Shown piece after piece: positions 1 to 54,080 of a stretch of DNA of 54,080 nt. A model generated the notes under the pieces. It saw only the letters and a program-made list of their open reading frames with translations. It made no database searches and was not told where the DNA came from. The translations under genes were made by a program, and so were the position numbers. Location of the stretch: assembly GCA_944323365.1 (NCBI GenBank), contig CALUSG010000050.1, forward strand, positions 1 through 54,080, read 5' to 3'. Numbering within the stretch: the stretch's first letter is position 1; each line of letters begins with the position of its first letter. Source of the stretch: Candidatus Gastranaerophilales bacterium (GTDB lineage Bacteria > Cyanobacteriota > Vampirovibrionia > Gastranaerophilales > Gastranaerophilaceae).

Positions 1-374
1 AATTTTTTATGTCTAGCTTTAGTCACTAATTGAAATGGTTTTTTCATTATAATTTTAAATTTTTTTGATGTACTATTCTTTGGAACTTTATAATATAAGC
101 GACCATTTTCAGTAACATAGTATCTAAATTCACCTGACATTGCCCTTTGAATGCAATCAGGTCTGAAAGGTTCAGGTCTAGTTTCATAAAAATCTTTTAA
201 GTATGGATTTTCAAAACTTTTTAATGTTTTGGCTTCAATCGAAGTATAATGTCCATTTTTTTCATTACTAATTATAAACGTCTTTAGTTTTTCATTGTTA
301 ATAAGTTTTTTTCCACGTTTTGAAACAAAAGGAACAGTTTTTCTTAACAGATTAATCCCAATATCGCATATCAT
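1..374 (-). CDS. Unrecognised protein, cut by the left edge
   Basis: An open frame starts at ATG 374 and runs without a stop for 124 codons to the window edge, so the C-terminus is missing. A GGAG Shine-Dalgarno lies nine bases before the ATG, which supports this start. The visible part begins MICDIGINLLRKTVPFVSKR and is rich in Lys, Phe and Tyr, with no signal peptide or membrane segment. I do not recognise a family. It has the same strand as the polysaccharide operon to its right, so a role in surface glycan assembly is possible but is inferred from position only. Confidence 0.6.
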   Translation of the reverse strand, partial: MICDIGINLLRKTVPFVSKRGKKLINNEKLKTFIISNEKNGHYTSIEAKTLKSFENPYLKDFYETRPEPFRPDCIQRAMSGEFRYYVTENGRLYYKVPKNSTSKKFKIIMKKPFQLVTKARHKK

Positions 375-435
375 AATATAAATCTCCAATTCCCCTTATA
401 TATATAATATTTTTCTTATGAAGGATTGCTTAAAT

Positions 436-451
436 GTTACAAGATTGTAAC
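436..451. promoter_or_regulatory. Perfect 7-bp inverted repeat, possible operator
   Basis: GTTACAA-GA-TTGTAAC lies about 60 bases upstream of the left-edge gene, outside any convincing coding frame. It has no T-run, so it is more likely a protein-binding site than a terminator. The regulator is unknown. The rest of 375-577 is AT-rich and shows nothing else I can support. Confidence 0.25.
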
Positions 452-577
452 AATCACTCAAAAATCTAATTTTTGTAAAAGTTTAAGTCTATTACCAATA
501 CTCATCTTGGGAGGTAGAAATACTCAAACTCACTGTTCAAAATAGTCAAACTAGGTGTCTTCTTACATGTACATTTT

Positions 578-841
578 TTAATTTTTTTTATCTAAAATTT
601 CTAAAGCATGTCTTATTGAACCTTGATTATTCTTTGCATATATGTTATAGGTCACATAATAATCTCTATGTTCTAATTGATTATACGTAAATTTATCGGA
701 TATATTGCCGGACAAAGTTAAATCTGTATAATGTTGTCGCAGGTTAAAAAAGTGCAAAAAGCCTTGCAAAAAAGATACAGAAGCTAAAATAAAAATGAAA
801 TCAGTGGTGATTTCATTTATTCCTATATATTCTTTGATGTT
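578..841 (-). pseudogene. Possible gene remnant without a good start
   Basis: A minus-strand frame is open from 841 to the stop at 578. The only start in it is a TTG at 769, with no Shine-Dalgarno. The peptide from that TTG has 63 residues and ends YAKNNQGSIRHALEILDKKN, which looks like real protein composition rather than random sequence. It may be the tail of a decayed gene of the polysaccharide island. A stable hairpin (793-818) falls inside the upstream part of the frame. I cannot name a family, and it could be chance. Confidence 0.25.
793..818 (-). terminator. Intrinsic terminator reading leftwards
   Basis: A perfect 11-bp stem (AAATGAAATCA with TGATTTCATTT) with a GTGG loop is followed, in the minus direction only, by TTTTTATTTTAG. 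There is no T-tract on the plus side. The nearest minus-strand transcription unit that could use it ends its last gene at 1823, on the far side of the plus-strand gene 897-1832. Confidence 0.55.
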
Positions 842-867
842 TTATGATGTTCGGTATGGGATTTTTA

Positions 868-876
868 TGTTATAAT
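868..876 (+). promoter_or_regulatory. Extended -10 promoter (TGT-TATAAT)
   Basis: A consensus extended -10 element lies 20 bases before the ATG of the pyruvyl transferase gene. No good -35 is seen at the expected distance. This is usual for extended -10 promoters. Confidence 0.5.
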
Positions 877-896
877 TATTTTGAATTTGAGGTTTT

Positions 897-1832
897 ATGT
901 TTAATAATTTAATAATTAAGTTGTACATACAATTTAGAAAAACAGTAGTTGCTTTTTTAAAGTTAATGATAAATTTAATTCCGGTTAAAAGTAAAAGACG
1001 CTATTATAGAGAATGTCTTCCGGTTTTTTATAAGCAATTAAATATTAAAAAAAATTCTGTTCAAAAAGAATCTAATTTTCTTATGACAACGAATACTTCT
1101 AATATTGGAGATTTGTATTGTTGCCCTGCTGATTATTTTCATTTGTCTTTTAAACAAAATAAGTATGACATTGTGAATACTTTCAATTGTGATTTGCCAG
1201 TTTTAAATAAAGATAATTTAATATTTGGCGGTGGAATTCACCCATGGTTGTTCAGTAATGAAAAATTTTATAGGCAAATAAAAGGAAAAAATAATATCGC
1301 ATGGGGGATTGGTGTATATAATAATGCTTTAATGTCAGATGATTTTATGAATAAATTTTCTCTTATTGGAGTTAGAGAGTTTAATCATCCCCAAATTGAT
1401 AATAAAAAAGTTTTTTATATCCCTTGTTCTAGTTGTATGCTTAATGAATTTGACTTGAATTATGAAGTACAACACGAAATAGTTTTTTATTTACATAAAA
1501 TGTTGGATAAAAATATATCTCAAAATTATCCTTGTTTAGATAATTATGCTAATGATATTTATGAGGTATTTAAATTTCTAGCAAGTGGTGAAGTGGTTGT
1601 TAGTAATTCATATCATGGTGTTTATTGGGCCACACTTTTGGGTAAAAAGGTTATTTGTATTCCTCCTAATGATAAATTTTTCGGATATAAATATCCTCCG
1701 GTTTATGCAAATGTTGATAATTGGCAAGATAAAATTTGTGAGGCGAAGTCTTATCCTGAGGCTTTAAACGATTGTCGAAAAATTAATTTGGACTTTTATC
1801 AAAAAGTTAAAAATGTAATAGATCATTTATAA
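897..1832 (+). CDS. Polysaccharide pyruvyl transferase family protein
   Basis: A 311-residue protein of the PS_pyruv_trans family, whose members move pyruvate from phosphoenolpyruvate onto sugars of exported glycans to form ketals. Family features seen: the N-terminal SNIGDLYCCPADYF stretch (near residues 67-80), a glycine-rich GGGIHPW turn, and the C-terminal VVSNSYHGVYWATLLGKKV stretch in which the SxHG motif is diagnostic. A GAGG Shine-Dalgarno precedes the ATG. It is the only plus-strand gene of the island and overlaps the convergent GT2 gene by 10 bp. Some family members have other roles, so the transferred group is not certain. Confidence 0.85.
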   Translation: MFNNLIIKLYIQFRKTVVAFLKLMINLIPVKSKRRYYRECLPVFYKQLNIKKNSVQKESNFLMTTNTSNIGDLYCCPADYFHLSFKQNKYDIVNTFNCDLPVLNKDNLIFGGGIHPWLFSNEKFYRQIKGKNNIAWGIGVYNNALMSDDFMNKFSLIGVREFNHPQIDNKKVFYIPCSSCMLNEFDLNYEVQHEIVFYLHKMLDKNISQNYPCLDNYANDIYEVFKFLASGEVVVSNSYHGVYWATLLGKKVICIPPNDKFFGYKYPPVYANVDNWQDKICEAKSYPEALNDCRKINLDFYQKVKNVIDHL

Positions 1833-2788
1833 AATTCAAGAATTTCTATATTAAATATTTTTACAACTTTTCGTTTATTTAATAATTTTTTATATGTTAA
1901 AATTTCAATTAAATTTGGTATTCCTTGCCTTTTAGTAAGGATTCCTTGTTCTGCAATTTTATTAATTTCTTCAGGCAAAGAATTTTTACAATTATTTAAT
2001 ACTTTATTTTCTTCAATTCTAGTATTTTTTGATAATAAATTTATCTTTTCTGACTTTTGGATAGTATTATTCTGATGCCATCTATAAGAATATAAAATTT
2101 TATCTATATATTTAAATTTTGTAATTTTAGATAATTGTAGCATTAAAAACCAATCTTCTAATATATTGCTCGATGGATTCTTTGTAATTTTATTAAAAAG
2201 TTCTTTTCTTATTAAATATCCATTTGGAATATAATTTTTATTATATAAACTTTTATATGTTCCAAAATTTTTATCGTCAAAATCATTGGGATTTTGTATC
2301 TTTAAATATTCTGCAAAAGTCTTATATTTTCCTTCTGTTGCTTTATACGTAATTGCTCGTGAATCATCTTTCCAATAACAAATACGACCGTTGAAATCTA
2401 TTATTTCACTATCACCAACCGCTAATCCAAAATCCGGATTATTCTCCAAAAATTCAACTTCAGTTTTAATAGCTTCAGGTTTTGCTAAATCATCTGAGCC
2501 TATTAAATATACATACTTACCACGGGCAAGCGAAATTAGTTTATTTACTGTTAATGCACACCCGATATTCTCTTGTGTTTTAAAAATGTAGTTCGAAAAT
2601 CTTTTTTTACTTTCATCTTCTATTTCACAAATTTTATTATATGTATTATCAGTAGATCCGTCATCTATTATAACTAATTCTATATTTTTATATGTTTGGT
2701 TAATAATTGATAATATTGTATTTTGTATATATTCTTCGTGATTGTAAGCAGATATTAAAACTGATACTAAAGGATCTTTAGTATGCAT
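1823..2788 (-). CDS. Glycosyltransferase family 2
   Basis: A 321-residue GT-A fold glycosyltransferase. The N-terminal [19 protein letters not shown] stretch is followed by the nucleotide-sugar motif IDDGS (residues 41-45) and a later GSDD (the DxD equivalent). No membrane segment is seen, so it probably acts on the inner face of the cytoplasmic membrane on a lipid-linked intermediate. A GGAGGT Shine-Dalgarno sits five bases before ATG 2788. Its start overlaps the aminotransferase gene by 11 bp, so the two are probably coupled. It closely resembles the GT2 half of the fusion protein at 4863-6488 (shared FGTY...YIPNGYLIR and DDW/EDW segments), which suggests local duplication. Donor and acceptor are unknown. 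Confidence 0.9.
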
Positions 2789-3863
2789 TTATGACCTCCG
2801 TAATGTTTCTAACTTCTTCATCTGTCAAAACCGGGGAAATTGGAATACTTATGATAGTTTTATGTATTATCTCGCTAATTGGATACGACAGATGTGACCA
2901 TTCTTTGTATGCACCTTGTTGATGCGGAGGCGTAGGATAATGAATGTTTGTTTGAATATTATGTTTTTCTAAATAATTTTGAAAATCATCACGATTATTT
3001 GTTCTAACTGCAAAAATATGCCATACATGTGAATCTTCATTATAGGTCTGCGGTAAAATGATTTTTTCGTTTTTTATATTATCCCTATAATATTTAGCAA
3101 TTTGTTGTCGTCTTTTATTATCTAGGTCTAAATATTTTAATTTTATATCTAGTATGGCAGCTTGTATTTCATCGAGCCTTGAGTTTACACCTTTATATAT
3201 ATGGTGGTATTTCCTGTCAGAACCGTAATTGGCTATAGCTTTAATTTTTTCGTATAAAATTTCATCGTTTGTGGTTACAGCTCCACCATCGCCCATACAA
3301 CCTAAATTTTTGCCGGGGTAAAAAGAAAAACCGGAGGCATCACCTAAATTTCCTACCCTTTTCCCTTTATAATATGCACCATGTGCTTGTGCAGAATCTT
3401 CTATAATTTTTAGGTTATATTTTTTAGCTATTTCCCAAATTTCTTGCATTTTAACGGCTTGACCATATAAGTGGACAACCATTATTGCTTTTGTTCTACT
3501 CGTAATTTTTTCTTCTATTAATTTAGGATTAATATTATAAGTATTGATATCCGGTTCTATTAGTACGGGAGTACAACCATTTTCAGAGATTGCTAATATT
3601 GATGCTATATAGGTATTCGCAGGAACTATTATTTCATCACCAGGCCCAAATCCATAGCCTTTTATTATTAAGTTTAATGCATCTAGTCCATTTGCAACTC
3701 CTACACAGTATTTTGTGCCGCAAAAATTTGCAAAATTGCGATTAAAGGTTTCGTTTTCTTCACCTTGCAAATACCATCCGTTGTCTAAAATTTTTTGTAT
3801 TCTCTGATCTATTTCTGCTCTAAATCTGTTGTTAATTTTTCCTAAGTCTAGAAATTTTATCAA
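2778..3863 (-). CDS. fdtB: DegT/DnrJ/EryC1 sugar aminotransferase, FdtB/QdtB-like
   Basis: A 361-residue PLP-dependent aminotransferase acting on nucleotide-linked keto-sugars. The PLP lysine is K185 in [11 protein letters not shown], and the cofactor-contacting segment [10 protein letters not shown] is at 153-162. The opening FLDLGKIN, the GWYLQGEE segment and the [11 protein letters not shown] segment match the branch that aminates dTDP-3-keto-6-deoxyhexoses (FdtB/QdtB). That reaction needs the 3,4-ketoisomerase FdtA/QdtA, which is present at 17059-17478, so the pathway is split between two operons. The start is TTG 3863, chosen because AGGAGG stands five bases upstream. The TTG overlaps the TGA that ends the restored sulfotransferase frame. 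The symbol is tentative because FdtB and QdtB cannot be told apart here. Confidence 0.85.
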
Positions 3864-4866
3864 TTTGTCCTCCTATATAAATATTTATTGTATTTAGCTG
3901 TAATTTTTTCTATTATTTCATCATCTTGATGCTTTAGATAAAGTCCTATATTCTTTTCTGATTGACTTGGATTAAAATATTTTAGTTTATTTGTATGTTG
4001 TATTTTATCTATATTGCAAAATTTAATTATTTCTTCTGAAATTTTTTCATATTCATATACAAAGTCCTCAAAACGTAAATTATAAATCCTATTATCGGAA
4101 ACCGGGGGGGGTAGATATAAAATATTTCCTCAAAGAAAGAATCAATTTCTTTGAATGATTTTACAGGGATAAACAGGCCTTCCGAATATTTATTCTTAAA
4201 ATCTACATAAACATCTCTTGGATCTCTTATGCAAGTTATTACTTTAGCATCATAAAAATAATCTAGTCCAAGAGGTAACTGTGCGGATTGAAGAGCGTTT
4301 ACTAGACATATGTTTGGTTTATCAGTTAATGCTGTCAATATATTCTCTATGTATTCTTTAACAAGACTATTAAATTTTTCTTTGGTAAAATATTTTACTA
4401 TATATGTAAAGTCAGAATTTAATTTAAATTCATTTTTATTATTTCGAAAAATTTTATTAAATAGGTTGTTATCTTGTGATAATTTATGTATGTAAGCTCG
4501 TAATTGAATATTTTCATCATTTTCGTGCCAATTGAATACGTTTTCATTTGTTTTATATTTTAAGACAATTAGTTTATCTAAAAATTTTTCGGTTATTTTT
4601 ACTAGTTTGTTATTTGGAAATAATTCTTTATAAAAAGTTCGGTTATAAAATTTGACAAGGTTCAAATAACGTTTAATAGCATAATCTGCGGTAAAGAGAT
4701 TGTTATTATATATTAAAGTTACAGCTAAAGAATTAAGCCCGTTTGCGTATTTTATTAAATCAAATTCAGGCATCATTACATAGAAATTTTTAAATTCTCT
4801 AAAAAAATCTCTAACACATGAATTTCCACTTTGTCCATATCCAGCAGCAATTATAACTTTTTTCAT
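3860..4866 (-). CDS. Sulfotransferase family protein, frame broken at a C8 tract
   Basis: As written, the frame from ATG 4866 stops at 4027 after 279 codons. The first part is sulfotransferase-like: a PAPS-binding P-loop ([16 protein letters not shown]) at the N-terminus and the 3'-phosphate motif [14 protein letters not shown] near residue 215. After the C8 tract at 4111-4104 the written frame becomes meaningless. Adding one C gives a continuous 335-residue protein ending at 3860, with the expected family C-terminus ([20 protein letters not shown] and [11 protein letters not shown]). The restored stop overlaps the next gene's start (TTGA), as in the rest of the operon. Its predicted role is sulfation of the surface glycan. 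The frame may be phase-variable, decayed, or miscalled in sequencing. Confidence 0.8.
4104..4111. repeat. Homopolymer G8 (C8 in the coding strand)
   Basis: Eight consecutive G lie inside the sulfotransferase coding region and coincide exactly with the switch of reading frame. Nine (or six) bases would restore the frame. A run of this length is far above expectation at this base composition. Confidence 0.9.
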
Positions 4867-6488
4867 TTCCCCTTCTTCTTTAAATTTATTTTTATACCCA
4901 AAAATTTTATTTGTAGTTTTTTTATAGAATTAATTCTTTTCTTTTTTATTGTTATGAGTGGTGGTAAATTTATTACTGTTTTTTCATAATTATCGCATAA
5001 CAATTTTTCGATATAAGTTTTTACGTCGGGCAATAATTGGTTTTTATCGATAGTTTTAATTATCTCATTCTCATAATTACGAGTTTTTAAAGTCATTTCT
5101 TCTATTTTATGAGTATTTATCATTGTATTTGTTGTATGTTGACGGTATTCTAATAATATTTTATTTATAAATTTCATTTTAGAATATTTGGAAATTTGGA
5201 GTAATATATACCAATCATCCAACGGTGCTTTTTTTGTATAATATCCTGTTTTTTTAAATATATTGCGTCGAATTAAATATCCATTTGGCACATAATTATA
5301 TTTATAAAATTCTTCATAAGTTCCAAATTTACTACTACTAAAATCCAGGTTTACTTTATTTTGATAAAATTCTGCAAATGTTTTAAAAGAATCAGGTAAA
5401 TTTGTATATTTACCATTTTTATCCCAAAAAATCCTATTACCGTTTTCGTTAATTAGTTCGTTGTCACCTACAGCTAATGCATAATCAAGATTTTGTGACA
5501 AAAATTCGTACAAAGTTTCTATGGCTTCAGGTTTATATTTATCATCTGATGCAAGTAAGCTGATATATTTCCCTGATGATGTAATGATAAGCTCATTTAG
5601 TGTATCACATATACCTTTATTTTTACGTGTTTTAAATATTACATTTGCTAACTTTTGTCTACATTCTTCTTCCAATTCACATATTTTATCCCAAGTATTA
5701 TCTGTAGAACCGTCATCAATTATAATTAATTCAATTGGTTCATATGTTTGATTTAATACAGATCTAATTGAATCTTGTATATATTTTTCATGGTTGTATG
5801 CTGGTATTAAAATTGAAATTAGTTCTTTTTCTTTCTTATCTTTTAACAAATCTGATAATTTATAATCACTTAATATAGCTTTTAGTTTTGCATAATTAGG
5901 TGTATATGGAGGTAATGATTTATCTGAATTTGTATAATCTGTTTCTATTTTTAAAATGTTTTGACTTAATTGTATATTTTTATGCTTATTTTTATTACTT
6001 ATGTATAAAATATCAATTTGTGTATTTTTAAATTTTGTTTGAAGTTTTTCTTGTAATGACAAAAGAATTTTATTATTATTTAATTTTTCTTTGCAATTTG
6101 GCGTTTCAATATATACAAATAAAACTTTTTCAGATTGAGTAATTTCAGAGTACATACGATTAATTCTACGTTTATACTGAGCAGCAACGGAAGGATAAGA
6201 TTCTTCAAGGCCTGCATTTAATGGAAAATCATGGTTAAATACAATATTGTTTTTGATGTTTTTATAAATAGTACACGGCATAGGTTGAAGTCTCGTTCCT
6301 TCTTTTTCTAAATCATTAAGATTAATAAAATTTTTCATATCGTTTAGCAAAAGGTTAATGCGACCTTCAAAATTATTGCCAAATAACCAATCAAATGGAT
6401 ATGAAAATCTTTGGAGCCCACAAGCTCTGAGAGTTTCTGTACAAGAACAGGCTTCTCCTATACTTATTATTAAATCATATGTCTTCAT
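4863..6488 (-). CDS. DUF1796 (papain-like) domain fused to a family 2 glycosyltransferase
   Basis: About 541 residues from ATG 6488. A GTG nine bases earlier is also in frame, but AGGTG is correctly spaced for the ATG. Residues 1 to about 215 look like DUF1796, a putative papain-like cysteine peptidase family: ISIGEACSCTETLRACGL with its Cys, SYPFDWLFG, and NHDF with a candidate His. From about residue 225 a complete GT2 domain follows ([34 protein letters not shown]). The GT2 half is a close relative of the GT2 at 1823-2788. It overlaps the sulfotransferase start by ATGA. The DUF1796 domain may be enzymatic or may bind the acceptor; its function is not established. Confidence 0.8.
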   Translation of the reverse strand: MKTYDLIISIGEACSCTETLRACGLQRFSYPFDWLFGNNFEGRINLLLNDMKNFINLNDLEKEGTRLQPMPCTIYKNIKNNIVFNHDFPLNAGLEESYPSVAAQYKRRINRMYSEITQSEKVLFVYIETPNCKEKLNNNKILLSLQEKLQTKFKNTQIDILYISNKNKHKNIQLSQNILKIETDYTNSDKSLPPYTPNYAKLKAILSDYKLSDLLKDKKEKELISILIPAYNHEKYIQDSIRSVLNQTYEPIELIIIDDGSTDNTWDKICELEEECRQKLANVIFKTRKNKGICDTLNELIITSSGKYISLLASDDKYKPEAIETLYEFLSQNLDYALAVGDNELINENGNRIFWDKNGKYTNLPDSFKTFAEFYQNKVNLDFSSSKFGTYEEFYKYNYVPNGYLIRRNIFKKTGYYTKKAPLDDWYILLQISKYSKMKFINKILLEYRQHTTNTMINTHKIEEMTLKTRNYENEIIKTIDKNQLLPDVKTYIEKLLCDNYEKTVINLPPLITIKKKRINSIKKLQIKFLGIKINLKKKGK

Positions 6489-7713
6489 TTTTTTCACCTA
6501 GTGTTTTACAAAATATACCTAATTCACAACCTTTTATAAGCTTTTTAGATGTAATACGGAAGATACTTTTAGGTTTCTTTTTGTTTTCTGCCTTGTGATA
6601 AATATTATTATAAAATATCTTACTCCATTTCAAAAGTTCATTTGTATTATCAATCTTTAAAAGTTCATCTTTAGATAAGTCATGGATATTTTTTATTATT
6701 TCTAAATATTTATAACCATTTCTCGTGTCAGGTTCTAAATAGCAGCTTTCTCCCCATTCATTCCAGGCAACAATAAATACAAATCTTTTATCCGCTGGTT
6801 TATTATATGCTTTTTTAGATATTTCTTCTAAAAAAATTCTAAAATTTTCAGGAGAAAAATTCGATTGAATTATCGGGTTCCGTTTTTTTCTTCTTGGCGA
6901 ATTATCAAAGCCTAAGTTGACACCTTGAAAATACAAATATTTATTGTCATCTCTCAATATAGATTGTATTGCTTTTGATCTATAATCTAAATTAGTTACT
7001 TTATGATTTTCAAATAATTTTATTTGTTTTTCTTTTGGTATCGCATCAGTCTTACTCCAGGACGGAGTAAATTCATATGATGCATCACAATCATATTTAT
7101 TAGGATTTATTTTAGAATCATTATTTTCAAAAGCTACAATAAAAAGTTCAATATTATATTTTTCTTTTGCATATTTTCGCATTAAGCTTATATTTGGAAT
7201 ATTTTTAACATCATATATAAGTAGTAAATGTTTATTATCGATTTTTATATATCTCGGATCATTAAAATATTTTATTGTATCATCTATATATTGAATAAAC
7301 CAATTTTTAGGATATTTGCAAGCTAGTAAAATTTCTTTGCTTTTAGCTTCCCAGGTTCGTGTCCAGTCGTGGTTAGCCCAGCATAAACAAAATGGAATAT
7401 CTACTTCAGGAGTTTTTAACATATTTTCTAAAGGTTTATATAATGTTTTTTTACCATCGAACCAGTAATAATAGTAGCAAAAACCATATAAACCATATTC
7501 TTTTGCTAAATTTGCTTGTTTAATCATTACATTTACATCAGTTAAATCGTAATAACCATCTTGAGGAATGTTAGGCTGATTATGACCTTCAAATAAAGGA
7601 ACTGCTGATTTTACATTGGTCCATTCAGTAAAACCTTTCCCCCACCATTTATTGTTTTCTTCTGTTTCATGAAATTGTGGTAAATAGAATGCTAAGTATT
7701 TTATTTTTTCCAT
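6475..7713 (-). CDS. WbsX-type glycosyltransferase (GH99-like)
   Basis: A 412-residue protein of the WbsX family, found in O-antigen and capsule clusters and related to GH99-type TIM barrels. Family landmarks seen are YLAFYLPQFHETEENN at the start, WWGKGFTEWTNV, GYYDLTDVNVM, FCYYYYWF, CWANHDWTRTWE, and VAWNEWGESCYLEPD near the C-terminus. AAGGAG stands at good distance before ATG 7713, whose gene overlaps the HAD gene by 13 bp. The exact linkage made is unknown. Confidence 0.85.
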   Translation of the reverse strand: MEKIKYLAFYLPQFHETEENNKWWGKGFTEWTNVKSAVPLFEGHNQPNIPQDGYYDLTDVNVMIKQANLAKEYGLYGFCYYYYWFDGKKTLYKPLENMLKTPEVDIPFCLCWANHDWTRTWEAKSKEILLACKYPKNWFIQYIDDTIKYFNDPRYIKIDNKHLLLIYDVKNIPNISLMRKYAKEKYNIELFIVAFENNDSKINPNKYDCDASYEFTPSWSKTDAIPKEKQIKLFENHKVTNLDYRSKAIQSILRDDNKYLYFQGVNLGFDNSPRRKKRNPIIQSNFSPENFRIFLEEISKKAYNKPADKRFVFIVAWNEWGESCYLEPDTRNGYKYLEIIKNIHDLSKDELLKIDNTNELLKWSKIFYNNIYHKAENKKKPKSIFRITSKKLIKGCELGIFCKTLGEKNEDI

Positions 7714-8324
7714 TGTTGCTCCTTAATAGCTTTTAATTCATTTAAATCATCTATTATTAAATCGGGATTATATTCTTCTAATATTTTTTTTGATAGAAAG
7801 CCGTGAGATATCCCTATTGTTTTAATGTTCGCAGCTTTTCCCTGTATAATATCTTTGCCTGTATCTGAAATAATGGTATCATATTGTGTACAAAAATTTT
7901 TATTTAATAATTCTTCTTTTGTATAAATTTGTTTTGTAACTAATATTTTGTCAAAGTATTTTTTTATATTTAAGTCATCGAGTTCAGCTATTAAGTTTTC
8001 TTCTGATTGTCTAGCTGTTATAAGTATAATTGTGTAATTATTTTTCAAATAATTTAATACTTCAACAGTATTATAGTATAACTTATCATATAATAAATAT
8101 CTTTTATCTTCAATTAACCGCATCCAGTTTTCGTTAAAATCTTTAAAATTATAATTGGGAAAATATTGTTCTAGAATTTTTTGATGGTTAATTCTATTCC
8201 GTTTTAAATCCCAATACTCTGTTTTAGTTAGGTTACAATTGGGAATTAAATCGCAAAAAAGATTATACATCCTATCAGATGCATCGAGTAAAGTCCCATC
8301 CAGGTCAAAAAAAAGTTTATTCAT
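7701..8324 (-). CDS. HAD-superfamily phosphatase
   Basis: About 207 residues. Motif I is FFDLDGTLLD at the N-terminus (nucleophile first Asp), motif II lies in IILITARQ, and motif IV is IISDTGKDI. A helical cap of about 70 residues lies between I and II, as in subclass I enzymes. ATG 8324 is preferred: GAGGT is properly spaced upstream, while the ATG five codons earlier (8339) has none. Its place between a ThDP enzyme and a glycosyltransferase suggests dephosphorylation of a sugar-phosphate intermediate, but the substrate cannot be read from the sequence. Confidence 0.8.
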   Translation of the reverse strand: MNKLFFDLDGTLLDASDRMYNLFCDLIPNCNLTKTEYWDLKRNRINHQKILEQYFPNYNFKDFNENWMRLIEDKRYLLYDKLYYNTVEVLNYLKNNYTIILITARQSEENLIAELDDLNIKKYFDKILVTKQIYTKEELLNKNFCTQYDTIISDTGKDIIQGKAANIKTIGISHGFLSKKILEEYNPDLIIDDLNELKAIKEQQWKK

Positions 8325-9963
8325 AAATATCAACCTCATCGTATTGATTTAAAAGTCTTGTTGGATTTTCGTTTAGTTTAATTTCAATTAAATAAGGTAG
8401 TTTATCATTAATCGTATTTTTTAGTAATTGTAAATCTTCTATTCTATTGATTAATATATAATTTATTCCATAGCATTGAGCTAATTTTTTTATATCAGGA
8501 GTGCTGTAACCGATTTTTGTGCCGTAGTATTCTTGATTTTGAAATTTCATTTGAACTTCTTGAATCATACCAAGAGATTGATTGTTAAAGACAATACATT
8601 TCACAGGTATTTGTGTAGAAGATATAAACTGTAATTCTTGAATATTCATTTGAAAACCGCCATCTCCACAAAAAGCTATTGTATTATTGAAATTTGCATA
8701 ATAAGCACCGATTGCGGCAGGTAAAGAATATCCCATACAACCTAATCCGGCTGAGGTTAGGATATGTTGTCCTTTTTTTGCTATAAATCCTTGAGAACAC
8801 CACATTTGGTTTTGTCCTACATCAAATATAATATTAGCTTCAGAGTTTACATATGAAGAAATAGTTCTTACTATTTCTACAGGCTTATTAAGTTTATTTA
8901 ATTCAATGGAGTTGTAATATTGTTTTTTTGTATTTTCTAAAAATTCAACCCATTTTTTATATTTCGGGAAAGTTTTATTAGAAAATTTTTCTAAAAAAGT
9001 ATTAAGAAAATCTTTTATATCAGCTTGTATAGTTAATGTGTTTTTTAAAACTCTGTTTAACTCTGATTTGTTTATATCAATTTGAATTATTTTAGCATTT
9101 GGAGCGTATTTTTCTTTAATCCCAATTTGTCGCTTTGAAAGCCTAGAACCCATTACTATTAATAAATCTGTTTTATTAATTGCTATATCAGAATATGTAT
9201 TGCCAAATAATCCACAAAAACCATAGTTATTTTCACTGTATATATCTAATGCACATAGTGTAGAAACCCTTGGTATACCGGTGATTTCTATAAATTTTTC
9301 GAATTCATTTCTTGAGTTTTTTAATCCTCCGCCGGCTAAAATTAATGGTCTTTGAGATTTTTCTAAAAGCCTGATAAAATTATTTAATGGAAATTTTTTA
9401 GTTTTATGTTTTTTAGGACAATATTTTTTAAGGTTTTCAGGTTCTATTTCTGCATTTTGTATATTTAAAGGAATGTCTAACAGGACTGCTCCTTTTGGGC
9501 AGCTTTGTGCTATAGTAATTGCTTTGTCCAATTCATATCTTATATATCTTACATCTGTTATTGTCTTAGAGTATTTTGTTAATGACTTAACCATTGAAAC
9601 AGTATTTACTTCTTGAAATCCATTTTGTCTTATACTATTTTTGGTATTTATATCAGATACATTAACTTGTCCTGTAATAAACAAACATGGACAGTAATCA
9701 AAAAATGCATTTGCAATTGCAGAAACTAGGTTTGTTGCACCTGGCCCATTTGTGGCTAATGCTACTCCTAAATTGTTATTAATTCTGGAATATCCATCTG
9801 CTGCAAAACCAGCCGCTTGTTCATGATAATTTTGTATATATGTTATTCCTTCGGTTTTATTAATTGCATGTATAAAGGGTAATATACCTCCGCCTTGATA
9901 TCCGAAAATGTGTTTTACACCTTTTTGTTTTAAGTATTCGGCTATATATTCAGCTACTTTCAT
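8317..9963 (-). CDS. Thiamine-diphosphate enzyme of the acetolactate synthase family
   Basis: A 548-residue protein with the three-domain IlvB architecture. E48 in NYHEQAAGFAADGYSR is the catalytic glutamate that activates ThDP. The central domain carries PLILAGGGL. The C-terminal ThDP/Mg site reads CGDGGFQMNIQEL followed by IVFNNQSLGMI. The catalytic machinery is intact. No acetolactate synthase small subunit and no other branched-chain amino acid genes are nearby; it overlaps an SDR and a HAD gene inside a glycan operon. A role in making an unusual sugar or acyl group (compare YerE in yersiniose synthesis) is more plausible than valine synthesis, but this is inference. Confidence 0.8.
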   Translation of the reverse strand: MKVAEYIAEYLKQKGVKHIFGYQGGGILPFIHAINKTEGITYIQNYHEQAAGFAADGYSRINNNLGVALATNGPGATNLVSAIANAFFDYCPCLFITGQVNVSDINTKNSIRQNGFQEVNTVSMVKSLTKYSKTITDVRYIRYELDKAITIAQSCPKGAVLLDIPLNIQNAEIEPENLKKYCPKKHKTKKFPLNNFIRLLEKSQRPLILAGGGLKNSRNEFEKFIEITGIPRVSTLCALDIYSENNYGFCGLFGNTYSDIAINKTDLLIVMGSRLSKRQIGIKEKYAPNAKIIQIDINKSELNRVLKNTLTIQADIKDFLNTFLEKFSNKTFPKYKKWVEFLENTKKQYYNSIELNKLNKPVEIVRTISSYVNSEANIIFDVGQNQMWCSQGFIAKKGQHILTSAGLGCMGYSLPAAIGAYYANFNNTIAFCGDGGFQMNIQELQFISSTQIPVKCIVFNNQSLGMIQEVQMKFQNQEYYGTKIGYSTPDIKKLAQCYGINYILINRIEDLQLLKNTINDKLPYLIEIKLNENPTRLLNQYDEVDIYE

Positions 9964-10865
9964 TTTATAACCTCATTCCTATAATAAGTTATGTAATTTT
10001 TTATACCTTCAAATATTGGGGTTTCTTGTATTTTGAAATATTGTTGTGCTTTTTGTGTGTCATAAATTATGTTATTTGTTTTAATATCTTCTCTAAAAGT
10101 TATATTAGGAGATTTATTACAAAAGCTGTAAATATTATTAACTAAATCTATGACAGATATGGATTGTGATGAGGCTATATTGTATATGCCTGAATTTATA
10201 TCAGGATTTAAAGATGCAATTATATATTTAACGCAATCTTGTACATATAGCATACTCCTTAGTTCTTTCCCATTCCCAAAAATTGTAATAGGTTTATCAT
10301 TAATTATTTGACTTGTAAAAAAAGATACGATTTTAGAATAAGCCTCTTCTCCTTCGCCATATATTTGACCTAGTCTTAGAATTTTTAAAGCAAAGTTTAG
10401 TTTTTTTGAGTTTTGTTTTAAATATTCTTCACACATGAACTTTGATAGTCCATAAATATCGGAAGTTTGTATTGCCGTTGATTCATTTATTATTGGTGCA
10501 GGTTCATATACTGATGTAGTACTTATAAAAATAAATTGTTTAGGAATTTGTGGTAAATTATTTAATAAATGAACAGTGTTTACTATATTCATTGTATATT
10601 TACTGCAGTATTCAATTCCTGTTTCGTTAGATTTTTTAGGTGAAGCTGCACCGAGATGAATTACGATATCAATATTATTAACGCCATTTTCGATAAAATC
10701 TTCTTTAGTAAATTGATAATTTTTATGTAATATACATTTATAGCCATTAATAAAATTTGATGATAGAAGAATTATTTCATCATTAGAAAAAATGTTATTT
10801 TGTAAAATATATTTTAATAAATTTTTACCAATAAATCCGTTAGCACCGGTTATAAGTATGGTCAT
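9960..10865 (-). CDS. NAD-dependent epimerase/dehydratase (extended SDR)
   Basis: A 301-residue Rossmann-fold nucleotide-sugar enzyme. ITGANGFIGKNLL at the N-terminus is the GxxGxxG NAD site. A serine-rich FISTTSVYEP segment and YGLSKFMCEEYL supply the catalytic Ser and YxxxK. RLGQIYGEG and the C-terminal region fit UDP- or dTDP-sugar 4-epimerases, dehydratases or reductases. It is joined by 4-bp overlaps to both neighbours (ATP-grasp and ThDP genes), so the three are probably translated together. The substrate is not determinable. Confidence 0.85.
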   Translation of the reverse strand: MTILITGANGFIGKNLLKYILQNNIFSNDEIILLSSNFINGYKCILHKNYQFTKEDFIENGVNNIDIVIHLGAASPKKSNETGIEYCSKYTMNIVNTVHLLNNLPQIPKQFIFISTTSVYEPAPIINESTAIQTSDIYGLSKFMCEEYLKQNSKKLNFALKILRLGQIYGEGEEAYSKIVSFFTSQIINDKPITIFGNGKELRSMLYVQDCVKYIIASLNPDINSGIYNIASSQSISVIDLVNNIYSFCNKSPNITFREDIKTNNIIYDTQKAQQYFKIQETPIFEGIKNYITYYRNEVIK

Positions 10866-11929
10866 ATATGAATAACCTCATTTTCAATATCTTTATGAGT
10901 CATTAAACGAGGCTCGGTATCCATTCCTCTTAACCATAAAAGTCCATCCGGGAGAGGGTTTATTTTTTGTTTTAACGAAGGAAATTCATTATATAAAGCC
11001 AGATCTTTAAAAATTTCAGGCATGTTAAGTCCGGCTTTTGTAAAAAATAAAACAGTAGTAAAAAATCTTGATATATTTATTTCTGTCGGATTAGGAATTC
11101 CATTTGTATCATATGCCATATCAACACCAAAAATTCCGTGAGGTTTATCGCAAACAGCTTTAATTGTTCTTATTGCAATTTCGTCAACAGATTTGTTAGA
11201 ATAAGTTGTACCGACTTTTGTAACTCCTGTTACTCCTGATGCACTTCTGTTTCCATGTATCCAACCTGTACGTTTTCTTGTTTGTGCAACAACAAGTTCT
11301 CCGTTATACCATATAGAAAGCCAGGTAACAGTATTTGGGGTTAGCATTTGGGCCGCAATAAAATCACCCCAGCCATTTGCTCTATCTATCCAGGCTTTTG
11401 CTAAATTATAATCATTTGTTGGGATGGAACCCTTTCCGCCGCCACCTATTGATGATGCTCTTAACCAAATTTTACCTGTTTCATCTGATAAATCTTTAAA
11501 TGCTTTTTTTAAATCATCCTCATTATTTATCATAAGATTTTTAGGTACTGTAATTTCAGCTTCTTTAAATTTTAAATATGATTTCCATTTATTTACACAT
11601 GTTTCAATTACTTTATGTTCCGGCATAAATGTTTTAGTGCCTGTTTTGTGTATATCATCTCTAATTTTAGAGGCTTCATAAACTTCTAGATCATTTTGAA
11701 AATGAATTAAGTCGGGTTTTTCTTTTTCTAAAATTTTAATTAAAGTTTCTTTGTATTCAGGTTTATTTGCGTAAGGTACATAATATTTTCGTTTAGCATG
11801 TGATAAAACTAAATCAGTAGGCTCAGAGCCCATACCGATAATTTCTTCATGTTTTTTACTCATTAATAAAGAGTTAATTACTCCTTCCGAAGGTGCTCCG
11901 CCTGCACCGGCAATTAAAATTTTAACCAT
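10862..11929 (-). CDS. ATP-grasp domain protein (CarB-like carboxylate ligase)
   Basis: A 355-residue protein with an N-terminal Rossmann-like preATP-grasp part (ILIAGAGGAPSEGVINSLL) and an ATP-grasp core. The core shows WLRASSIGGGGKGSI (P-loop-like), the pair IFGVDMAYDTNG, and NPTEINISRFFTT, which supplies metal and ATP ligands. Such enzymes ligate a carboxylate to an amine or thiol through an acyl phosphate. As first gene of the glycan operon it may attach an amino acid or acyl group to an amino sugar, but no partner is identifiable. It has its own promoter just upstream and a GAGG Shine-Dalgarno. Confidence 0.8.
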   Translation of the reverse strand: MVKILIAGAGGAPSEGVINSLLMSKKHEEIIGMGSEPTDLVLSHAKRKYYVPYANKPEYKETLIKILEKEKPDLIHFQNDLEVYEASKIRDDIHKTGTKTFMPEHKVIETCVNKWKSYLKFKEAEITVPKNLMINNEDDLKKAFKDLSDETGKIWLRASSIGGGGKGSIPTNDYNLAKAWIDRANGWGDFIAAQMLTPNTVTWLSIWYNGELVVAQTRKRTGWIHGNRSASGVTGVTKVGTTYSNKSVDEIAIRTIKAVCDKPHGIFGVDMAYDTNGIPNPTEINISRFFTTVLFFTKAGLNMPEIFKDLALYNEFPSLKQKINPLPDGLLWLRGMDTEPRLMTHKDIENEVIHI

Positions 11930-11954
11930 TATATATCCTCTACTATCTTTATTT

Positions 11955-11984
11955 ATTTTAGCATAAAAAATATTAATGGTTAAA
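11955..11984 (-). promoter_or_regulatory. Promoter of the left polysaccharide operon
   Basis: On the minus strand, TTTAAC, an 18-base spacer and the extended -10 TGC-TAAAAT lie about 25 bases before ATG 11929. All genes from 11929 down to 1823 are contiguous or overlapping, so this is the likely operon promoter. Confidence 0.5.
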
Positions 11985-11993
11985 TTTTAATTG

Positions 11994-12638
11994 TTATTCT
12001 TTCATATCTATAAGAATTTTAACAGTATTTTTTATTAATCCAAAAGCCCATTTTAAAATTAAAATACCGCCTACAATGCCTATTATTGAATCAAGACATA
12101 TTATATGGAAATATTTTCCTATTAATAAAGCTCCGATTGCTAAAATAGATGTTAATGCATCTGCCAGTATATGAAAATATGCTGCCTGAAAGTTATAATC
12201 TTTATTATGTGAATCTGTATGATGGTGTTTACCTTCCATAATCAATATACAAATAGCGTTAACCGTAAGCCCAATAATCGCAACAATTATTGCGTCATTA
12301 TATTGTATTTGCATTGGATTAAATAATCTTTGAATAGCTTCTATTATTATCCATATTCCTGTAAATCCTAAAAAAAGTGAACTTGTATATGCTGTTAGTG
12401 TTCCAATTTTATCTGTTCCGTTTATAAATAAACTGGAACCCGCAAGTTTCCTTGTTAATACATATGCTATATATGTTAAGCCTAACGCCAGAACATGTGT
12501 TCCCATATGATAACCGTCGGCTAATAATGCCATTGAATTTGTTATATAACCATATGCGATTTCTGCTATCATCGCTAATATTGTAAATATTATCACTATT
12601 AAAGTTCGTTTTTCATTTGAAATTTCATGTTTATGCAT
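11994..12638 (-). CDS. Cation diffusion facilitator, DmeF-like
   Basis: A 214-residue membrane protein with about six hydrophobic segments, typical of CDF metal/proton antiporters that export divalent metals. The metal-site helices read LLADGYHMGTH and FHILADALTS. The intervening loop is His-rich (GKHHHTDSHNK), as in DmeF-type Co/Ni/Zn exporters. The protein stops just after the last helix and lacks the usual cytoplasmic C-terminal dimerisation domain, as some DmeF relatives do. It overlaps the MarR gene by 8 bp, so metal- or stress-responsive co-regulation is likely. The metal is unknown. Confidence 0.85.
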   Translation of the reverse strand: MHKHEISNEKRTLIVIIFTILAMIAEIAYGYITNSMALLADGYHMGTHVLALGLTYIAYVLTRKLAGSSLFINGTDKIGTLTAYTSSLFLGFTGIWIIIEAIQRLFNPMQIQYNDAIIVAIIGLTVNAICILIMEGKHHHTDSHNKDYNFQAAYFHILADALTSILAIGALLIGKYFHIICLDSIIGIVGGILILKWAFGLIKNTVKILIDMKE

Positions 12639-13092
12639 TTGTACCTCTTATTTCTTCTTCTAAATATTTGTTTAACTCTGTTATTATCTTGTTTACTATC
12701 TGTAATTCTTCAGCCTTGAAATTTTTAAAATATTGTATTTCCTTGTTATACCAGGCCTGGTGTAATTTTTTATGTGCATCAAAAATTTTTTGTCCTTCTA
12801 AAGTTAATTTAAAATATTTTTCTTTTTTGTTCTCTCCGTTATTATAAGTTTCAATTAAACCTTTTTTTTGAAGCTTTGATATGATTTTGCTTATCCCGCC
12901 TTTTGTCATCTCCATCTGTTTTGAAATTTTGGTCACATTGGGACATTCTAACTGTCCAATATTATCGATGCAGTGCATTTCACTATATGTATAGTCATCT
13001 AAAATACTGCCAAGTCTATCCTTGTGCATTTTTTCGATAATTTTTTCGTATTCTAAGAATTTTATTAGTAAGTCAAATGTTTTTTTATGCAT
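12631..13092 (-). CDS. MarR-family transcriptional regulator
   Basis: A 153-residue winged-helix regulator. The recognition region ISKQMEMTKGGISKIISKLQ is followed by a wing (TYNNGENKKEKYFKLT) and the MarR-type LTLEGQKIFDAHKK helix. ATG 13092 has no clear Shine-Dalgarno. It is co-transcribed with the CDF exporter and probably controls it and itself through the inverted repeat at 13093-13112. The ligand is not evident; a metal or oxidant is plausible from context. Confidence 0.85.
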   Translation of the reverse strand: MHKKTFDLLIKFLEYEKIIEKMHKDRLGSILDDYTYSEMHCIDNIGQLECPNVTKISKQMEMTKGGISKIISKLQKKGLIETYNNGENKKEKYFKLTLEGQKIFDAHKKLHQAWYNKEIQYFKNFKAEELQIVNKIITELNKYLEEEIRGTNA

Positions 13093-13112
13093 ATTGTTAA
13101 CTTGGAAACAAT
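13093..13112. promoter_or_regulatory. Likely MarR operator with -10 box just upstream
   Basis: A perfect ATTGTT-N8-AACAAT inverted repeat directly abuts the MarR start codon. A TATAAT box on the minus strand at 13119-13114 places the predicted transcription start inside the repeat. This is the layout expected for autorepression by a MarR dimer. No good -35 is visible. Confidence 0.5.
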
Positions 13113-13153
13113 TATTATAATATTTTATTCCCAGGTTTTTATAAAAATAAACA

Positions 13154-13786
13154 CTAAAATTTATTCATATAATAGTTTGCCGGGTATGTCATTGCAAGTT
13201 CTTTATTAACGCTTACGACTTCTTCATTCAAATCTTTATTTTTGTAATTTTGATCAATTACAGGTAAATTATCCGCTTGTTCTTGGGTTTTGATTACTTC
13301 TCCGGCAGGAACATATCTTCCTGACGCAACTTTTACACCGATAACCCTTGCGGTTGGTTCAATTACAACATTATCGCCTACTTCGGATTTATAAACAAAC
13401 GATTGCATACCGACAAATACGTTATTGCCTATTTTGGCCGGACCATGAATTTGAGCTTGGTGGGCGAGGCTTGTATTATCTCCAATAAATACAGAATATT
13501 CCATATTATTATTTTTTACTCTTCCGTCTTTTAAGCCGTGAATTACAACACCATCTTGAACATTAGTACCTTGACCAATAAATATCGGTGTCCCTTCATC
13601 ACCACGGATTGAAGCAAATGGTGCAACATTTACATTAGGCCCTATGGTTACATTTCCTATTATGCTGGCTTGAGGATGAATTGCTGACCCCGGGGCAATG
13701 TTTGGAATAAAACTTTGTGGTGTAAATGTTGTAACTGGGTTTGTCATTATATTTTTTGGATATATTCTTGGTAATACTGGCTGCAT
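13154..13786 (-). CDS. Gamma-class carbonic anhydrase (Cam/CcmM-like hexapeptide protein)
   Basis: About 210 residues from ATG 13786, chosen because AGGAGG lies five bases upstream; an ATG at 13843 overlapping rfbA has no such site. The middle is a left-handed beta-helix of hexapeptide repeats (IIGNVTIGPNVNVAPFASIR). The three zinc histidines of gamma carbonic anhydrases lie in VVIHGL, SLAHQAQIHGP (two). The segment TNVQDGVVIHGL is close to archaeal Cam and the CcmM N-terminal domain rather than to general hexapeptide acyltransferases. CcmM's Rubisco-like repeats are absent. It follows rfbA by 46 bp, so it is probably in the rml operon. Reaction: CO2/bicarbonate interconversion. Confidence 0.8.
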   Translation of the reverse strand: MQPVLPRIYPKNIMTNPVTTFTPQSFIPNIAPGSAIHPQASIIGNVTIGPNVNVAPFASIRGDEGTPIFIGQGTNVQDGVVIHGLKDGRVKNNNMEYSVFIGDNTSLAHQAQIHGPAKIGNNVFVGMQSFVYKSEVGDNVVIEPTARVIGVKVASGRYVPAGEVIKTQEQADNLPVIDQNYKNKDLNEEVVSVNKELAMTYPANYYMNKF

Positions 13787-13832
13787 AAGATCCTCCTGAT
13801 TAAAAAAAACATCTAAATATTTTTTTTTGCTA

Positions 13833-14708
13833 TTAAGATTCAATAATTTTATTTATGTAGTTATAATACTCATTATTTTTATATTTTTCAGTTTGTTTTT
13901 TTAATTCATCTTTTGTAACAAAGCCCATTCTGTATGCAACTTCTTCAAGACATGCTATTTTTATACCTTGATTTTCCTCAATAGTTTGTATATATTGGCT
14001 TGCTCTTAAAAGTGATGCGTGAGTTCCAGTGTCAAGCCAAGCAAAGCCTCGACCTAATAGTTCAACCGTTAGGTTACCGTTGTTTAAATATATTTTGTTA
14101 AGATCAGTTATTTCAAGTTCTCCTCTAGCTGATGGTTTTAGGTTTTTAGCATAATTAATAACATTATTATCATAAAAATAAAGTCCTGTTACAGCATAAT
14201 ATGATTTTGGATGTTCAGGTTTTTCTTCAATAGAAACAGCTTTGCCGTCTTTATCAAATTCAACCACTCCAAACCTTTGAGGATCTTTTACAGGATAGCC
14301 GAATACTGTCGCACCGCCATTTTGTTCAATTTTTTTTACGGTATTTTTTAAAGTTCCTGAAAATCCGGGACCGTAAAATATATTATCACCTAAAATTAAG
14401 GCTGCACAATCATTTCCTATAAATTCTTCTCCTAAAATAAAGGCTTGAGCCAGTCCATCGGGGCTAGGTTGTTCTTTGTATGAAAATTTAATACCAAATT
14501 GAGAGCCATTGCCCAAAAGTTTTTTAAAATTAGGTAGGTCATGAGGAGTTGAAATGATTAATATATCTTTAATACCTGCAAGCATTAAAACAGAAATAGG
14601 GTGATAAACCATTGGCTTATCATAAACCGGCAATAGTTGCTTTGAAACAGTCATTGTGCTTGGCCATAATCTTGTTCCGCTTCCGCCTGCTAAAATAATT
14701 CCTTTCAT
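13833..14708 (-). CDS. rfbA: Glucose-1-phosphate thymidylyltransferase (RmlA)
   Basis: A 291-residue enzyme that makes dTDP-glucose from dTTP and glucose-1-phosphate, the first step to dTDP-rhamnose and other dTDP-sugars. The signature [15 protein letters not shown] is at the N-terminus. The catalytic region includes [27 protein letters not shown] and [11 protein letters not shown]. Length is normal for RmlA. The start ATG 14708 shares one base with the rfbD stop. Intact. Confidence 0.97.
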
Positions 14709-15535
14709 TATACGGTCTCCTCTATTCTTAGTTGTAAATAGTCATTTAATGCGGCTTCCCAATTTCTGCAGATTTTATCGTTGTCCATGACACTATAGTG
14801 AGGTCTTTTCGCCGGCCTTGGAAATTCATCTGTTGTACATGAAATTAAGTTTACTTTTATATTGCTTTGTCTGAATATTTCTTTTGCAAATCCATACCAG
14901 CTAGTACTTCCTGAACCGCAAATATGGTATGTCCCGTAGGGTTTTTGCAGAAGCTTTAAAATTCCGTTTGCAAGTTCAACTGTCCATGTAGGACAGCCTA
15001 TTTGGTCATCAACAACTTTTAACTCGGGTTTGTCCTTTAGTGAAAGCATTGTTTCTACAAAGTTTTTGCCGTGTATGCCATACAACCAGCTTGTTCTTGC
15101 AATATAATATTTAGAACAGTATTTTTTTACCATTTCTTCGCCTTGCAATTTAGTCAATCCGTAATTGTTAATAGGATTTGGCTTGTCATCAGGCTTATAT
15201 GGAGTTTTATTTGTTCCGTCAAATACATAGTCTGTTGAAATATATACAAGCGGAATATCAAGGCTTCCGCAGACTTTTGCAATATTTTCCACACCTGTAA
15301 CATTTATTTTTGTGGCAGTTTCTAGATCTTCTTCAGCTTTATCAACATTTGTATAGGCTGCACAATGTATCACCAAATCAGGATGAGAAGATGTTATTAC
15401 AGACTTTGTTGATTCTGAATTCGTTATATCCATAGTGTCAATATCTGTTTCAATTACAAAACATCCTGCATCTTCCAAAATAGGACATAAATCTTGTCCA
15501 AGCATTCCGTTTGCACCTGTTACTAAAACTTTCAT
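14708..15535 (-). CDS. rfbD: dTDP-4-dehydrorhamnose reductase (RmlD)
   Basis: A 275-residue SDR that carries out the last step to dTDP-L-rhamnose. It shows [13 protein letters not shown] (NADPH site), [18 protein letters not shown] (the characteristic RmlD stretch), and [12 protein letters not shown] with the catalytic YxxxK. It lies between rfbA and rfbB with single-base overlaps. Intact and of usual length. Confidence 0.97.
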
Positions 15536-16515
15536 TATACAATGCTCGCTTTCTTTTCTTCAATTTGTTGCATCCAGTCTTGATTATGAAGGTACCAGTC
15601 TATAGTAAGTTTAATACCTTCTTCAAATGTTAATGATGGCTTCCAACCAAGTTCAGACTGAATTTTATCATTGCATATTGCGTAACGCCTGTCGTGGCCT
15701 AATCTGTCTTCTACATATTTTATTGAACTTTCGTCCTTGCCCATTGCATCAAGGATTAGATGAGTAATTTCAAGATTAGTTTTTTCGTTATGGCCTCCGA
15801 TGTTGTAAACTTCGCCTATTCGACCTTTATGTAAGACAACATCTATAGCTTCACAATGGTCATAAACATATAACCAATCTCTAACATTCAAACCATCGCC
15901 ATAAACAGGTACTTTTTCACCTTTTAGAAGTTGTGAAATGAAAAAAGGAATTAATTTTTCAGGGTACTGGTATGGTCCGTAGTTGTTTGAACAGCGTGTG
16001 TTTAATACGGGCATTTTATATGTTTCATAATACGCACGAACAAGCATATCCGCACTTGCTTTTGAAGCTGAATAAGGGCTGTTTGGAGCAAGAGGAGTTG
16101 TTTCTGTAAAATAACCTGTTTTGCCAAGGGTTCCGTAAACTTCGTCTGTTGAAACCTGTAAAAATCTTTCTACACCTAATTCTTTAGACGCTTGTAATAA
16201 ATTTAGAGTTCCTTGAACATTTGTTTCAATAAAAATTTCAGGTCCTGTAATTGATCTGTCAACATGTGATTCTGCAGCAAAATTTATTACACAATCACAT
16301 TCTGAAATGAGATCTCGTACAAGCAGTTTGTCACAAATATTTCCGTGTACAAATGTGTAATTCGGGTTATTTTTTACATCATTAAGATTTTCAATGTTGC
16401 CGGCATAGGTTAATGCATCTAAATTAATTATTTTGTAATCAGGATGTTTTGTTAAAATATGCCTTACAAAGCAGCTTCCTATAAATCCGGCACCGCCGGT
16501 TACCAGTAATCTCAT
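15535..16515 (-). CDS. rfbB: dTDP-glucose 4,6-dehydratase (RmlB)
   Basis: A 326-residue extended SDR that forms dTDP-4-keto-6-deoxyglucose, the branch point for rhamnose and for the FdtA/FdtB amino-sugar route. LVTGGAGFIGSCFVRH is the NAD site, FAAESHVDRSI is an RmlB hallmark, and STDEVYG with YSASKASAD gives the catalytic residues. NTRCSNNYGPYQYPEKLIP is also typical. Intact. Confidence 0.97.
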   Translation of the reverse strand: MRLLVTGGAGFIGSCFVRHILTKHPDYKIINLDALTYAGNIENLNDVKNNPNYTFVHGNICDKLLVRDLISECDCVINFAAESHVDRSITGPEIFIETNVQGTLNLLQASKELGVERFLQVSTDEVYGTLGKTGYFTETTPLAPNSPYSASKASADMLVRAYYETYKMPVLNTRCSNNYGPYQYPEKLIPFFISQLLKGEKVPVYGDGLNVRDWLYVYDHCEAIDVVLHKGRIGEVYNIGGHNEKTNLEITHLILDAMGKDESSIKYVEDRLGHDRRYAICNDKIQSELGWKPSLTFEEGIKLTIDWYLHNQDWMQQIEEKKASIV

Positions 16516-17069
16516 TCCAGTTCTCCTTTATTTATCTCGTTAAGTTTAGGTTGTATTTTATCTTTATCGCTTAAAATAGGATCAAAGTCAATTCCCCAGT
16601 TAATATTTATGTCTTTATCGTTCCACAAAATACCTCTATCTGCTTTGGGATTATATTCTCCGCTTGCTTTATATAAAAGTTCAGCCTCATCAGATAACAC
16701 TACAAAGCCATGAGCAAATCCTTCAGGAATGAAAAGCATATGTTTATTGTCTTCCGATAATTCAACTTTAACATATTGTCCAAAGGTTTCGGAGTTAGGC
16801 CTTATATCAACAGCTACATCATAAATCCTGCCTCTGCTGCAACGTACAAGTTTTGCTTGTCCGAAAGGTTTTGCTTGGTAGTGTAAGCCTCTTAACACAT
16901 GTGCGGAGGATTTCGAGTGGTTGTCTTGATTAAAATCTACGTTTATTCCGTTTGCAGCAAAGTCCGATTTCTTGTAGCTTTCCATAAAAAATCCACGGTT
17001 ATCGCCAAAAACTTTCGGCTTTACTAGTATTACATCTTTTATTCTTTGTGGTTCAAATTCAAATGGCAT
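16512..17069 (-). CDS. rfbC: dTDP-4-dehydrorhamnose 3,5-epimerase (RmlC)
   Basis: A 185-residue cupin that epimerises C3 and C5 before reduction by RmlD. It shows DNRGFFMESYKK, the substrate segment FNQDNHSKSSAHVLRGLHYQ with the catalytic His, LVRCSRGRIYDVAVDIR, and IPEGFAHGFVVLSD. Joined to rfbB by an ATGA overlap and to fdtA by 11 bp. Intact. Confidence 0.97.
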   Translation of the reverse strand: MPFEFEPQRIKDVILVKPKVFGDNRGFFMESYKKSDFAANGINVDFNQDNHSKSSAHVLRGLHYQAKPFGQAKLVRCSRGRIYDVAVDIRPNSETFGQYVKVELSEDNKHMLFIPEGFAHGFVVLSDEAELLYKASGEYNPKADRGILWNDKDININWGIDFDPILSDKDKIQPKLNEINKGELE

Positions 17070-17478
17070 TAGACTTCTCCTGATTTTTTAAACTTTTAAG
17101 AAATTCATCATAATTTCTGATATATTCTTTTTCATCATAAAATTCATTTGCTAGAACCATTAATTTACAACCATAGGAAAAATGCCTCATTTCTCGCCAC
17201 ATATTTTTGCCTATGTATAATCCTACATCAGGTCGGTTAAGCCATAGTTCTTCTCTTGTTTTACCGTCATCAAGAACAAATTGACAAGACCCGTCTATTG
17301 CTATAATAATTTGCTCTAAGTTTTTATGTGCATGTTTTCCTCTTTCAAAATCAGGAATTGTATCATAAATATAGTAAACTCTTTTTATTGCAAAAGGAAT
17401 ATTTTTATTGTTCTCTAATGAAATTAGCTTGCCTCTTTCATCGCCGAACACTTTCATATTAATTAATTTATAGTTCAA
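17059..17478 (-). CDS. fdtA: dTDP-4-keto-6-deoxyglucose 3,4-ketoisomerase (FdtA/QdtA-like)
   Basis: A 139-residue single cupin of the WxcM-like family. FGDERGKLISLE, RVYYIYDT and RGKHAHKNLEQIIIAIDG (paired His in HAH) are the FdtA/QdtA signature, and IGKNMWREMRHFS is in the expected place. The enzyme moves the keto group of RmlB's product from C4 to C3, which an FdtB/QdtB aminotransferase then aminates. That partner is at 2778-3863, not adjacent. Whether the product is the galacto (Fuc3N) or gluco (Qui3N) form cannot be decided here. Confidence 0.85.
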   Translation of the reverse strand: MNYKLINMKVFGDERGKLISLENNKNIPFAIKRVYYIYDTIPDFERGKHAHKNLEQIIIAIDGSCQFVLDDGKTREELWLNRPDVGLYIGKNMWREMRHFSYGCKLMVLANEFYDEKEYIRNYDEFLKSLKNQEKSNAI

Positions 17479-18475
17479 GTTCCCTCCTTTTTTGTTTTAT
17501 AAATAATTTGCGTTTAATTATGTTATAAGATGGAATTTTGTGATATTCTTGCCAACTCTCAAAGTCTAAATATTTTAAAATAAAATATTCGTCCTTATGA
17601 TGAAAAAGAAATTTTATATCATCATCAATACTGTTGATAAAATTTTTAAAGTTATTAAAAGCTATTTCTGCAGGTAATTCTGCCCTGTGATTTTTGTAAA
17701 AATGACGGTGCTGACAAATTCCCCAGTAATAAACTGGCCATTTTTTGGTTTCCCACATATCTGATTTAATTAAAAATTCTTTGACAGTATTCCATGCTTT
17801 CATATATGTTTTATAGTGTATAGCCCATTGTTTTTCTTTGTGAGAAACGGAATTTTGTCGTACTCTGTAATAATAAACATTTAAATTTGTTTCAATCGGT
17901 TGTTTTGCATTACAACTAATTTGCCAGGATAGACAACTATCTTGATAGTCACACATTTTTTCAGGGAAAATTACATTTTTGTATAATGACTTTTTGAAAA
18001 ATTTATATGGCATCATATAATTATTAAATTTTTTATGCGTTAGAGTTTTGTATTTATAGACTTTTATTCTGCGTTTTTTATATTGTTTGGTATCATCAAT
18101 AAATTCAGTAATTTTTTTGCAATAAACAAGATCATAATTTTTATTCCGTACAAATTTTATTAATTTTTCAATAGCTTTTAAATTAAGCCAGTCGTCATTA
18201 TCTAACAGGTAAATCCATTCCCCTTGAGCTTCTTTAACAGCTTTTTCATAAGCTTTTGCAATCCCGCTGTTTTCCTGAGAAAATACTTTAACTCTGTTAT
18301 CATTTGCTTTATACTTGTTAAGTATATCCAAAGAATTGTCCGTTGAACCGTCATTTACGCAAATTACTTCAATATTTTTATATGTTTGGTTTATACAACT
18401 GTCCAAACACTGTTCAAGATATTTTTCAGCGTTATATACCGGTATAAGGATTGAAACTAATGGGTTTGTTGTCAT
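17468..18475 (-). CDS. Glycosyltransferase family 2
   Basis: A 335-residue GT2 with VSILIPVYNAEKYLEQCLDS at the start, VICVNDGSTDNS for the nucleotide, and YLLDNDDWL as the DxD region near residue 95. The basic C-terminus (KRKLFIKQKRREL) may touch the membrane. It is placed between the CDP-ribitol synthase and fdtA genes with short spacing. Sugar specificity is unknown. Confidence 0.9.
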   Translation of the reverse strand: MTTNPLVSILIPVYNAEKYLEQCLDSCINQTYKNIEVICVNDGSTDNSLDILNKYKANDNRVKVFSQENSGIAKAYEKAVKEAQGEWIYLLDNDDWLNLKAIEKLIKFVRNKNYDLVYCKKITEFIDDTKQYKKRRIKVYKYKTLTHKKFNNYMMPYKFFKKSLYKNVIFPEKMCDYQDSCLSWQISCNAKQPIETNLNVYYYRVRQNSVSHKEKQWAIHYKTYMKAWNTVKEFLIKSDMWETKKWPVYYWGICQHRHFYKNHRAELPAEIAFNNFKNFINSIDDDIKFLFHHKDEYFILKYLDFESWQEYHKIPSYNIIKRKLFIKQKRRELEL

Positions 18476-18476
18476 A

Positions 18477-19817
18477 CTATCTCCGTTTTACATCGATTAC
18501 CTGTCCTGTATAATCAGAAAGCAATGTATTTAAACATGCTTCAGCGACGGTTTCGGCTTTTAAAAGTGTATCTTCAGGTTCTTTGCCAAAATTTTCAAGC
18601 CTCATTGGAGTAGCTGTTCTTTCAGGATTGATTACGTTTATATTTATATGTTCATTTTCCCATTCTTCAGCAAGTGCTTGGGTAAGATTTACTATTGCTG
18701 CTTTAGTTGATGAATATATTGAGTATAATGCTCGGCCTCTTGTATATGAACTTGAGGTAAAGAAAATAAGACTTCCCTTGTTTAAATATTTTGGGGCTAA
18801 TTGTGCTATATTTACACATCCCATATAATTAATTTTTACTTCTTCTATTATATCATCAATTTCACGACAGTTAAGTTTTCCCATCCTTAACAATCCTGCT
18901 GTATTTACTATATAGTCAATTTTATTTTCTTTTGAATAAACTTCGTCAAGAGCTTTTTGTATTTGTTTAAATTCTGTTACATCCACTCCGGTTTTTCTTG
19001 AAAAACCATAAATTTTTGCACCGTAATCTTTTGCCATTTCTGAAATAGCTTTACCAATACCCTTGCTTGCACCAAATATTACTAAAACTTTGTCTTTCAA
19101 TTTTGATAAATCATTTTTTGGAGCATTGATACTATTTAATTGAAATAATTTGTCAGCTATTGCTACATCAATCGGATAAGTTATTTTTCTGTTAAAATCA
19201 TCGCCGTTAATAACATAAACATCTGCAAGCTTAAGTTTTACAATTAAACCGCAATCATCAGTGACGGTTATATTGTTATTATTTGCAAGTTCGTGTGCTT
19301 TCCTGATTAGCTGCAACTCAAAGGCTTGAGGAGTTTGACCGCGTTTTAGATATTTCCGTTCGGGAATCTCTTCAATTATATTTTTGTTATCCACTTTTAC
19401 AATTGTATCAGCAGAGTTTATTGCAACATCTACAGCTTTATAACTATCAAGTGCGGATATACATTCGTCAATTATTTTTGATTGTAAAAATGGTCTTACT
19501 GCATCATGTATTAAAACTTTACCATTTTCTTCTTCTATTGAAGATACACCGATATATGAACTTTCTCGTCTTGTCTTTCCGCCAGCTAGAATCTTTTTTA
19601 CTTTTTTGAAGTCGTTTCGTTTTATTATATCCTCTGTTAAAGATATGTAATCAGGGTTTGAAACAATTATTATTTCATCTATACCCGTGTGTTTGTCAAA
19701 AGTGTTTATTGTGTGCTCTAATACAGTTTTCCCTGCAATTTTTACAAATTGTTTTGGTATATCAAGACCGGTTCTTTCACCTTTCCCTGAGGCTAATATT
19801 ATTGCATATGTTTTCAT
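18477..19817 (-). CDS. Bifunctional CDP-ribitol synthase (IspD-like cytidylyltransferase + SDR), Bcs1/Acs1-like
   Basis: A 446-residue two-domain protein. Residues 1 to about 225 form an IspD-type cytidylyltransferase: GKGERTGLDIPKQF (10-23), HDAVRP (104-109), QTPQAF (161-166), TVTDDCG. Residues about 240-446 form an SDR with GASKGIG (249-255) and catalytic YSSTKAA. This order is that of Haemophilus Bcs1/Acs1, in which the SDR reduces ribulose-5-phosphate and the other domain makes CDP-ribitol. A plain IspD of the MEP pathway has no SDR. The next upstream gene is LicD, sharing ATGA, which suggests that CDP-ribitol is used by that transferase. Confidence 0.8.
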   Translation of the reverse strand: MKTYAIILASGKGERTGLDIPKQFVKIAGKTVLEHTINTFDKHTGIDEIIIVSNPDYISLTEDIIKRNDFKKVKKILAGGKTRRESSYIGVSSIEEENGKVLIHDAVRPFLQSKIIDECISALDSYKAVDVAINSADTIVKVDNKNIIEEIPERKYLKRGQTPQAFELQLIRKAHELANNNNITVTDDCGLIVKLKLADVYVINGDDFNRKITYPIDVAIADKLFQLNSINAPKNDLSKLKDKVLVIFGASKGIGKAISEMAKDYGAKIYGFSRKTGVDVTEFKQIQKALDEVYSKENKIDYIVNTAGLLRMGKLNCREIDDIIEEVKINYMGCVNIAQLAPKYLNKGSLIFFTSSSYTRGRALYSIYSSTKAAIVNLTQALAEEWENEHININVINPERTATPMRLENFGKEPEDTLLKAETVAEACLNTLLSDYTGQVIDVKRR

Positions 19818-20755
19818 TTTAAAACCTCTTTATACGTTTCTATAAATTTTTCGATATTTGCTATAGTTGAAGGTGTTATTCTTTTTTGTATATCCTTATG
19901 CAATTTTGTCATTGATGGCGGAAATTTCATATAATCACCATAATTTTCAAATAATACTGTTGAAATTTTATTCGGGGCAAAATATTTTTTGCCTTCAAAT
20001 TCTATTCTTTGTAAAGGAAATATCCAATCTCTTTTATAATAGCTCAAGTGCCAAACTTTGGTTTCTATAGCTCTAAACATACTTGCATTTTTATCAGGCA
20101 TATTATTTTCCATTACTATTTCATCACGAAGTTTTTTAATTTCTTCATATGAATTTTTTACCCCAAAATTTGGTATTCCTGTTCGTTTCTTATAATATTT
20201 AATATATTTTTTTGCTTTTCCTATTTTTTTAAACAGTTCTTTTTCTTCTTTTTCTGTTTCAATATTTTTGTAATAATAGTCTAATGGGAAAATGTCAAGT
20301 TGGATTGGTGTATTTTTATAATAAATTCGAAGACAGTCTGTTATAGAATACTCAAATCTTTGTCCTTTAAATAGGTTATCAATAATGGCTATTAATTTTT
20401 CATAATCATCACGCAACATGCATATATCTAAATCATCATCCCAGGGGATAAATCCTTTGTGTCTTACTGCTCCAAGTAAAGTTCCGTAATTTATCCAATA
20501 TGTTAAATTGTTTTGTTCGCAAAGTTTTGTAATTATATGTAAAAGAATAGCATCCGCTTCCTGTATAAGCCTTAAAATCCCTGCGGCTTTCGGTACTTTT
20601 GTTATATCAGTAGTTAATCTTTGAAAAGCCTGTATTTGTTTTAATTCAAAAATTACAGAATTTAGCGGAAATTTTATACCTGAAATTTGTATAAATTTTT
20701 GCCCTCTTTTATCATTTTGTACACTAAATAAAAATTTGATTATTTTTCTTATCAT
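19814..20755 (-). CDS. LicD/FKRP-family phospho-transferase
   Basis: A 313-residue protein with the LicD core at residues 87-120: YWINYGTLLGAVRHKGFIPW followed by DDDLDI, the nucleotidyltransferase-fold motif with metal-binding Asp residues. Family members move phosphocholine (LicD) or ribitol-phosphate (animal fukutin/FKRP) from a CDP donor to a sugar. Here it is translationally coupled to a CDP-ribitol synthase, so ribitol-phosphate is the best guess for the group transferred. No signal peptide or membrane segment is evident. It is the first gene of the right sugar operon. Confidence 0.85.
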   Translation of the reverse strand: MIRKIIKFLFSVQNDKRGQKFIQISGIKFPLNSVIFELKQIQAFQRLTTDITKVPKAAGILRLIQEADAILLHIITKLCEQNNLTYWINYGTLLGAVRHKGFIPWDDDLDICMLRDDYEKLIAIIDNLFKGQRFEYSITDCLRIYYKNTPIQLDIFPLDYYYKNIETEKEEKELFKKIGKAKKYIKYYKKRTGIPNFGVKNSYEEIKKLRDEIVMENNMPDKNASMFRAIETKVWHLSYYKRDWIFPLQRIEFEGKKYFAPNKISTVLFENYGDYMKFPPSMTKLHKDIQKRITPSTIANIEKFIETYKEVLK

Positions 20756-20773
20756 AAAATTTATCCCTTTTTC

Positions 20774-20801
20774 ATTTTACGATAAGAAAACTAATTAACA
20801 A
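20774..20801 (-). promoter_or_regulatory. Promoter of the right polysaccharide operon
   Basis: On the minus strand, TTGTTA, a 16-base spacer and TAAAAT lie 18 bases before the licD start. The genes from 20755 down to 13154 are close or overlapping, so one transcript is likely. Confidence 0.5.
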
Positions 20802-20843
20802 TTAATTATTTGAAAAAATGATATATTCTGTAATATAACTTAA

Positions 20844-21512
20844 TTAAACTAAACCCTCTTTTAATGCTTTAACAGCGGCCTGGGTTCTATCATCTACTAC
20901 TAATTTTTGGATAATATTGCAAACATGTGCTTTTGCGGTATGTTCTGAAATTGTAAGTTCTTGTGCAATTTCGTTGTTTGATTTACCGTCAACAATAAGT
21001 TTTAGTACTTCATATTCTCGTTGAGTAAGATTTGCATGTTGTTCTTTAAACATGGCCCGTGACATTTGTCTAGGCGGAATTACACCACAGTTTTTTTCTC
21101 TTAAAATTGGTACAACTTGCGGATCAAGCCACATTGCACCTTCTTTAACTGTTTTGATAATCATTTTTAATACTTCTATATTAATGTCTTTTAAAACATA
21201 AGCACATGCTCCGGCTTCTAATGCAGCAATTACCTCATCTTCACTTATATGGGAGGTTAAGATAATTACTTTTGCATTATTGTTTATTTCAAGAATTTTT
21301 TTTGTAGCTTCTATCCCTGAAATATCAGGTAGGCCTATATCCATTAAAACTATATCAGGATGTGTAATTTTATATTTTTCGACTGCCTCTTTGCCGCTTT
21401 GGGCTTCTGAAGTTACTTCTAGTTCGCTTAGCTCTTCAAATAAAGATTTAAGACCTACGCGCATTAATTTATGATCCTCTACTAATAATATTTTTATAGG
21501 CGGGTTATTCAT
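20844..21512 (-). CDS. NarL/FixJ-type response regulator
   Basis: About 222 residues. The start is ATG 21512, because AGAGGAGG lies just upstream; the in-frame start at 21557 has none. The receiver domain shows ILLVEDHKLMRVGLKSL (acidic pocket), phospho-acceptor Asp in DIVLMDIGLPD, and Thr/Lys in ILTSH and YVLKD. The C-terminal LuxR helix-turn-helix reads LTQREYEVLKLIVDGKSNNEIAQELTIS as two adjacent pieces. No histidine kinase gene is in the window, so it is an orphan locally. It is read toward the sugar operon but separated by 88 bp with a separate promoter. It could control that operon or the divergent pilin gene, but no evidence decides. Confidence 0.92.
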   Translation of the reverse strand: MNNPPIKILLVEDHKLMRVGLKSLFEELSELEVTSEAQSGKEAVEKYKITHPDIVLMDIGLPDISGIEATKKILEINNNAKVIILTSHISEDEVIAALEAGACAYVLKDINIEVLKMIIKTVKEGAMWLDPQVVPILREKNCGVIPPRQMSRAMFKEQHANLTQREYEVLKLIVDGKSNNEIAQELTISEHTAKAHVCNIIQKLVVDDRTQAAVKALKEGLV

Positions 21513-21645
21513 AATTTTCCTCCTCTTTATATATGTTATATGACTTCTAAAGCTCACATTTAACCCCTGATTTCCAAAATCAAAAGACTATATTCTGTTT
21601 TTATATTTATGAAACATTATTTGGATTAAAATGGAATTTAATTTG

Positions 21646-21674
21646 TTGCACAAAATCGGAATATCATTTATAAT
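21646..21674 (+). promoter_or_regulatory. Strong sigma70-type promoter of the pilin locus
   Basis: TTGCAC, a 17-base spacer and a perfect TATAAT lie 31 bases before ATG 21706. This is among the best promoters in the window, so the locus is probably well transcribed even though its frame is broken. Confidence 0.7.
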
Positions 21675-21705
21675 GTGTATCGTAAATATTAAAAGGAGAA
21701 AGCGA

Positions 21706-21753
21706 ATGAAGTACATGAAAAAATTTGAAAACGGGGGGGGGCATCTTCTCTAA
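21706..21753 (+). other. Translated leader ended by a frameshift at a G9 tract
   Basis: ATG 21706 has an AAAGGAGA Shine-Dalgarno at ideal distance. The frame MKYMKKFENGGGHLL ends at TAA 21751-21753, directly after the G9 tract. With one more G, or two fewer, it would continue as GGGASSLSRYSAGFDRYPY into the pilin frame that is otherwise entered at ATG 21789. The signals therefore point to 21706 as the native start of the pilin gene. Confidence 0.65.
21733..21741. repeat. Homopolymer G9 in the pilin leader
   Basis: Nine consecutive G lie within the first 12 codons after the well-supported start. Ten or seven G would join the leader to the pilin coding sequence. Confidence 0.9.
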
Positions 21754-21788
21754 GTAGATATAGTGCGGGATTTGACAGGTATCCTTAT

Positions 21789-22499
21789 ATGAACTATAAC
21801 ATAAATATGAGAAATTATAGTTTAAAGAGAGCTTTTACGCTTGCAGAGGTATTGATTACATTAGGTATAATAGGTGTTGTAGCTGCAATGACAATACCGA
21901 CGCTTATTTCTAATTACAAGAAAAGTGTTGTTGAAAGTCAGTTAAAAAAAGTTAATTCAACTTTAGCTCAAGTATTTGTGCGCTCTGAATTTGAAAACGG
22001 CCAAATGGGAAATATGGTTGCCAGTCCGGAAAATGCTGAGAAGTTTTTTGTGAATTATTGGAAACCTTATTTAAAAATATCCAAAATGTGTGAAACTTAC
22101 AGTGACTGCGGGTATGATTCAAATTTTGCTTTTGTAAAACCGGACGGCACAAGAGATGATTTGGTTGTAATACATGGCAGCAGACGTGCATTTATAGGAA
22201 TGGACGGATTTATATATATTGTTTGTTTATATACTGTATCGGATGCGACCGGGCTTCCAAAATCTGATACAAGTATTATAATTGTGGATTTAAATGCATC
22301 TGCGCCTCCAAATAAATTTGGACAGGATGTTTTTGTATTTGAATATGTTTCAGGGAAGTCTGTATTCCCGCGTCGAAGCGGTTATACGGATGAGGAAATA
22401 AAAGCAGACTGCTCAGCCACGGGCAGAGGGCTTGCTTGTGCTGAGCTTATCAGACGCAATGGCTGGAAAATTCCTGACGATTATCCTATAAAGTTTTAA
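21789..22499 (+). CDS. Type IV pilin-like / pseudopilin protein (prepilin-type N-terminus)
   Basis: 236 residues from ATG 21789. KRAFTLAEVLITLGIIGVVA at residues about 14-33 is a class III signal peptide plus hydrophobic pilin helix, with cleavage expected before the Phe and Glu+5 present. The C-terminal globular part has several Cys (MCETYSDCGYDS and ADCSATGRGLACAEL) that could form disulfides. ATG 21789 has only a weak Shine-Dalgarno, while a strong one serves ATG 21706 in a different phase across the G9 tract. Expression from 21789 would need reinitiation. A full-length product would have a leader of about 41 residues. Predicted role is in a surface pilus or secretion filament. Confidence 0.85.
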   Translation: MNYNINMRNYSLKRAFTLAEVLITLGIIGVVAAMTIPTLISNYKKSVVESQLKKVNSTLAQVFVRSEFENGQMGNMVASPENAEKFFVNYWKPYLKISKMCETYSDCGYDSNFAFVKPDGTRDDLVVIHGSRRAFIGMDGFIYIVCLYTVSDATGLPKSDTSIIIVDLNASAPPNKFGQDVFVFEYVSGKSVFPRRSGYTDEEIKADCSATGRGLACAELIRRNGWKIPDDYPIKF

Positions 22500-22584
22500 A
22501 TCTTAATAAAAAATTAAACATCATAGGGTAGAAATTTCATTCTTTTTGGTTTACAATGTTGTAGATAAGAAAAAGGGATGAGAA

Positions 22585-24201
22585 ATGAAATACTCCAAAT
22601 ATTCAGTCGTAATAATAGGCAGCGGCATCGCAGGTTTATATGCAGCTTTAAAAATAGAACAGCAAACGCATTTGCATGATGGTATATTGTTGATTACAAA
22701 GTCAAAATTAGGTGAGAGTAATTCAAGGTATGCCCAGGGCGGTATGGTTGCAGTTATGAAGGATAATAAATCTGACTCAACTGAATCTCATATAACGGAT
22801 ACCATAAAAGCAGGTGCAGGGCTGAGTGAATTTAATACGGTCAAATTTATTTCCGAAAACTCCGATGCTGTTGTAAAAGATTTACTGAAATTTGGGGTTG
22901 AATTTGACAGAGATGAGAATAACAATCTTTGTTTTACAAAAGAAGCAGCACACAGCGTAAGAAGAATTCTTCACTCAGGCGGTGATGCTACAGGTAAAAT
23001 GATTGAAAAAGTCCTGACAAAAGATGTATCAGAAAATCCTAATATAGATGTTTATGAACAGACAGTTGCCGTTGAGTTATTGATTGATTCAAAACAAGAA
23101 TGTAAAGGATTGATTGTTTTTAATGATTTAACAAAAGAGTATGAAACTATATATTCTTCTGCTGTAATTTTAGCAACAGGCGGATTAGGACAGTTATTTA
23201 AATATACAACAAACCCTGCGGTAGCAACGGGTGATGGTATTGCCCTTGCATATAATGCCGGAGCGGTTTTAAGAGATTTAGAGTTTATACAATTCCATCC
23301 GACAGCTTTAGCAATAGACGGCGATGAAAATAGATTTTTGATTTCCGAGGCAGTAAGAGGCGAAGGGGCAAAGCTTGTTGATGCTGATGGTATTGAGTTT
23401 ATGTACAAATATCATGAAAATCGTGAATTAGCCCCACGAGATATTGTTACTCGTGCTAATTACAATGAAATGATTAAAAATAAAGTCGATCATGTATATT
23501 TAAATGCAACTTGTATTCCTAAAGAAAAATTGGCTGAAAGATTTCCTAATATATCCAGGATTTGTTCAGAAAATGGTATAGATATCGCTCATGATTTTAT
23601 TCCGGTTGCACCTGCTGCTCATTATTCTATGGGAGGCGTAAAAACTAATTTGGAGGGCGAAACGTCGATAAAAGGCCTTTATGCTATTGGTGAAGTTGCT
23701 TCTACAGGATTGCATGGCGGAAACAGGCTCGCAAGTAATTCACTTTTAGAATGTGTGGTATGTGCCTTTAAGGTTGCGGATGTTTTGAAGAATAAAGAAT
23801 TAAAAACTCCAAAACAAATAGATTCTGACTTAAAAGCTGTAATTGATAAATATTCAAAAGATTTGTTGATGGAAGAAATTGACATAGATATTTTAAAACA
23901 TGAACTTCAAGATATAATGTGGCGTGGTGCAGGTATTTTAAGAAGTCAAAAAACTTTAACAACAGCGTTGGAAGAGATTAGCAGTTTATCTAAAAAATTC
24001 CCAAGAAGTGTTAAATGTTTAAATAAAGAAGAATACGAATTTAAAAATATGCTTATTGTTTCTAAATTAATTATTATGGCTGCTTTAGATAGAAAAGAAT
24101 CACGTGGAGCACATTATCGTCTTGATTATGTTGATACGAATGAAACAGGAGTTCATAGTTTGATTACCAAGGCAGAAGGAGAATTGAGTTTTGTTAGATA
24201 G
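22585..24201 (+). CDS. nadB: L-aspartate oxidase
   Basis: A 538-residue flavoenzyme converting aspartate to iminoaspartate, the first step of de novo NAD synthesis. It shows VVIIGSGIAGLYAALKIE (FAD-binding Rossmann), SNSRYAQGGMVAV, HSVRRILHSGGDATG, FIQFHPTALAI, REVAPRD-type RELAPRD, and GGVKTNLEG. The C-terminal helical domain is complete. GGGATGAGAA precedes the ATG. The nadC gene overlaps its end by 11 bp. NadA (quinolinate synthase) is not in this window. Confidence 0.96.
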   Translation: MKYSKYSVVIIGSGIAGLYAALKIEQQTHLHDGILLITKSKLGESNSRYAQGGMVAVMKDNKSDSTESHITDTIKAGAGLSEFNTVKFISENSDAVVKDLLKFGVEFDRDENNNLCFTKEAAHSVRRILHSGGDATGKMIEKVLTKDVSENPNIDVYEQTVAVELLIDSKQECKGLIVFNDLTKEYETIYSSAVILATGGLGQLFKYTTNPAVATGDGIALAYNAGAVLRDLEFIQFHPTALAIDGDENRFLISEAVRGEGAKLVDADGIEFMYKYHENRELAPRDIVTRANYNEMIKNKVDHVYLNATCIPKEKLAERFPNISRICSENGIDIAHDFIPVAPAAHYSMGGVKTNLEGETSIKGLYAIGEVASTGLHGGNRLASNSLLECVVCAFKVADVLKNKELKTPKQIDSDLKAVIDKYSKDLLMEEIDIDILKHELQDIMWRGAGILRSQKTLTTALEEISSLSKKFPRSVKCLNKEEYEFKNMLIVSKLIIMAALDRKESRGAHYRLDYVDTNETGVHSLITKAEGELSFVR

Positions 24202-25021
24202 TTTTTATATATATGACCATGTTAAAGAAGCTTTAAAAGAGGATATAGGCTTTGGAGATATAACAACCGATAGTTTGGCAAATGAAACAGATTATTTAAA
24301 AGGAGCACTAAATACTCGCAGTAATGGAATCCTTTGTGGTTGTGATGTGTTTAAAATGGTGTTTGCAATTTTATCTAACGATATTAAAATAAAATTCCAT
24401 TTTAAAGATGGAGATAGAATTAGTAAAGGCGATAAGATAGCTGATATAGAAGGACCTGCAAAATATATTTTAACAGGAGAACGAGTTGCGTTAAATTATA
24501 TTCAAAGAATGTCAGGAATTGCAACTGAAACGAAAAAATACCAAGAGGCCATAGGTGCTTATTCGGCTAAAATAGTGGATACAAGAAAAACAACACCTAA
24601 CTTTAGAGCATTTGAAAAGTATGCTGTTAAAATTGGCGGCGGTTCTCTTCATAGATTTAATTTGTCAGACTGTGCAATGATTAAAGATAACCATATAAGA
24701 CTTGCTGGTTCAATTACAAGAGCTGTTTCTTTGTTAAAAAATAATATTTCTCATGCTCATAAAATTGAAGTCGAATGCGATACACTAGAACAAGTCGAAG
24801 AAGCTTTAAAATCAAATGTTGATATAATTATGCTTGATAATATGGATATAAATACAATGAAAAAAGCATGTCAATTAATTAATCATAAAGCTATTGTCGA
24901 AGCCAGCGGTAATGTTAACTTAGATACAGTAAATAGTATTGCTTCTTGCGGTGTAGATATCATTTCGTCAAGTGCTATTGTAGCAAAAGCTCCTACTTTA
25001 GATTTAGCATTAGATGTTTAA
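24191..25021 (+). CDS. nadC: Nicotinate-nucleotide pyrophosphorylase (quinolinate phosphoribosyltransferase)
   Basis: A 276-residue enzyme converting quinolinate and PRPP to nicotinate mononucleotide. It shows LKEDIGFGDITTD, ERVALNYIQRMSGIAT, VDTRKTTPNFRAFEKYAVKI, GGGSLHRFNLSD, IKDNHI, IEVECDT and IMLDNM, all expected. The start is TTG 24191, inside the end of nadB. No ATG in frame precedes the conserved N-terminus, so TTG is well supported. nadBC form one operon. Confidence 0.96.
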   Translation: MLDSFYIYDHVKEALKEDIGFGDITTDSLANETDYLKGALNTRSNGILCGCDVFKMVFAILSNDIKIKFHFKDGDRISKGDKIADIEGPAKYILTGERVALNYIQRMSGIATETKKYQEAIGAYSAKIVDTRKTTPNFRAFEKYAVKIGGGSLHRFNLSDCAMIKDNHIRLAGSITRAVSLLKNNISHAHKIEVECDTLEQVEEALKSNVDIIMLDNMDINTMKKACQLINHKAIVEASGNVNLDTVNSIASCGVDIISSSAIVAKAPTLDLALDV

Positions 25022-25133
25022 TAGTGTAATCAAAACACTAATTGTAAAGTTGTTATAATATTGATATGATTGCAATTTAGTATAGAAAAAATATTATTTG
25101 TAAAGTTTTTTAAAAGATTTAGCAAAAAAAAAT

Positions 25134-25161
25134 TTGCTTTGGTTTAAAATAAATATATAAG
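25134..25161 (+). promoter_or_regulatory. Possible promoter for the 25174-26777 gene pair
   Basis: TTGCTT, a 16-base spacer and TATAAG end 12 bases before the ATG. The remaining intergenic sequence after nadC is AT-rich, with a weak AGCAAA/TTTGCT hairpin at about 25121-25138 and no clear terminator. Confidence 0.35.
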
Positions 25162-25173
25162 ATAAGGTGGAAT

Positions 25174-25920
25174 ATGAAAATACATTCAGTACAGTACGAT
25201 ACTTCACTAAAGAAGGATTACAATATAAAATATCCTTCGGCGGTGGAAAAGGAGTATAGTGTAGGACTGAATACGGGATATAGTGTAGCATTTAGCGGCA
25301 GCGGAGCGAGTAAAAGCAAGGCTGCCGCTAAGGTTTTTAATAACTTAGGTAACAAATTTGGGGATAAGATATTTAGAGCTGAAAAATTTCAAAAACTTTT
25401 AAATGTTTTTGAAGAAAAGACAGTAGTTGCACAGGCACTTGTTGCATTAGTTGTAGCAGGTGTATTCAGACCGGCGACAAATATGGCAATGGCAGGGAAA
25501 AAAGATAGAGAAGATAGTATGTATGCAGCTGCCCATGCTATTTCATCTGCTGTTATAGGTTTTGTCGTTTCATCAATAGTAATGGCCCCGTTTGATGCTG
25601 CATTTAAAAAGATTAAAGCTAATCCTAAAGAATATCTAAGCGGATTAGAAAATTTATTCGGAGTCAAAGAAATAGGCCGTCGAAAACTTGAAAAATCAAC
25701 ACCATATAAAAAGATAAGTAAGATGGCACAGATGATTCCTGATTCAATAGTTTTAGGAATACCAAAAGCAATGCTAACAATAGCTTTAATCCCTCCAATT
25801 TTAAAATATGTGTTTGGATGGGAGAAAAAAGCAAACAAACAAGATGTACAGAATAATGATTTCGCTAAGAAATTTATTGATAAACAGGTTTTTGAAAAGT
25901 TCCAGGGAGGTGTTAAATAA
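25174..25920 (+). CDS. Unrecognised membrane-associated protein
   Basis: 248 residues. The first 50 or so are polar and contain SVAFSGSGASKSKAAAK. Three hydrophobic stretches follow (about 68-88, 100-122 and 195-212), with basic segments between, and a charged C-terminus. AAGGTGG precedes the ATG. Its stop overlaps the next gene's start by one base (TAATG), so the two are coupled. I recognise no domain. The short x-F-(S/T)-G motif after a disordered N-terminus also occurs in the next gene (VPFTGG). The pair may work together at the membrane, but nothing shows what they do. Confidence 0.75.
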   Translation: MKIHSVQYDTSLKKDYNIKYPSAVEKEYSVGLNTGYSVAFSGSGASKSKAAAKVFNNLGNKFGDKIFRAEKFQKLLNVFEEKTVVAQALVALVVAGVFRPATNMAMAGKKDREDSMYAAAHAISSAVIGFVVSSIVMAPFDAAFKKIKANPKEYLSGLENLFGVKEIGRRKLEKSTPYKKISKMAQMIPDSIVLGIPKAMLTIALIPPILKYVFGWEKKANKQDVQNNDFAKKFIDKQVFEKFQGGVK

Positions 25921-26777
25921 TGCAGATAAGATTACAAACAAATAACACCTATAATTCATCAAATTATAATTATGGAAAAGCTAAAGTGCCATTTACAGGC
26001 GGAACGAATTTTAAATCAAAATTATTTAACCCTGTTTATAAACAGTATGATAAATTTACTGATTGGATTGCGGATAATTATTATAAAAGATTTTATAGAA
26101 GCAATTTTGCAAAATGGTTTTTAGATAAAACTAAAAATGTAAAGAATATGACAACACATATGTCTGCAGTCGGTGCAACTCTTATTTCGGGTATGTATAC
26201 TATAAGAACATTGCAAAATGATAAGTTAGACAAAGAAAAACGTAAAACACTTGCCATAAATGATATGATGACCTGGGCAATTTCTACAGCGGGTGCTTAT
26301 TTGATAGATGGTAAACTGGCTAAGTGGTGGGATGGAGTCACAACACGTTTTGCTGCAAATTATTTATTGGATAATCCTAAAGCAAAAAGAATAAGAACAT
26401 TTGGTGATTGGAATCCTGCAAATTTAAATAAATTTATGCAAAAATGGTATATTGTTAAAAATAGAAGAATTGATAATTTAAATAGAAAAATTGCATTATC
26501 AATTGCAGATGGTACATATAAAGGGGCAAGAAAACCAAACTTGCAACATGTAGCAGAGCAAGTTAGTTATAAAAACATTCGAGATTTTAATCTTGATGTA
26601 TTGAAAAACAAACATTTAACTACATTAATAGACGGTATGGGAGTTTTAAAATCATTATTTGTATTCGGTATGGTATACAGATACGTTGTTCCGGTATTAG
26701 TAATGAAACCGGCAAATAAGCTTGGTGCTTATTTGCACAGAAAGAGTGAAGAAAAGGCTCAGCAAAAACAAAATTAA
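25920..26777 (+). CDS. Unrecognised membrane-associated protein
   Basis: 285 residues. An Asn/Tyr-rich N-terminus leads to KAKVPFTGGTNFKSKLF, then an aromatic and basic region (DWIADNYYKRFYRSNFAKWF), a hydrophobic helix near 85-100, another near 120-130, and a last one near 240-262 (LKSLFVFGMVYRYVVPVLV). The C-terminus is Lys/Glu/Gln-rich. It is coupled to the preceding gene and resembles it in plan (FxG motif, then helices). Its end overlaps the convergent purL stop by 4 bp. No family recognised. Confidence 0.75.
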   Translation: MQIRLQTNNTYNSSNYNYGKAKVPFTGGTNFKSKLFNPVYKQYDKFTDWIADNYYKRFYRSNFAKWFLDKTKNVKNMTTHMSAVGATLISGMYTIRTLQNDKLDKEKRKTLAINDMMTWAISTAGAYLIDGKLAKWWDGVTTRFAANYLLDNPKAKRIRTFGDWNPANLNKFMQKWYIVKNRRIDNLNRKIALSIADGTYKGARKPNLQHVAEQVSYKNIRDFNLDVLKNKHLTTLIDGMGVLKSLFVFGMVYRYVVPVLVMKPANKLGAYLHRKSEEKAQQKQN

Positions 26778-28282
26778 AAACGACTTAAACCAATCATTGT
26801 GAAAGAAGGTGTATTAATAATTTTTGAATTTGAGCTTTCATTATAGAAAGAAACATTCCCTGAACAGACTGGAATATTTATTTCAGTACAAGCTTTTTTA
26901 ATGTCAAAAATTGTTTTTTTGAATTCCCACATAGTAGGAGGAGTTTCAGGGTTCGAAAAATTCAGGCAATTTGTAATTCCAGCAGGGGTAAAACCTTTTG
27001 CTTTAAGAAATTTTGCGGCATTGATTAAAGTTTTATAAGTGTTTTTTGCATTAGAAGAAAATGTATAAACAGCTAAATCACAGTTTTCTTCCCAAATTTT
27101 CAGCACATTAAATTGCGGATTAATATTTGGAGCAAGTTTTGTACGAGTACCAACAGTATGATCATATCGTTCATAAATTGATTTATTATTTATTGAAGTT
27201 ACTTCGTCATCATGATTTTTTTTATATGTAAAATCAGGTTGAATGTCCGGCGGTGTTACTAGAATGTCAGTTGGAATATTTGCAAGAATAGTATTTTTAC
27301 TTTGTACTATATAATTTTTTTGTTCAATAACATCTCCAATAACAGAATAATCAAGTTCATATTTTTTAAGTATAGATATTATTTTATTAATAGAATTTTG
27401 TTCAACAACAAAAAGCATTCTTTCTTGGGTTTCAGAAAGCATAATCTCAAAGCCTTTTATTGATTTATCTCCGATATGTATTTTATCTAAATCGATTAAG
27501 ACTCCGACATTGCTTTTAAAAGCTATTTCAGATGTAGAAGATAAAATTCCGGCAGCACCGCAGTCCTGGCAAGATACAACCAGTTTTTTATTAAATATTT
27601 CAAGGCAGGCCTCGATAAGCTTTTTTTTCATAAAAGGATTAGCAATTTGGATTGATAATTTATCTTCATTTTTTTTATTGCCGAGTTTTTTTGAGGCAAA
27701 GCTTGCTCCTCCCATTCCGTCCTTCATTGTAGGAGAACCTGCAAGCAAAAGTTTTAATCCCGGTTTAGCTTTATTAGAAGTTAGAATGTCTTTGTATTTA
27801 GCTATACCTATGCAGGTGACATTTACGAGAGGATTATCCGTAAAAGCTTTATTGTATAAAACTTCAGTAGATATTGTCGGCACCCCGATAGAATTTCCAT
27901 AATTTGAAATACCTTCAACAACACCTTCTATAATTCTTTTGTTATCCCCAAATTTAAGTGAATTACATAAAGCAATCGGACGTGCATTCATTGCTAAAAC
28001 ATCTCTTACAATTCCACCTATGCCTGTCGCAGCACCATTAAAAGGTTCAACTGCACATGGATGATTATGTGATTCCATTTTAAAAAGGATTGCATGATTG
28101 CCTATTTTTATCCCGCCTGCATTTTCATCATAAAAAATAGCATTTTGTCTTGGTAATTCTTTTAATAAAGTTTTTGAATGTAAATAGCCGCAATGTTCTG
28201 AGTATGTTGCACTAAAAAGATGTAATTCAAAGTCGTTTGGTTCTCTATGTAATTTTTTAGTTATGTAATTTTTATATTTCAT
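26774..28282 (-). CDS. purL: Phosphoribosylformylglycinamidine synthase subunit PurL, C-terminally short
   Basis: About 502 residues from ATG 28282; a TTG at 28297 with AAGG upstream is an alternative. PurL aminates FGAR using ATP and ammonia from PurQ. Seen: ATYSEHCGY, HAILFKMESHNHPCAVEPFNG, GIGGIVRDVLAM, LAGSPTMKDGMGGASFAS, SCQDCGAAG and MLSETQERMLF. The second half begins with YDHTVGTRT and has ITNCLNFSNPETPPTMW and VCSGNVSFYNES, but the protein ends just after FTMIGLSRF. Free-standing PurL proteins are usually about 600-740 residues, so the last AIRS C-type domain seems absent. The stop overlaps a convergent gene. Confidence 0.88.
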   Translation of the reverse strand: MKYKNYITKKLHREPNDFELHLFSATYSEHCGYLHSKTLLKELPRQNAIFYDENAGGIKIGNHAILFKMESHNHPCAVEPFNGAATGIGGIVRDVLAMNARPIALCNSLKFGDNKRIIEGVVEGISNYGNSIGVPTISTEVLYNKAFTDNPLVNVTCIGIAKYKDILTSNKAKPGLKLLLAGSPTMKDGMGGASFASKKLGNKKNEDKLSIQIANPFMKKKLIEACLEIFNKKLVVSCQDCGAAGILSSTSEIAFKSNVGVLIDLDKIHIGDKSIKGFEIMLSETQERMLFVVEQNSINKIISILKKYELDYSVIGDVIEQKNYIVQSKNTILANIPTDILVTPPDIQPDFTYKKNHDDEVTSINNKSIYERYDHTVGTRTKLAPNINPQFNVLKIWEENCDLAVYTFSSNAKNTYKTLINAAKFLKAKGFTPAGITNCLNFSNPETPPTMWEFKKTIFDIKKACTEINIPVCSGNVSFYNESSNSKIINTPSFTMIGLSRF

Positions 28283-28862
28283 TTTTAATAAATTCAAAAA
28301 CCTTTCTGCCGTCTGTCAATCCTAATTCATCAAACACTGCTCTTTCAGGATGTGGCATCATTCCGATTATTTTGTTTTCTCTGTTATAAATTCCTGCAAT
28401 TCTGTCATCAGAACCATTTTCATTATTTTTGTATTTCATAATAATTTCTTCATTGCCAATACCTGTATAATTACCTTGATGATGTGCAATCGGAAGTTTG
28501 ATGATTTGTCCTTGAAATTCCAAATCTGTTATTTTTGAAATAAAGTGGAGATTTTCATTGTATGTTAAAGCTCCGGAAAGCAATTTAGCTTCTGTTAATA
28601 TTTGGAAACCATTACATATACCAACAATTAAAGTTTTGCCTATGGGTAGCGATTTTACAGCGGATGTTAATTTTGCTATTCTTCCTGACGATATATGATC
28701 ACCGTAAGAAAATCCTCCGGGTAAAAATATTACATCGTATTTTTTTTTAATTATATCATTTTGCCAAATATATTCACTGTTCCATCCTAAATAATCGCAG
28801 GCATGTTTGGTATCCTGTTCACAATTTGTCCCTAAAAATTTTATTATACCGGCTTTTACCAT
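28272..28862 (-). CDS. purQ: Phosphoribosylformylglycinamidine synthase glutaminase PurQ
   Basis: A 196-residue class I glutamine amidotransferase. The nucleophile Cys is in IVGICNGFQILTEAKLL, and the His/Glu of the triad are in MPHPERAV near the C-terminus. The oxyanion-side FLPGGFSYGDHISSGRIA is intact. Somewhat shorter than many PurQ (about 225), but all catalytic elements are present. Gene order purS-purQ-purL with overlaps is the usual three-subunit arrangement. Confidence 0.95.
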   Translation of the reverse strand: MVKAGIIKFLGTNCEQDTKHACDYLGWNSEYIWQNDIIKKKYDVIFLPGGFSYGDHISSGRIAKLTSAVKSLPIGKTLIVGICNGFQILTEAKLLSGALTYNENLHFISKITDLEFQGQIIKLPIAHHQGNYTGIGNEEIIMKYKNNENGSDDRIAGIYNRENKIIGMMPHPERAVFDELGLTDGRKVFEFIKNEI

Positions 28863-29101
28863 TTTATTTCATATTCTTCTATAACACTATTTGATAAAAT
28901 CTCTTCAGATATTGTATGTATTATATTTTCAGCTGAAGCTTTTGAATCAGCTTCAAATTCTAATTTATAAATATTGCCCACAGAACATTGTAAATTTTTT
29001 ACGGTCATTATATTATTAACGGCTTGTTTAAGCGTTTCAGCTTTTATATCTTTTATTGTTGATTTTAGTCTTACAACTACTTCTGCTTTGTATTTGTTCA
29101 T
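28856..29101 (-). CDS. purS: Phosphoribosylformylglycinamidine synthase subunit PurS
   Basis: 81 residues: YKAEVVVRLKSTIKDIKAET, then QCSVGNIYKLEFEADSKASAEN, the PurS beta-alpha-beta pattern. PurS dimers bridge PurQ and PurL to channel ammonia. Its ATG lies only six bases after an extended -10 box (TGC-TAAAAT), so the message probably starts at or near the start codon. Confidence 0.93.
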   Translation of the reverse strand: MNKYKAEVVVRLKSTIKDIKAETLKQAVNNIMTVKNLQCSVGNIYKLEFEADSKASAENIIHTISEEILSNSVIEEYEIKW

Positions 29102-29107
29102 AATTTG

Positions 29108-29116
29108 ATTTTAGCA
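29108..29116 (-). promoter_or_regulatory. Extended -10 promoter of purSQL, near-leaderless
   Basis: TGC-TAAAAT on the minus strand is followed by only six bases before ATG 29101. No Shine-Dalgarno fits in that space. Confidence 0.5.
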
Positions 29117-29132
29117 TAAAAAAATAACTTGC

Positions 29133-29161
29133 TTGCTCAAATAAAGTTTTTATTGTATATT
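29133..29161 (+). promoter_or_regulatory. Promoter of the HEAT-repeat gene
   Basis: TTGCTC, a 17-base spacer and TATATT lie 15 bases before ATG 29177, and divergent from the purS promoter. This position argues against the in-frame start at 29129, which would lie upstream of the promoter. Confidence 0.5.
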
Positions 29162-29176
29162 ATGGACAGGAGAATT

Positions 29177-30106
29177 ATGTTGGATTTCGATTTAATTGCA
29201 AAAAAATGTAATTTATTTGAAGACGTTGATGCAAATATGGTCATAAAAAATATTGAGGCCTTAAATCAAGAATATTCAGATGAAGATTTAATTGCAATTT
29301 ATAATTATATATTATCAAATTCAAAAACTCCGGAAATATTGTCAGCGGTTATTCGTTTAACGGATAATTACCGGGATAAAACAACGCTTCCACTTTTAGT
29401 AGACTTGTTGTTAATGCGGTTTGATAATCAACAAAATGAGTTAAAAGAAAAATTTATAAACGTACGTTCAATGTGTGCAAAAGCAATTGCAAACTACAAA
29501 GATACAAGTGCGGTGACTCCGTTATTATATTGTCTAAATAATAAAGATGAAAATTATAAGGTTAGACTATCTTGTGCGGATGCTCTTGGTAAAATAGGAG
29601 ATAAATATGCGGTAGCTCCATTGATTGATGTTGTTAAAGATGAAGAAGAAAAATCTGTATATTTACGTGAGTCTGCAGCATCTGCATTAGGGCTTTTAGG
29701 TGATATGAGAGCTGTTGATCCTCTTGTTACTATTTTGGAAACTAAACAGGGTTTGATGAATAAATTCACGTTTTTAAAAGAACGGGTAATCGAAGCATTG
29801 GCAAAATTACGTTTAGAAAATAATGACAGAGTTTTTTATGCACTTAAATCATCTTTAGCTGATGAATCTCCGCAAATAAGAATAAATGCGATAGAAGCAT
29901 TGATGGAAAGTAATCACCCAAAAGCTGTTGAGGCTATTAAAGAGTGTTTGGAAGATAAAGATGAAGAAGTAAGAAAAAATGCATTAATAGCTTTATATAA
30001 TATTGAGGGCCGTGATATTTTGGATGAAGTTGTAAGTCTTCCCGTATATCCGCAAAATTTGAAGCAAGAAGCAAAATATATGATAGAGGAATATGAAAAT
30101 GACTAA
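29177..30106 (+). CDS. HEAT-repeat protein
   Basis: About 309 residues from ATG 29177, preceded by AGGAG. The C-terminal two thirds consist of about five HEAT/PBS-lyase-like repeats, e.g. VRLSCADALGKIGDKYAVAP, LRESAASALGLLGDMRAVDP, IRINAIEALMESNHPKAVEA and VRKNALIALYNIEGRD. Such repeats are protein-binding scaffolds and occur in phycobilin lyases of Cyanobacteria, but nothing else here points to bilins. It overlaps the queC start and may be in the queC-DUF366-SPOR operon. Function unknown. Confidence 0.85.
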   Translation: MLDFDLIAKKCNLFEDVDANMVIKNIEALNQEYSDEDLIAIYNYILSNSKTPEILSAVIRLTDNYRDKTTLPLLVDLLLMRFDNQQNELKEKFINVRSMCAKAIANYKDTSAVTPLLYCLNNKDENYKVRLSCADALGKIGDKYAVAPLIDVVKDEEEKSVYLRESAASALGLLGDMRAVDPLVTILETKQGLMNKFTFLKERVIEALAKLRLENNDRVFYALKSSLADESPQIRINAIEALMESNHPKAVEAIKECLEDKDEEVRKNALIALYNIEGRDILDEVVSLPVYPQNLKQEAKYMIEEYEND

Positions 30107-30761
30107 ATCTTTAGTTCTTCTATCAGGCGGGCTAGATTCTGTTGTTAGTTTGGCTATAGCTAAAAATGATTATAATGTTGATTTGGCTTTAACATTCGAT
30201 TACGGGCAAAAATCAGTCGAATATGAAATAGCTGCGGCAAAAAAAATAAGTGACTACTATAATATTGATATAAAAATAATAAAATTAGATTGGTTAAAAG
30301 ATATAACGCAAACTGCATTAGTAAGCGATGAAGAAATTCCAACAAATATTAAAAATTTTGAATATTCATCAAAAGCTGTATGGGTTCCTAATAGAAATGG
30401 ACTTTTCTTAAATATTGCAGGCTGTTATGCTGATAGTTATGGATATGATTTCATAATTATAGGGGCAAATAAAGAGGAAGCACAAACTTTTTCGGATAAT
30501 ACTCCTGAATTTATAGAAAGAATTAATCAAGAATTTGAGTATTCAACTATTAAACATCCTAAAGTCTTGACACCATTGCTTAATTACGATAAAAATGATA
30601 TAGTAAGGCAAGCTTTAGATTATTCTATACCAATTGAATATATATGGAGCTGTTACAAAAACGATGGAAAACACTGCGGCAAATGTGAATCGTGTTTAAG
30701 ATTAAAAAAAGCTTTGTTAGCAAACAATGATACAAAATATATAAAAATACTATTTTCATGA
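30099..30761 (+). CDS. queC: 7-cyano-7-deazaguanine synthase
   Basis: About 220 residues from ATG 30099, nine bases after GAGG; an ATG two codons earlier is also possible. QueC makes preQ0 from 7-carboxy-7-deazaguanine, ATP and ammonia, for queuosine in tRNA. It shows the PP-loop LLSGGLDSVVSL, TFDYGQKS, VWVPNRNGLFLNIA, GANKEEAQTFSDN, and the zinc-binding CYKNDGKHCGKCESC. The DUF366 gene follows with an ATGA overlap. QueD and QueE are not in the window. Confidence 0.95.
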   Translation: MTKSLVLLSGGLDSVVSLAIAKNDYNVDLALTFDYGQKSVEYEIAAAKKISDYYNIDIKIIKLDWLKDITQTALVSDEEIPTNIKNFEYSSKAVWVPNRNGLFLNIAGCYADSYGYDFIIIGANKEEAQTFSDNTPEFIERINQEFEYSTIKHPKVLTPLLNYDKNDIVRQALDYSIPIEYIWSCYKNDGKHCGKCESCLRLKKALLANNDTKYIKILFS

Positions 30762-31312
30762 AAACGTTATTAATAGATAAAGAAATTAAATATGAAGGAT
30801 GGCAGTTATCGCCCCATTGGATTTATAAAAATTTTAAACTCCAGGGTGATGCTATAGTAGCTTTTATGGGTGAGTGCAATGTTAAATTATCAGAAATGGT
30901 AGATATTGAAGACGTAATAAATAATGAGCCCATATATAGTAAAAATATGTTGAGTTTTATAACAGAACAATTTAACGTGGAATTAACTGAAGGAGTTTTC
31001 AGACAGAGATTATTGATTTGTATAATAAAAGAAGCACTGGAAAAACGAGGAATACAACTAACTAGAAGCGGTGATGATTTGTTTGTAAATAATAAAAAAT
31101 TAACAGTGTCTATCGCAACAAAATCATTAACTTCTATATTGATACACACCGGAATAAATATAAATTCTGAAAATGCTCCGGTTAATGCGTGCGGGTTAAA
31201 AAACGATTTAGGTATAAATGACATAGAGGATTTAGCAATAGAAATAATGACAAAATATTCAGAAGAAATTGATGATATAATATTGGCATCGACAAAAGTA
31301 AGAGGAGTGTAA
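30758..31312 (+). CDS. DUF366 family protein
   Basis: 184 residues that match what I know of DUF366: IKYEGWQLSPHWIYKNFKL, VAFMGECNVKLSEMVDIEDV, MLSFITEQF, FRQRLLICI, RSGDDLFVNNKKLTVSIATK and SILIHTGININ. Strong conservation of polar patches (RSGDD, SIAT, HTGIN) suggests an enzyme, but its function is unknown. It is translationally coupled to queC, which suggests a link to deazaguanine or tRNA modification; that is inference from position. Confidence 0.8.
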   Translation: MKTLLIDKEIKYEGWQLSPHWIYKNFKLQGDAIVAFMGECNVKLSEMVDIEDVINNEPIYSKNMLSFITEQFNVELTEGVFRQRLLICIIKEALEKRGIQLTRSGDDLFVNNKKLTVSIATKSLTSILIHTGININSENAPVNACGLKNDLGINDIEDLAIEIMTKYSEEIDDIILASTKVRGV

Positions 31313-31313
31313 A

Positions 31314-32027
31314 ATGATTTACGAAGACGAAGAAAAATATGAAAAAACCCCTCATATCAGTTATAAAGAATATAAAAAGAAATTAGAAAAAAATCCTAAT
31401 GAAGGAATAATATTATTTGTATCAGCATTTTTTGTAATGCTATTAATATTTTTAGGTATAGCAAAGCAGCTTTCACCGGATGTTGATGTTTCAATAGGAA
31501 ATAATACCGGCGATGAGAGCGTTACAGATGATATAGCCAAAGGTAATGTCGATGAGAGATTAAGAATTATTCAGATGGAGGATAATGCAGGCGTATCAGA
31601 CGAAGTTTTTTCTCCTGAGCTTGAGGAAAAAGTTGTTTTACCTGACAAAAAAGAAGTTAAAGATGATGATACAGAGGTAATAGTTTTAGAACCTTCCGAA
31701 AAGAAAGTTGAAGAAAAGCCACCTGTTGCAGAACAAAATACTGTGACGGAGCATAAGCCAGCAACAGAACAAGCTGCACAACCAGCAGCCGTAAGTCAAC
31801 CGGCTGTAAATGCGAAAGTTATAGTAGGCTATTATGCAACTGCAGAACAAGCAGAAGTCGCTAAAGGTATTATTCAAGAAGCAGGATTAAATATTCAGCC
31901 TTTTGTTAAAAATATAGGTGCTGCATATACTTTACAAGTAGGCTCTTTCTCATCGAGAGAAAAAGCCCAAAGTGTTGCAAATGATTTATTAAAAAACAAT
32001 TTTCCAGCAAGAGTTATAATTGAATAA
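31314..32027 (+). CDS. SPOR-domain membrane protein
   Basis: 237 residues. A cytoplasmic basic start is followed by one membrane helix (about 31-50, IILFVSAFFVMLLIFLGIA), then a long acidic, Pro/Ala/Glu-rich linker. A C-terminal SPOR domain (about 163-237) starts AKVIVGYYATAEQAEVAKGI and contains YTLQVGSFSSREKAQSVAND. SPOR domains bind denuded peptidoglycan at division sites, so a periplasmic role in division or wall remodelling is likely. Its stop codon directly abuts the convergent surE stop (TAATTA). Confidence 0.9.
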   Translation: MIYEDEEKYEKTPHISYKEYKKKLEKNPNEGIILFVSAFFVMLLIFLGIAKQLSPDVDVSIGNNTGDESVTDDIAKGNVDERLRIIQMEDNAGVSDEVFSPELEEKVVLPDKKEVKDDDTEVIVLEPSEKKVEEKPPVAEQNTVTEHKPATEQAAQPAAVSQPAVNAKVIVGYYATAEQAEVAKGIIQEAGLNIQPFVKNIGAAYTLQVGSFSSREKAQSVANDLLKNNFPARVIIE

Positions 32028-32822
32028 TTAAATCCAATCGCAGCTATCTGATTTGCAAAGTATGTTGCTTAAATCAGACATAGTTTCTTTTCTAGTCATC
32101 TCAAAAGTAACTGGAGTTATAGAAATCTTATTATTTCTAACTGCAGCAATATCGGTATTGGCAGTAGACGGTTCGCTAATTAGTTCTCCCGCCATCCAGT
32201 AATATACTTTGCCTCTAGGATCAATCCTTTTTTCATAATTGTCCGTAAACATCTTTCTGCCAAGTTCAGTTATTGCAATCCCCAAAATGTCGTCATCCTC
32301 TAATGCCGGAACATTGACGTTCAATAAAGATTTTGGAGGAAATTGAAAATCTTTAAGTTTAACAAGCAGAGATGAAATAAATCTAGCTGTATATTTGAAA
32401 TCTTCGTATTCTGAATGCATACTGGCTAATGATACTGCAATACTCGGGACACCAAGCATTGCACCTTCCATCGCACAGCTTACGGTTCCTGAATAAAGAA
32501 TATCTGAGCCTAGATTCGGTCCGTGATTTATTCCTGAAATAACATAATCAGGTTGCTCCTCAGGAGCTAAAATAGCATTAATTCCTAGTTTTACACAATC
32601 TCCAGGCGTTCCGTTTGTTACCCAAGTGCGTTTGGCTCCTGATTTTGTATCCTCAATTTCTTCAACTCTTAATGGTGTATGAAGCGTTAAGGAATGTCCG
32701 GCTGCACTTCTTTCTCTATCTGGTGCAACTACATATACATCATAACTTTTTGCTAATTCCTCTGTTAATGCTCTTATTCCGTTGGCCGCTATTCCATCAT
32801 CGTTTGAAATTAATATATTCAT
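32028..32822 (-). CDS. surE: 5'/3'-nucleotidase SurE
   Basis: A 264-residue survival-protein nucleotidase. The metal-site NDDG is in ILISNDDGIAANGIRAL, followed by VVAPDRERSAAGHSLTL, TNGTPGDCVKLGI, and VISGINHGPNLGSDILYSGT with SCAMEGAMLGVPSIAVS. All expected motifs are intact. AGGAG precedes ATG 32822. It probably dephosphorylates nucleoside monophosphates in the cytoplasm. Confidence 0.96.
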   Translation of the reverse strand: MNILISNDDGIAANGIRALTEELAKSYDVYVVAPDRERSAAGHSLTLHTPLRVEEIEDTKSGAKRTWVTNGTPGDCVKLGINAILAPEEQPDYVISGINHGPNLGSDILYSGTVSCAMEGAMLGVPSIAVSLASMHSEYEDFKYTARFISSLLVKLKDFQFPPKSLLNVNVPALEDDDILGIAITELGRKMFTDNYEKRIDPRGKVYYWMAGELISEPSTANTDIAAVRNNKISITPVTFEMTRKETMSDLSNILCKSDSCDWI

Positions 32823-32969
32823 ATTATAAATCTCCTCATTTATATGTCTATAATAACTGTTTTTTTATTAAAAATATATAGTTAGACTATTAATTATGAA
32901 TTTTTGTAACAATTGTTAGTTTTAGATAAAAAGTATGGCAATAATATATACTCAAAATTTTTTATATAA

Positions 32970-33100
32970 ATATAACACGAGGAAAGCTTAAAATTGAGGA
33001 ATCAACAAAGATTTTAAGCACACACACTACACTTCACACTATTTACGAGGAATGATCAAAAGTTATTCCAAAGGGTCTTAATATTAAGGCTCTTTTTTTT
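32970..33100 (+). ncRNA. Possible short transcript ending in a clear terminator
   Basis: Between surE and sdaAB the plus strand carries three GAGGAA boxes (near 32979, 32996 and 33047), a CA-rich stretch, and then an intrinsic terminator. No reading frame longer than about nine codons fits. It may be a small RNA or a set of very short leader peptides. I see no convincing promoter, so the 5' end is a guess. The flanking 32823-32969 is AT-rich and shows nothing I can support. Confidence 0.25.
33073..33100 (+). terminator. Intrinsic terminator
   Basis: GGGTCTTA pairs with TAAGGCTC through an 8-bp stem with two G-U pairs and an ATAT loop, followed by eight T. The G-U pairs make it directional: it folds well only as plus-strand RNA. 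Confidence 0.65.
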
Positions 33101-33147
33101 GCGAATAACAAAATGTGAGATTTTTGTCTATAGTTTTAAATAACCAA

Positions 33148-33288
33148 CTATTCATTAATTGTCAAAAATATTTCAGCAAGACGTTTGCCGTTTTTAGTAT
33201 CAAAAGGTATTTCTTTTTTTGATTCAACCGGTTTAAAATCATCTTTTTGATAATTAATTAAAAATTTCATAAGTTCAGGACTAAACAT
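33148..33288 (-). CDS. Small unrecognised protein (46 residues)
   Basis: ATG 33288 is preceded by AGGAG at four bases. The peptide begins MFSPELMKFLINYQKDDFKP and ends NGKRLAEIFLTINE. It is soluble, charged and possibly helical, with no Cys or membrane part. The good Shine-Dalgarno and protein-like composition favour a real gene. No family is recognised. It is a single minus-strand gene in the surE-sdaAB gap. Confidence 0.55.
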   Translation of the reverse strand: MFSPELMKFLINYQKDDFKPVESKKEIPFDTKNGKRLAEIFLTINE

Positions 33289-33362
33289 AACACTCCTAAT
33301 TTAACTACACATATATATAAAAACTTTTTGCAATTAATTATTGCTTAATCGATAATAATAAT

Positions 33363-33392
33363 TTACAAAGATTAAAACTTTTGTTGTATAAT
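33363..33392 (+). promoter_or_regulatory. Promoter of sdaAB-sdaAA
   Basis: TTACAA, an 18-base spacer and a perfect TATAAT end 17 bases before ATG 33410, and an AGGAG Shine-Dalgarno follows. Confidence 0.55.
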
Positions 33393-33409
33393 TCTTTTAG
33401 GAGATTTTT

Positions 33410-34081
33410 ATGAAACAGACTGCAATATTTGATATAATATCGCCGATAATGATAGGACCATCAAGTTCGCATACAGCCGGGGCAGTAAGATTAGGATTAC
33501 TGGCAAGAAATATTTACGCTAAAGACCCCAAGAAAGTTACATTTAAACTGTATAATTCATATGCTCAAACAGGTAAAGGTCATGGCACGGAAAAAGGACT
33601 TTTAGCCGGAGTATTAGGTTTGGATGTAGATGACAGAAGAATAAAAAATATTTTTGATGATGTATTAGCTAAAAATATTCAATATAAATTTGAATACGGT
33701 GAAGATTTTAAAAAGCATCCTAATTCAGTTGATTTTATTTTTGATGATGATATGCATATATATGGCGAATCTGTTGGAGCAGGAGAGGTCTGTGTACGAA
33801 AAATTAATGATTTTTCTGTAAAATTAACAGGTAAATTGAATACGTTAATGCTCGTTTATGAAGATGTTCCCGGTATGATTTCAAAAGTGACCGATTTAAT
33901 TCAAAAAAAGAATATAAATATAGCTTCACTTCATTGTGATAGATATGCAAAAGGTGAAGAAGCCTCTATGTGTATTTGTATAGACGGTGATTTAGATGAT
34001 GAAGTTATAGATGGTGTAAAAAAGATTGATAAAGTTTATTTTGTAAGTTATATAAAGAAAATTGGTACGATAGATGGATAA
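33410..34081 (+). CDS. sdaAB: L-serine dehydratase, beta subunit
   Basis: 223 residues. The SDH-beta domain begins with FDIISPIMIGPSSSHTAGAV, the serine-binding signature, and includes YNSYAQTGKGHGTEKGLLAG. A C-terminal ACT domain starts near residue 145 (NTLMLVYEDVPGMISKVTDL). With the alpha subunit it deaminates serine to pyruvate and ammonia using a [4Fe-4S] cluster. The ACT domain may sense serine. It overlaps sdaAA by 8 bp. Confidence 0.95.
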   Translation: MKQTAIFDIISPIMIGPSSSHTAGAVRLGLLARNIYAKDPKKVTFKLYNSYAQTGKGHGTEKGLLAGVLGLDVDDRRIKNIFDDVLAKNIQYKFEYGEDFKKHPNSVDFIFDDDMHIYGESVGAGEVCVRKINDFSVKLTGKLNTLMLVYEDVPGMISKVTDLIQKKNINIASLHCDRYAKGEEASMCICIDGDLDDEVIDGVKKIDKVYFVSYIKKIGTIDG

Positions 34082-34958
34082 AAGTATTAATACATTTGAA
34101 CAATTATTAGCAGAATGTAATGCAAGAAGAAAACGCATATGGCAGATAGCTCAGGCATATGAATCTGATTGGTGCGAGGTTCCTGTAAACTTGGTTAGAA
34201 AATGTGCGACAGAGAGTCTGCACGCAATGAAAGAAGCAATAAAAACGGGGCTACAATCAACAGAGATGTCAATGAGCGGTATGTGCGGAAATGATTGTGA
34301 TAAATTACAAAAGCGTTTTGCCCAAAGACCCGCAGTATTTGGTAAAACCTTTGAAAAAATTACTACATATGCACTGGCAACCAGCGAAGAAAACATCCGA
34401 ATGGGAAAAATTGTAGCTTGTCCTACTGCCGGTTCTTGCGGTATTGTCCCATCTGTAATAATTGCGGTTGCAGAAGATTTTAATATATCAGAAGAACGTC
34501 AAGTAAATGCTTTAATAACTGCAGGAGAAATCGGTAGAATTATATCTGCCAAAGTTGCATTAGCAGGTGCAGTTGCAGGGTGTCAAGCTGAATGCGGTGC
34601 TGCCGCTGCAATGGCAGCGGGTGCTGTTACCCAGCTTTTAGGCGGACCTCCGCAACAAGTACTTAATGCTGTTGCACTTGCTTTGAAAAATATTTTAGGG
34701 CTGACTTGCGATCCTGTTTGTGGGCTTGTAGAAGTTCCATGTTTTAAACGTAATCCTTTTATGGCTATCATTGCTATGACCGCTAGTGAACTTGCTATGT
34801 CAGGTGTTGAATCTAAAATTCCGATTGATGAAGTTGTTGATGCTATGGATCAGACAGGACAATTGATGTCACCGGCTTTGAAAGAAAGCTCTCTGGGTGG
34901 CCTTGCTAGAACTAAAACTGCCATTCAATTACAACATAAATTATTCGATTGTAAATAA
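34074..34958 (+). CDS. sdaAA: L-serine dehydratase, iron-sulfur alpha subunit
   Basis: 294 residues carrying the cluster-binding cysteines: VACPTAGSCGIVPSVI, then AGCQAECGAAAAMAAGAV and LTCDPVCGLVEVPCFKRN. The substrate region MSGMCGNDCDK and the closing SLGGLARTKTA are also as expected. Translated right after sdaAB, the two-gene form of Firmicutes-type serine dehydratase. Intact. Confidence 0.95.
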   Translation: MDKSINTFEQLLAECNARRKRIWQIAQAYESDWCEVPVNLVRKCATESLHAMKEAIKTGLQSTEMSMSGMCGNDCDKLQKRFAQRPAVFGKTFEKITTYALATSEENIRMGKIVACPTAGSCGIVPSVIIAVAEDFNISEERQVNALITAGEIGRIISAKVALAGAVAGCQAECGAAAAMAAGAVTQLLGGPPQQVLNAVALALKNILGLTCDPVCGLVEVPCFKRNPFMAIIAMTASELAMSGVESKIPIDEVVDAMDQTGQLMSPALKESSLGGLARTKTAIQLQHKLFDCK

Positions 34959-34990
34959 ATGTAAAGATTTTATCTTTTTAAGGCAATTCT

Positions 34991-35019
34991 TTGTTAAATA
35001 AATACTTTATATGTATATA
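34991..35019 (+). promoter_or_regulatory. Promoter of the 35043 small gene
   Basis: TTGTTA, a 17-base spacer and TATATA, with GAGGAG following before ATG 35043. Confidence 0.5.
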
Positions 35020-35042
35020 GTATATTAACGAGGAGTATAATT

Positions 35043-35237
35043 ATGAATGACAGAATTAGCGAAGTAAAGTTTAATAATTTTGATGATAAGTATACAGCAT
35101 ATTCATTATCAGATCCTTTAAAGAAGGATAAAGTAAAGCAATCAACGCAATCAGCTTTTGTAGCATATAATGCAAATCCTGATGGGTATGTAAGTACTCC
35201 GGGTAACAGTGTTTGGACAGATACGCAAAATGCATAA
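35043..35237 (+). CDS. Small unrecognised protein (64 residues)
   Basis: A strong Shine-Dalgarno (GAGGAG) and a promoter precede ATG 35043, and a terminator follows at 35269-35291, so it is a complete single-gene unit. The peptide is polar: RISEVKFNNFDDKYTAYSLS, then a Lys-rich stretch and AYNANPDGYVSTPGNSVWTD. There is no Cys, signal peptide or membrane segment. It is probably a short, partly disordered cytoplasmic protein; function unknown. Confidence 0.7.
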   Translation: MNDRISEVKFNNFDDKYTAYSLSDPLKKDKVKQSTQSAFVAYNANPDGYVSTPGNSVWTDTQNA

Positions 35238-35268
35238 GTTTTACAAAATTATTTGTTTGTTATAAAAT

Positions 35269-35291
35269 AGTCCCTGCAAAGGGACTTTTTT
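35269..35291 (+). terminator. Terminator of 35043 gene that abuts the coaX start
   Basis: AGTCCC-TGCAAA-GGGACT is followed by six T, and ATG 35292 follows at once. A second promoter (TTACAA, 16-base spacer, TAAAAT at 35241-35268) would start coaX mRNA inside the loop, leaving AGGGA of the right arm free as a Shine-Dalgarno eight bases before the ATG. Confidence 0.6.
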
Positions 35292-36071
35292 ATGTTATTA
35301 ACAGCAGATATAGGGAATACAAATATAACACTTGGACTTTTTGATAGTGAGGCATTAGTCGAAGAGTTCAGGCTTGCGTCAGATAAAGATTTATCTCAGG
35401 ATGAATACGAAGTCCTTTTAAAATCGTTATTTAAAGATTTTAAAATTAAAGGATGTATAATAGGCTCTGTAGTAGAAGAATTAAATGATAAATTTACTAA
35501 TGCAGTGAAAAATGTTTTTAATATAAAGCCAATATTTTTGACAAACAAAATAAATACAGGCGTAAAAATAAAAACAGATTTTCCTGATGAAGTAGGAGCT
35601 GATAGAATTGCAAATGCAGCAGGAGCATATATTTTGTATAAAAAGCCTACAATTGTTGTGGATTTTGGAACAGCTACAACCTTTGACATAATAAATTCGG
35701 ATGGAGAATTTATTGGCGGTATAATTGCACCTGGTTTAAAATTACAAATGAATGTTTTGAATAAATTTACATCAAAATTGCCACGTATAGATGTGGCTAT
35801 TTCATCGAAAGCAATAGGACATAATACTGTTGATGCTATTTTGTCAGGAGTAATAAGAGGGGCCGGCTGTATGATAGACGGACTTGTGAAGCAGTGTGAA
35901 AAAGAGTTAGGGCAAAAAGCAGTTTTAGTTGCGACCGGCGGATATTCAGGACTAATTGCAAATTATTTGGAAAGACCTTTTGATTATATAAATCCTACAT
36001 TAACATTGGAAGGTTTAAGACATTTATATAATCTAAATGTTATAAGTGAATTGCAGGAAATTGCCCATTAA
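35292..36071 (+). CDS. coaX: Type III pantothenate kinase
   Basis: 259 residues of the ASKHA fold. LLTADIGNTNITLGLF is the phosphate-1 motif, DEVGADRIANAAGAYI the pantothenate region, VVDFGTATTFDII the phosphate-2 motif and VLVATGGYSGLI-type VATGGYSGLIANYL the adenosine motif. It phosphorylates pantothenate in CoA synthesis. Its 3' end overlaps the convergent rex gene by 39 bp, so both proteins' C-termini share DNA. Confidence 0.95.
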   Translation: MLLTADIGNTNITLGLFDSEALVEEFRLASDKDLSQDEYEVLLKSLFKDFKIKGCIIGSVVEELNDKFTNAVKNVFNIKPIFLTNKINTGVKIKTDFPDEVGADRIANAAGAYILYKKPTIVVDFGTATTFDIINSDGEFIGGIIAPGLKLQMNVLNKFTSKLPRIDVAISSKAIGHNTVDAILSGVIRGAGCMIDGLVKQCEKELGQKAVLVATGGYSGLIANYLERPFDYINPTLTLEGLRHLYNLNVISELQEIAH

Positions 36072-36650
36072 ATTCTCATTCCAAACCTGTACGTCTTTAG
36101 GTACACATAAAACAGTAGGAGTAAAATTCCAAATATATTTTATGTTAGCTGAAACTAAAAAATTTGCAGTTTGTTGTGCAAACTGTCCGGGAACAGTTAA
36201 AATAGCAATGTCAACATTATTTTTTCGAGCAAGATTTGGAAGTTTATTTACATCCAGTATTAAAAGTTTGTTATTTATTGTAGTTCCAATCTTTTTTTTG
36301 TCATTATCAAATAATGCAATAATATTTAACCCGTAATTTGTGAAATTATCATATTTTGCAAGTGCCATTCCAAGATTTCCCGCCCCGATTATGAAAGCTT
36401 TTTTTGTTTTGGAAAAGCCTAATGTTGATTCAATAGATTTTTTTAATTCTTTGACAATATAACCTATTCTAGATTTTCCAGAGTTATTAAGAATACTAAT
36501 ATCTTTTCTAACTTGAGAATCATCAATGTTTAATAGAGCCGCAATTTGACCGCTAGATATATAGGTTTCGCCCTTATTAAGAAAATCTTGTAGTATACAA
36601 TGATATAATGTTAATCTATTAATAACTTTATCAGATATTTTTTTATCCAT
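36033..36650 (-). CDS. rex: Redox-sensing transcriptional repressor Rex
   Basis: 205 residues. The N-terminal winged helix includes YISSGQIAALLNIDDSQVRK, typical of Rex DNA-binding. The NAD(H) Rossmann domain has KAFIIGAGNLGMALAKYDNF and later PTVLCVPKDVQVW near the C-terminus. Rex represses fermentation and respiration genes when NADH is low. No obvious Rex palindrome is seen in this window. Its ATG lies six bases after a TATAAT, so the message looks leaderless. Confidence 0.92.
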   Translation of the reverse strand: MDKKISDKVINRLTLYHCILQDFLNKGETYISSGQIAALLNIDDSQVRKDISILNNSGKSRIGYIVKELKKSIESTLGFSKTKKAFIIGAGNLGMALAKYDNFTNYGLNIIALFDNDKKKIGTTINNKLLILDVNKLPNLARKNNVDIAILTVPGQFAQQTANFLVSANIKYIWNFTPTVLCVPKDVQVWNENLMGNFLQFTYNI

Positions 36651-36656
36651 AATTTA

Positions 36657-36684
36657 ATTATATAATAAATTTGATGATTTGAAA
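36657..36684 (-). promoter_or_regulatory. Promoter of rex, leaderless type
   Basis: TTTCAA, a 16-base spacer and a perfect TATAAT on the minus strand end only six bases before ATG 36650. Confidence 0.45.
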
Positions 36685-36690
36685 TAAATA

Positions 36691-36719
36691 TTGCAGGAAT
36701 TTTTTGAAAATTATATAAT
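36691..36719 (+). promoter_or_regulatory. Promoter of uvrC, leaderless type
   Basis: TTGCAG, a 17-base spacer and a perfect TATAAT end nine bases before ATG 36729. The expected start site is within about three bases of the ATG. No Shine-Dalgarno is present. Confidence 0.6.
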
Positions 36720-36728
36720 ATTATAGAT

Positions 36729-38387
36729 ATGAATGAGAGATTAAAAGAGAGTTTAAAACTATTACCATCATTACCGGGTTGTTATATTTATTATAATAAA
36801 GATAATGAGATAATTTATGTTGGAAAAGCTAAGATTTTAAAGCGACGGGTTAAAAGTTACTTTACCAAAAAACATGATAGTGTAAAAGTTCAGGTTTTGG
36901 TTTCCCAGATAGACAGATTAGAATATATAATCACAAATACAGAGGTCGAAGCCTTAATTTTAGAAAGTCATTTGATTAAAAAGCATAAGCCCCGTTACAA
37001 TATATTATTAAAAGATGATAAAAAATATCCGTATTTTTTAGTTACGGATGAAGATTTTCCAAGAATTTCCATAGTGCGTAAAAAAAATCTAAATCCTGAA
37101 AAAGGTCGTTATTATGGCCCATATACTGATATAAGGGCTATGCATTCAACGTTAGATTTTTTAAAGAAGATTTTTCCGTTAAAACAGTGTAAAACTCCTA
37201 AATTTAAAGATCGTCCTTGTCTTTATTATCAGATTGGAAGATGTTTGGCACCTTGTCAAAATTTAGTAACAAGTGAAGAATATAAGGCTGTAGTCCATCA
37301 GGCGGAGTTATTTTTGTCAGGGAAACAATCAGAATTGATGAAACAATTAATGGAACAAATTCAAAAATATTCTGACAGCCTTCAATTTGAAAAAGCGGCC
37401 AGGTTGCGTGACAGTTATTTCGATTTGAAAAAAACATTAGAAAAACAAAAAGTAGTTTATGAAAATACTAAACTTAATGAGGATGTTATTTCGCTTGCAA
37501 GTGATGAAGGAATATTTGCAATAGTAATTTTAATGATAAGAGAAGGACGTTTAATAGACAAAAAAGATTTTGTGTATTTTGTCGAAGAAGAAGATAAAAC
37601 CGAATTTTTTGCAACATTTTTTAAAGAATATTACAGTACCTTGACATTGGGTTATCCTGATAAAATTGTATCAAATGAGCTTGAGGCTGTAGGAGATAAA
37701 GCCCTTTATGAAGAATGGCTTCAAATTTTGGCACAAAAGAAAATCAAAATAAGTTACGGTAAATCAGTTCAAGGAAAAGAATTACAAATGCTTGCTGATA
37801 AAAATGCAAATGTTGTACTTCAAAATGCTAAAATTACCAAAATGGCAAAAATTAGAGATGATTTTAATGAAATCGGGTCATATTTGGCAGAAAAATTAAA
37901 TCTTAAAAATTTCCCGCATAGAATGGAATGTTATGATATTTCACATATTCAGGGGACAAATACAGTTGCTTCAATGGTTACTTTTGTAAATGGTATACGA
38001 AAAAAATCAGAGTACAGGAAGTTTAAAGTAAATTCTACTGAAGGTAAACCGGATGATTTTCTTTCAATGAAAGAAGTCTTAACCAGGCGGCTAACGCATC
38101 TAGGTGAAAAAAAATGGGAAAAACCTGATTTAATTATAATTGACGGAGGTAAAGGCCAACTGTCAAGTGTAATGCAAATAATAAAAGATTTAGGCATAAA
38201 TAATATTGATGTAGTGAGTCTAGCAAAGAAAAATGAAGAAGTTTTTTTACCGGGAAAGTCAAAGCCTGTAATATTGCCTAGAAATTCAAGTGCTCTATTT
38301 CTGTTCCAACGTATACGTGATGAGGCCCATAGATTTGCCATAACATATCATAGACAATTACGTGCTAAATCTATGAAAAATCAATAG
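36729..38387 (+). CDS. uvrC: Excinuclease ABC subunit C, lacking the C-terminal HhH domain
   Basis: 552 residues. An N-terminal GIY-YIG nuclease (LPSLPGCYIYYNKDNEIIYV, GKAKILKRRV) is followed by four Cys (QCKTPKFKDRPC, GRCLAPC) that may hold an iron-sulfur cluster. A UVR segment lies near 205-235, and the RNase H-like nuclease carries ECYDISHIQGTN, IIDGGKGQL and RDEAHRFAI. All these are intact. UvrC proteins usually continue for about 50-60 residues with a helix-hairpin-helix pair; here the chain ends at RAKSMKNQ, 3 bp before a convergent gene's stop. Both incisions may still be possible, with altered DNA binding. Confidence 0.95.
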   Translation: MNERLKESLKLLPSLPGCYIYYNKDNEIIYVGKAKILKRRVKSYFTKKHDSVKVQVLVSQIDRLEYIITNTEVEALILESHLIKKHKPRYNILLKDDKKYPYFLVTDEDFPRISIVRKKNLNPEKGRYYGPYTDIRAMHSTLDFLKKIFPLKQCKTPKFKDRPCLYYQIGRCLAPCQNLVTSEEYKAVVHQAELFLSGKQSELMKQLMEQIQKYSDSLQFEKAARLRDSYFDLKKTLEKQKVVYENTKLNEDVISLASDEGIFAIVILMIREGRLIDKKDFVYFVEEEDKTEFFATFFKEYYSTLTLGYPDKIVSNELEAVGDKALYEEWLQILAQKKIKISYGKSVQGKELQMLADKNANVVLQNAKITKMAKIRDDFNEIGSYLAEKLNLKNFPHRMECYDISHIQGTNTVASMVTFVNGIRKKSEYRKFKVNSTEGKPDDFLSMKEVLTRRLTHLGEKKWEKPDLIIIDGGKGQLSSVMQIIKDLGINNIDVVSLAKKNEEVFLPGKSKPVILPRNSSALFLFQRIRDEAHRFAITYHRQLRAKSMKNQ

Positions 38388-38390
38388 TTA

Positions 38391-38717
38391 TTATTTAGCT
38401 TTTCCAACATTTTTTTGTGCTTCTTTTAGAAGTTCTCTAAGTTCTTCTTTATTAGAACCTTTATCTATCCAGCGATAAACGTATTTTTCATCAGGACCTA
38501 GGCCACCTGATGTCTTTTCGCCCGTAATTACATTGAAAGTCGCCTCAGACATTCCAAGACTTATTAAAATTTGGGGAGTTTTGGATGTTCTAGGATCAAC
38601 AATATCAAATTTTAAATTGTTGTAACGTTGTTTGTTGTTTTGTCCGGAGTGTGAGTCTTGATTACTTGCTATAAACTCTTTCAAAGAGTTTGAAAATTCA
38701 TTTAATGTTTTTGTCAT
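38391..38717 (-). CDS. Unrecognised small protein (108 residues)
   Basis: A soluble, charged protein beginning MTKTLNEFSNSLKEFIASNQ, with a middle part ISLGMSEATFNVITGEKTSG and a Lys/Glu-rich helical end. No Cys or membrane segment. It lies 10 bp after the PFL-family gene on the same strand, so it is probably in the stator-like operon starting at 41682. I recognise no family and cannot suggest a function. Confidence 0.7.
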   Translation of the reverse strand: MTKTLNEFSNSLKEFIASNQDSHSGQNNKQRYNNLKFDIVDPRTSKTPQILISLGMSEATFNVITGEKTSGGLGPDEKYVYRWIDKGSNKEELRELLKEAQKNVGKAK

Positions 38718-38727
38718 ATGTTAATCC

Positions 38728-40083
38728 TTAATTATTTAAACTATGTATTGGAGCAGGAATTCTACCGCCTCTTTTTACGAATTTTTCTGAAGAAAGAGTA
38801 TTAACCGCCATTATAGGAGCTTCTCCCATAAGTCCACCGTAAACAACTTTATCACCTACAGTTTTTCCTGCAACCGGAATAAGTCTTACGGCCGTTGTTT
38901 TTTTATTAATCATTCCTATAGCCATCTCATCGGCAATTATTCCTGCAATAGTTGTAATAGGGGTATCTCCCGGAATAGCTATCATGTCAAGTCCGACAGA
39001 ACAAACAGATGTCATCGCCTCAAGTTTATCAAATGTGATATAACCGTTTGAGGCCGCTTCAATCATTCCTGAATCTTCTGATACAGGAATAAATGCTCCG
39101 GATAACCCTCCTACATGTGAACTTGCCATTATACCGCCTTTTTTAACTGCATCGTTAAGCATTGCCAGTGCGGCAGTTGTTCCGTGTGCTCCTGCATGTT
39201 CAAGACCCATTGCTTGAAATATTCCGGCAACACTGTCACCTTGTGCCGGTGTCGGTGCTAATGATAAATCAATTACACCAAATGGTATGTCTAATTTTTT
39301 TGCAAGTTTTCTTCCAATAAGTTCTCCGGTTGCTGTTATTTTATACGCTATTTGTTTAATTCTATTTGAAAGTTCACTCATATCAGCATTTTGTGGCATT
39401 GATTCTATAGCTGCTCTAACAACTCCAGGGCCTGAAACCCCAACATTTAATGCACATTCCGGCTCCCCATAACCACAATAAGCACCGGCCATAAAAGGAT
39501 TATCACTAGCAGAATTACAAAAACATACAAGTTTTGCAGCTCCTATTCCGTCTTTTGTTAAATCTGCCGTTTGTTTTATTATTTCAGCCATTTTTAACAC
39601 AGCATCCATATTTATACCGGCTTTAGATGAGGCTAAGTTTACAGATGCACAAAGCCGTTCTGTTGTCGATAATGCTTTTGGAATTGATTCTATTAATAAT
39701 TCATCGCCTTTTGTAAAGCCTTTTTCGACTAGTGCAGAAAAACCGCCTATAAAGTTTACACCGACTTCTTCTGCAGTCTTATCTAATGTTTGAGCTATTT
39801 TAATATAATCCGGATTTTGACACGATTCTCCAATAATAGAAATTGGTGTGATTGCGATTCTTTTATTTATTATTGGTATAGAATAATCATTTTCTAATTC
39901 ATCTGCGTATTCAACTAAATTTTTTGAATATTTAATGATTTTATCGTGAATTTTTTTACAAACAGTATTAACATCATCAGCTATACAATCACGTAAACTT
40001 AAGGCTAAAGTCACTGTACGAATATCAAGATTGTATAGCTTTATCATGTTTATTGTTTCAAGTATTAATTTTTCTCTTATCAT
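38728..40083 (-). CDS. PFL (UPF0210/DUF711) family protein
   Basis: About 451 residues from ATG 40083, the usual family length; an in-frame TTG at 40116 lies inside the preceding gene and is not needed. Landmarks are [95 protein letters not shown] and [15 protein letters not shown]. The fold is related to pyruvate formate-lyase barrels, but the reaction is not established. It is three bases downstream of the OmpA/MotB-like gene. ACT-domain partners often found with this family are absent here. Confidence 0.9.
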
Positions 40084-40085
40084 TT

Positions 40086-40769
40086 TTAAAATCCAAATGC
40101 CTGTAGAATATCCCAACGCTTAACTGTTAATTTTAATTCAACACGTCTACTTTTTGCGTAATCTTCTTTGCCATTAACTATTACGGGTTCACTAAAACTT
40201 TTACCTTCAACCACCAGTATATCTCGTAATTTTGGACTGTAAGTTTTATTATAACCTGTTTTGAACATATATTCAGCTACAGAATTTGCACGTTTTAAGC
40301 TTAATTCCATGTTTTTTACAAACTGTTCATCTTTAGTCTTTAAACCTTGGAAAGATTGTGAGTCAGTGTGCCCTTGTACAACTATATTTTCTATTCCATT
40401 CAATAATTCAGTGTTGGCAAATATAGTATTAACATAAATAGGGATAAGTTTGTCGAGATATGCTTTACCCTTAGGTGATAGCTGATAACTGTTTACATTA
40501 AATAATTCCAAATCGGAAATTTTTATATCGCCTGTCATTTTATCAACTTCGGCATTGATATTTTCTTTTTTTAATTTTTGTGTTAATTCTTCGGAAACTT
40601 TTATTTGTTCTTGTTTTTGTTGTACGGCATTTTGAGAAAAACCTGTAATTGCCAAAACAAAGAGTGTCATAAAAATAATAGCTAAACCGAGTAATAAGTC
40701 TGCCATTGTCGTCCAAAATATATTATTATCGCCTTCTGCGGCTTTATTTTTTTTGCCTAAAATCGCCAT
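40086..40769 (-). CDS. MotB/ZorB-like OmpA-domain stator protein
   Basis: 227 residues. One N-terminal membrane helix ([20 protein letters not shown]) carries an Asp in the position of the proton/sodium-binding Asp of MotB and ZorB. A short coiled linker leads to a C-terminal OmpA peptidoglycan-binding domain: [43 protein letters not shown] and KSRRVELKL. It is encoded 10 bp after the MotA-like partner. The pair should form an ion-driven 5:2 membrane motor. Flagellar, defence (ZorAB) or envelope roles cannot be separated by sequence alone. Confidence 0.85.
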
Positions 40770-40779
40770 TTGTCACCTG

Positions 40780-41682
40780 CTAAAATAAATCATCCACAGA
40801 ATCGCCACCAGCCTTGACGTTTTCTTTCAATTGTTTGTTCATTTGATTAATACCAAAGATTAAGTTTTCCAAATAAGGAACAAGGTTACTTGCAATACCT
40901 GCATTTAAGGCAGTCTTGAAATGATTTGGCATAGCTACTATTAAATTTGAAATAGAATTGTTTTGGATTTTTGTTTCCCTTAATAATTCAAATAAGAATT
41001 TTTCAGAAGAAATATTATCAAATAAATGAGCTATTGTTTCTTGTACTTGTCCCAATGGTTTAGAACATATTAAACCGTACATTATTTTTTCAATAATAAT
41101 AAATATAAGAGAGGAGCCTACTGCAATAACTGATACCAAAGCAGCGACTTGCATGCTGCTCATTAGGCCGGCAACAGATGCAATAGTTCTTTCTTGAGTT
41201 GAAAAGTCAATTTTCCCGAATGCAATTGCAATGTTTAAAAAAGTAAATAAAGGTCCAAAGCCTGTTAAAATTGTCGGAATTGAAGCTAGTAACTTTGAAT
41301 TGTATTTTGATGTTACCAGGCTTTCTTCATTAAAAAAGTACAAAGGATCAACAGTTGTTTGTATATTTTGAACTGTAGAGGAAACTTCTTGATAAGTTAA
41401 ATCATCATCTTCACTTTTTAATGCGACTGATTCAGAAAAAATAAGAGTATTTTTGAATTCAAGCCAGGCTCCTGAAACATAAGGGTTAACTGACATCCAT
41501 TCATCTATTTCTTTAAAACGAAAATTTAGGTCGCTTTTTTTAAAATTTACTAAAAAATTCAAAAAGATTTTTAAATTTTTATTTACAAAAATATATTTTT
41601 TTATGCAAAAGATGATTGAGGTTACAAATGTTGTTATTACAATCAAAATAGGTATATCTGTAAATATATGCATTAAGTTCAT
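40780..41682 (-). CDS. MotA/TolQ/ExbB/ZorA-like proton-channel protein
   Basis: 300 residues. There is an N-terminal membrane helix (about 10-30), a cytoplasmic segment, then two core helices: LLASIPTILTGFGPLFTFLN, with the proline and G-x-x-x-TF pattern of MotA/ZorA channels, and VAALVSVIAVGSSLIFIIIE. The C-terminal cytoplasmic tail is short (about 75 residues), unlike the long coiled tail of Zorya ZorA. AGGAGC precedes ATG 41682. With the OmpA-domain protein it should form a membrane motor. No rotor, zorC/D/E or exb/ton genes are adjacent. Confidence 0.8.
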   Translation of the reverse strand: MNLMHIFTDIPILIVITTFVTSIIFCIKKYIFVNKNLKIFLNFLVNFKKSDLNFRFKEIDEWMSVNPYVSGAWLEFKNTLIFSESVALKSEDDDLTYQEVSSTVQNIQTTVDPLYFFNEESLVTSKYNSKLLASIPTILTGFGPLFTFLNIAIAFGKIDFSTQERTIASVAGLMSSMQVAALVSVIAVGSSLIFIIIEKIMYGLICSKPLGQVQETIAHLFDNISSEKFLFELLRETKIQNNSISNLIVAMPNHFKTALNAGIASNLVPYLENLIFGINQMNKQLKENVKAGGDSVDDLF

Positions 41683-41701
41683 AAAAGCTCCTTTTATAAA
41701 T

Positions 41702-41730
41702 AATTATATCACATAGAATAGTATGTGGCA
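41702..41730 (-). promoter_or_regulatory. Promoter of the stator-like operon
   Basis: TTGCCA, a 17-base spacer and TATAAT on the minus strand, 19 bases before ATG 41682. Both hexamers and spacing are near consensus. Confidence 0.65.
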
Positions 41731-41824
41731 AATATTAGTAATTATTACTATATTAACTTATACCTTTCGGGGATTATTTCAATGAGTAATTTATTTAAAA
41801 TTCAAATATAACAGGAGAAGTATT

Positions 41825-42124
41825 ATGCTTATGGAAAACAGTTGCGGTAAATACAATCGACTGGAAATGAAAAATGTTGATAAAAATATTATCGATTGGC
41901 TTGAAGATATTATTGAAGAAAATAATAGCCGCATTGAACGAAAAGAATGGAAAAGTAAATATAACAGCTATGTAGTTTATGATTATGAACCGTTTTGTAC
42001 AGACGGATTTGAAATAAATCTTGTCATAACTTCTTATGATGTTGCGTATCTTAATTTTATTAAATATCTTTATGATGAAAAAATAAATACTATTGAGTAT
42101 TTAAATAGCTGTATAAATGTATAA
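41825..42124 (+). CDS. Unrecognised small protein (99 residues)
   Basis: AGGAG precedes ATG 41825. The protein is acidic and aromatic, e.g. DKNIIDWLEDIIEENNSRIE and YVVYDYEPFCTDGFEINLVI, without membrane segments. It may be a small alpha/beta protein. Its stop lies inside the stem of the terminator shared with the convergent zinc-ribbon gene. No family recognised. Confidence 0.65.
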   Translation: MLMENSCGKYNRLEMKNVDKNIIDWLEDIIEENNSRIERKEWKSKYNSYVVYDYEPFCTDGFEINLVITSYDVAYLNFIKYLYDEKINTIEYLNSCINV

Positions 42125-42146
42125 AGGAGGCTTATAGCCTCCTTTA
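42122..42146. terminator. Bidirectional terminator with both stop codons in its stem
   Basis: TAAAGGAGGC-TTATA-GCCTCCTTTA is a perfect 10-bp stem with a five-base loop. The TAA of the plus gene is the left end and the TAA of the minus gene is the right end of the stem. T-rich sequence follows on the plus side. Confidence 0.8.
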
Positions 42147-42422
42147 TTCTTCTTCGTTTTTATTATTGTAACATTCTTTGCAAAAAATTTCTCTGCCTTC
42201 TATAGGTCTAAACGGAACTTTAGTTTGTGCTCCGCATTTTGAACAGACCGCATCATACATTTTTCTGTTACGTCTGTTGTTCTGCCGGCGTTTTTTTCTG
42301 CATTCAGGACATCTTTTAGGTTTATTTACTAGACCTTTCTCAGCATAAAACTCTTGTTCACCGCCTGTGAAAATAAATTCAACACCGCAGTCTTCACAAA
42401 CTAATTTCTCATCTTCATACAT
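42144..42422 (-). CDS. Double zinc-ribbon protein
   Basis: 92 residues with four CxxC knuckles. The first ribbon is VCEDCGVEF...RCPECRKKRRQ, with GEQEFYAEKGLVNKPKRCPE typical of the zf-trcl-type probable zinc-binding domain. The second is VCSKCGAQTKVPF...FCKECY. An Arg/Lys-rich bridge (RRQNNRRNRK) suggests nucleic-acid contact. It probably binds DNA, RNA or a polymerase, but no function is established. It has its own near-consensus promoter. Confidence 0.8.
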   Translation of the reverse strand: MYEDEKLVCEDCGVEFIFTGGEQEFYAEKGLVNKPKRCPECRKKRRQNNRRNRKMYDAVCSKCGAQTKVPFRPIEGREIFCKECYNNKNEEE

Positions 42423-42455
42423 GGTTTTTCTCCTAATTTATGATTTATTCCTGTG

Positions 42456-42484
42456 ATTATACACTATTTTTTTAAATTATGCAA
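42456..42484 (-). promoter_or_regulatory. Near-consensus promoter of the zinc-ribbon gene
   Basis: TTGCAT, a 17-base spacer and a perfect TATAAT on the minus strand. A G6 run on the plus strand (42485-42490) touches the outer edge of the -35 box. Confidence 0.7.
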
Positions 42485-42516
42485 GGGGGGTATCTGAGAA
42501 AAGCTGTAAATGAATT

Positions 42517-42550
42517 AAAAAAACAGACAGCAAATTTGCTGTCTGTTTTT
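42517..42550. terminator. Intrinsic terminator downstream of the pilin gene
   Basis: AAAACAGACAGCAAA pairs perfectly with TTTGCTGTCTGTTTT, flanked by A-runs and T-runs, so it works in both directions. It lies 18 bases after the pilin stop at 42568. Confidence 0.8.
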
Positions 42551-42567
42551 AATGTTGGGGTTGACGG

Positions 42568-43338
42568 TTATTTACCGAACAATACTGTTCGAGCTGCATC
42601 GGTTGCGGGTTCTACTGTTTGTCCGTAAAATAATACCGGGTAAATATCTTTAATATTAGAGGCAGATACTTCGCAGGTTGCTGCATCAGGATCATCGCAT
42701 TCAACAATTGTGTTCGGGTTTGTTGAGCCGTTTACATCTATAAATCCTATACAGTCCAGGTTTCCTTTAGAACAACTTTGAGCCTCTTTGTTAAATCCAA
42801 AATATGTGCCATCTGCTAATGCATATACATAATAGCTACCTGCAGTTGGTGCAAAAGTGATATCACCTGTTACATCTGCAGATGTTTCACCCGTGGCTAT
42901 ATTTGCGTTGGCACAAAGTTTTTCTGCGGAACCATCGGCAGCACTAGCTGCGTTATTTTTATCTTCTGCGGTACAGGATACAGTTACTTCAATTGTTGAT
43001 GTCGGCAGTGTACCGCTGTTAGTATCTACTTCTGTGAAGTAAGTTGAAGATACATCTGTTGCTGATTGCAAGCGATCTTCTAACATTGCGGCCAATGAAC
43101 CTGCTACGTGGTTTCCGCCTGTTGAACCTGAATCATCTTTCAATGTTGAAAAGTCTGTGTCTTCAAGTGCTACATTCATTAATACTGCTTGATTCATAGT
43201 AGAAAGAGCCTTTTTGTATGCTGCTTTAAACTGTGCTCCGTTCGTATTTGAAATAAGTGTCGGTATAGTCATTGCTGCAACTACACCAATAATACCTAAG
43301 GTTATCAAAACCTCAGCAAGGGTAAATGCATTCTTCAT
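42568..43338 (-). CDS. Type IV pilin-like / pseudopilin protein
   Basis: 256 residues from ATG 43338; a GTG three codons earlier is in frame, but AAAGGTG is spaced for the ATG. MKNAFTLAEVLITLGIIGVV gives a very short class III leader with cleavage before Phe and Glu+5 conserved, then the pilin helix continues AAMTIPTLIS. The rest is Ala/Thr/Ser/Asp-rich with Cys pairs (VSCTAEDKN, SCSKGNLDC, VECDDPDAATCE). It shares the N-terminal helix almost exactly with the pilin at 21789, but the leader and globular part differ. No assembly genes are nearby. It is probably a component of a type IV pilus or a related filament. Confidence 0.88.
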   Translation of the reverse strand: MKNAFTLAEVLITLGIIGVVAAMTIPTLISNTNGAQFKAAYKKALSTMNQAVLMNVALEDTDFSTLKDDSGSTGGNHVAGSLAAMLEDRLQSATDVSSTYFTEVDTNSGTLPTSTIEVTVSCTAEDKNNAASAADGSAEKLCANANIATGETSADVTGDITFAPTAGSYYVYALADGTYFGFNKEAQSCSKGNLDCIGFIDVNGSTNPNTIVECDDPDAATCEVSASNIKDIYPVLFYGQTVEPATDAARTVLFGK

Positions 43339-43423
43339 ATCTATCACCTTTCTTTTTTGTATAAATTATTTATACCCGATGACTAATACTTTTTAACTAT
43401 TTGTTAAGAAAATTTAATTCTTT

Positions 43424-43449
43424 AGAATTAGTTTAGTCTAATTCTTTTT
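43424..43449. terminator. Weak hairpin after the zinc-finger gene
   Basis: AGAATTAG-TTTAGT-CTAATTCT is followed by T-rich sequence on the plus side and preceded by A-rich sequence. For the minus-strand gene ending at 43448 the T-tail is poor, so its role as that gene's terminator is uncertain. Confidence 0.35.
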
Positions 43450-43762
43450 AATTATTTTTACGATTTTCTTCTTGTTTAATGAAGTTGCATAATTGTTCTA
43501 AACGTTTATCTTCCATGGCATCAATTACTTCTTGAATATTTTTGATTTTGTTTAGTGCAAAGCCTGTTTCGGCAATTAAAACGCAATCATTACATAATCT
43601 ATAGCCGCTATATTCAATTGAGCCGGCAAGGGGTTTTTCTAAGCCGCAACAGTCACATTCAAATGTTTCATCAGCTAGTGACGGATCATCTTCTAAATCG
43701 TCAATAACCATTTGGGCAACAACTTCTTGCATTTCTTTAACTATTTCTTCTTGAGATTTCAT
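43448..43762 (-). CDS. Unrecognised zinc-finger-like protein (104 residues)
   Basis: An acidic helical N-terminus (EEIVKEMQEVVAQMVIDDLE) is followed by FECDCCGLEKPL and YRLCNDCVLIAE, two CxxC-type pairs likely to bind zinc, then a helical charged tail. It is joined to pdxJ by a one-base TAATG overlap and forms the last gene of murT-pdxJ. It could be a small regulator or adaptor; no family recognised. Confidence 0.75.
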   Translation of the reverse strand: MKSQEEIVKEMQEVVAQMVIDDLEDDPSLADETFECDCCGLEKPLAGSIEYSGYRLCNDCVLIAETGFALNKIKNIQEVIDAMEDKRLEQLCNFIKQEENRKNN

Positions 43763-44472
43763 TATTTTACCAAGTCTTTCATTTCTTGTACTGCTTGCGG
43801 CAGGCCTACAAATATTGCACGTGAAATTATACTGTGCCCGATATTTAACTCATATAAATCAGGAATTTCATGCATTCTGTGAACGTTATTATAATTCAAA
43901 CCGTGTCCGGCATTAACTTTAAGTCCGAGGGATTGAGCGAGTGCGGCAGAATTTTTAAGTTTTAAAAATTCTTTTTCTTCTTCATTTGTACCAAATTTTT
44001 CAGAATATTGACCTGTGTGCATTTCAATAAATTGGGCTCCTGATTTAGCGGAAGCTTTTACTTGTTCTTCTGTCGGGTCTATAAATAAACTTACTAAAAT
44101 ACCTGCCTCTTTTAGTGGTTTTATAAAATCGGTTATTTTATCAATTTGGCCTGCGACATCCAGTCCGCCTTCAGTTGTTATTTCTTGTCTTTTTTCAGGT
44201 ACAAGACATACAGAATGCGGTTTGATTTCAAGTGCAATTTTTTGCATTTCATCAGTTACGGCCATTTCTAGATTTAGATTTGTCCTTAATGTATGGATTA
44301 AAGTTTTAACATCATTATCTTTAATATGACGTCTATCTTCTCTTAAGTGAGTTGTTATTGAAGTTGCACCATTCAGTTCGCAGATTTCAGCGGCTTTAAT
44401 CGTATCCGGTTCAACCCCTCCTCTTGCATTTCTAAGTGTTGCAACATGATCTATATTTACACCTAATAACAT
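43762..44472 (-). CDS. pdxJ: Pyridoxine 5'-phosphate synthase
   Basis: A 236-residue TIM barrel: LGVNIDHVATLRNARGGVEP at the start, ITTHLREDRRHI, SVCLVPEKRQEITTEGGLD, FIEMHTGQYSE and NAGHGLNYNN near the end. It condenses 1-deoxyxylulose-5-phosphate with 3-amino-2-oxopropyl phosphate to give pyridoxine phosphate. Lies 12 bp after the MurT-like gene. PdxA is not in the window. Confidence 0.96.
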   Translation of the reverse strand: MLLGVNIDHVATLRNARGGVEPDTIKAAEICELNGATSITTHLREDRRHIKDNDVKTLIHTLRTNLNLEMAVTDEMQKIALEIKPHSVCLVPEKRQEITTEGGLDVAGQIDKITDFIKPLKEAGILVSLFIDPTEEQVKASAKSGAQFIEMHTGQYSEKFGTNEEEKEFLKLKNSAALAQSLGLKVNAGHGLNYNNVHRMHEIPDLYELNIGHSIISRAIFVGLPQAVQEMKDLVK

Positions 44473-44484
44473 TTTTGATCTCCT

Positions 44485-45807
44485 TTAGTATTTACTTATT
44501 TTTAAAAGTGCTGTGTAAGATGGCAAAATCGTAATTTTTTCGTCTTTTTTTGAGGATTCTGCGACAAATTTTACGGCTTTTTTAATATTGGGTTCAATGA
44601 TTATTTTTTCCTGTGGGATACCGGTATATTTTAATCTTGTAGCCATATCATATGCTCGTTTACCGGATGTTACGATTAGTTTTTGTGCCTCTTTTAACTG
44701 CTCAAAATCGCTGTCCCAAAGCCAGGAAACATCTCTACCATCAGCATAATCATCATTAATCGCAATTATAATATTAGAATTTAAGTCAACGGTTTTTAGA
44801 ACTTCACTGGCTCCTGCAGGGTTTTTGATTAATTGTATCAAAGTTTTATGGCCATTAATCAATCTTGTTTCAGTTCTGCCGAAAACTGAGTGATAAGTAT
44901 CCAAAGCTTTTTGAATTTCAGTTTGATTTAATCCGTTTTCAAAAGCGGTTGTTATTGCGGCAAGTGCGTTGTATGCGTTATATAGCCCTACAAGATTTAC
45001 TTTAAAATTAAAAGTAATGTCGTTATGGTTGACTGCTAGTTCAATATAATTATCAAAAATTTTAGCATAGGCTTTATAATCGCATTGAGGACGTTTATAG
45101 CCGCATTTTTGACAAAAATAATGTCCCTGCTGTGCATAAAATCTTTTTGAATATTCCAGCTTTTCACCGCAAATGCAGTTGAACGTTTCAGAAGGAGCAT
45201 TTGAGGTTTCATCAAATCTGCAATGATATTCAACATTTTCAAAACCATAAAATATTGTATTGTTGTTATCAAATGAGGAAACAATTGGGTCATCAGCATT
45301 TAAAATGAGTTTTAAATCAGAATTTTTGCATATAGCTTCTTTTATAATATTAGCTGTGAAGTCCAGTTCTCCGTATCTGTCAAGCTGATCTCTAAATAGG
45401 TTTGTAACAACTAAATAATCTCCTTTAACAAAGTCGTACACCTTTGTTAAAAAAGCTTCATCTGTTTCTATAACAGCATAATCAAATTTTTTAAAAGGGC
45501 TGATATTGAGAGCAAATACGTTAGCGATACCTGAAAGCATATTTGCCCCTTTAAGATTATGGATTATTTGTTGGTTTGCGTTACTTAAAATGTGTGCTAA
45601 AAGGCCTGAAGTGGTTGTTTTTCCATTTGTACCCGTTATGTTTATAAAGTTGTTATTGATATATTTCCTGGAAAAAGCTAAAAAATCAGGACAAATTTTT
45701 AGTGCAATAAACCCGGGGTATGATGTAGCGGGTCTTTTTAATATTTTGAGTATTATAAATATTATTTTTGCTGTGATTAAAGCTATATAAAATTTTAATT
45801 TTTTCAT
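44485..45807 (-). CDS. murT: MurT-like Mur ligase (lipid II isoglutaminyl synthase subunit)
   Basis: About 440 residues from ATG 45807 (AGGAC upstream; an earlier in-frame ATG at 45861 lies in the promoter). An N-terminal hydrophobic stretch is followed by the ATP P-loop FINITGTNGKTTTSGLLAHI and the Mur ligase core YAVIETDEAFL, VVTNLFRDQLDRYGELD, ILNADDPIV. A four-Cys ribbon (CICGEKLEY ... FCQKCGYKR) inserted in the middle domain is characteristic of MurT. The C-terminal DUF1727 part has NPAGASEVLK, AINDDYADGRDVSWLWDSDF. MurT with GatD amidates lipid II glutamate. GatD is not adjacent. Confidence 0.88.
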   Translation of the reverse strand: MKKLKFYIALITAKIIFIILKILKRPATSYPGFIALKICPDFLAFSRKYINNNFINITGTNGKTTTSGLLAHILSNANQQIIHNLKGANMLSGIANVFALNISPFKKFDYAVIETDEAFLTKVYDFVKGDYLVVTNLFRDQLDRYGELDFTANIIKEAICKNSDLKLILNADDPIVSSFDNNNTIFYGFENVEYHCRFDETSNAPSETFNCICGEKLEYSKRFYAQQGHYFCQKCGYKRPQCDYKAYAKIFDNYIELAVNHNDITFNFKVNLVGLYNAYNALAAITTAFENGLNQTEIQKALDTYHSVFGRTETRLINGHKTLIQLIKNPAGASEVLKTVDLNSNIIIAINDDYADGRDVSWLWDSDFEQLKEAQKLIVTSGKRAYDMATRLKYTGIPQEKIIIEPNIKKAVKFVAESSKKDEKITILPSYTALLKISKY

Positions 45808-45833
45808 AAATATAGTCCTGTAAGTGTATTTCA

Positions 45834-45861
45834 ATTTTAACGGAATTATTTTATACTTCAA
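45834..45861 (-). promoter_or_regulatory. Promoter of murT-pdxJ
   Basis: TTGAAG, a 16-base spacer and TAAAAT on the minus strand lie 26 bases before ATG 45807. A TATAAT for the divergent gene sits at 45863-45868, so the two promoters are back to back. Confidence 0.5.
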
Positions 45862-45889
45862 ATATAATACAAAAGTAAGAAATAGAAAA

Positions 45890-46258
45890 ATGTATTTTTT
45901 AATCGCAATAGTTTTAATATCAGAGTTGATAATAGCAGTTAATTTGATTTGTTTAATTTACAAATTAGATGCAAAAGTTCTTGCTTTAACAGATAATATA
46001 TCATCAAATCATAATACGATTAAAGAAATATTAGCCGGTTTTAAAACGGGTGTATCAAAGCTAGTAATTGGTGTGCATGCATTATGTAATTATGCAAGAA
46101 TGAAAAAAAATCAATACACAATTTCAATAGCAAAAACTATTTTATTATATGCATTACTATTCATATTAAAAGGTAAAAGCCGAAAATGCTTATCAGTACT
46201 GCAGCTTGCATCGGTGTTAAAAGAGTGTTGGGATAAAGGAGCGTATTGTAATTCATAA
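45890..46258 (+). CDS. Unrecognised membrane-anchored protein
   Basis: About 122 residues from ATG 45890; an earlier in-frame ATG at 45824 lies upstream of the -10 box and is unlikely. The N-terminus is a membrane helix (LIAIVLISELIIAVNLICLI), followed by a coiled segment with ALTDNISSNHNTIKEILAGF and a second hydrophobic stretch (TILLYALLFILKGKSRKC). The plan resembles DUF948-type envelope proteins such as the one at 46633, but I cannot assign a family. It is the first of four plus-strand envelope-type genes. Confidence 0.65.
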   Translation: MYFLIAIVLISELIIAVNLICLIYKLDAKVLALTDNISSNHNTIKEILAGFKTGVSKLVIGVHALCNYARMKKNQYTISIAKTILLYALLFILKGKSRKCLSVLQLASVLKECWDKGAYCNS

Positions 46259-46274
46259 AAAAATATGCTATGAT
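46246..46274 (+). promoter_or_regulatory. Promoter of the YtxH-DUF948 genes
   Basis: TTGTAA, a 17-base spacer and TATGAT with an extended TGC lie 31 bases before ATG 46306, overlapping the end of the preceding gene. Confidence 0.55.
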
Positions 46275-46305
46275 AACAAAAAATAAGAAAGTCGAGGTAA
46301 ACGAG

Positions 46306-46617
46306 ATGAGCAAAAATAAATCATTTATGTTTGGAATGGGGCTTATTGCAGGTATGATAGGCGGTGTAATTGCAGGTGTTCTATATGCTCCAAAACCCGG
46401 AGAGGAATCAAGACGTGAACTTAAAGATGCGGCTTGTAAGCTTTATGAAGAAAATTCTCCGGCTATTAAAGAAGCTAAAAAACAGGCTTTAGAATCAGTT
46501 GATTTAATGAGATATAAACTGGAACGACAATTGCGAAAGTTCAGTAATATGATTAAAAACAGAAAACTTAGAAAAGCCAAAGAACTGGAAGATGGCGAAA
46601 GTGAATTCACATATTAG
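46306..46617 (+). CDS. YtxH-like protein
   Basis: About 103 residues from ATG 46306, with GAGG upstream. MSKNKSFMFGMGLIAGMIGG starts a glycine-rich hydrophobic helix ending in VLYAPKPGEESRRELKDAA, the YtxH hallmark (APKxGxExR). A charged amphipathic tail follows. YtxH proteins are small envelope or stress-associated proteins of unknown biochemical role. A paralogue lies at 47059. Confidence 0.85.
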   Translation: MSKNKSFMFGMGLIAGMIGGVIAGVLYAPKPGEESRRELKDAACKLYEENSPAIKEAKKQALESVDLMRYKLERQLRKFSNMIKNRKLRKAKELEDGESEFTY

Positions 46618-46632
46618 AAGGGAAAATAAATT

Positions 46633-46992
46633 ATGGATTTTTCACAAATAGCATTAAACCAAGGACTTACTTTTTTAGTGTGGGTTACTAGTATTGTATT
46701 AGTAGTCGTTGCTGTATTTTTGGTAAAACTTTTAATTGATTTGTCAAAGTTATCCAAAAACTTAAATGAAACATCATTAATGATAAATACAGAGCTTAAA
46801 CCTACATTAAATGAGTTAAATGAGACATTACACACAATAAACGAGCTTGTAAAAAGCACTGATAAAGGCGTTGATAATGCAAAAGTTATTATTGAAAAAG
46901 TTATCGGAAAAACAAAACTATTGTCAGAATCAATAGTCGGCGGCTTTTTAAAGGGCTTTGTAGCAATGCTCGGGCTGTTTTCTAAAAGATAG
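46633..46992 (+). CDS. DUF948-like membrane protein
   Basis: 119 residues. One membrane helix (about 14-36, FLVWVTSIVLVVVAVFLVKL) is followed by a long heptad-like helix (DLSKLSKNLNETSLMINTEL, LKPTLNELNETLHTINELVK) and a C-terminal hydrophobic patch FLKGFVAMLGLF. This is the plan of DUF948 proteins, often next to YtxH genes as here. Probably an envelope coiled-coil protein; function unknown. Confidence 0.75.
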   Translation: MDFSQIALNQGLTFLVWVTSIVLVVVAVFLVKLLIDLSKLSKNLNETSLMINTELKPTLNELNETLHTINELVKSTDKGVDNAKVIIEKVIGKTKLLSESIVGGFLKGFVAMLGLFSKR

Positions 46993-47058
46993 CCGTTTTT
47001 GGTGATTGAAAAATTTTTGATTAAAGTAACAATATAAATAGAAAAGGAGTAAAAATAT

Positions 47059-47328
47059 ATGTCAGTAACAAGATTTTTAGCAGGTTTTATAGTAGGTGGT
47101 GCAATAGGAGCAATAACAGGTATTTTATTAGCTCCAAAATCAGGTGAAGAAACCCGTGCAATGCTCGCAGATTCTGCAAAAGAAGCTATGGAGAAAGCTA
47201 ATGAAACAGTAAAAGAAATCCAATCAAAAGCGGATGATGTGGTTTCAGATTTGCAGAAAAAAGGCGATGAGATTAAAGAAAAACTTCAAGGTTTGATTAA
47301 TCAGCAAAAGTCTGAAGCAGAAGCTTAA
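47059..47328 (+). CDS. YtxH-like protein
   Basis: 89 residues: TRFLAGFIVGGAIGAITGIL then LAPKSGEETRAMLADSAKEA, followed by a Lys/Glu-rich predicted coiled coil. AAAAGGAG precedes the ATG. Paralogue of 46306-46617 and last of the group. Its stop codon forms the edge of the terminator shared with the convergent lapA-like gene. Confidence 0.88.
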   Translation: MSVTRFLAGFIVGGAIGAITGILLAPKSGEETRAMLADSAKEAMEKANETVKEIQSKADDVVSDLQKKGDEIKEKLQGLINQQKSEAEA

Positions 47329-47351
47329 AAACGGGGGTATTCCCCGTTTTA
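47326..47351. terminator. Bidirectional terminator with both stop codons at its stem
   Basis: AAAACGGGG-GTATT-CCCCGTTTT is a perfect 9-bp stem. The plus gene's TAA (47326-47328) and the minus gene's TAA (47351-47349) lie at its two ends. Same design as the terminator at 42122-42146. Confidence 0.8.
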
Positions 47352-47723
47352 TTTATTTAAAGCATCCTTTAACGCTTTTTCTAAAGTGGCGATTTTGGCT
47401 TCCAAAACTTCTACTTTTGAACTATTAGAAGAATTTGATATGGAGCTTTTTTCCAGTTCACGTTTATATGCATTAAGTTTATCTTTTTGTGTTAGATAAA
47501 ACTGTCCCAGCCAGCTTAAACCGCAGAAAAAACCTATTATTAAGACAAAAAATGTATATACGGCTAAATTAGTGGAGATACTTAATTCTTTTAAATCTAA
47601 AAGGCTTGCAGTTCCTTTTATACCCCAAAGTTGAATATTTATTATTTGCTGAGCATTTAATATTGCTATGTATACGACAAATAGTATTGCTAAATATGAG
47701 ATTATATTTAAGAATTTTTTCAT
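47349..47723 (-). CDS. LapA-like (DUF1049) membrane protein
   Basis: 124 residues with two membrane helices (about 5-25, IISYLAILFVVYIAILNAQQ; about 52-75, LAVYTFFVLIIGFFCGLSWL), a short loop between, and a C-terminal coiled coil (KVEVLEAKIATLEKALKDAL). This is the LapA/LPS-assembly-protein-A-domain layout. LapA works in lipopolysaccharide assembly control in enterobacteria; here the role is inferred. Coupled to rluD by ATGA. Confidence 0.7.
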   Translation of the reverse strand: MKKFLNIISYLAILFVVYIAILNAQQIINIQLWGIKGTASLLDLKELSISTNLAVYTFFVLIIGFFCGLSWLGQFYLTQKDKLNAYKRELEKSSISNSSNSSKVEVLEAKIATLEKALKDALNK

Positions 47724-48637
47724 TTTATTCTCCTGTTTCTGTAATATTTTAACACCTTATTGAGTTTTTCATCAGGTTCTATTTGTAATTCTATTATCTC
47801 ACCTGTAACGGGTTTTGTAAAGCTTAAGTAATATGACTGCAAAACTTGTTCTTCCGTTTTGACCTTGCCTTCTCCGGCTCCGTAAAGTGTGTCATTATAG
47901 ACAGGGTGTTTCATATAACTTGTGTGAACCCGAATTTGATGTGTTCTGCCTGTTACAAGAGTTAATTCTACATATGTTGCCTCTTGATATCGTTCCAACA
48001 CTTTTAAGATAGTTATACTTTCTTTACCGCCATCTTTTATAGGAACTATAGCCATTTTGTTCGGTTGTTTTGCGTTTCTGCCTATAGGTAAATTTATTGT
48101 GTCTTCATCTTTTTCGTAATTACCTTTTAAAATGGCTCTATATCTTTTTGTTATTAAATGATTTTTTATTTGTTCCGCTAAATATTCGTGAGTAATATTG
48201 TTTTTTGCAATCATTAACAAGCCTGAAGTATTTCTATCCAGTCTATGGACTATTCCTGGTCTGAATTCTCCGTTGATGTTAGATAAGTTTTCTCCATATT
48301 TGAATAAAAGAGCGTTGACAAGAGTGTTATTGAGCTCATTTGCCGTGGGATGCGTTAACATACCTGATGGTTTATTAACAACGAGCATGTTTTCGTCTTC
48401 GTATATAATTTCAATGGGAATATCTTGGGGTTCTATTCGTATCGGTTCAATTTTTTCACATTCAATTTTGTCACCAAACTTAAGTTTGTAAGACGGTTTT
48501 TTAGCTGTGCCGTTTATTTTTATCTTACCATTTTTTATGTATGCTTGAATTTTAGAACGTGATGTATCTGTATATACACTACACAGGTAGTTATCAAGTC
48601 TTAAATCTTCGTCATTTTCATCAATAAAAATTATCAT
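47720..48637 (-). CDS. rluD: RluA-family 23S rRNA pseudouridine synthase
   Basis: 305 residues. The N-terminal S4 RNA-binding domain (about 12-70) includes DTSRSKIQAYIKNGKIKING. The catalytic domain has VNKPSGMLTHP, and D134 in GIVHRLDRNTSGLLMIAKN is the pseudouridylation nucleophile. VTGRTHQIRVH is also present. S4 plus RluA architecture suggests RluD (23S rRNA helix 69), though RluC-type enzymes share it. Coupled to lspA by ATGA; an lspA-rluD pair is common. Confidence 0.9.
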   Translation of the reverse strand: MIIFIDENDEDLRLDNYLCSVYTDTSRSKIQAYIKNGKIKINGTAKKPSYKLKFGDKIECEKIEPIRIEPQDIPIEIIYEDENMLVVNKPSGMLTHPTANELNNTLVNALLFKYGENLSNINGEFRPGIVHRLDRNTSGLLMIAKNNITHEYLAEQIKNHLITKRYRAILKGNYEKDEDTINLPIGRNAKQPNKMAIVPIKDGGKESITILKVLERYQEATYVELTLVTGRTHQIRVHTSYMKHPVYNDTLYGAGEGKVKTEEQVLQSYYLSFTKPVTGEIIELQIEPDEKLNKVLKYYRNRRIK

Positions 48638-49089
48638 AATTTCTTTTTAAACAAGATTATTATAACCGCAATTACTCCAATATTTATTAAAATATCTGAA
48701 ATATTAAAAACCGGGAAGTCAATAGAATTAAGTTGGATATAATCCCTCACAAATCCGTAAGCAATGCGTTCGTGTAAGTTTCCTCCAATACCGCCGCAAA
48801 GCATTGCAAGAAAAAACAATGACTTCATTGAAATAGATGAAATATGTTTTATTATATATGCAATTATTCCAAATATTGCTGCGACTGATCCGATTATAAG
48901 TATTTCTCTTGAATCTTTTAATATACTGAACGCAGCTCCTGTATTTTCTATGTAATTTAGCGAAAATAGTTCATTTGAATATGAAAAACCGTTTGATAAT
49001 TGTGAAACTAATAAATCAGATATATATAATGTGCCAAAAACAAAAAAGGCAAAACATATTGAAAAATAAAGATATTTACTTATTTTCAT
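48634..49089 (-). CDS. lspA: Lipoprotein signal peptidase
   Basis: 151 residues, four membrane helices. It has NYIENTGAAFSILKDSR, GGIGGNLHERIAYGFVRDYI and FPVFNISDILINIGV, with the two catalytic Asp in VRDYI and NISDI. The usual GNxxDR reads GNLHER here, a mild change away from the catalytic Asp pair. The enzyme removes signal peptides from diacylglyceryl-lipoproteins. It overlaps the preceding secreted-protein gene by 14 bp. Confidence 0.95.
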   Translation of the reverse strand: MKISKYLYFSICFAFFVFGTLYISDLLVSQLSNGFSYSNELFSLNYIENTGAAFSILKDSREILIIGSVAAIFGIIAYIIKHISSISMKSLFFLAMLCGGIGGNLHERIAYGFVRDYIQLNSIDFPVFNISDILINIGVIAVIIILFKKKL

Positions 49090-49963
49090 TTTCAGCCTCT
49101 TTTAAAATGTTAACCCTTGTCATAATAAATGCTATACCGGCCATATAAATTTGTATTCGTTCATTATTTATGGCCTCAGATTTTGTCATGCCTATGGTTG
49201 CAACGTTATATTCATTTTTTCCGTCTTTATTAGCTAAAAACATTCTCTCCAGCAAGTTATCTTCAGGCATATTTCTAAAAACTTCATCGGCTTTATTTTG
49301 AGGGTATGTAATTTTATCACGGGAAATTGAGGCTATAACAAATGCATCTTTTGGCGTATCTATTGTCAACGATGCTGTATAATATTCTCCAGGAGTGGCT
49401 GTTGCCGGTGAATTTAAATCCATTTTTACAAATCTTGTATCACCATATTTTAAAAATGATTTTTCATTTTGAACTTTTTCACCGCAAATTTTCCATTTAT
49501 TGTCTATTTTTTTTAGAAAATATGTCCCGTTTGAATATGAGTGTAATTCTCCAAATATATTTATTCCTTCAATTTTTTCCGAAGACGTTGCAAGTGATGT
49601 TTCGTATACATCTACAGATGCTTTTTCACCATTTACTTTAATATCTTTAATTTCTGTTGTATACGTAATGTCAGGATAAGAAGCCCATGTTTCTTTTATT
49701 AGTTTGAAGTAAACTTCTTTTGTAAAACCGTCATCATTAATAAAATCATCTGAATATAAGTTATAAAGCTTTGAATAATCATATTTTACAGCATATTTTG
49801 TTTGCTGTTCCATAACTTTTTTAATAGCTTTTTTGTCTTTTATCTGCTGATAATTATTTATTATTTCAATTTTTCTGTCAGAAAAAAATCCTGCATGGCA
49901 AGGCTGTTGAAAGCACATTGACCCGATAACTGTTAAAAAAAGAATTGTAATATATTTTTTCAT
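49076..49963 (-). CDS. Secreted protein with NTF2/SnoaL-like domain
   Basis: 295 residues. A signal peptide (MKKYITILFLTVIGSMCFQQ, cleavage probably after PCHA) is followed near residues 45-165 by an NTF2-like fold: helices with AIKKVMEQQTKYAVKYDYSK, then strands ending YFLKKIDNKWKICGEK. A second beta-rich domain (about 175-240) has SPATATPGEYYTASLTIDTP. Probably periplasmic; no catalytic motif. Its promoter (TTACTA, 17, TATAAT) ends seven bases before the ATG, so the mRNA appears leaderless. First gene of an operon with lspA, rluD and lapA-like. Confidence 0.75.
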   Translation of the reverse strand: MKKYITILFLTVIGSMCFQQPCHAGFFSDRKIEIINNYQQIKDKKAIKKVMEQQTKYAVKYDYSKLYNLYSDDFINDDGFTKEVYFKLIKETWASYPDITYTTEIKDIKVNGEKASVDVYETSLATSSEKIEGINIFGELHSYSNGTYFLKKIDNKWKICGEKVQNEKSFLKYGDTRFVKMDLNSPATATPGEYYTASLTIDTPKDAFVIASISRDKITYPQNKADEVFRNMPEDNLLERMFLANKDGKNEYNVATIGMTKSEAINNERIQIYMAGIAFIMTRVNILKEAENENK

Positions 49964-49970
49964 GATTTTA

Positions 49971-49999
49971 ATTATATGATAAAAGTTTCAAAATAGTAA
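49971..49999 (-). promoter_or_regulatory. Promoter of the 49963-lspA-rluD operon, leaderless type
   Basis: TTACTA, a 17-base spacer and a perfect TATAAT on the minus strand, then seven bases to ATG 49963. Confidence 0.5.
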
Positions 50000-50017
50000 T
50001 AATATAAATAAATTATT

Positions 50018-50045
50018 TTGAAAATATATTTCTTCGTGTTAGGAT
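50018..50045 (+). promoter_or_regulatory. Possible promoter of leuS
   Basis: TTGAAA, a 16-base spacer and TAGGAT, 21 bases before ATG 50067, with a GGGAGA Shine-Dalgarno between. No T-box or attenuator structure is seen. Confidence 0.4.
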
Positions 50046-50066
50046 AAACAAAGGGAGAGAAAAAGA

Positions 50067-52550
50067 ATGAAAGAAAGTTATTTTCCACAGCAAATAGAGA
50101 AAAAATGGCAAAAAATTTGGGAAGAAACAGGTGCATTTAAAACACCTGATAATAGTGAAAAACCAAAATATTTTGCGTTGTCAATGTTTCCATATCCATC
50201 AGGAAAACTTCATATGGGGCATGTAAGAAATTATACGATTACAGATGTTATAGCTCGTTTTAAAAAGGCCAATGGATATAACGTACTTCATCCAATGGGT
50301 TGGGACAGCTTTGGTTTGCCGGCAGAAAATGCAGCAATGAAACACGGGGCAGACCCCGAAACTTGGACAGACGAAAATATTAAATACATGACAAAACAGC
50401 TTAAAATGCTTGGACTTTCTTATGATTGGGACAGAGAAGTTACAACATGTAAACCTGATTACTATAAATGGACGCAGTGGTTATTTCTTCAACTATATAA
50501 AAAAGGTTTAGCTTATAAAAAAGAAGCAGCGGTAAACTGGTGTGATAACTGTGCAACAGTTTTGGCAAATGAACAGGTGATTGACGGCAAGTGTTGGAGA
50601 TGTGACGGAATTGTTGAGAAAAAATATTTATCACAGTGGTTTTTAAAGATTACAGATTATGCTGAGGTTTTATTGAAGGATTTAGACAAGCTGCCTGGCT
50701 GGGGCGACAATGTAAAAACTATGCAGGCAAATTGGATTGGTAAATCTCAAGGTGCAATTTTTAAATTTAAAGTTAAAGAAATTGAAGGTTTAGAAGTTCC
50801 TGTTTATACAACTAGACCGGATACGGTGTATGGCATAACATATTTGGTTGTAGCTCCTGAATATAAAGATATTGAAAAGCTTACAACTGCTGAAAATAAA
50901 AAAGCAGTTGAGGAATACCGTGCAAATGCCAGAAAAATGTCTGAAATTGAAAGACTTTCCACAGAACGTATTAAAACAGGCGTTCCGCTGGGTACACATT
51001 GTATAAATCCTTTTAATGGCGAAGAATTCCCATTATGGACAGCGGATTACGCTCTCGTTGAATACGGAACAGGTGCTGTAATGGCTGTTCCGGCACATGA
51101 TACAAGAGATTATGATTTCGCTCAAAAATATAAATTGCCTTTAAAAGTTGTTATTCAAAATCCTGAAAAACCGTCAGATTGTAAAGATGAAGCTTATACT
51201 GATTCAGGTATTTTAGTTAATTCAAATGAATTCAACGGCATGAAAAATGAAGAGGCTAAAAAAGTTATTATTGAAAAATCAGTGAAAGAAGGATTTGGTG
51301 AATTTAAAACGCAATACAGATTACGTGATTGGTTAATCTCAAGACAAAGATACTGGGGAGCTCCAATACCTGTAGTGTATTGTGATAAATGTGGAATTGT
51401 TCCGGTAGATGAAAAAGATTTACCGGTGAGATTGCCAAAAGATGTCGATTTTAGTGTCGTCGGGAAATCTCCTATAACAACATCTAAAAGTTTTTTGGAT
51501 ACGGTTTGCCCGCATTGCGGCGGACCTGCAAAACGTGAAACTGATACCATGGACACATTTATGTGCTCAAGCTGGTATTACATGAGATATTCCGATGCCA
51601 AAAATAACAAAAAACCTTTTGACAGGGATTTAGTTAATAAGTGGCTGCCGGTTGATCAATATGTAGGCGGAATTGAACATGCAATTTTACATTTACTATA
51701 TTCAAGATTTTTCACAAAAGCATTAAAAGACTTAGAACTTTTAGATTTCGATGAGCCGTTTAAAAATCTTTTAACACAGGGAATGGTGTTGAAAGACGGG
51801 GCAAAAATGTCAAAATCAAAAGGTAATACTGTTGATCCGGATGAAATATTTGAAAATTACGGTGCTGATACAGCGAGATTATTTATTTTATCGGATTCTC
51901 CTCCGGCAAGAGATTTTGATTGGTCAGATGCCGGTGTTGAAGGCTGTTATAAATTTTTAAACAGAGTATGGCGACTTGTTGCTACAAATGCTGAAAATAT
52001 TGATTTGAATGCATCAATAAACGGTAAAACCTTTAGCAAAGAAAATGATAATCTAATAAGAACAGTTCATATGGCTATAAAAGGTATTACGAATGATATA
52101 TCAAATGATTTTCAGTTTAATACTGTAATTTCTAAATATAGAGAACTTACAAATGCAATATATGATTGGCAGTCAAAGAAAAGTCAATTGTCAGATGAAG
52201 ATAAAACAGTATTAAGTTTTGCAATAGTTGCTTTGTTAAAATTAATGTCGCCTGTTGCGGTACATTTGACAGAAGAGGCATGGCATGAGTTAGGTGCATC
52301 AACCTCAATACATGATGAACCTTGGCTTGCTTGGGATGAAAATTTGGCTAAATTAAGCTCAATAACTTTAGTTGTTCAGGTAAACGGCAAAGTTAAAGAT
52401 AAAATTGAAGTCGATGAAGGATTATCTCAAGATGAAATGAAAAATATTGCCTTAAACAGTCCAAAAATAAAAGAACTTACTACAGGTAAAGAAATCGTCA
52501 AGATTATAGTTGTTCCGAAAAAGTTGGTTAATATTGTTATAAAACCATAA
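50067..52550 (+). CDS. leuS: Leucyl-tRNA synthetase
   Basis: An 827-residue class I synthetase, normal bacterial length. The HIGH motif is HMGH at residues 49-52 (FPYPSGKLHMGHVRNYTITD). A zinc-ribbon-like pair WCDNC...CWRCDG follows near 155-175. The CP1 editing domain contains YTTRPDTVYGITYLVVAPEY and ALVEYGTGAVMAVPAHDTRD. The KMSKS loop KDGAKMSKSKGN is near 580, followed by the anticodon-binding domain (HLTEEAWHELG) and the C-terminal domain VQVNGKVKDKIEV. Intact. It acylates tRNA-Leu with leucine in the cytoplasm. Confidence 0.98.
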   Translation: MKESYFPQQIEKKWQKIWEETGAFKTPDNSEKPKYFALSMFPYPSGKLHMGHVRNYTITDVIARFKKANGYNVLHPMGWDSFGLPAENAAMKHGADPETWTDENIKYMTKQLKMLGLSYDWDREVTTCKPDYYKWTQWLFLQLYKKGLAYKKEAAVNWCDNCATVLANEQVIDGKCWRCDGIVEKKYLSQWFLKITDYAEVLLKDLDKLPGWGDNVKTMQANWIGKSQGAIFKFKVKEIEGLEVPVYTTRPDTVYGITYLVVAPEYKDIEKLTTAENKKAVEEYRANARKMSEIERLSTERIKTGVPLGTHCINPFNGEEFPLWTADYALVEYGTGAVMAVPAHDTRDYDFAQKYKLPLKVVIQNPEKPSDCKDEAYTDSGILVNSNEFNGMKNEEAKKVIIEKSVKEGFGEFKTQYRLRDWLISRQRYWGAPIPVVYCDKCGIVPVDEKDLPVRLPKDVDFSVVGKSPITTSKSFLDTVCPHCGGPAKRETDTMDTFMCSSWYYMRYSDAKNNKKPFDRDLVNKWLPVDQYVGGIEHAILHLLYSRFFTKALKDLELLDFDEPFKNLLTQGMVLKDGAKMSKSKGNTVDPDEIFENYGADTARLFILSDSPPARDFDWSDAGVEGCYKFLNRVWRLVATNAENIDLNASINGKTFSKENDNLIRTVHMAIKGITNDISNDFQFNTVISKYRELTNAIYDWQSKKSQLSDEDKTVLSFAIVALLKLMSPVAVHLTEEAWHELGASTSIHDEPWLAWDENLAKLSSITLVVQVNGKVKDKIEVDEGLSQDEMKNIALNSPKIKELTTGKEIVKIIVVPKKLVNIVIKP

Positions 52551-52565
52551 TTTTTTGTAACAAAC

Positions 52566-52593
52566 TTGTAAAATTATATATTCATATTATAAT
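52566..52593 (+). promoter_or_regulatory. Promoter of the pyrophosphatase gene
   Basis: TTGTAA, a 16-base spacer and TATAAT, 35 bases before ATG 52629, with GGAGG in the leader. No terminator is visible between leuS and this promoter. Confidence 0.55.
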
Positions 52594-52628
52594 TAGGCTG
52601 TAAATTGTAACTTTTAGTGGAGGATATT

Positions 52629-54080
52629 ATGATTAAAAAGTTATTTAGTCCAAAAGCATTATCTGCGGTGTTTGCAGTATTAATGCTTGGCATTGCTCCT
52701 GCATTTGCAGGCGAAGCTGATTTGGTAGTTCCGAATATCCACCAGTTATCACCTGATAGTTTTAACTTATTGTTAATTGGTATGGTGATTTCTTTAATTG
52801 GATGTATTTTCGGATTTATCGAATTTTTGAGAATTAAAAAGTTGCAAGTCCACACTGCAATGGCTGAAATCGGAAACACAATTTTCGAAACTTGCAAAAC
52901 TTACTTGATTCAACAAGGTAAATTTTTGTTAGTGCTGGAAGTGTTAATCGGTTTGTGTATTGCATTTTACTTTGGTTACTTGCAACAAATGGGGTTGTCC
53001 GGTGTATTGACAATTTTAGCTTGGTCAGTAATCGGTATTTTAGGTTCTTACGGTGTTGCGTGGTTTGGTATTAGAATGAACACATTAGCAAACGCAAGAA
53101 CAGCATTCGCATCACTTAAAGGAAACCCTTTGAATATTTTGAATATTCCTTTAAGAGCCGGTATGAGTATCGGTGTATTATTAGTATCTGTTGAATTGAT
53201 TTTGATGCTTACAATTCTTTTGTTTGTACCGGGACATTTAGCAGGAGCTTGCTTTATCGGTTTTGCAATCGGTGAATCTTTGGGTGCCTCAGCACTTCGT
53301 GTAGCAGGTGGTATCTTTACAAAAATTGCTGATATCGGATCAGATTTGATGAAAATCCAATTCGGTATTAAAGAAGATGACCCGAGAAACCCCGGTGTTA
53401 TCGCTGATTGTACCGGTGACAACGCTGGCGATTCAATCGGACCGACTGCTGACGGTTTTGAAACTTACGGTGTAACAGGTGTTGCACTTGTTTCATTCAT
53501 TCTTTTGGGCGTTATGCCTGAATATCAGGTTCAGCTTTTAACCTGGATATTCACAATGAGATTTTTGATGATAGTAACTTCTGTTGTTGCTTATTGGATT
53601 AACAACATTATTGACGGAGTTTACGCTTCAAAAACATCTAAATTTGATTTTGAACAGCCTTTGACAAACCTTGTATGGCTGACTTCAATTCTATCTATCG
53701 CAATGACTTTTGGCGTAAGCCACTGGTTATTGGCTCCTTTAGGCGGAAGCTTATGGCTTGTTCTTTCAGGTATTATTTCTTGCGGAACCCTGGGTGCTGC
53801 TTTAATCCCTGAATTTACAAAAATCTTTACTTCTCCTAAAGCAAAACATACAGAAGAAGTTGTTACAGCTTCAAAAGAAGGCGGTGCATCTTTAACAATC
53901 CTTTCAGGTATTGTTTCAGGTAACTTCTCTGCCTTTTGGATAGGTATGGTAATCGTACTTTTAATGGGTCTTGCTTATTTTGCAAGCACATTTATACCTG
54001 CAGATATTATGGTTTACTCATCAGTATTTGCATTTGGTTTGGTAGCTTTCGGTTTCCTTGGTATGGGACCTGTTACAATC
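52629..54080 (+). CDS. hppA: Membrane-bound ion-pumping pyrophosphatase, cut by the right edge
   Basis: ATG 52629 is preceded by GTGGAGG. 484 codons are visible and the frame is open at the edge; full proteins are about 650-750 residues. A signal-like hydrophobic start (ALSAVFAVLMLGIAPAFAGE) is followed by many membrane helices. The pyrophosphate site includes EDDPRNPGVIADCTGDNAGD near 248-267, continuing SIGPTADGFETYGVTGVAL. This wording resembles the potassium-stimulated, often sodium-pumping branch. The residue that decides potassium dependence lies beyond the window. It uses pyrophosphate hydrolysis to energise the membrane. Confidence 0.93.
   Translation, partial: MIKKLFSPKALSAVFAVLMLGIAPAFAGEADLVVPNIHQLSPDSFNLLLIGMVISLIGCIFGFIEFLRIKKLQVHTAMAEIGNTIFETCKTYLIQQGKFLLVLEVLIGLCIAFYFGYLQQMGLSGVLTILAWSVIGILGSYGVAWFGIRMNTLANARTAFASLKGNPLNILNIPLRAGMSIGVLLVSVELILMLTILLFVPGHLAGACFIGFAIGESLGASALRVAGGIFTKIADIGSDLMKIQFGIKEDDPRNPGVIADCTGDNAGDSIGPTADGFETYGVTGVALVSFILLGVMPEYQVQLLTWIFTMRFLMIVTSVVAYWINNIIDGVYASKTSKFDFEQPLTNLVWLTSILSIAMTFGVSHWLLAPLGGSLWLVLSGIISCGTLGAALIPEFTKIFTSPKAKHTEEVVTASKEGGASLTILSGIVSGNFSAFWIGMVIVLLMGLAYFASTFIPADIMVYSSVFAFGLVAFGFLGMGPVTI

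Follow-up and report, generated by a model that had tools for sequence, protein, structure and literature searches.

The locus analysed here raises the question of whether an enzyme predicted to make CDP-ribitol for a surface glycan can also be the IspD of isoprenoid synthesis. The window, that is, the whole stretch of 54,080 nucleotides under analysis, comes from a 1.70 Mb MAG of a gut bacterium (G000; 97% complete, 87 contigs), and relatives with named records belong to Candidatus Gastranaerophilales (Melainabacteria). An earlier note had read two adjacent genes of this window as a CDP-ribitol synthase, built as an IspD-SDR fusion, and a LicD-type ribitol-phosphate transferase. It overlooked the more interesting point: the fusion is the only IspD of the genome.

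A predicted CDP-ribitol synthase and its LicD neighbour

Both open reading frames lie on the minus strand and were found exactly where the earlier note had placed them, at 18477-20755. The shared ATGA that it described is a 4-base overlap at 19814-19817, formed by the stop codon of the LicD gene (19814..20755, 313 aa) and the start codon of the fusion (18477..19817, 446 aa; ORF and Pfam evidence). The IspD cytidylyltransferase domain spans residues 1-226 of the fusion (19140..19817; Pfam IspD in a profile search at residues 5-224, E 1.1e-52) and carries the ribitol-type residues D130 and G160 discussed below. The SDR domain, a predicted D-ribulose-5-phosphate reductase, takes up about residues 239-446 (18480..19103), with Pfam adh_short/adh_short_C2 matching residues 252-412. 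A cytidylyltransferase at the N-terminus and an SDR at the C-terminus of a single chain is the Bcs1/Acs1 order, in agreement with the earlier description. In Haemophilus influenzae capsule loci, Bcs1/Acs1 is a bifunctional CDP-ribitol synthase; the present fusion, likened to it by description and not by sequence, has the same architecture and also lies in a polysaccharide locus, and differs in having a LicD partner and a genome without separate IspD.

The residues GxxxGIG (249-255), NTAG (305-308), SSS (355-357), Y368 and K372 are intact in the SDR part, as are G11, R15, K22, D105, R108, T162 and K211 in the IspD part. All of them are invariant among 12 aligned fusions except part of NTAG and the second glycine-motif positions, so that the loss of SDR catalytic residues, which the earlier note had named as a finding that would count against its reading, did not occur. 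The fusion passes both the IspD equivalog-domain model TIGR00453 (200.4, cut-off 181.3) and NF001183, the model of D-ribitol-5-phosphate cytidylyltransferase (175.6 bits, cut-off 166); with the latter model, housekeeping IspD from the genus reaches 118.9, under the cut-off. The closest PDB sequence to the IspD domain is TarI of Bacillus subtilis (4jis, E 2e-38), and human ISPD (4cvh) is the top Foldseek match to the AF2 model, with both domains covered. By domain order, SDR residues and cytidylyltransferase subfamily, the fusion is a member of the Bcs1/Acs1-type bifunctional CDP-ribitol synthases, with the activity predicted.

The LicD protein matches PF04991 over residues 79-273 (E 1.2e-34, 120.9 bits versus a cut-off of 22.6) and keeps the DDDxD motif at 106-110 (GTLLGAVRHKGFIPWDDDLD); a genome-wide search found this single LicD gene. 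In the structural comparison that the earlier note had suggested, its AF2 model was best matched by FKRP (6kal; Z 15.3 over 168 residues, next fold 9.9), a likeness at the level of fold from which the substrate does not follow. Human ISPD (CRPPA) with fukutin/FKRP is likewise a CDP-ribitol maker paired with a LicD-fold transferase, and its members are the top structural matches of the fusion and of LicD; here the pair is bacterial, the SDR active site is intact, and the host, unlike mammals, uses the MEP pathway. Choline kinase (LicA), whose absence the earlier note would take as support for ribitol, is missing, with no match to its family PF01633 at E 0.1 anywhere in the genome. PF04464, the TarL-like CDP-glycerol/ribitol transferase family, was also not found in a genome search. 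Since choline kinase and PF04464 are both absent and LicD is single, this LicD is the obvious candidate for the ribitol-phosphate transferase.

Recurrent pairing and the ribitol reading

An alignment-based scan of the genome collection gave 588 relatives; the single fusion protein as a query gave no match in the same collection. All seven fusion-bearing genus members examined have a LicD domain immediately upstream of the fusion, a pairing that is kept despite differing surroundings. In four of these genomes the upstream LicD is a GT8-LicD fusion protein. In Bacteroidota, LicD is found within 1 kb of the fusion at about 10 of 17 loci. In other members of the class, fusions are often adjacent to PF04464 proteins, the classical ribitol/glycerol-phosphate transferases, and at one locus PF04464 stands between LicD and the fusion. 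Across 383 genomes the co-occurrence of LicD with the fusion is 17/25 versus 103/358 (p 1e-4). LicD genes are present also in fusion-less genomes, therefore the LicD family is not uniformly CDP-ribitol-using.

These data bear on what LicD would transfer. Addition of phosphocholine or another CDP-activated group, with the adjacency to the fusion incidental, could draw on the sole NCBIfam match of LicD, cholinephosphotransferase Mf1, which is far under its cut-off (70 versus 225). We hold this to be very improbable, given the missing choline kinase and an adjacency that is so constant in the genus and recurs in another phylum. Somewhat less improbable, though still doubtful, is a donor that is another CDP-pentitol, such as CDP-arabinitol or CDP-xylitol, whose pentitol phosphate LicD would transfer. 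GT8-LicD genes beside a different IspD-family gene in two genomes (G012 and G356), followed in G012 by an RmlB-like dehydrogenase, suggest that the donor may differ between LicD partners; against this, the IspD domain of the window is closest to TarI and passes the ribitol-phosphate cytidylyltransferase model, and fusions adjoin PF04464. The recurrent pairing, the PF04464 neighbours elsewhere, the lack of choline kinase and FKRP as the best LicD match support the CDP-ribitol reading of the earlier note; ribitol as the donor, as against another pentitol, and the acceptor glycan are predictions.

Under the ribitol reading, the SDR domain would reduce D-ribulose-5-phosphate to D-ribitol-5-phosphate, the IspD domain would couple this product to CTP to give CDP-ribitol, and LicD would pass ribitol-phosphate to a rhamnose-containing surface glycan made by the same cluster, as its gene families and context suggest. 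Neither the association of IspD with LicD nor ribitol-phosphate transfer by LicD is new in kind, both having been proposed before. Bacterial IspD-LicD fusions have been mentioned (PMC4873967); in the parts of the sources consulted, LicD homologues accompany a TarI homologue in the enterococcal EPA rhamnopolysaccharide locus (PMC7188991), and a role with ribitol in the teichoic acid of streptococci is proposed for LicD3 (PMC4649388). As here, LicD is proposed in those parts as a CDP-ribitol-using ribitol-phosphate transferase, in the EPA case beside a rhamnose polysaccharide; the same parts differ from the present locus in that TarI is a separate protein and loss of ispD is not described.

Several other arrangements were seen among the relatives. 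The GT8-LicD proteins upstream of the fusion (about 613 aa; L036 6213-8054, L037 8756-10603, L040 2594-4435, L041 8652-10493) are predicted to carry both a glycosyltransferase and a polyol-phosphate transferase activity on a single polypeptide. The loci where GT8-LicD adjoins the different IspD-family gene are L107 3010-7892 (G012) and L121 3667-8608 (G356). That of G012 has PF04464 along with the RmlB-like dehydrogenase, and the same flanking genes of 117, 174 and 368 aa, as if the CDP-polyol module had been exchanged as a cassette. In order-level relatives (G050, G055 and G056; L042-L044) the fusion adjoins a protein of about 604-696 aa in place of LicD; in G055 and G056 this protein shows MptE-like/Maf glycosyltransferase domains. 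In G009, an internal TGA interrupts the SDR part of the fusion gene (L059 1260-2597), a possible decay of the reductase, and housekeeping ispD is also kept in this genome.

The surrounding glycan cluster

On the minus strand, 1 bp downstream of the fusion, lies a GT2 glycosyltransferase (17468..18475; PF00535, E 1.2e-40), a candidate acceptor-building enzyme. It is followed on the same strand by an FdtA-like (WxcM C-terminal) dTDP-4-keto-6-deoxyglucose 3,4-isomerase (17059..17478; PF05523, E 2e-52) and by the dTDP-L-rhamnose genes rmlC, rmlB, rmlD and rmlA (13833..17069), which all score over the cut-offs of TIGR01221, TIGR01181, TIGR01214 and TIGR01207. Farther along the cluster are a DegT aminotransferase, a TPP enzyme, a WbsX glycosyltransferase and additional GT2 enzymes. 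On its other side the locus is flanked by a LuxR-type response regulator (20844..21557, minus strand; Pfam Response_reg and GerE), 94% identical to its counterpart in G007, a member of the same genus, and marking synteny with that genome. Contamination of the contig was rejected, as gene order and sequence match G007.

The FdtA-like isomerase and the distant DegT aminotransferase (2778-3863, minus strand) suggest that the same glycan contains a 3-amino-3,6-dideoxyhexose. At 13154-13843 (minus strand) a hexapeptide protein resembles carbonic anhydrase/CcmM, with neither match (E 9e-75 and 6.5e-57) reaching its cut-off; the host is a non-photosynthetic relative of cyanobacteria. At 4863-6497 (minus strand) a GT2 domain is fused to DUF1796, a putative papain-like cysteine peptidase domain.

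Loss of housekeeping ispD

Genome-wide search identified the fusion as the only full IspD of G000. A second match to PF01128, in a 438-aa frame of C25, spans just the first 65 positions of the profile and was taken for a GlmU-like protein, because nearly every relative has such a match. DXR and IspF are present, and a genome search for HMG-CoA reductase gave nothing above cut-off. With other MEP genes in place, no second IspD and the mevalonate route absent, the genome needs an IspD for the MEP pathway, a need judged from DXR and IspF for the MEP genes and from HMG-CoA reductase for the mevalonate route. A divergent IspD may have gone undetected, since the MAG is fragmented.

The native site of the lost gene can be recognised. 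Housekeeping ispD stands between thiL and the convergent gene x392 in three members of the genus (G010, G004 and G013), and in five others (G000, G002, G011, G014 and G007) thiL and x392 are contiguous and ispD is gone. An assembly gap was rejected as the reason on account of this contiguity in five genomes. All five have a fusion-type IspD. Within the genus, ispD is absent in 5/8 carriers of fusion-type IspD versus 0/8 non-carriers (p 0.013). Among the 383 genomes, a second IspD is lacking in 17 of 42 carriers, and 11 of 341 non-carriers have none at all (p 1.6e-11, in a class-wide test that treats genomes as independent, which relatives are not, and is uncorrected for phylogeny). The grouping of fusions with a second IspD is partly inferred: housekeeping ispD was directly seen only in G004, G009, G010 and G050, the second IspD of the others may be of another type, and in G055 and G056 no second IspD was found.

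Ribitol-type residues and SDR-less forms

The fusion has the fold and catalytic residues of B. subtilis IspD (5ddt), and the same reaction is expected of it; it differs from housekeeping IspD in having D at 130 and G at 160, as TarI does. In the chain, G160 comes two positions ahead of T162, which belongs to the QTPQ segment. Both residues occur in 46/46 fusions and 3/3 TarI proteins and in 0/29 housekeeping IspD proteins. In the SDR-less forms (n = 10), G160 is changed in all ten (to C, A, S or I) and D130 in nine. That the fusion of the window has both ribitol-type residues yet is the only IspD points to a dual-substrate enzyme. Comparison of alignments revealed no residue that distinguishes fusions of ispD-less genomes from other fusions. 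The sequences thus give no sign that the enzyme has adapted to MEP, which is a weakness of this reading.

An SDR-less form stands at the syntenic locus of G007, where the order is NadC-NadB-response regulator-IspD-rmlC-rmlB-rmlD-rmlA. There SDR and LicD are absent, and the IspD, of 227 aa and 66% identical to the IspD domain of the fusion, is the sole IspD of the genome. In genus g46, too, several genomes (most of those sampled) have a lone fusion-type IspD as their only IspD, with IspF kept. In trees the lone forms fall in two places among the fusions. Loss of the SDR is the simpler reading of them, because the fusions as a single clade are rejected (p-AU 2e-5) and fusions from several phyla surround the lone forms, in trees whose deep branches are weakly supported.

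Replacement of IspD as the proposed explanation

Since the normal ispD is cleanly gone, the ribitol enzyme seems to have taken over the isoprenoid step. We propose that the locus makes and uses CDP-ribitol and that the IspD domain of the fusion has replaced housekeeping IspD, with a probability of just under 0.6 for the two together, activities and acceptor being predicted. The domain would convert MEP to CDP-ME, and one cytidylyltransferase site would serve both ribitol decoration and isoprenoid synthesis. The observed base is the gene structure, the intact motifs, the conserved pairing, the disappearance of ispD from between its intact native neighbours, the presence of DXR and IspF and the retention of a lone IspD domain where SDR and LicD are absent.

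The fusion could instead be a plain CDP-ribitol synthase, the MEP step being done by an unrecognised enzyme or isoprenoids being obtained otherwise. This would fit D130 and G160 in all fusions and the lack of MEP-specific change in fusion-only genomes, and CDP-methylerythritol was not seen for mammalian ISPD (PMC4873967). It is nevertheless unlikely, given that DXR and IspF are retained, that most losses of ispD are in genomes with a fusion-type IspD, and that G007 and the majority of the g46 genomes sampled keep a lone IspD domain as their only IspD. The opposite extreme, a fusion that is now an MEP enzyme only, with the SDR a relic or in another role, agrees with the TIGR00453 score and with the existence of SDR-less relatives; we give it little credence, as the SDR active site is intact, D130 and G160 are kept, unlike in the SDR-less forms, and the start codon overlaps the LicD stop.

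For the group as a whole, it is rather probable that a CDP-ribitol synthase of variable glycan loci has displaced housekeeping IspD several times in Gastranaerophilales, one site doing both jobs, and that where the glycan function was lost the SDR was shed and the ribitol-type residues disappeared. In the openly readable literature we found no precedent for replacement of IspD by a CDP-ribitol synthase or for CDP-ribitol tied to the MEP pathway. A survey of 4,400 species describes IspD as evolutionarily rigid, kept by essentially all users of the MEP pathway (PMC10663253). It accepted any IspD alignment under an E-value cut-off, so it could not see such a replacement.

Implications

The ribitol part of this locus is ordinary; what merits testing is the replacement of housekeeping IspD. 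If true, a capsule-type enzyme travelling with surface-glycan loci can take over an essential step that is a drug target, and isoprenoid synthesis would be tied to a decoration pathway. The replacement would also offer a natural experiment, with D130 and G160 as candidate residues for specificity towards ribitol-5-phosphate versus MEP, a contrast relevant to the differences between TarI, human ISPD and IspD.
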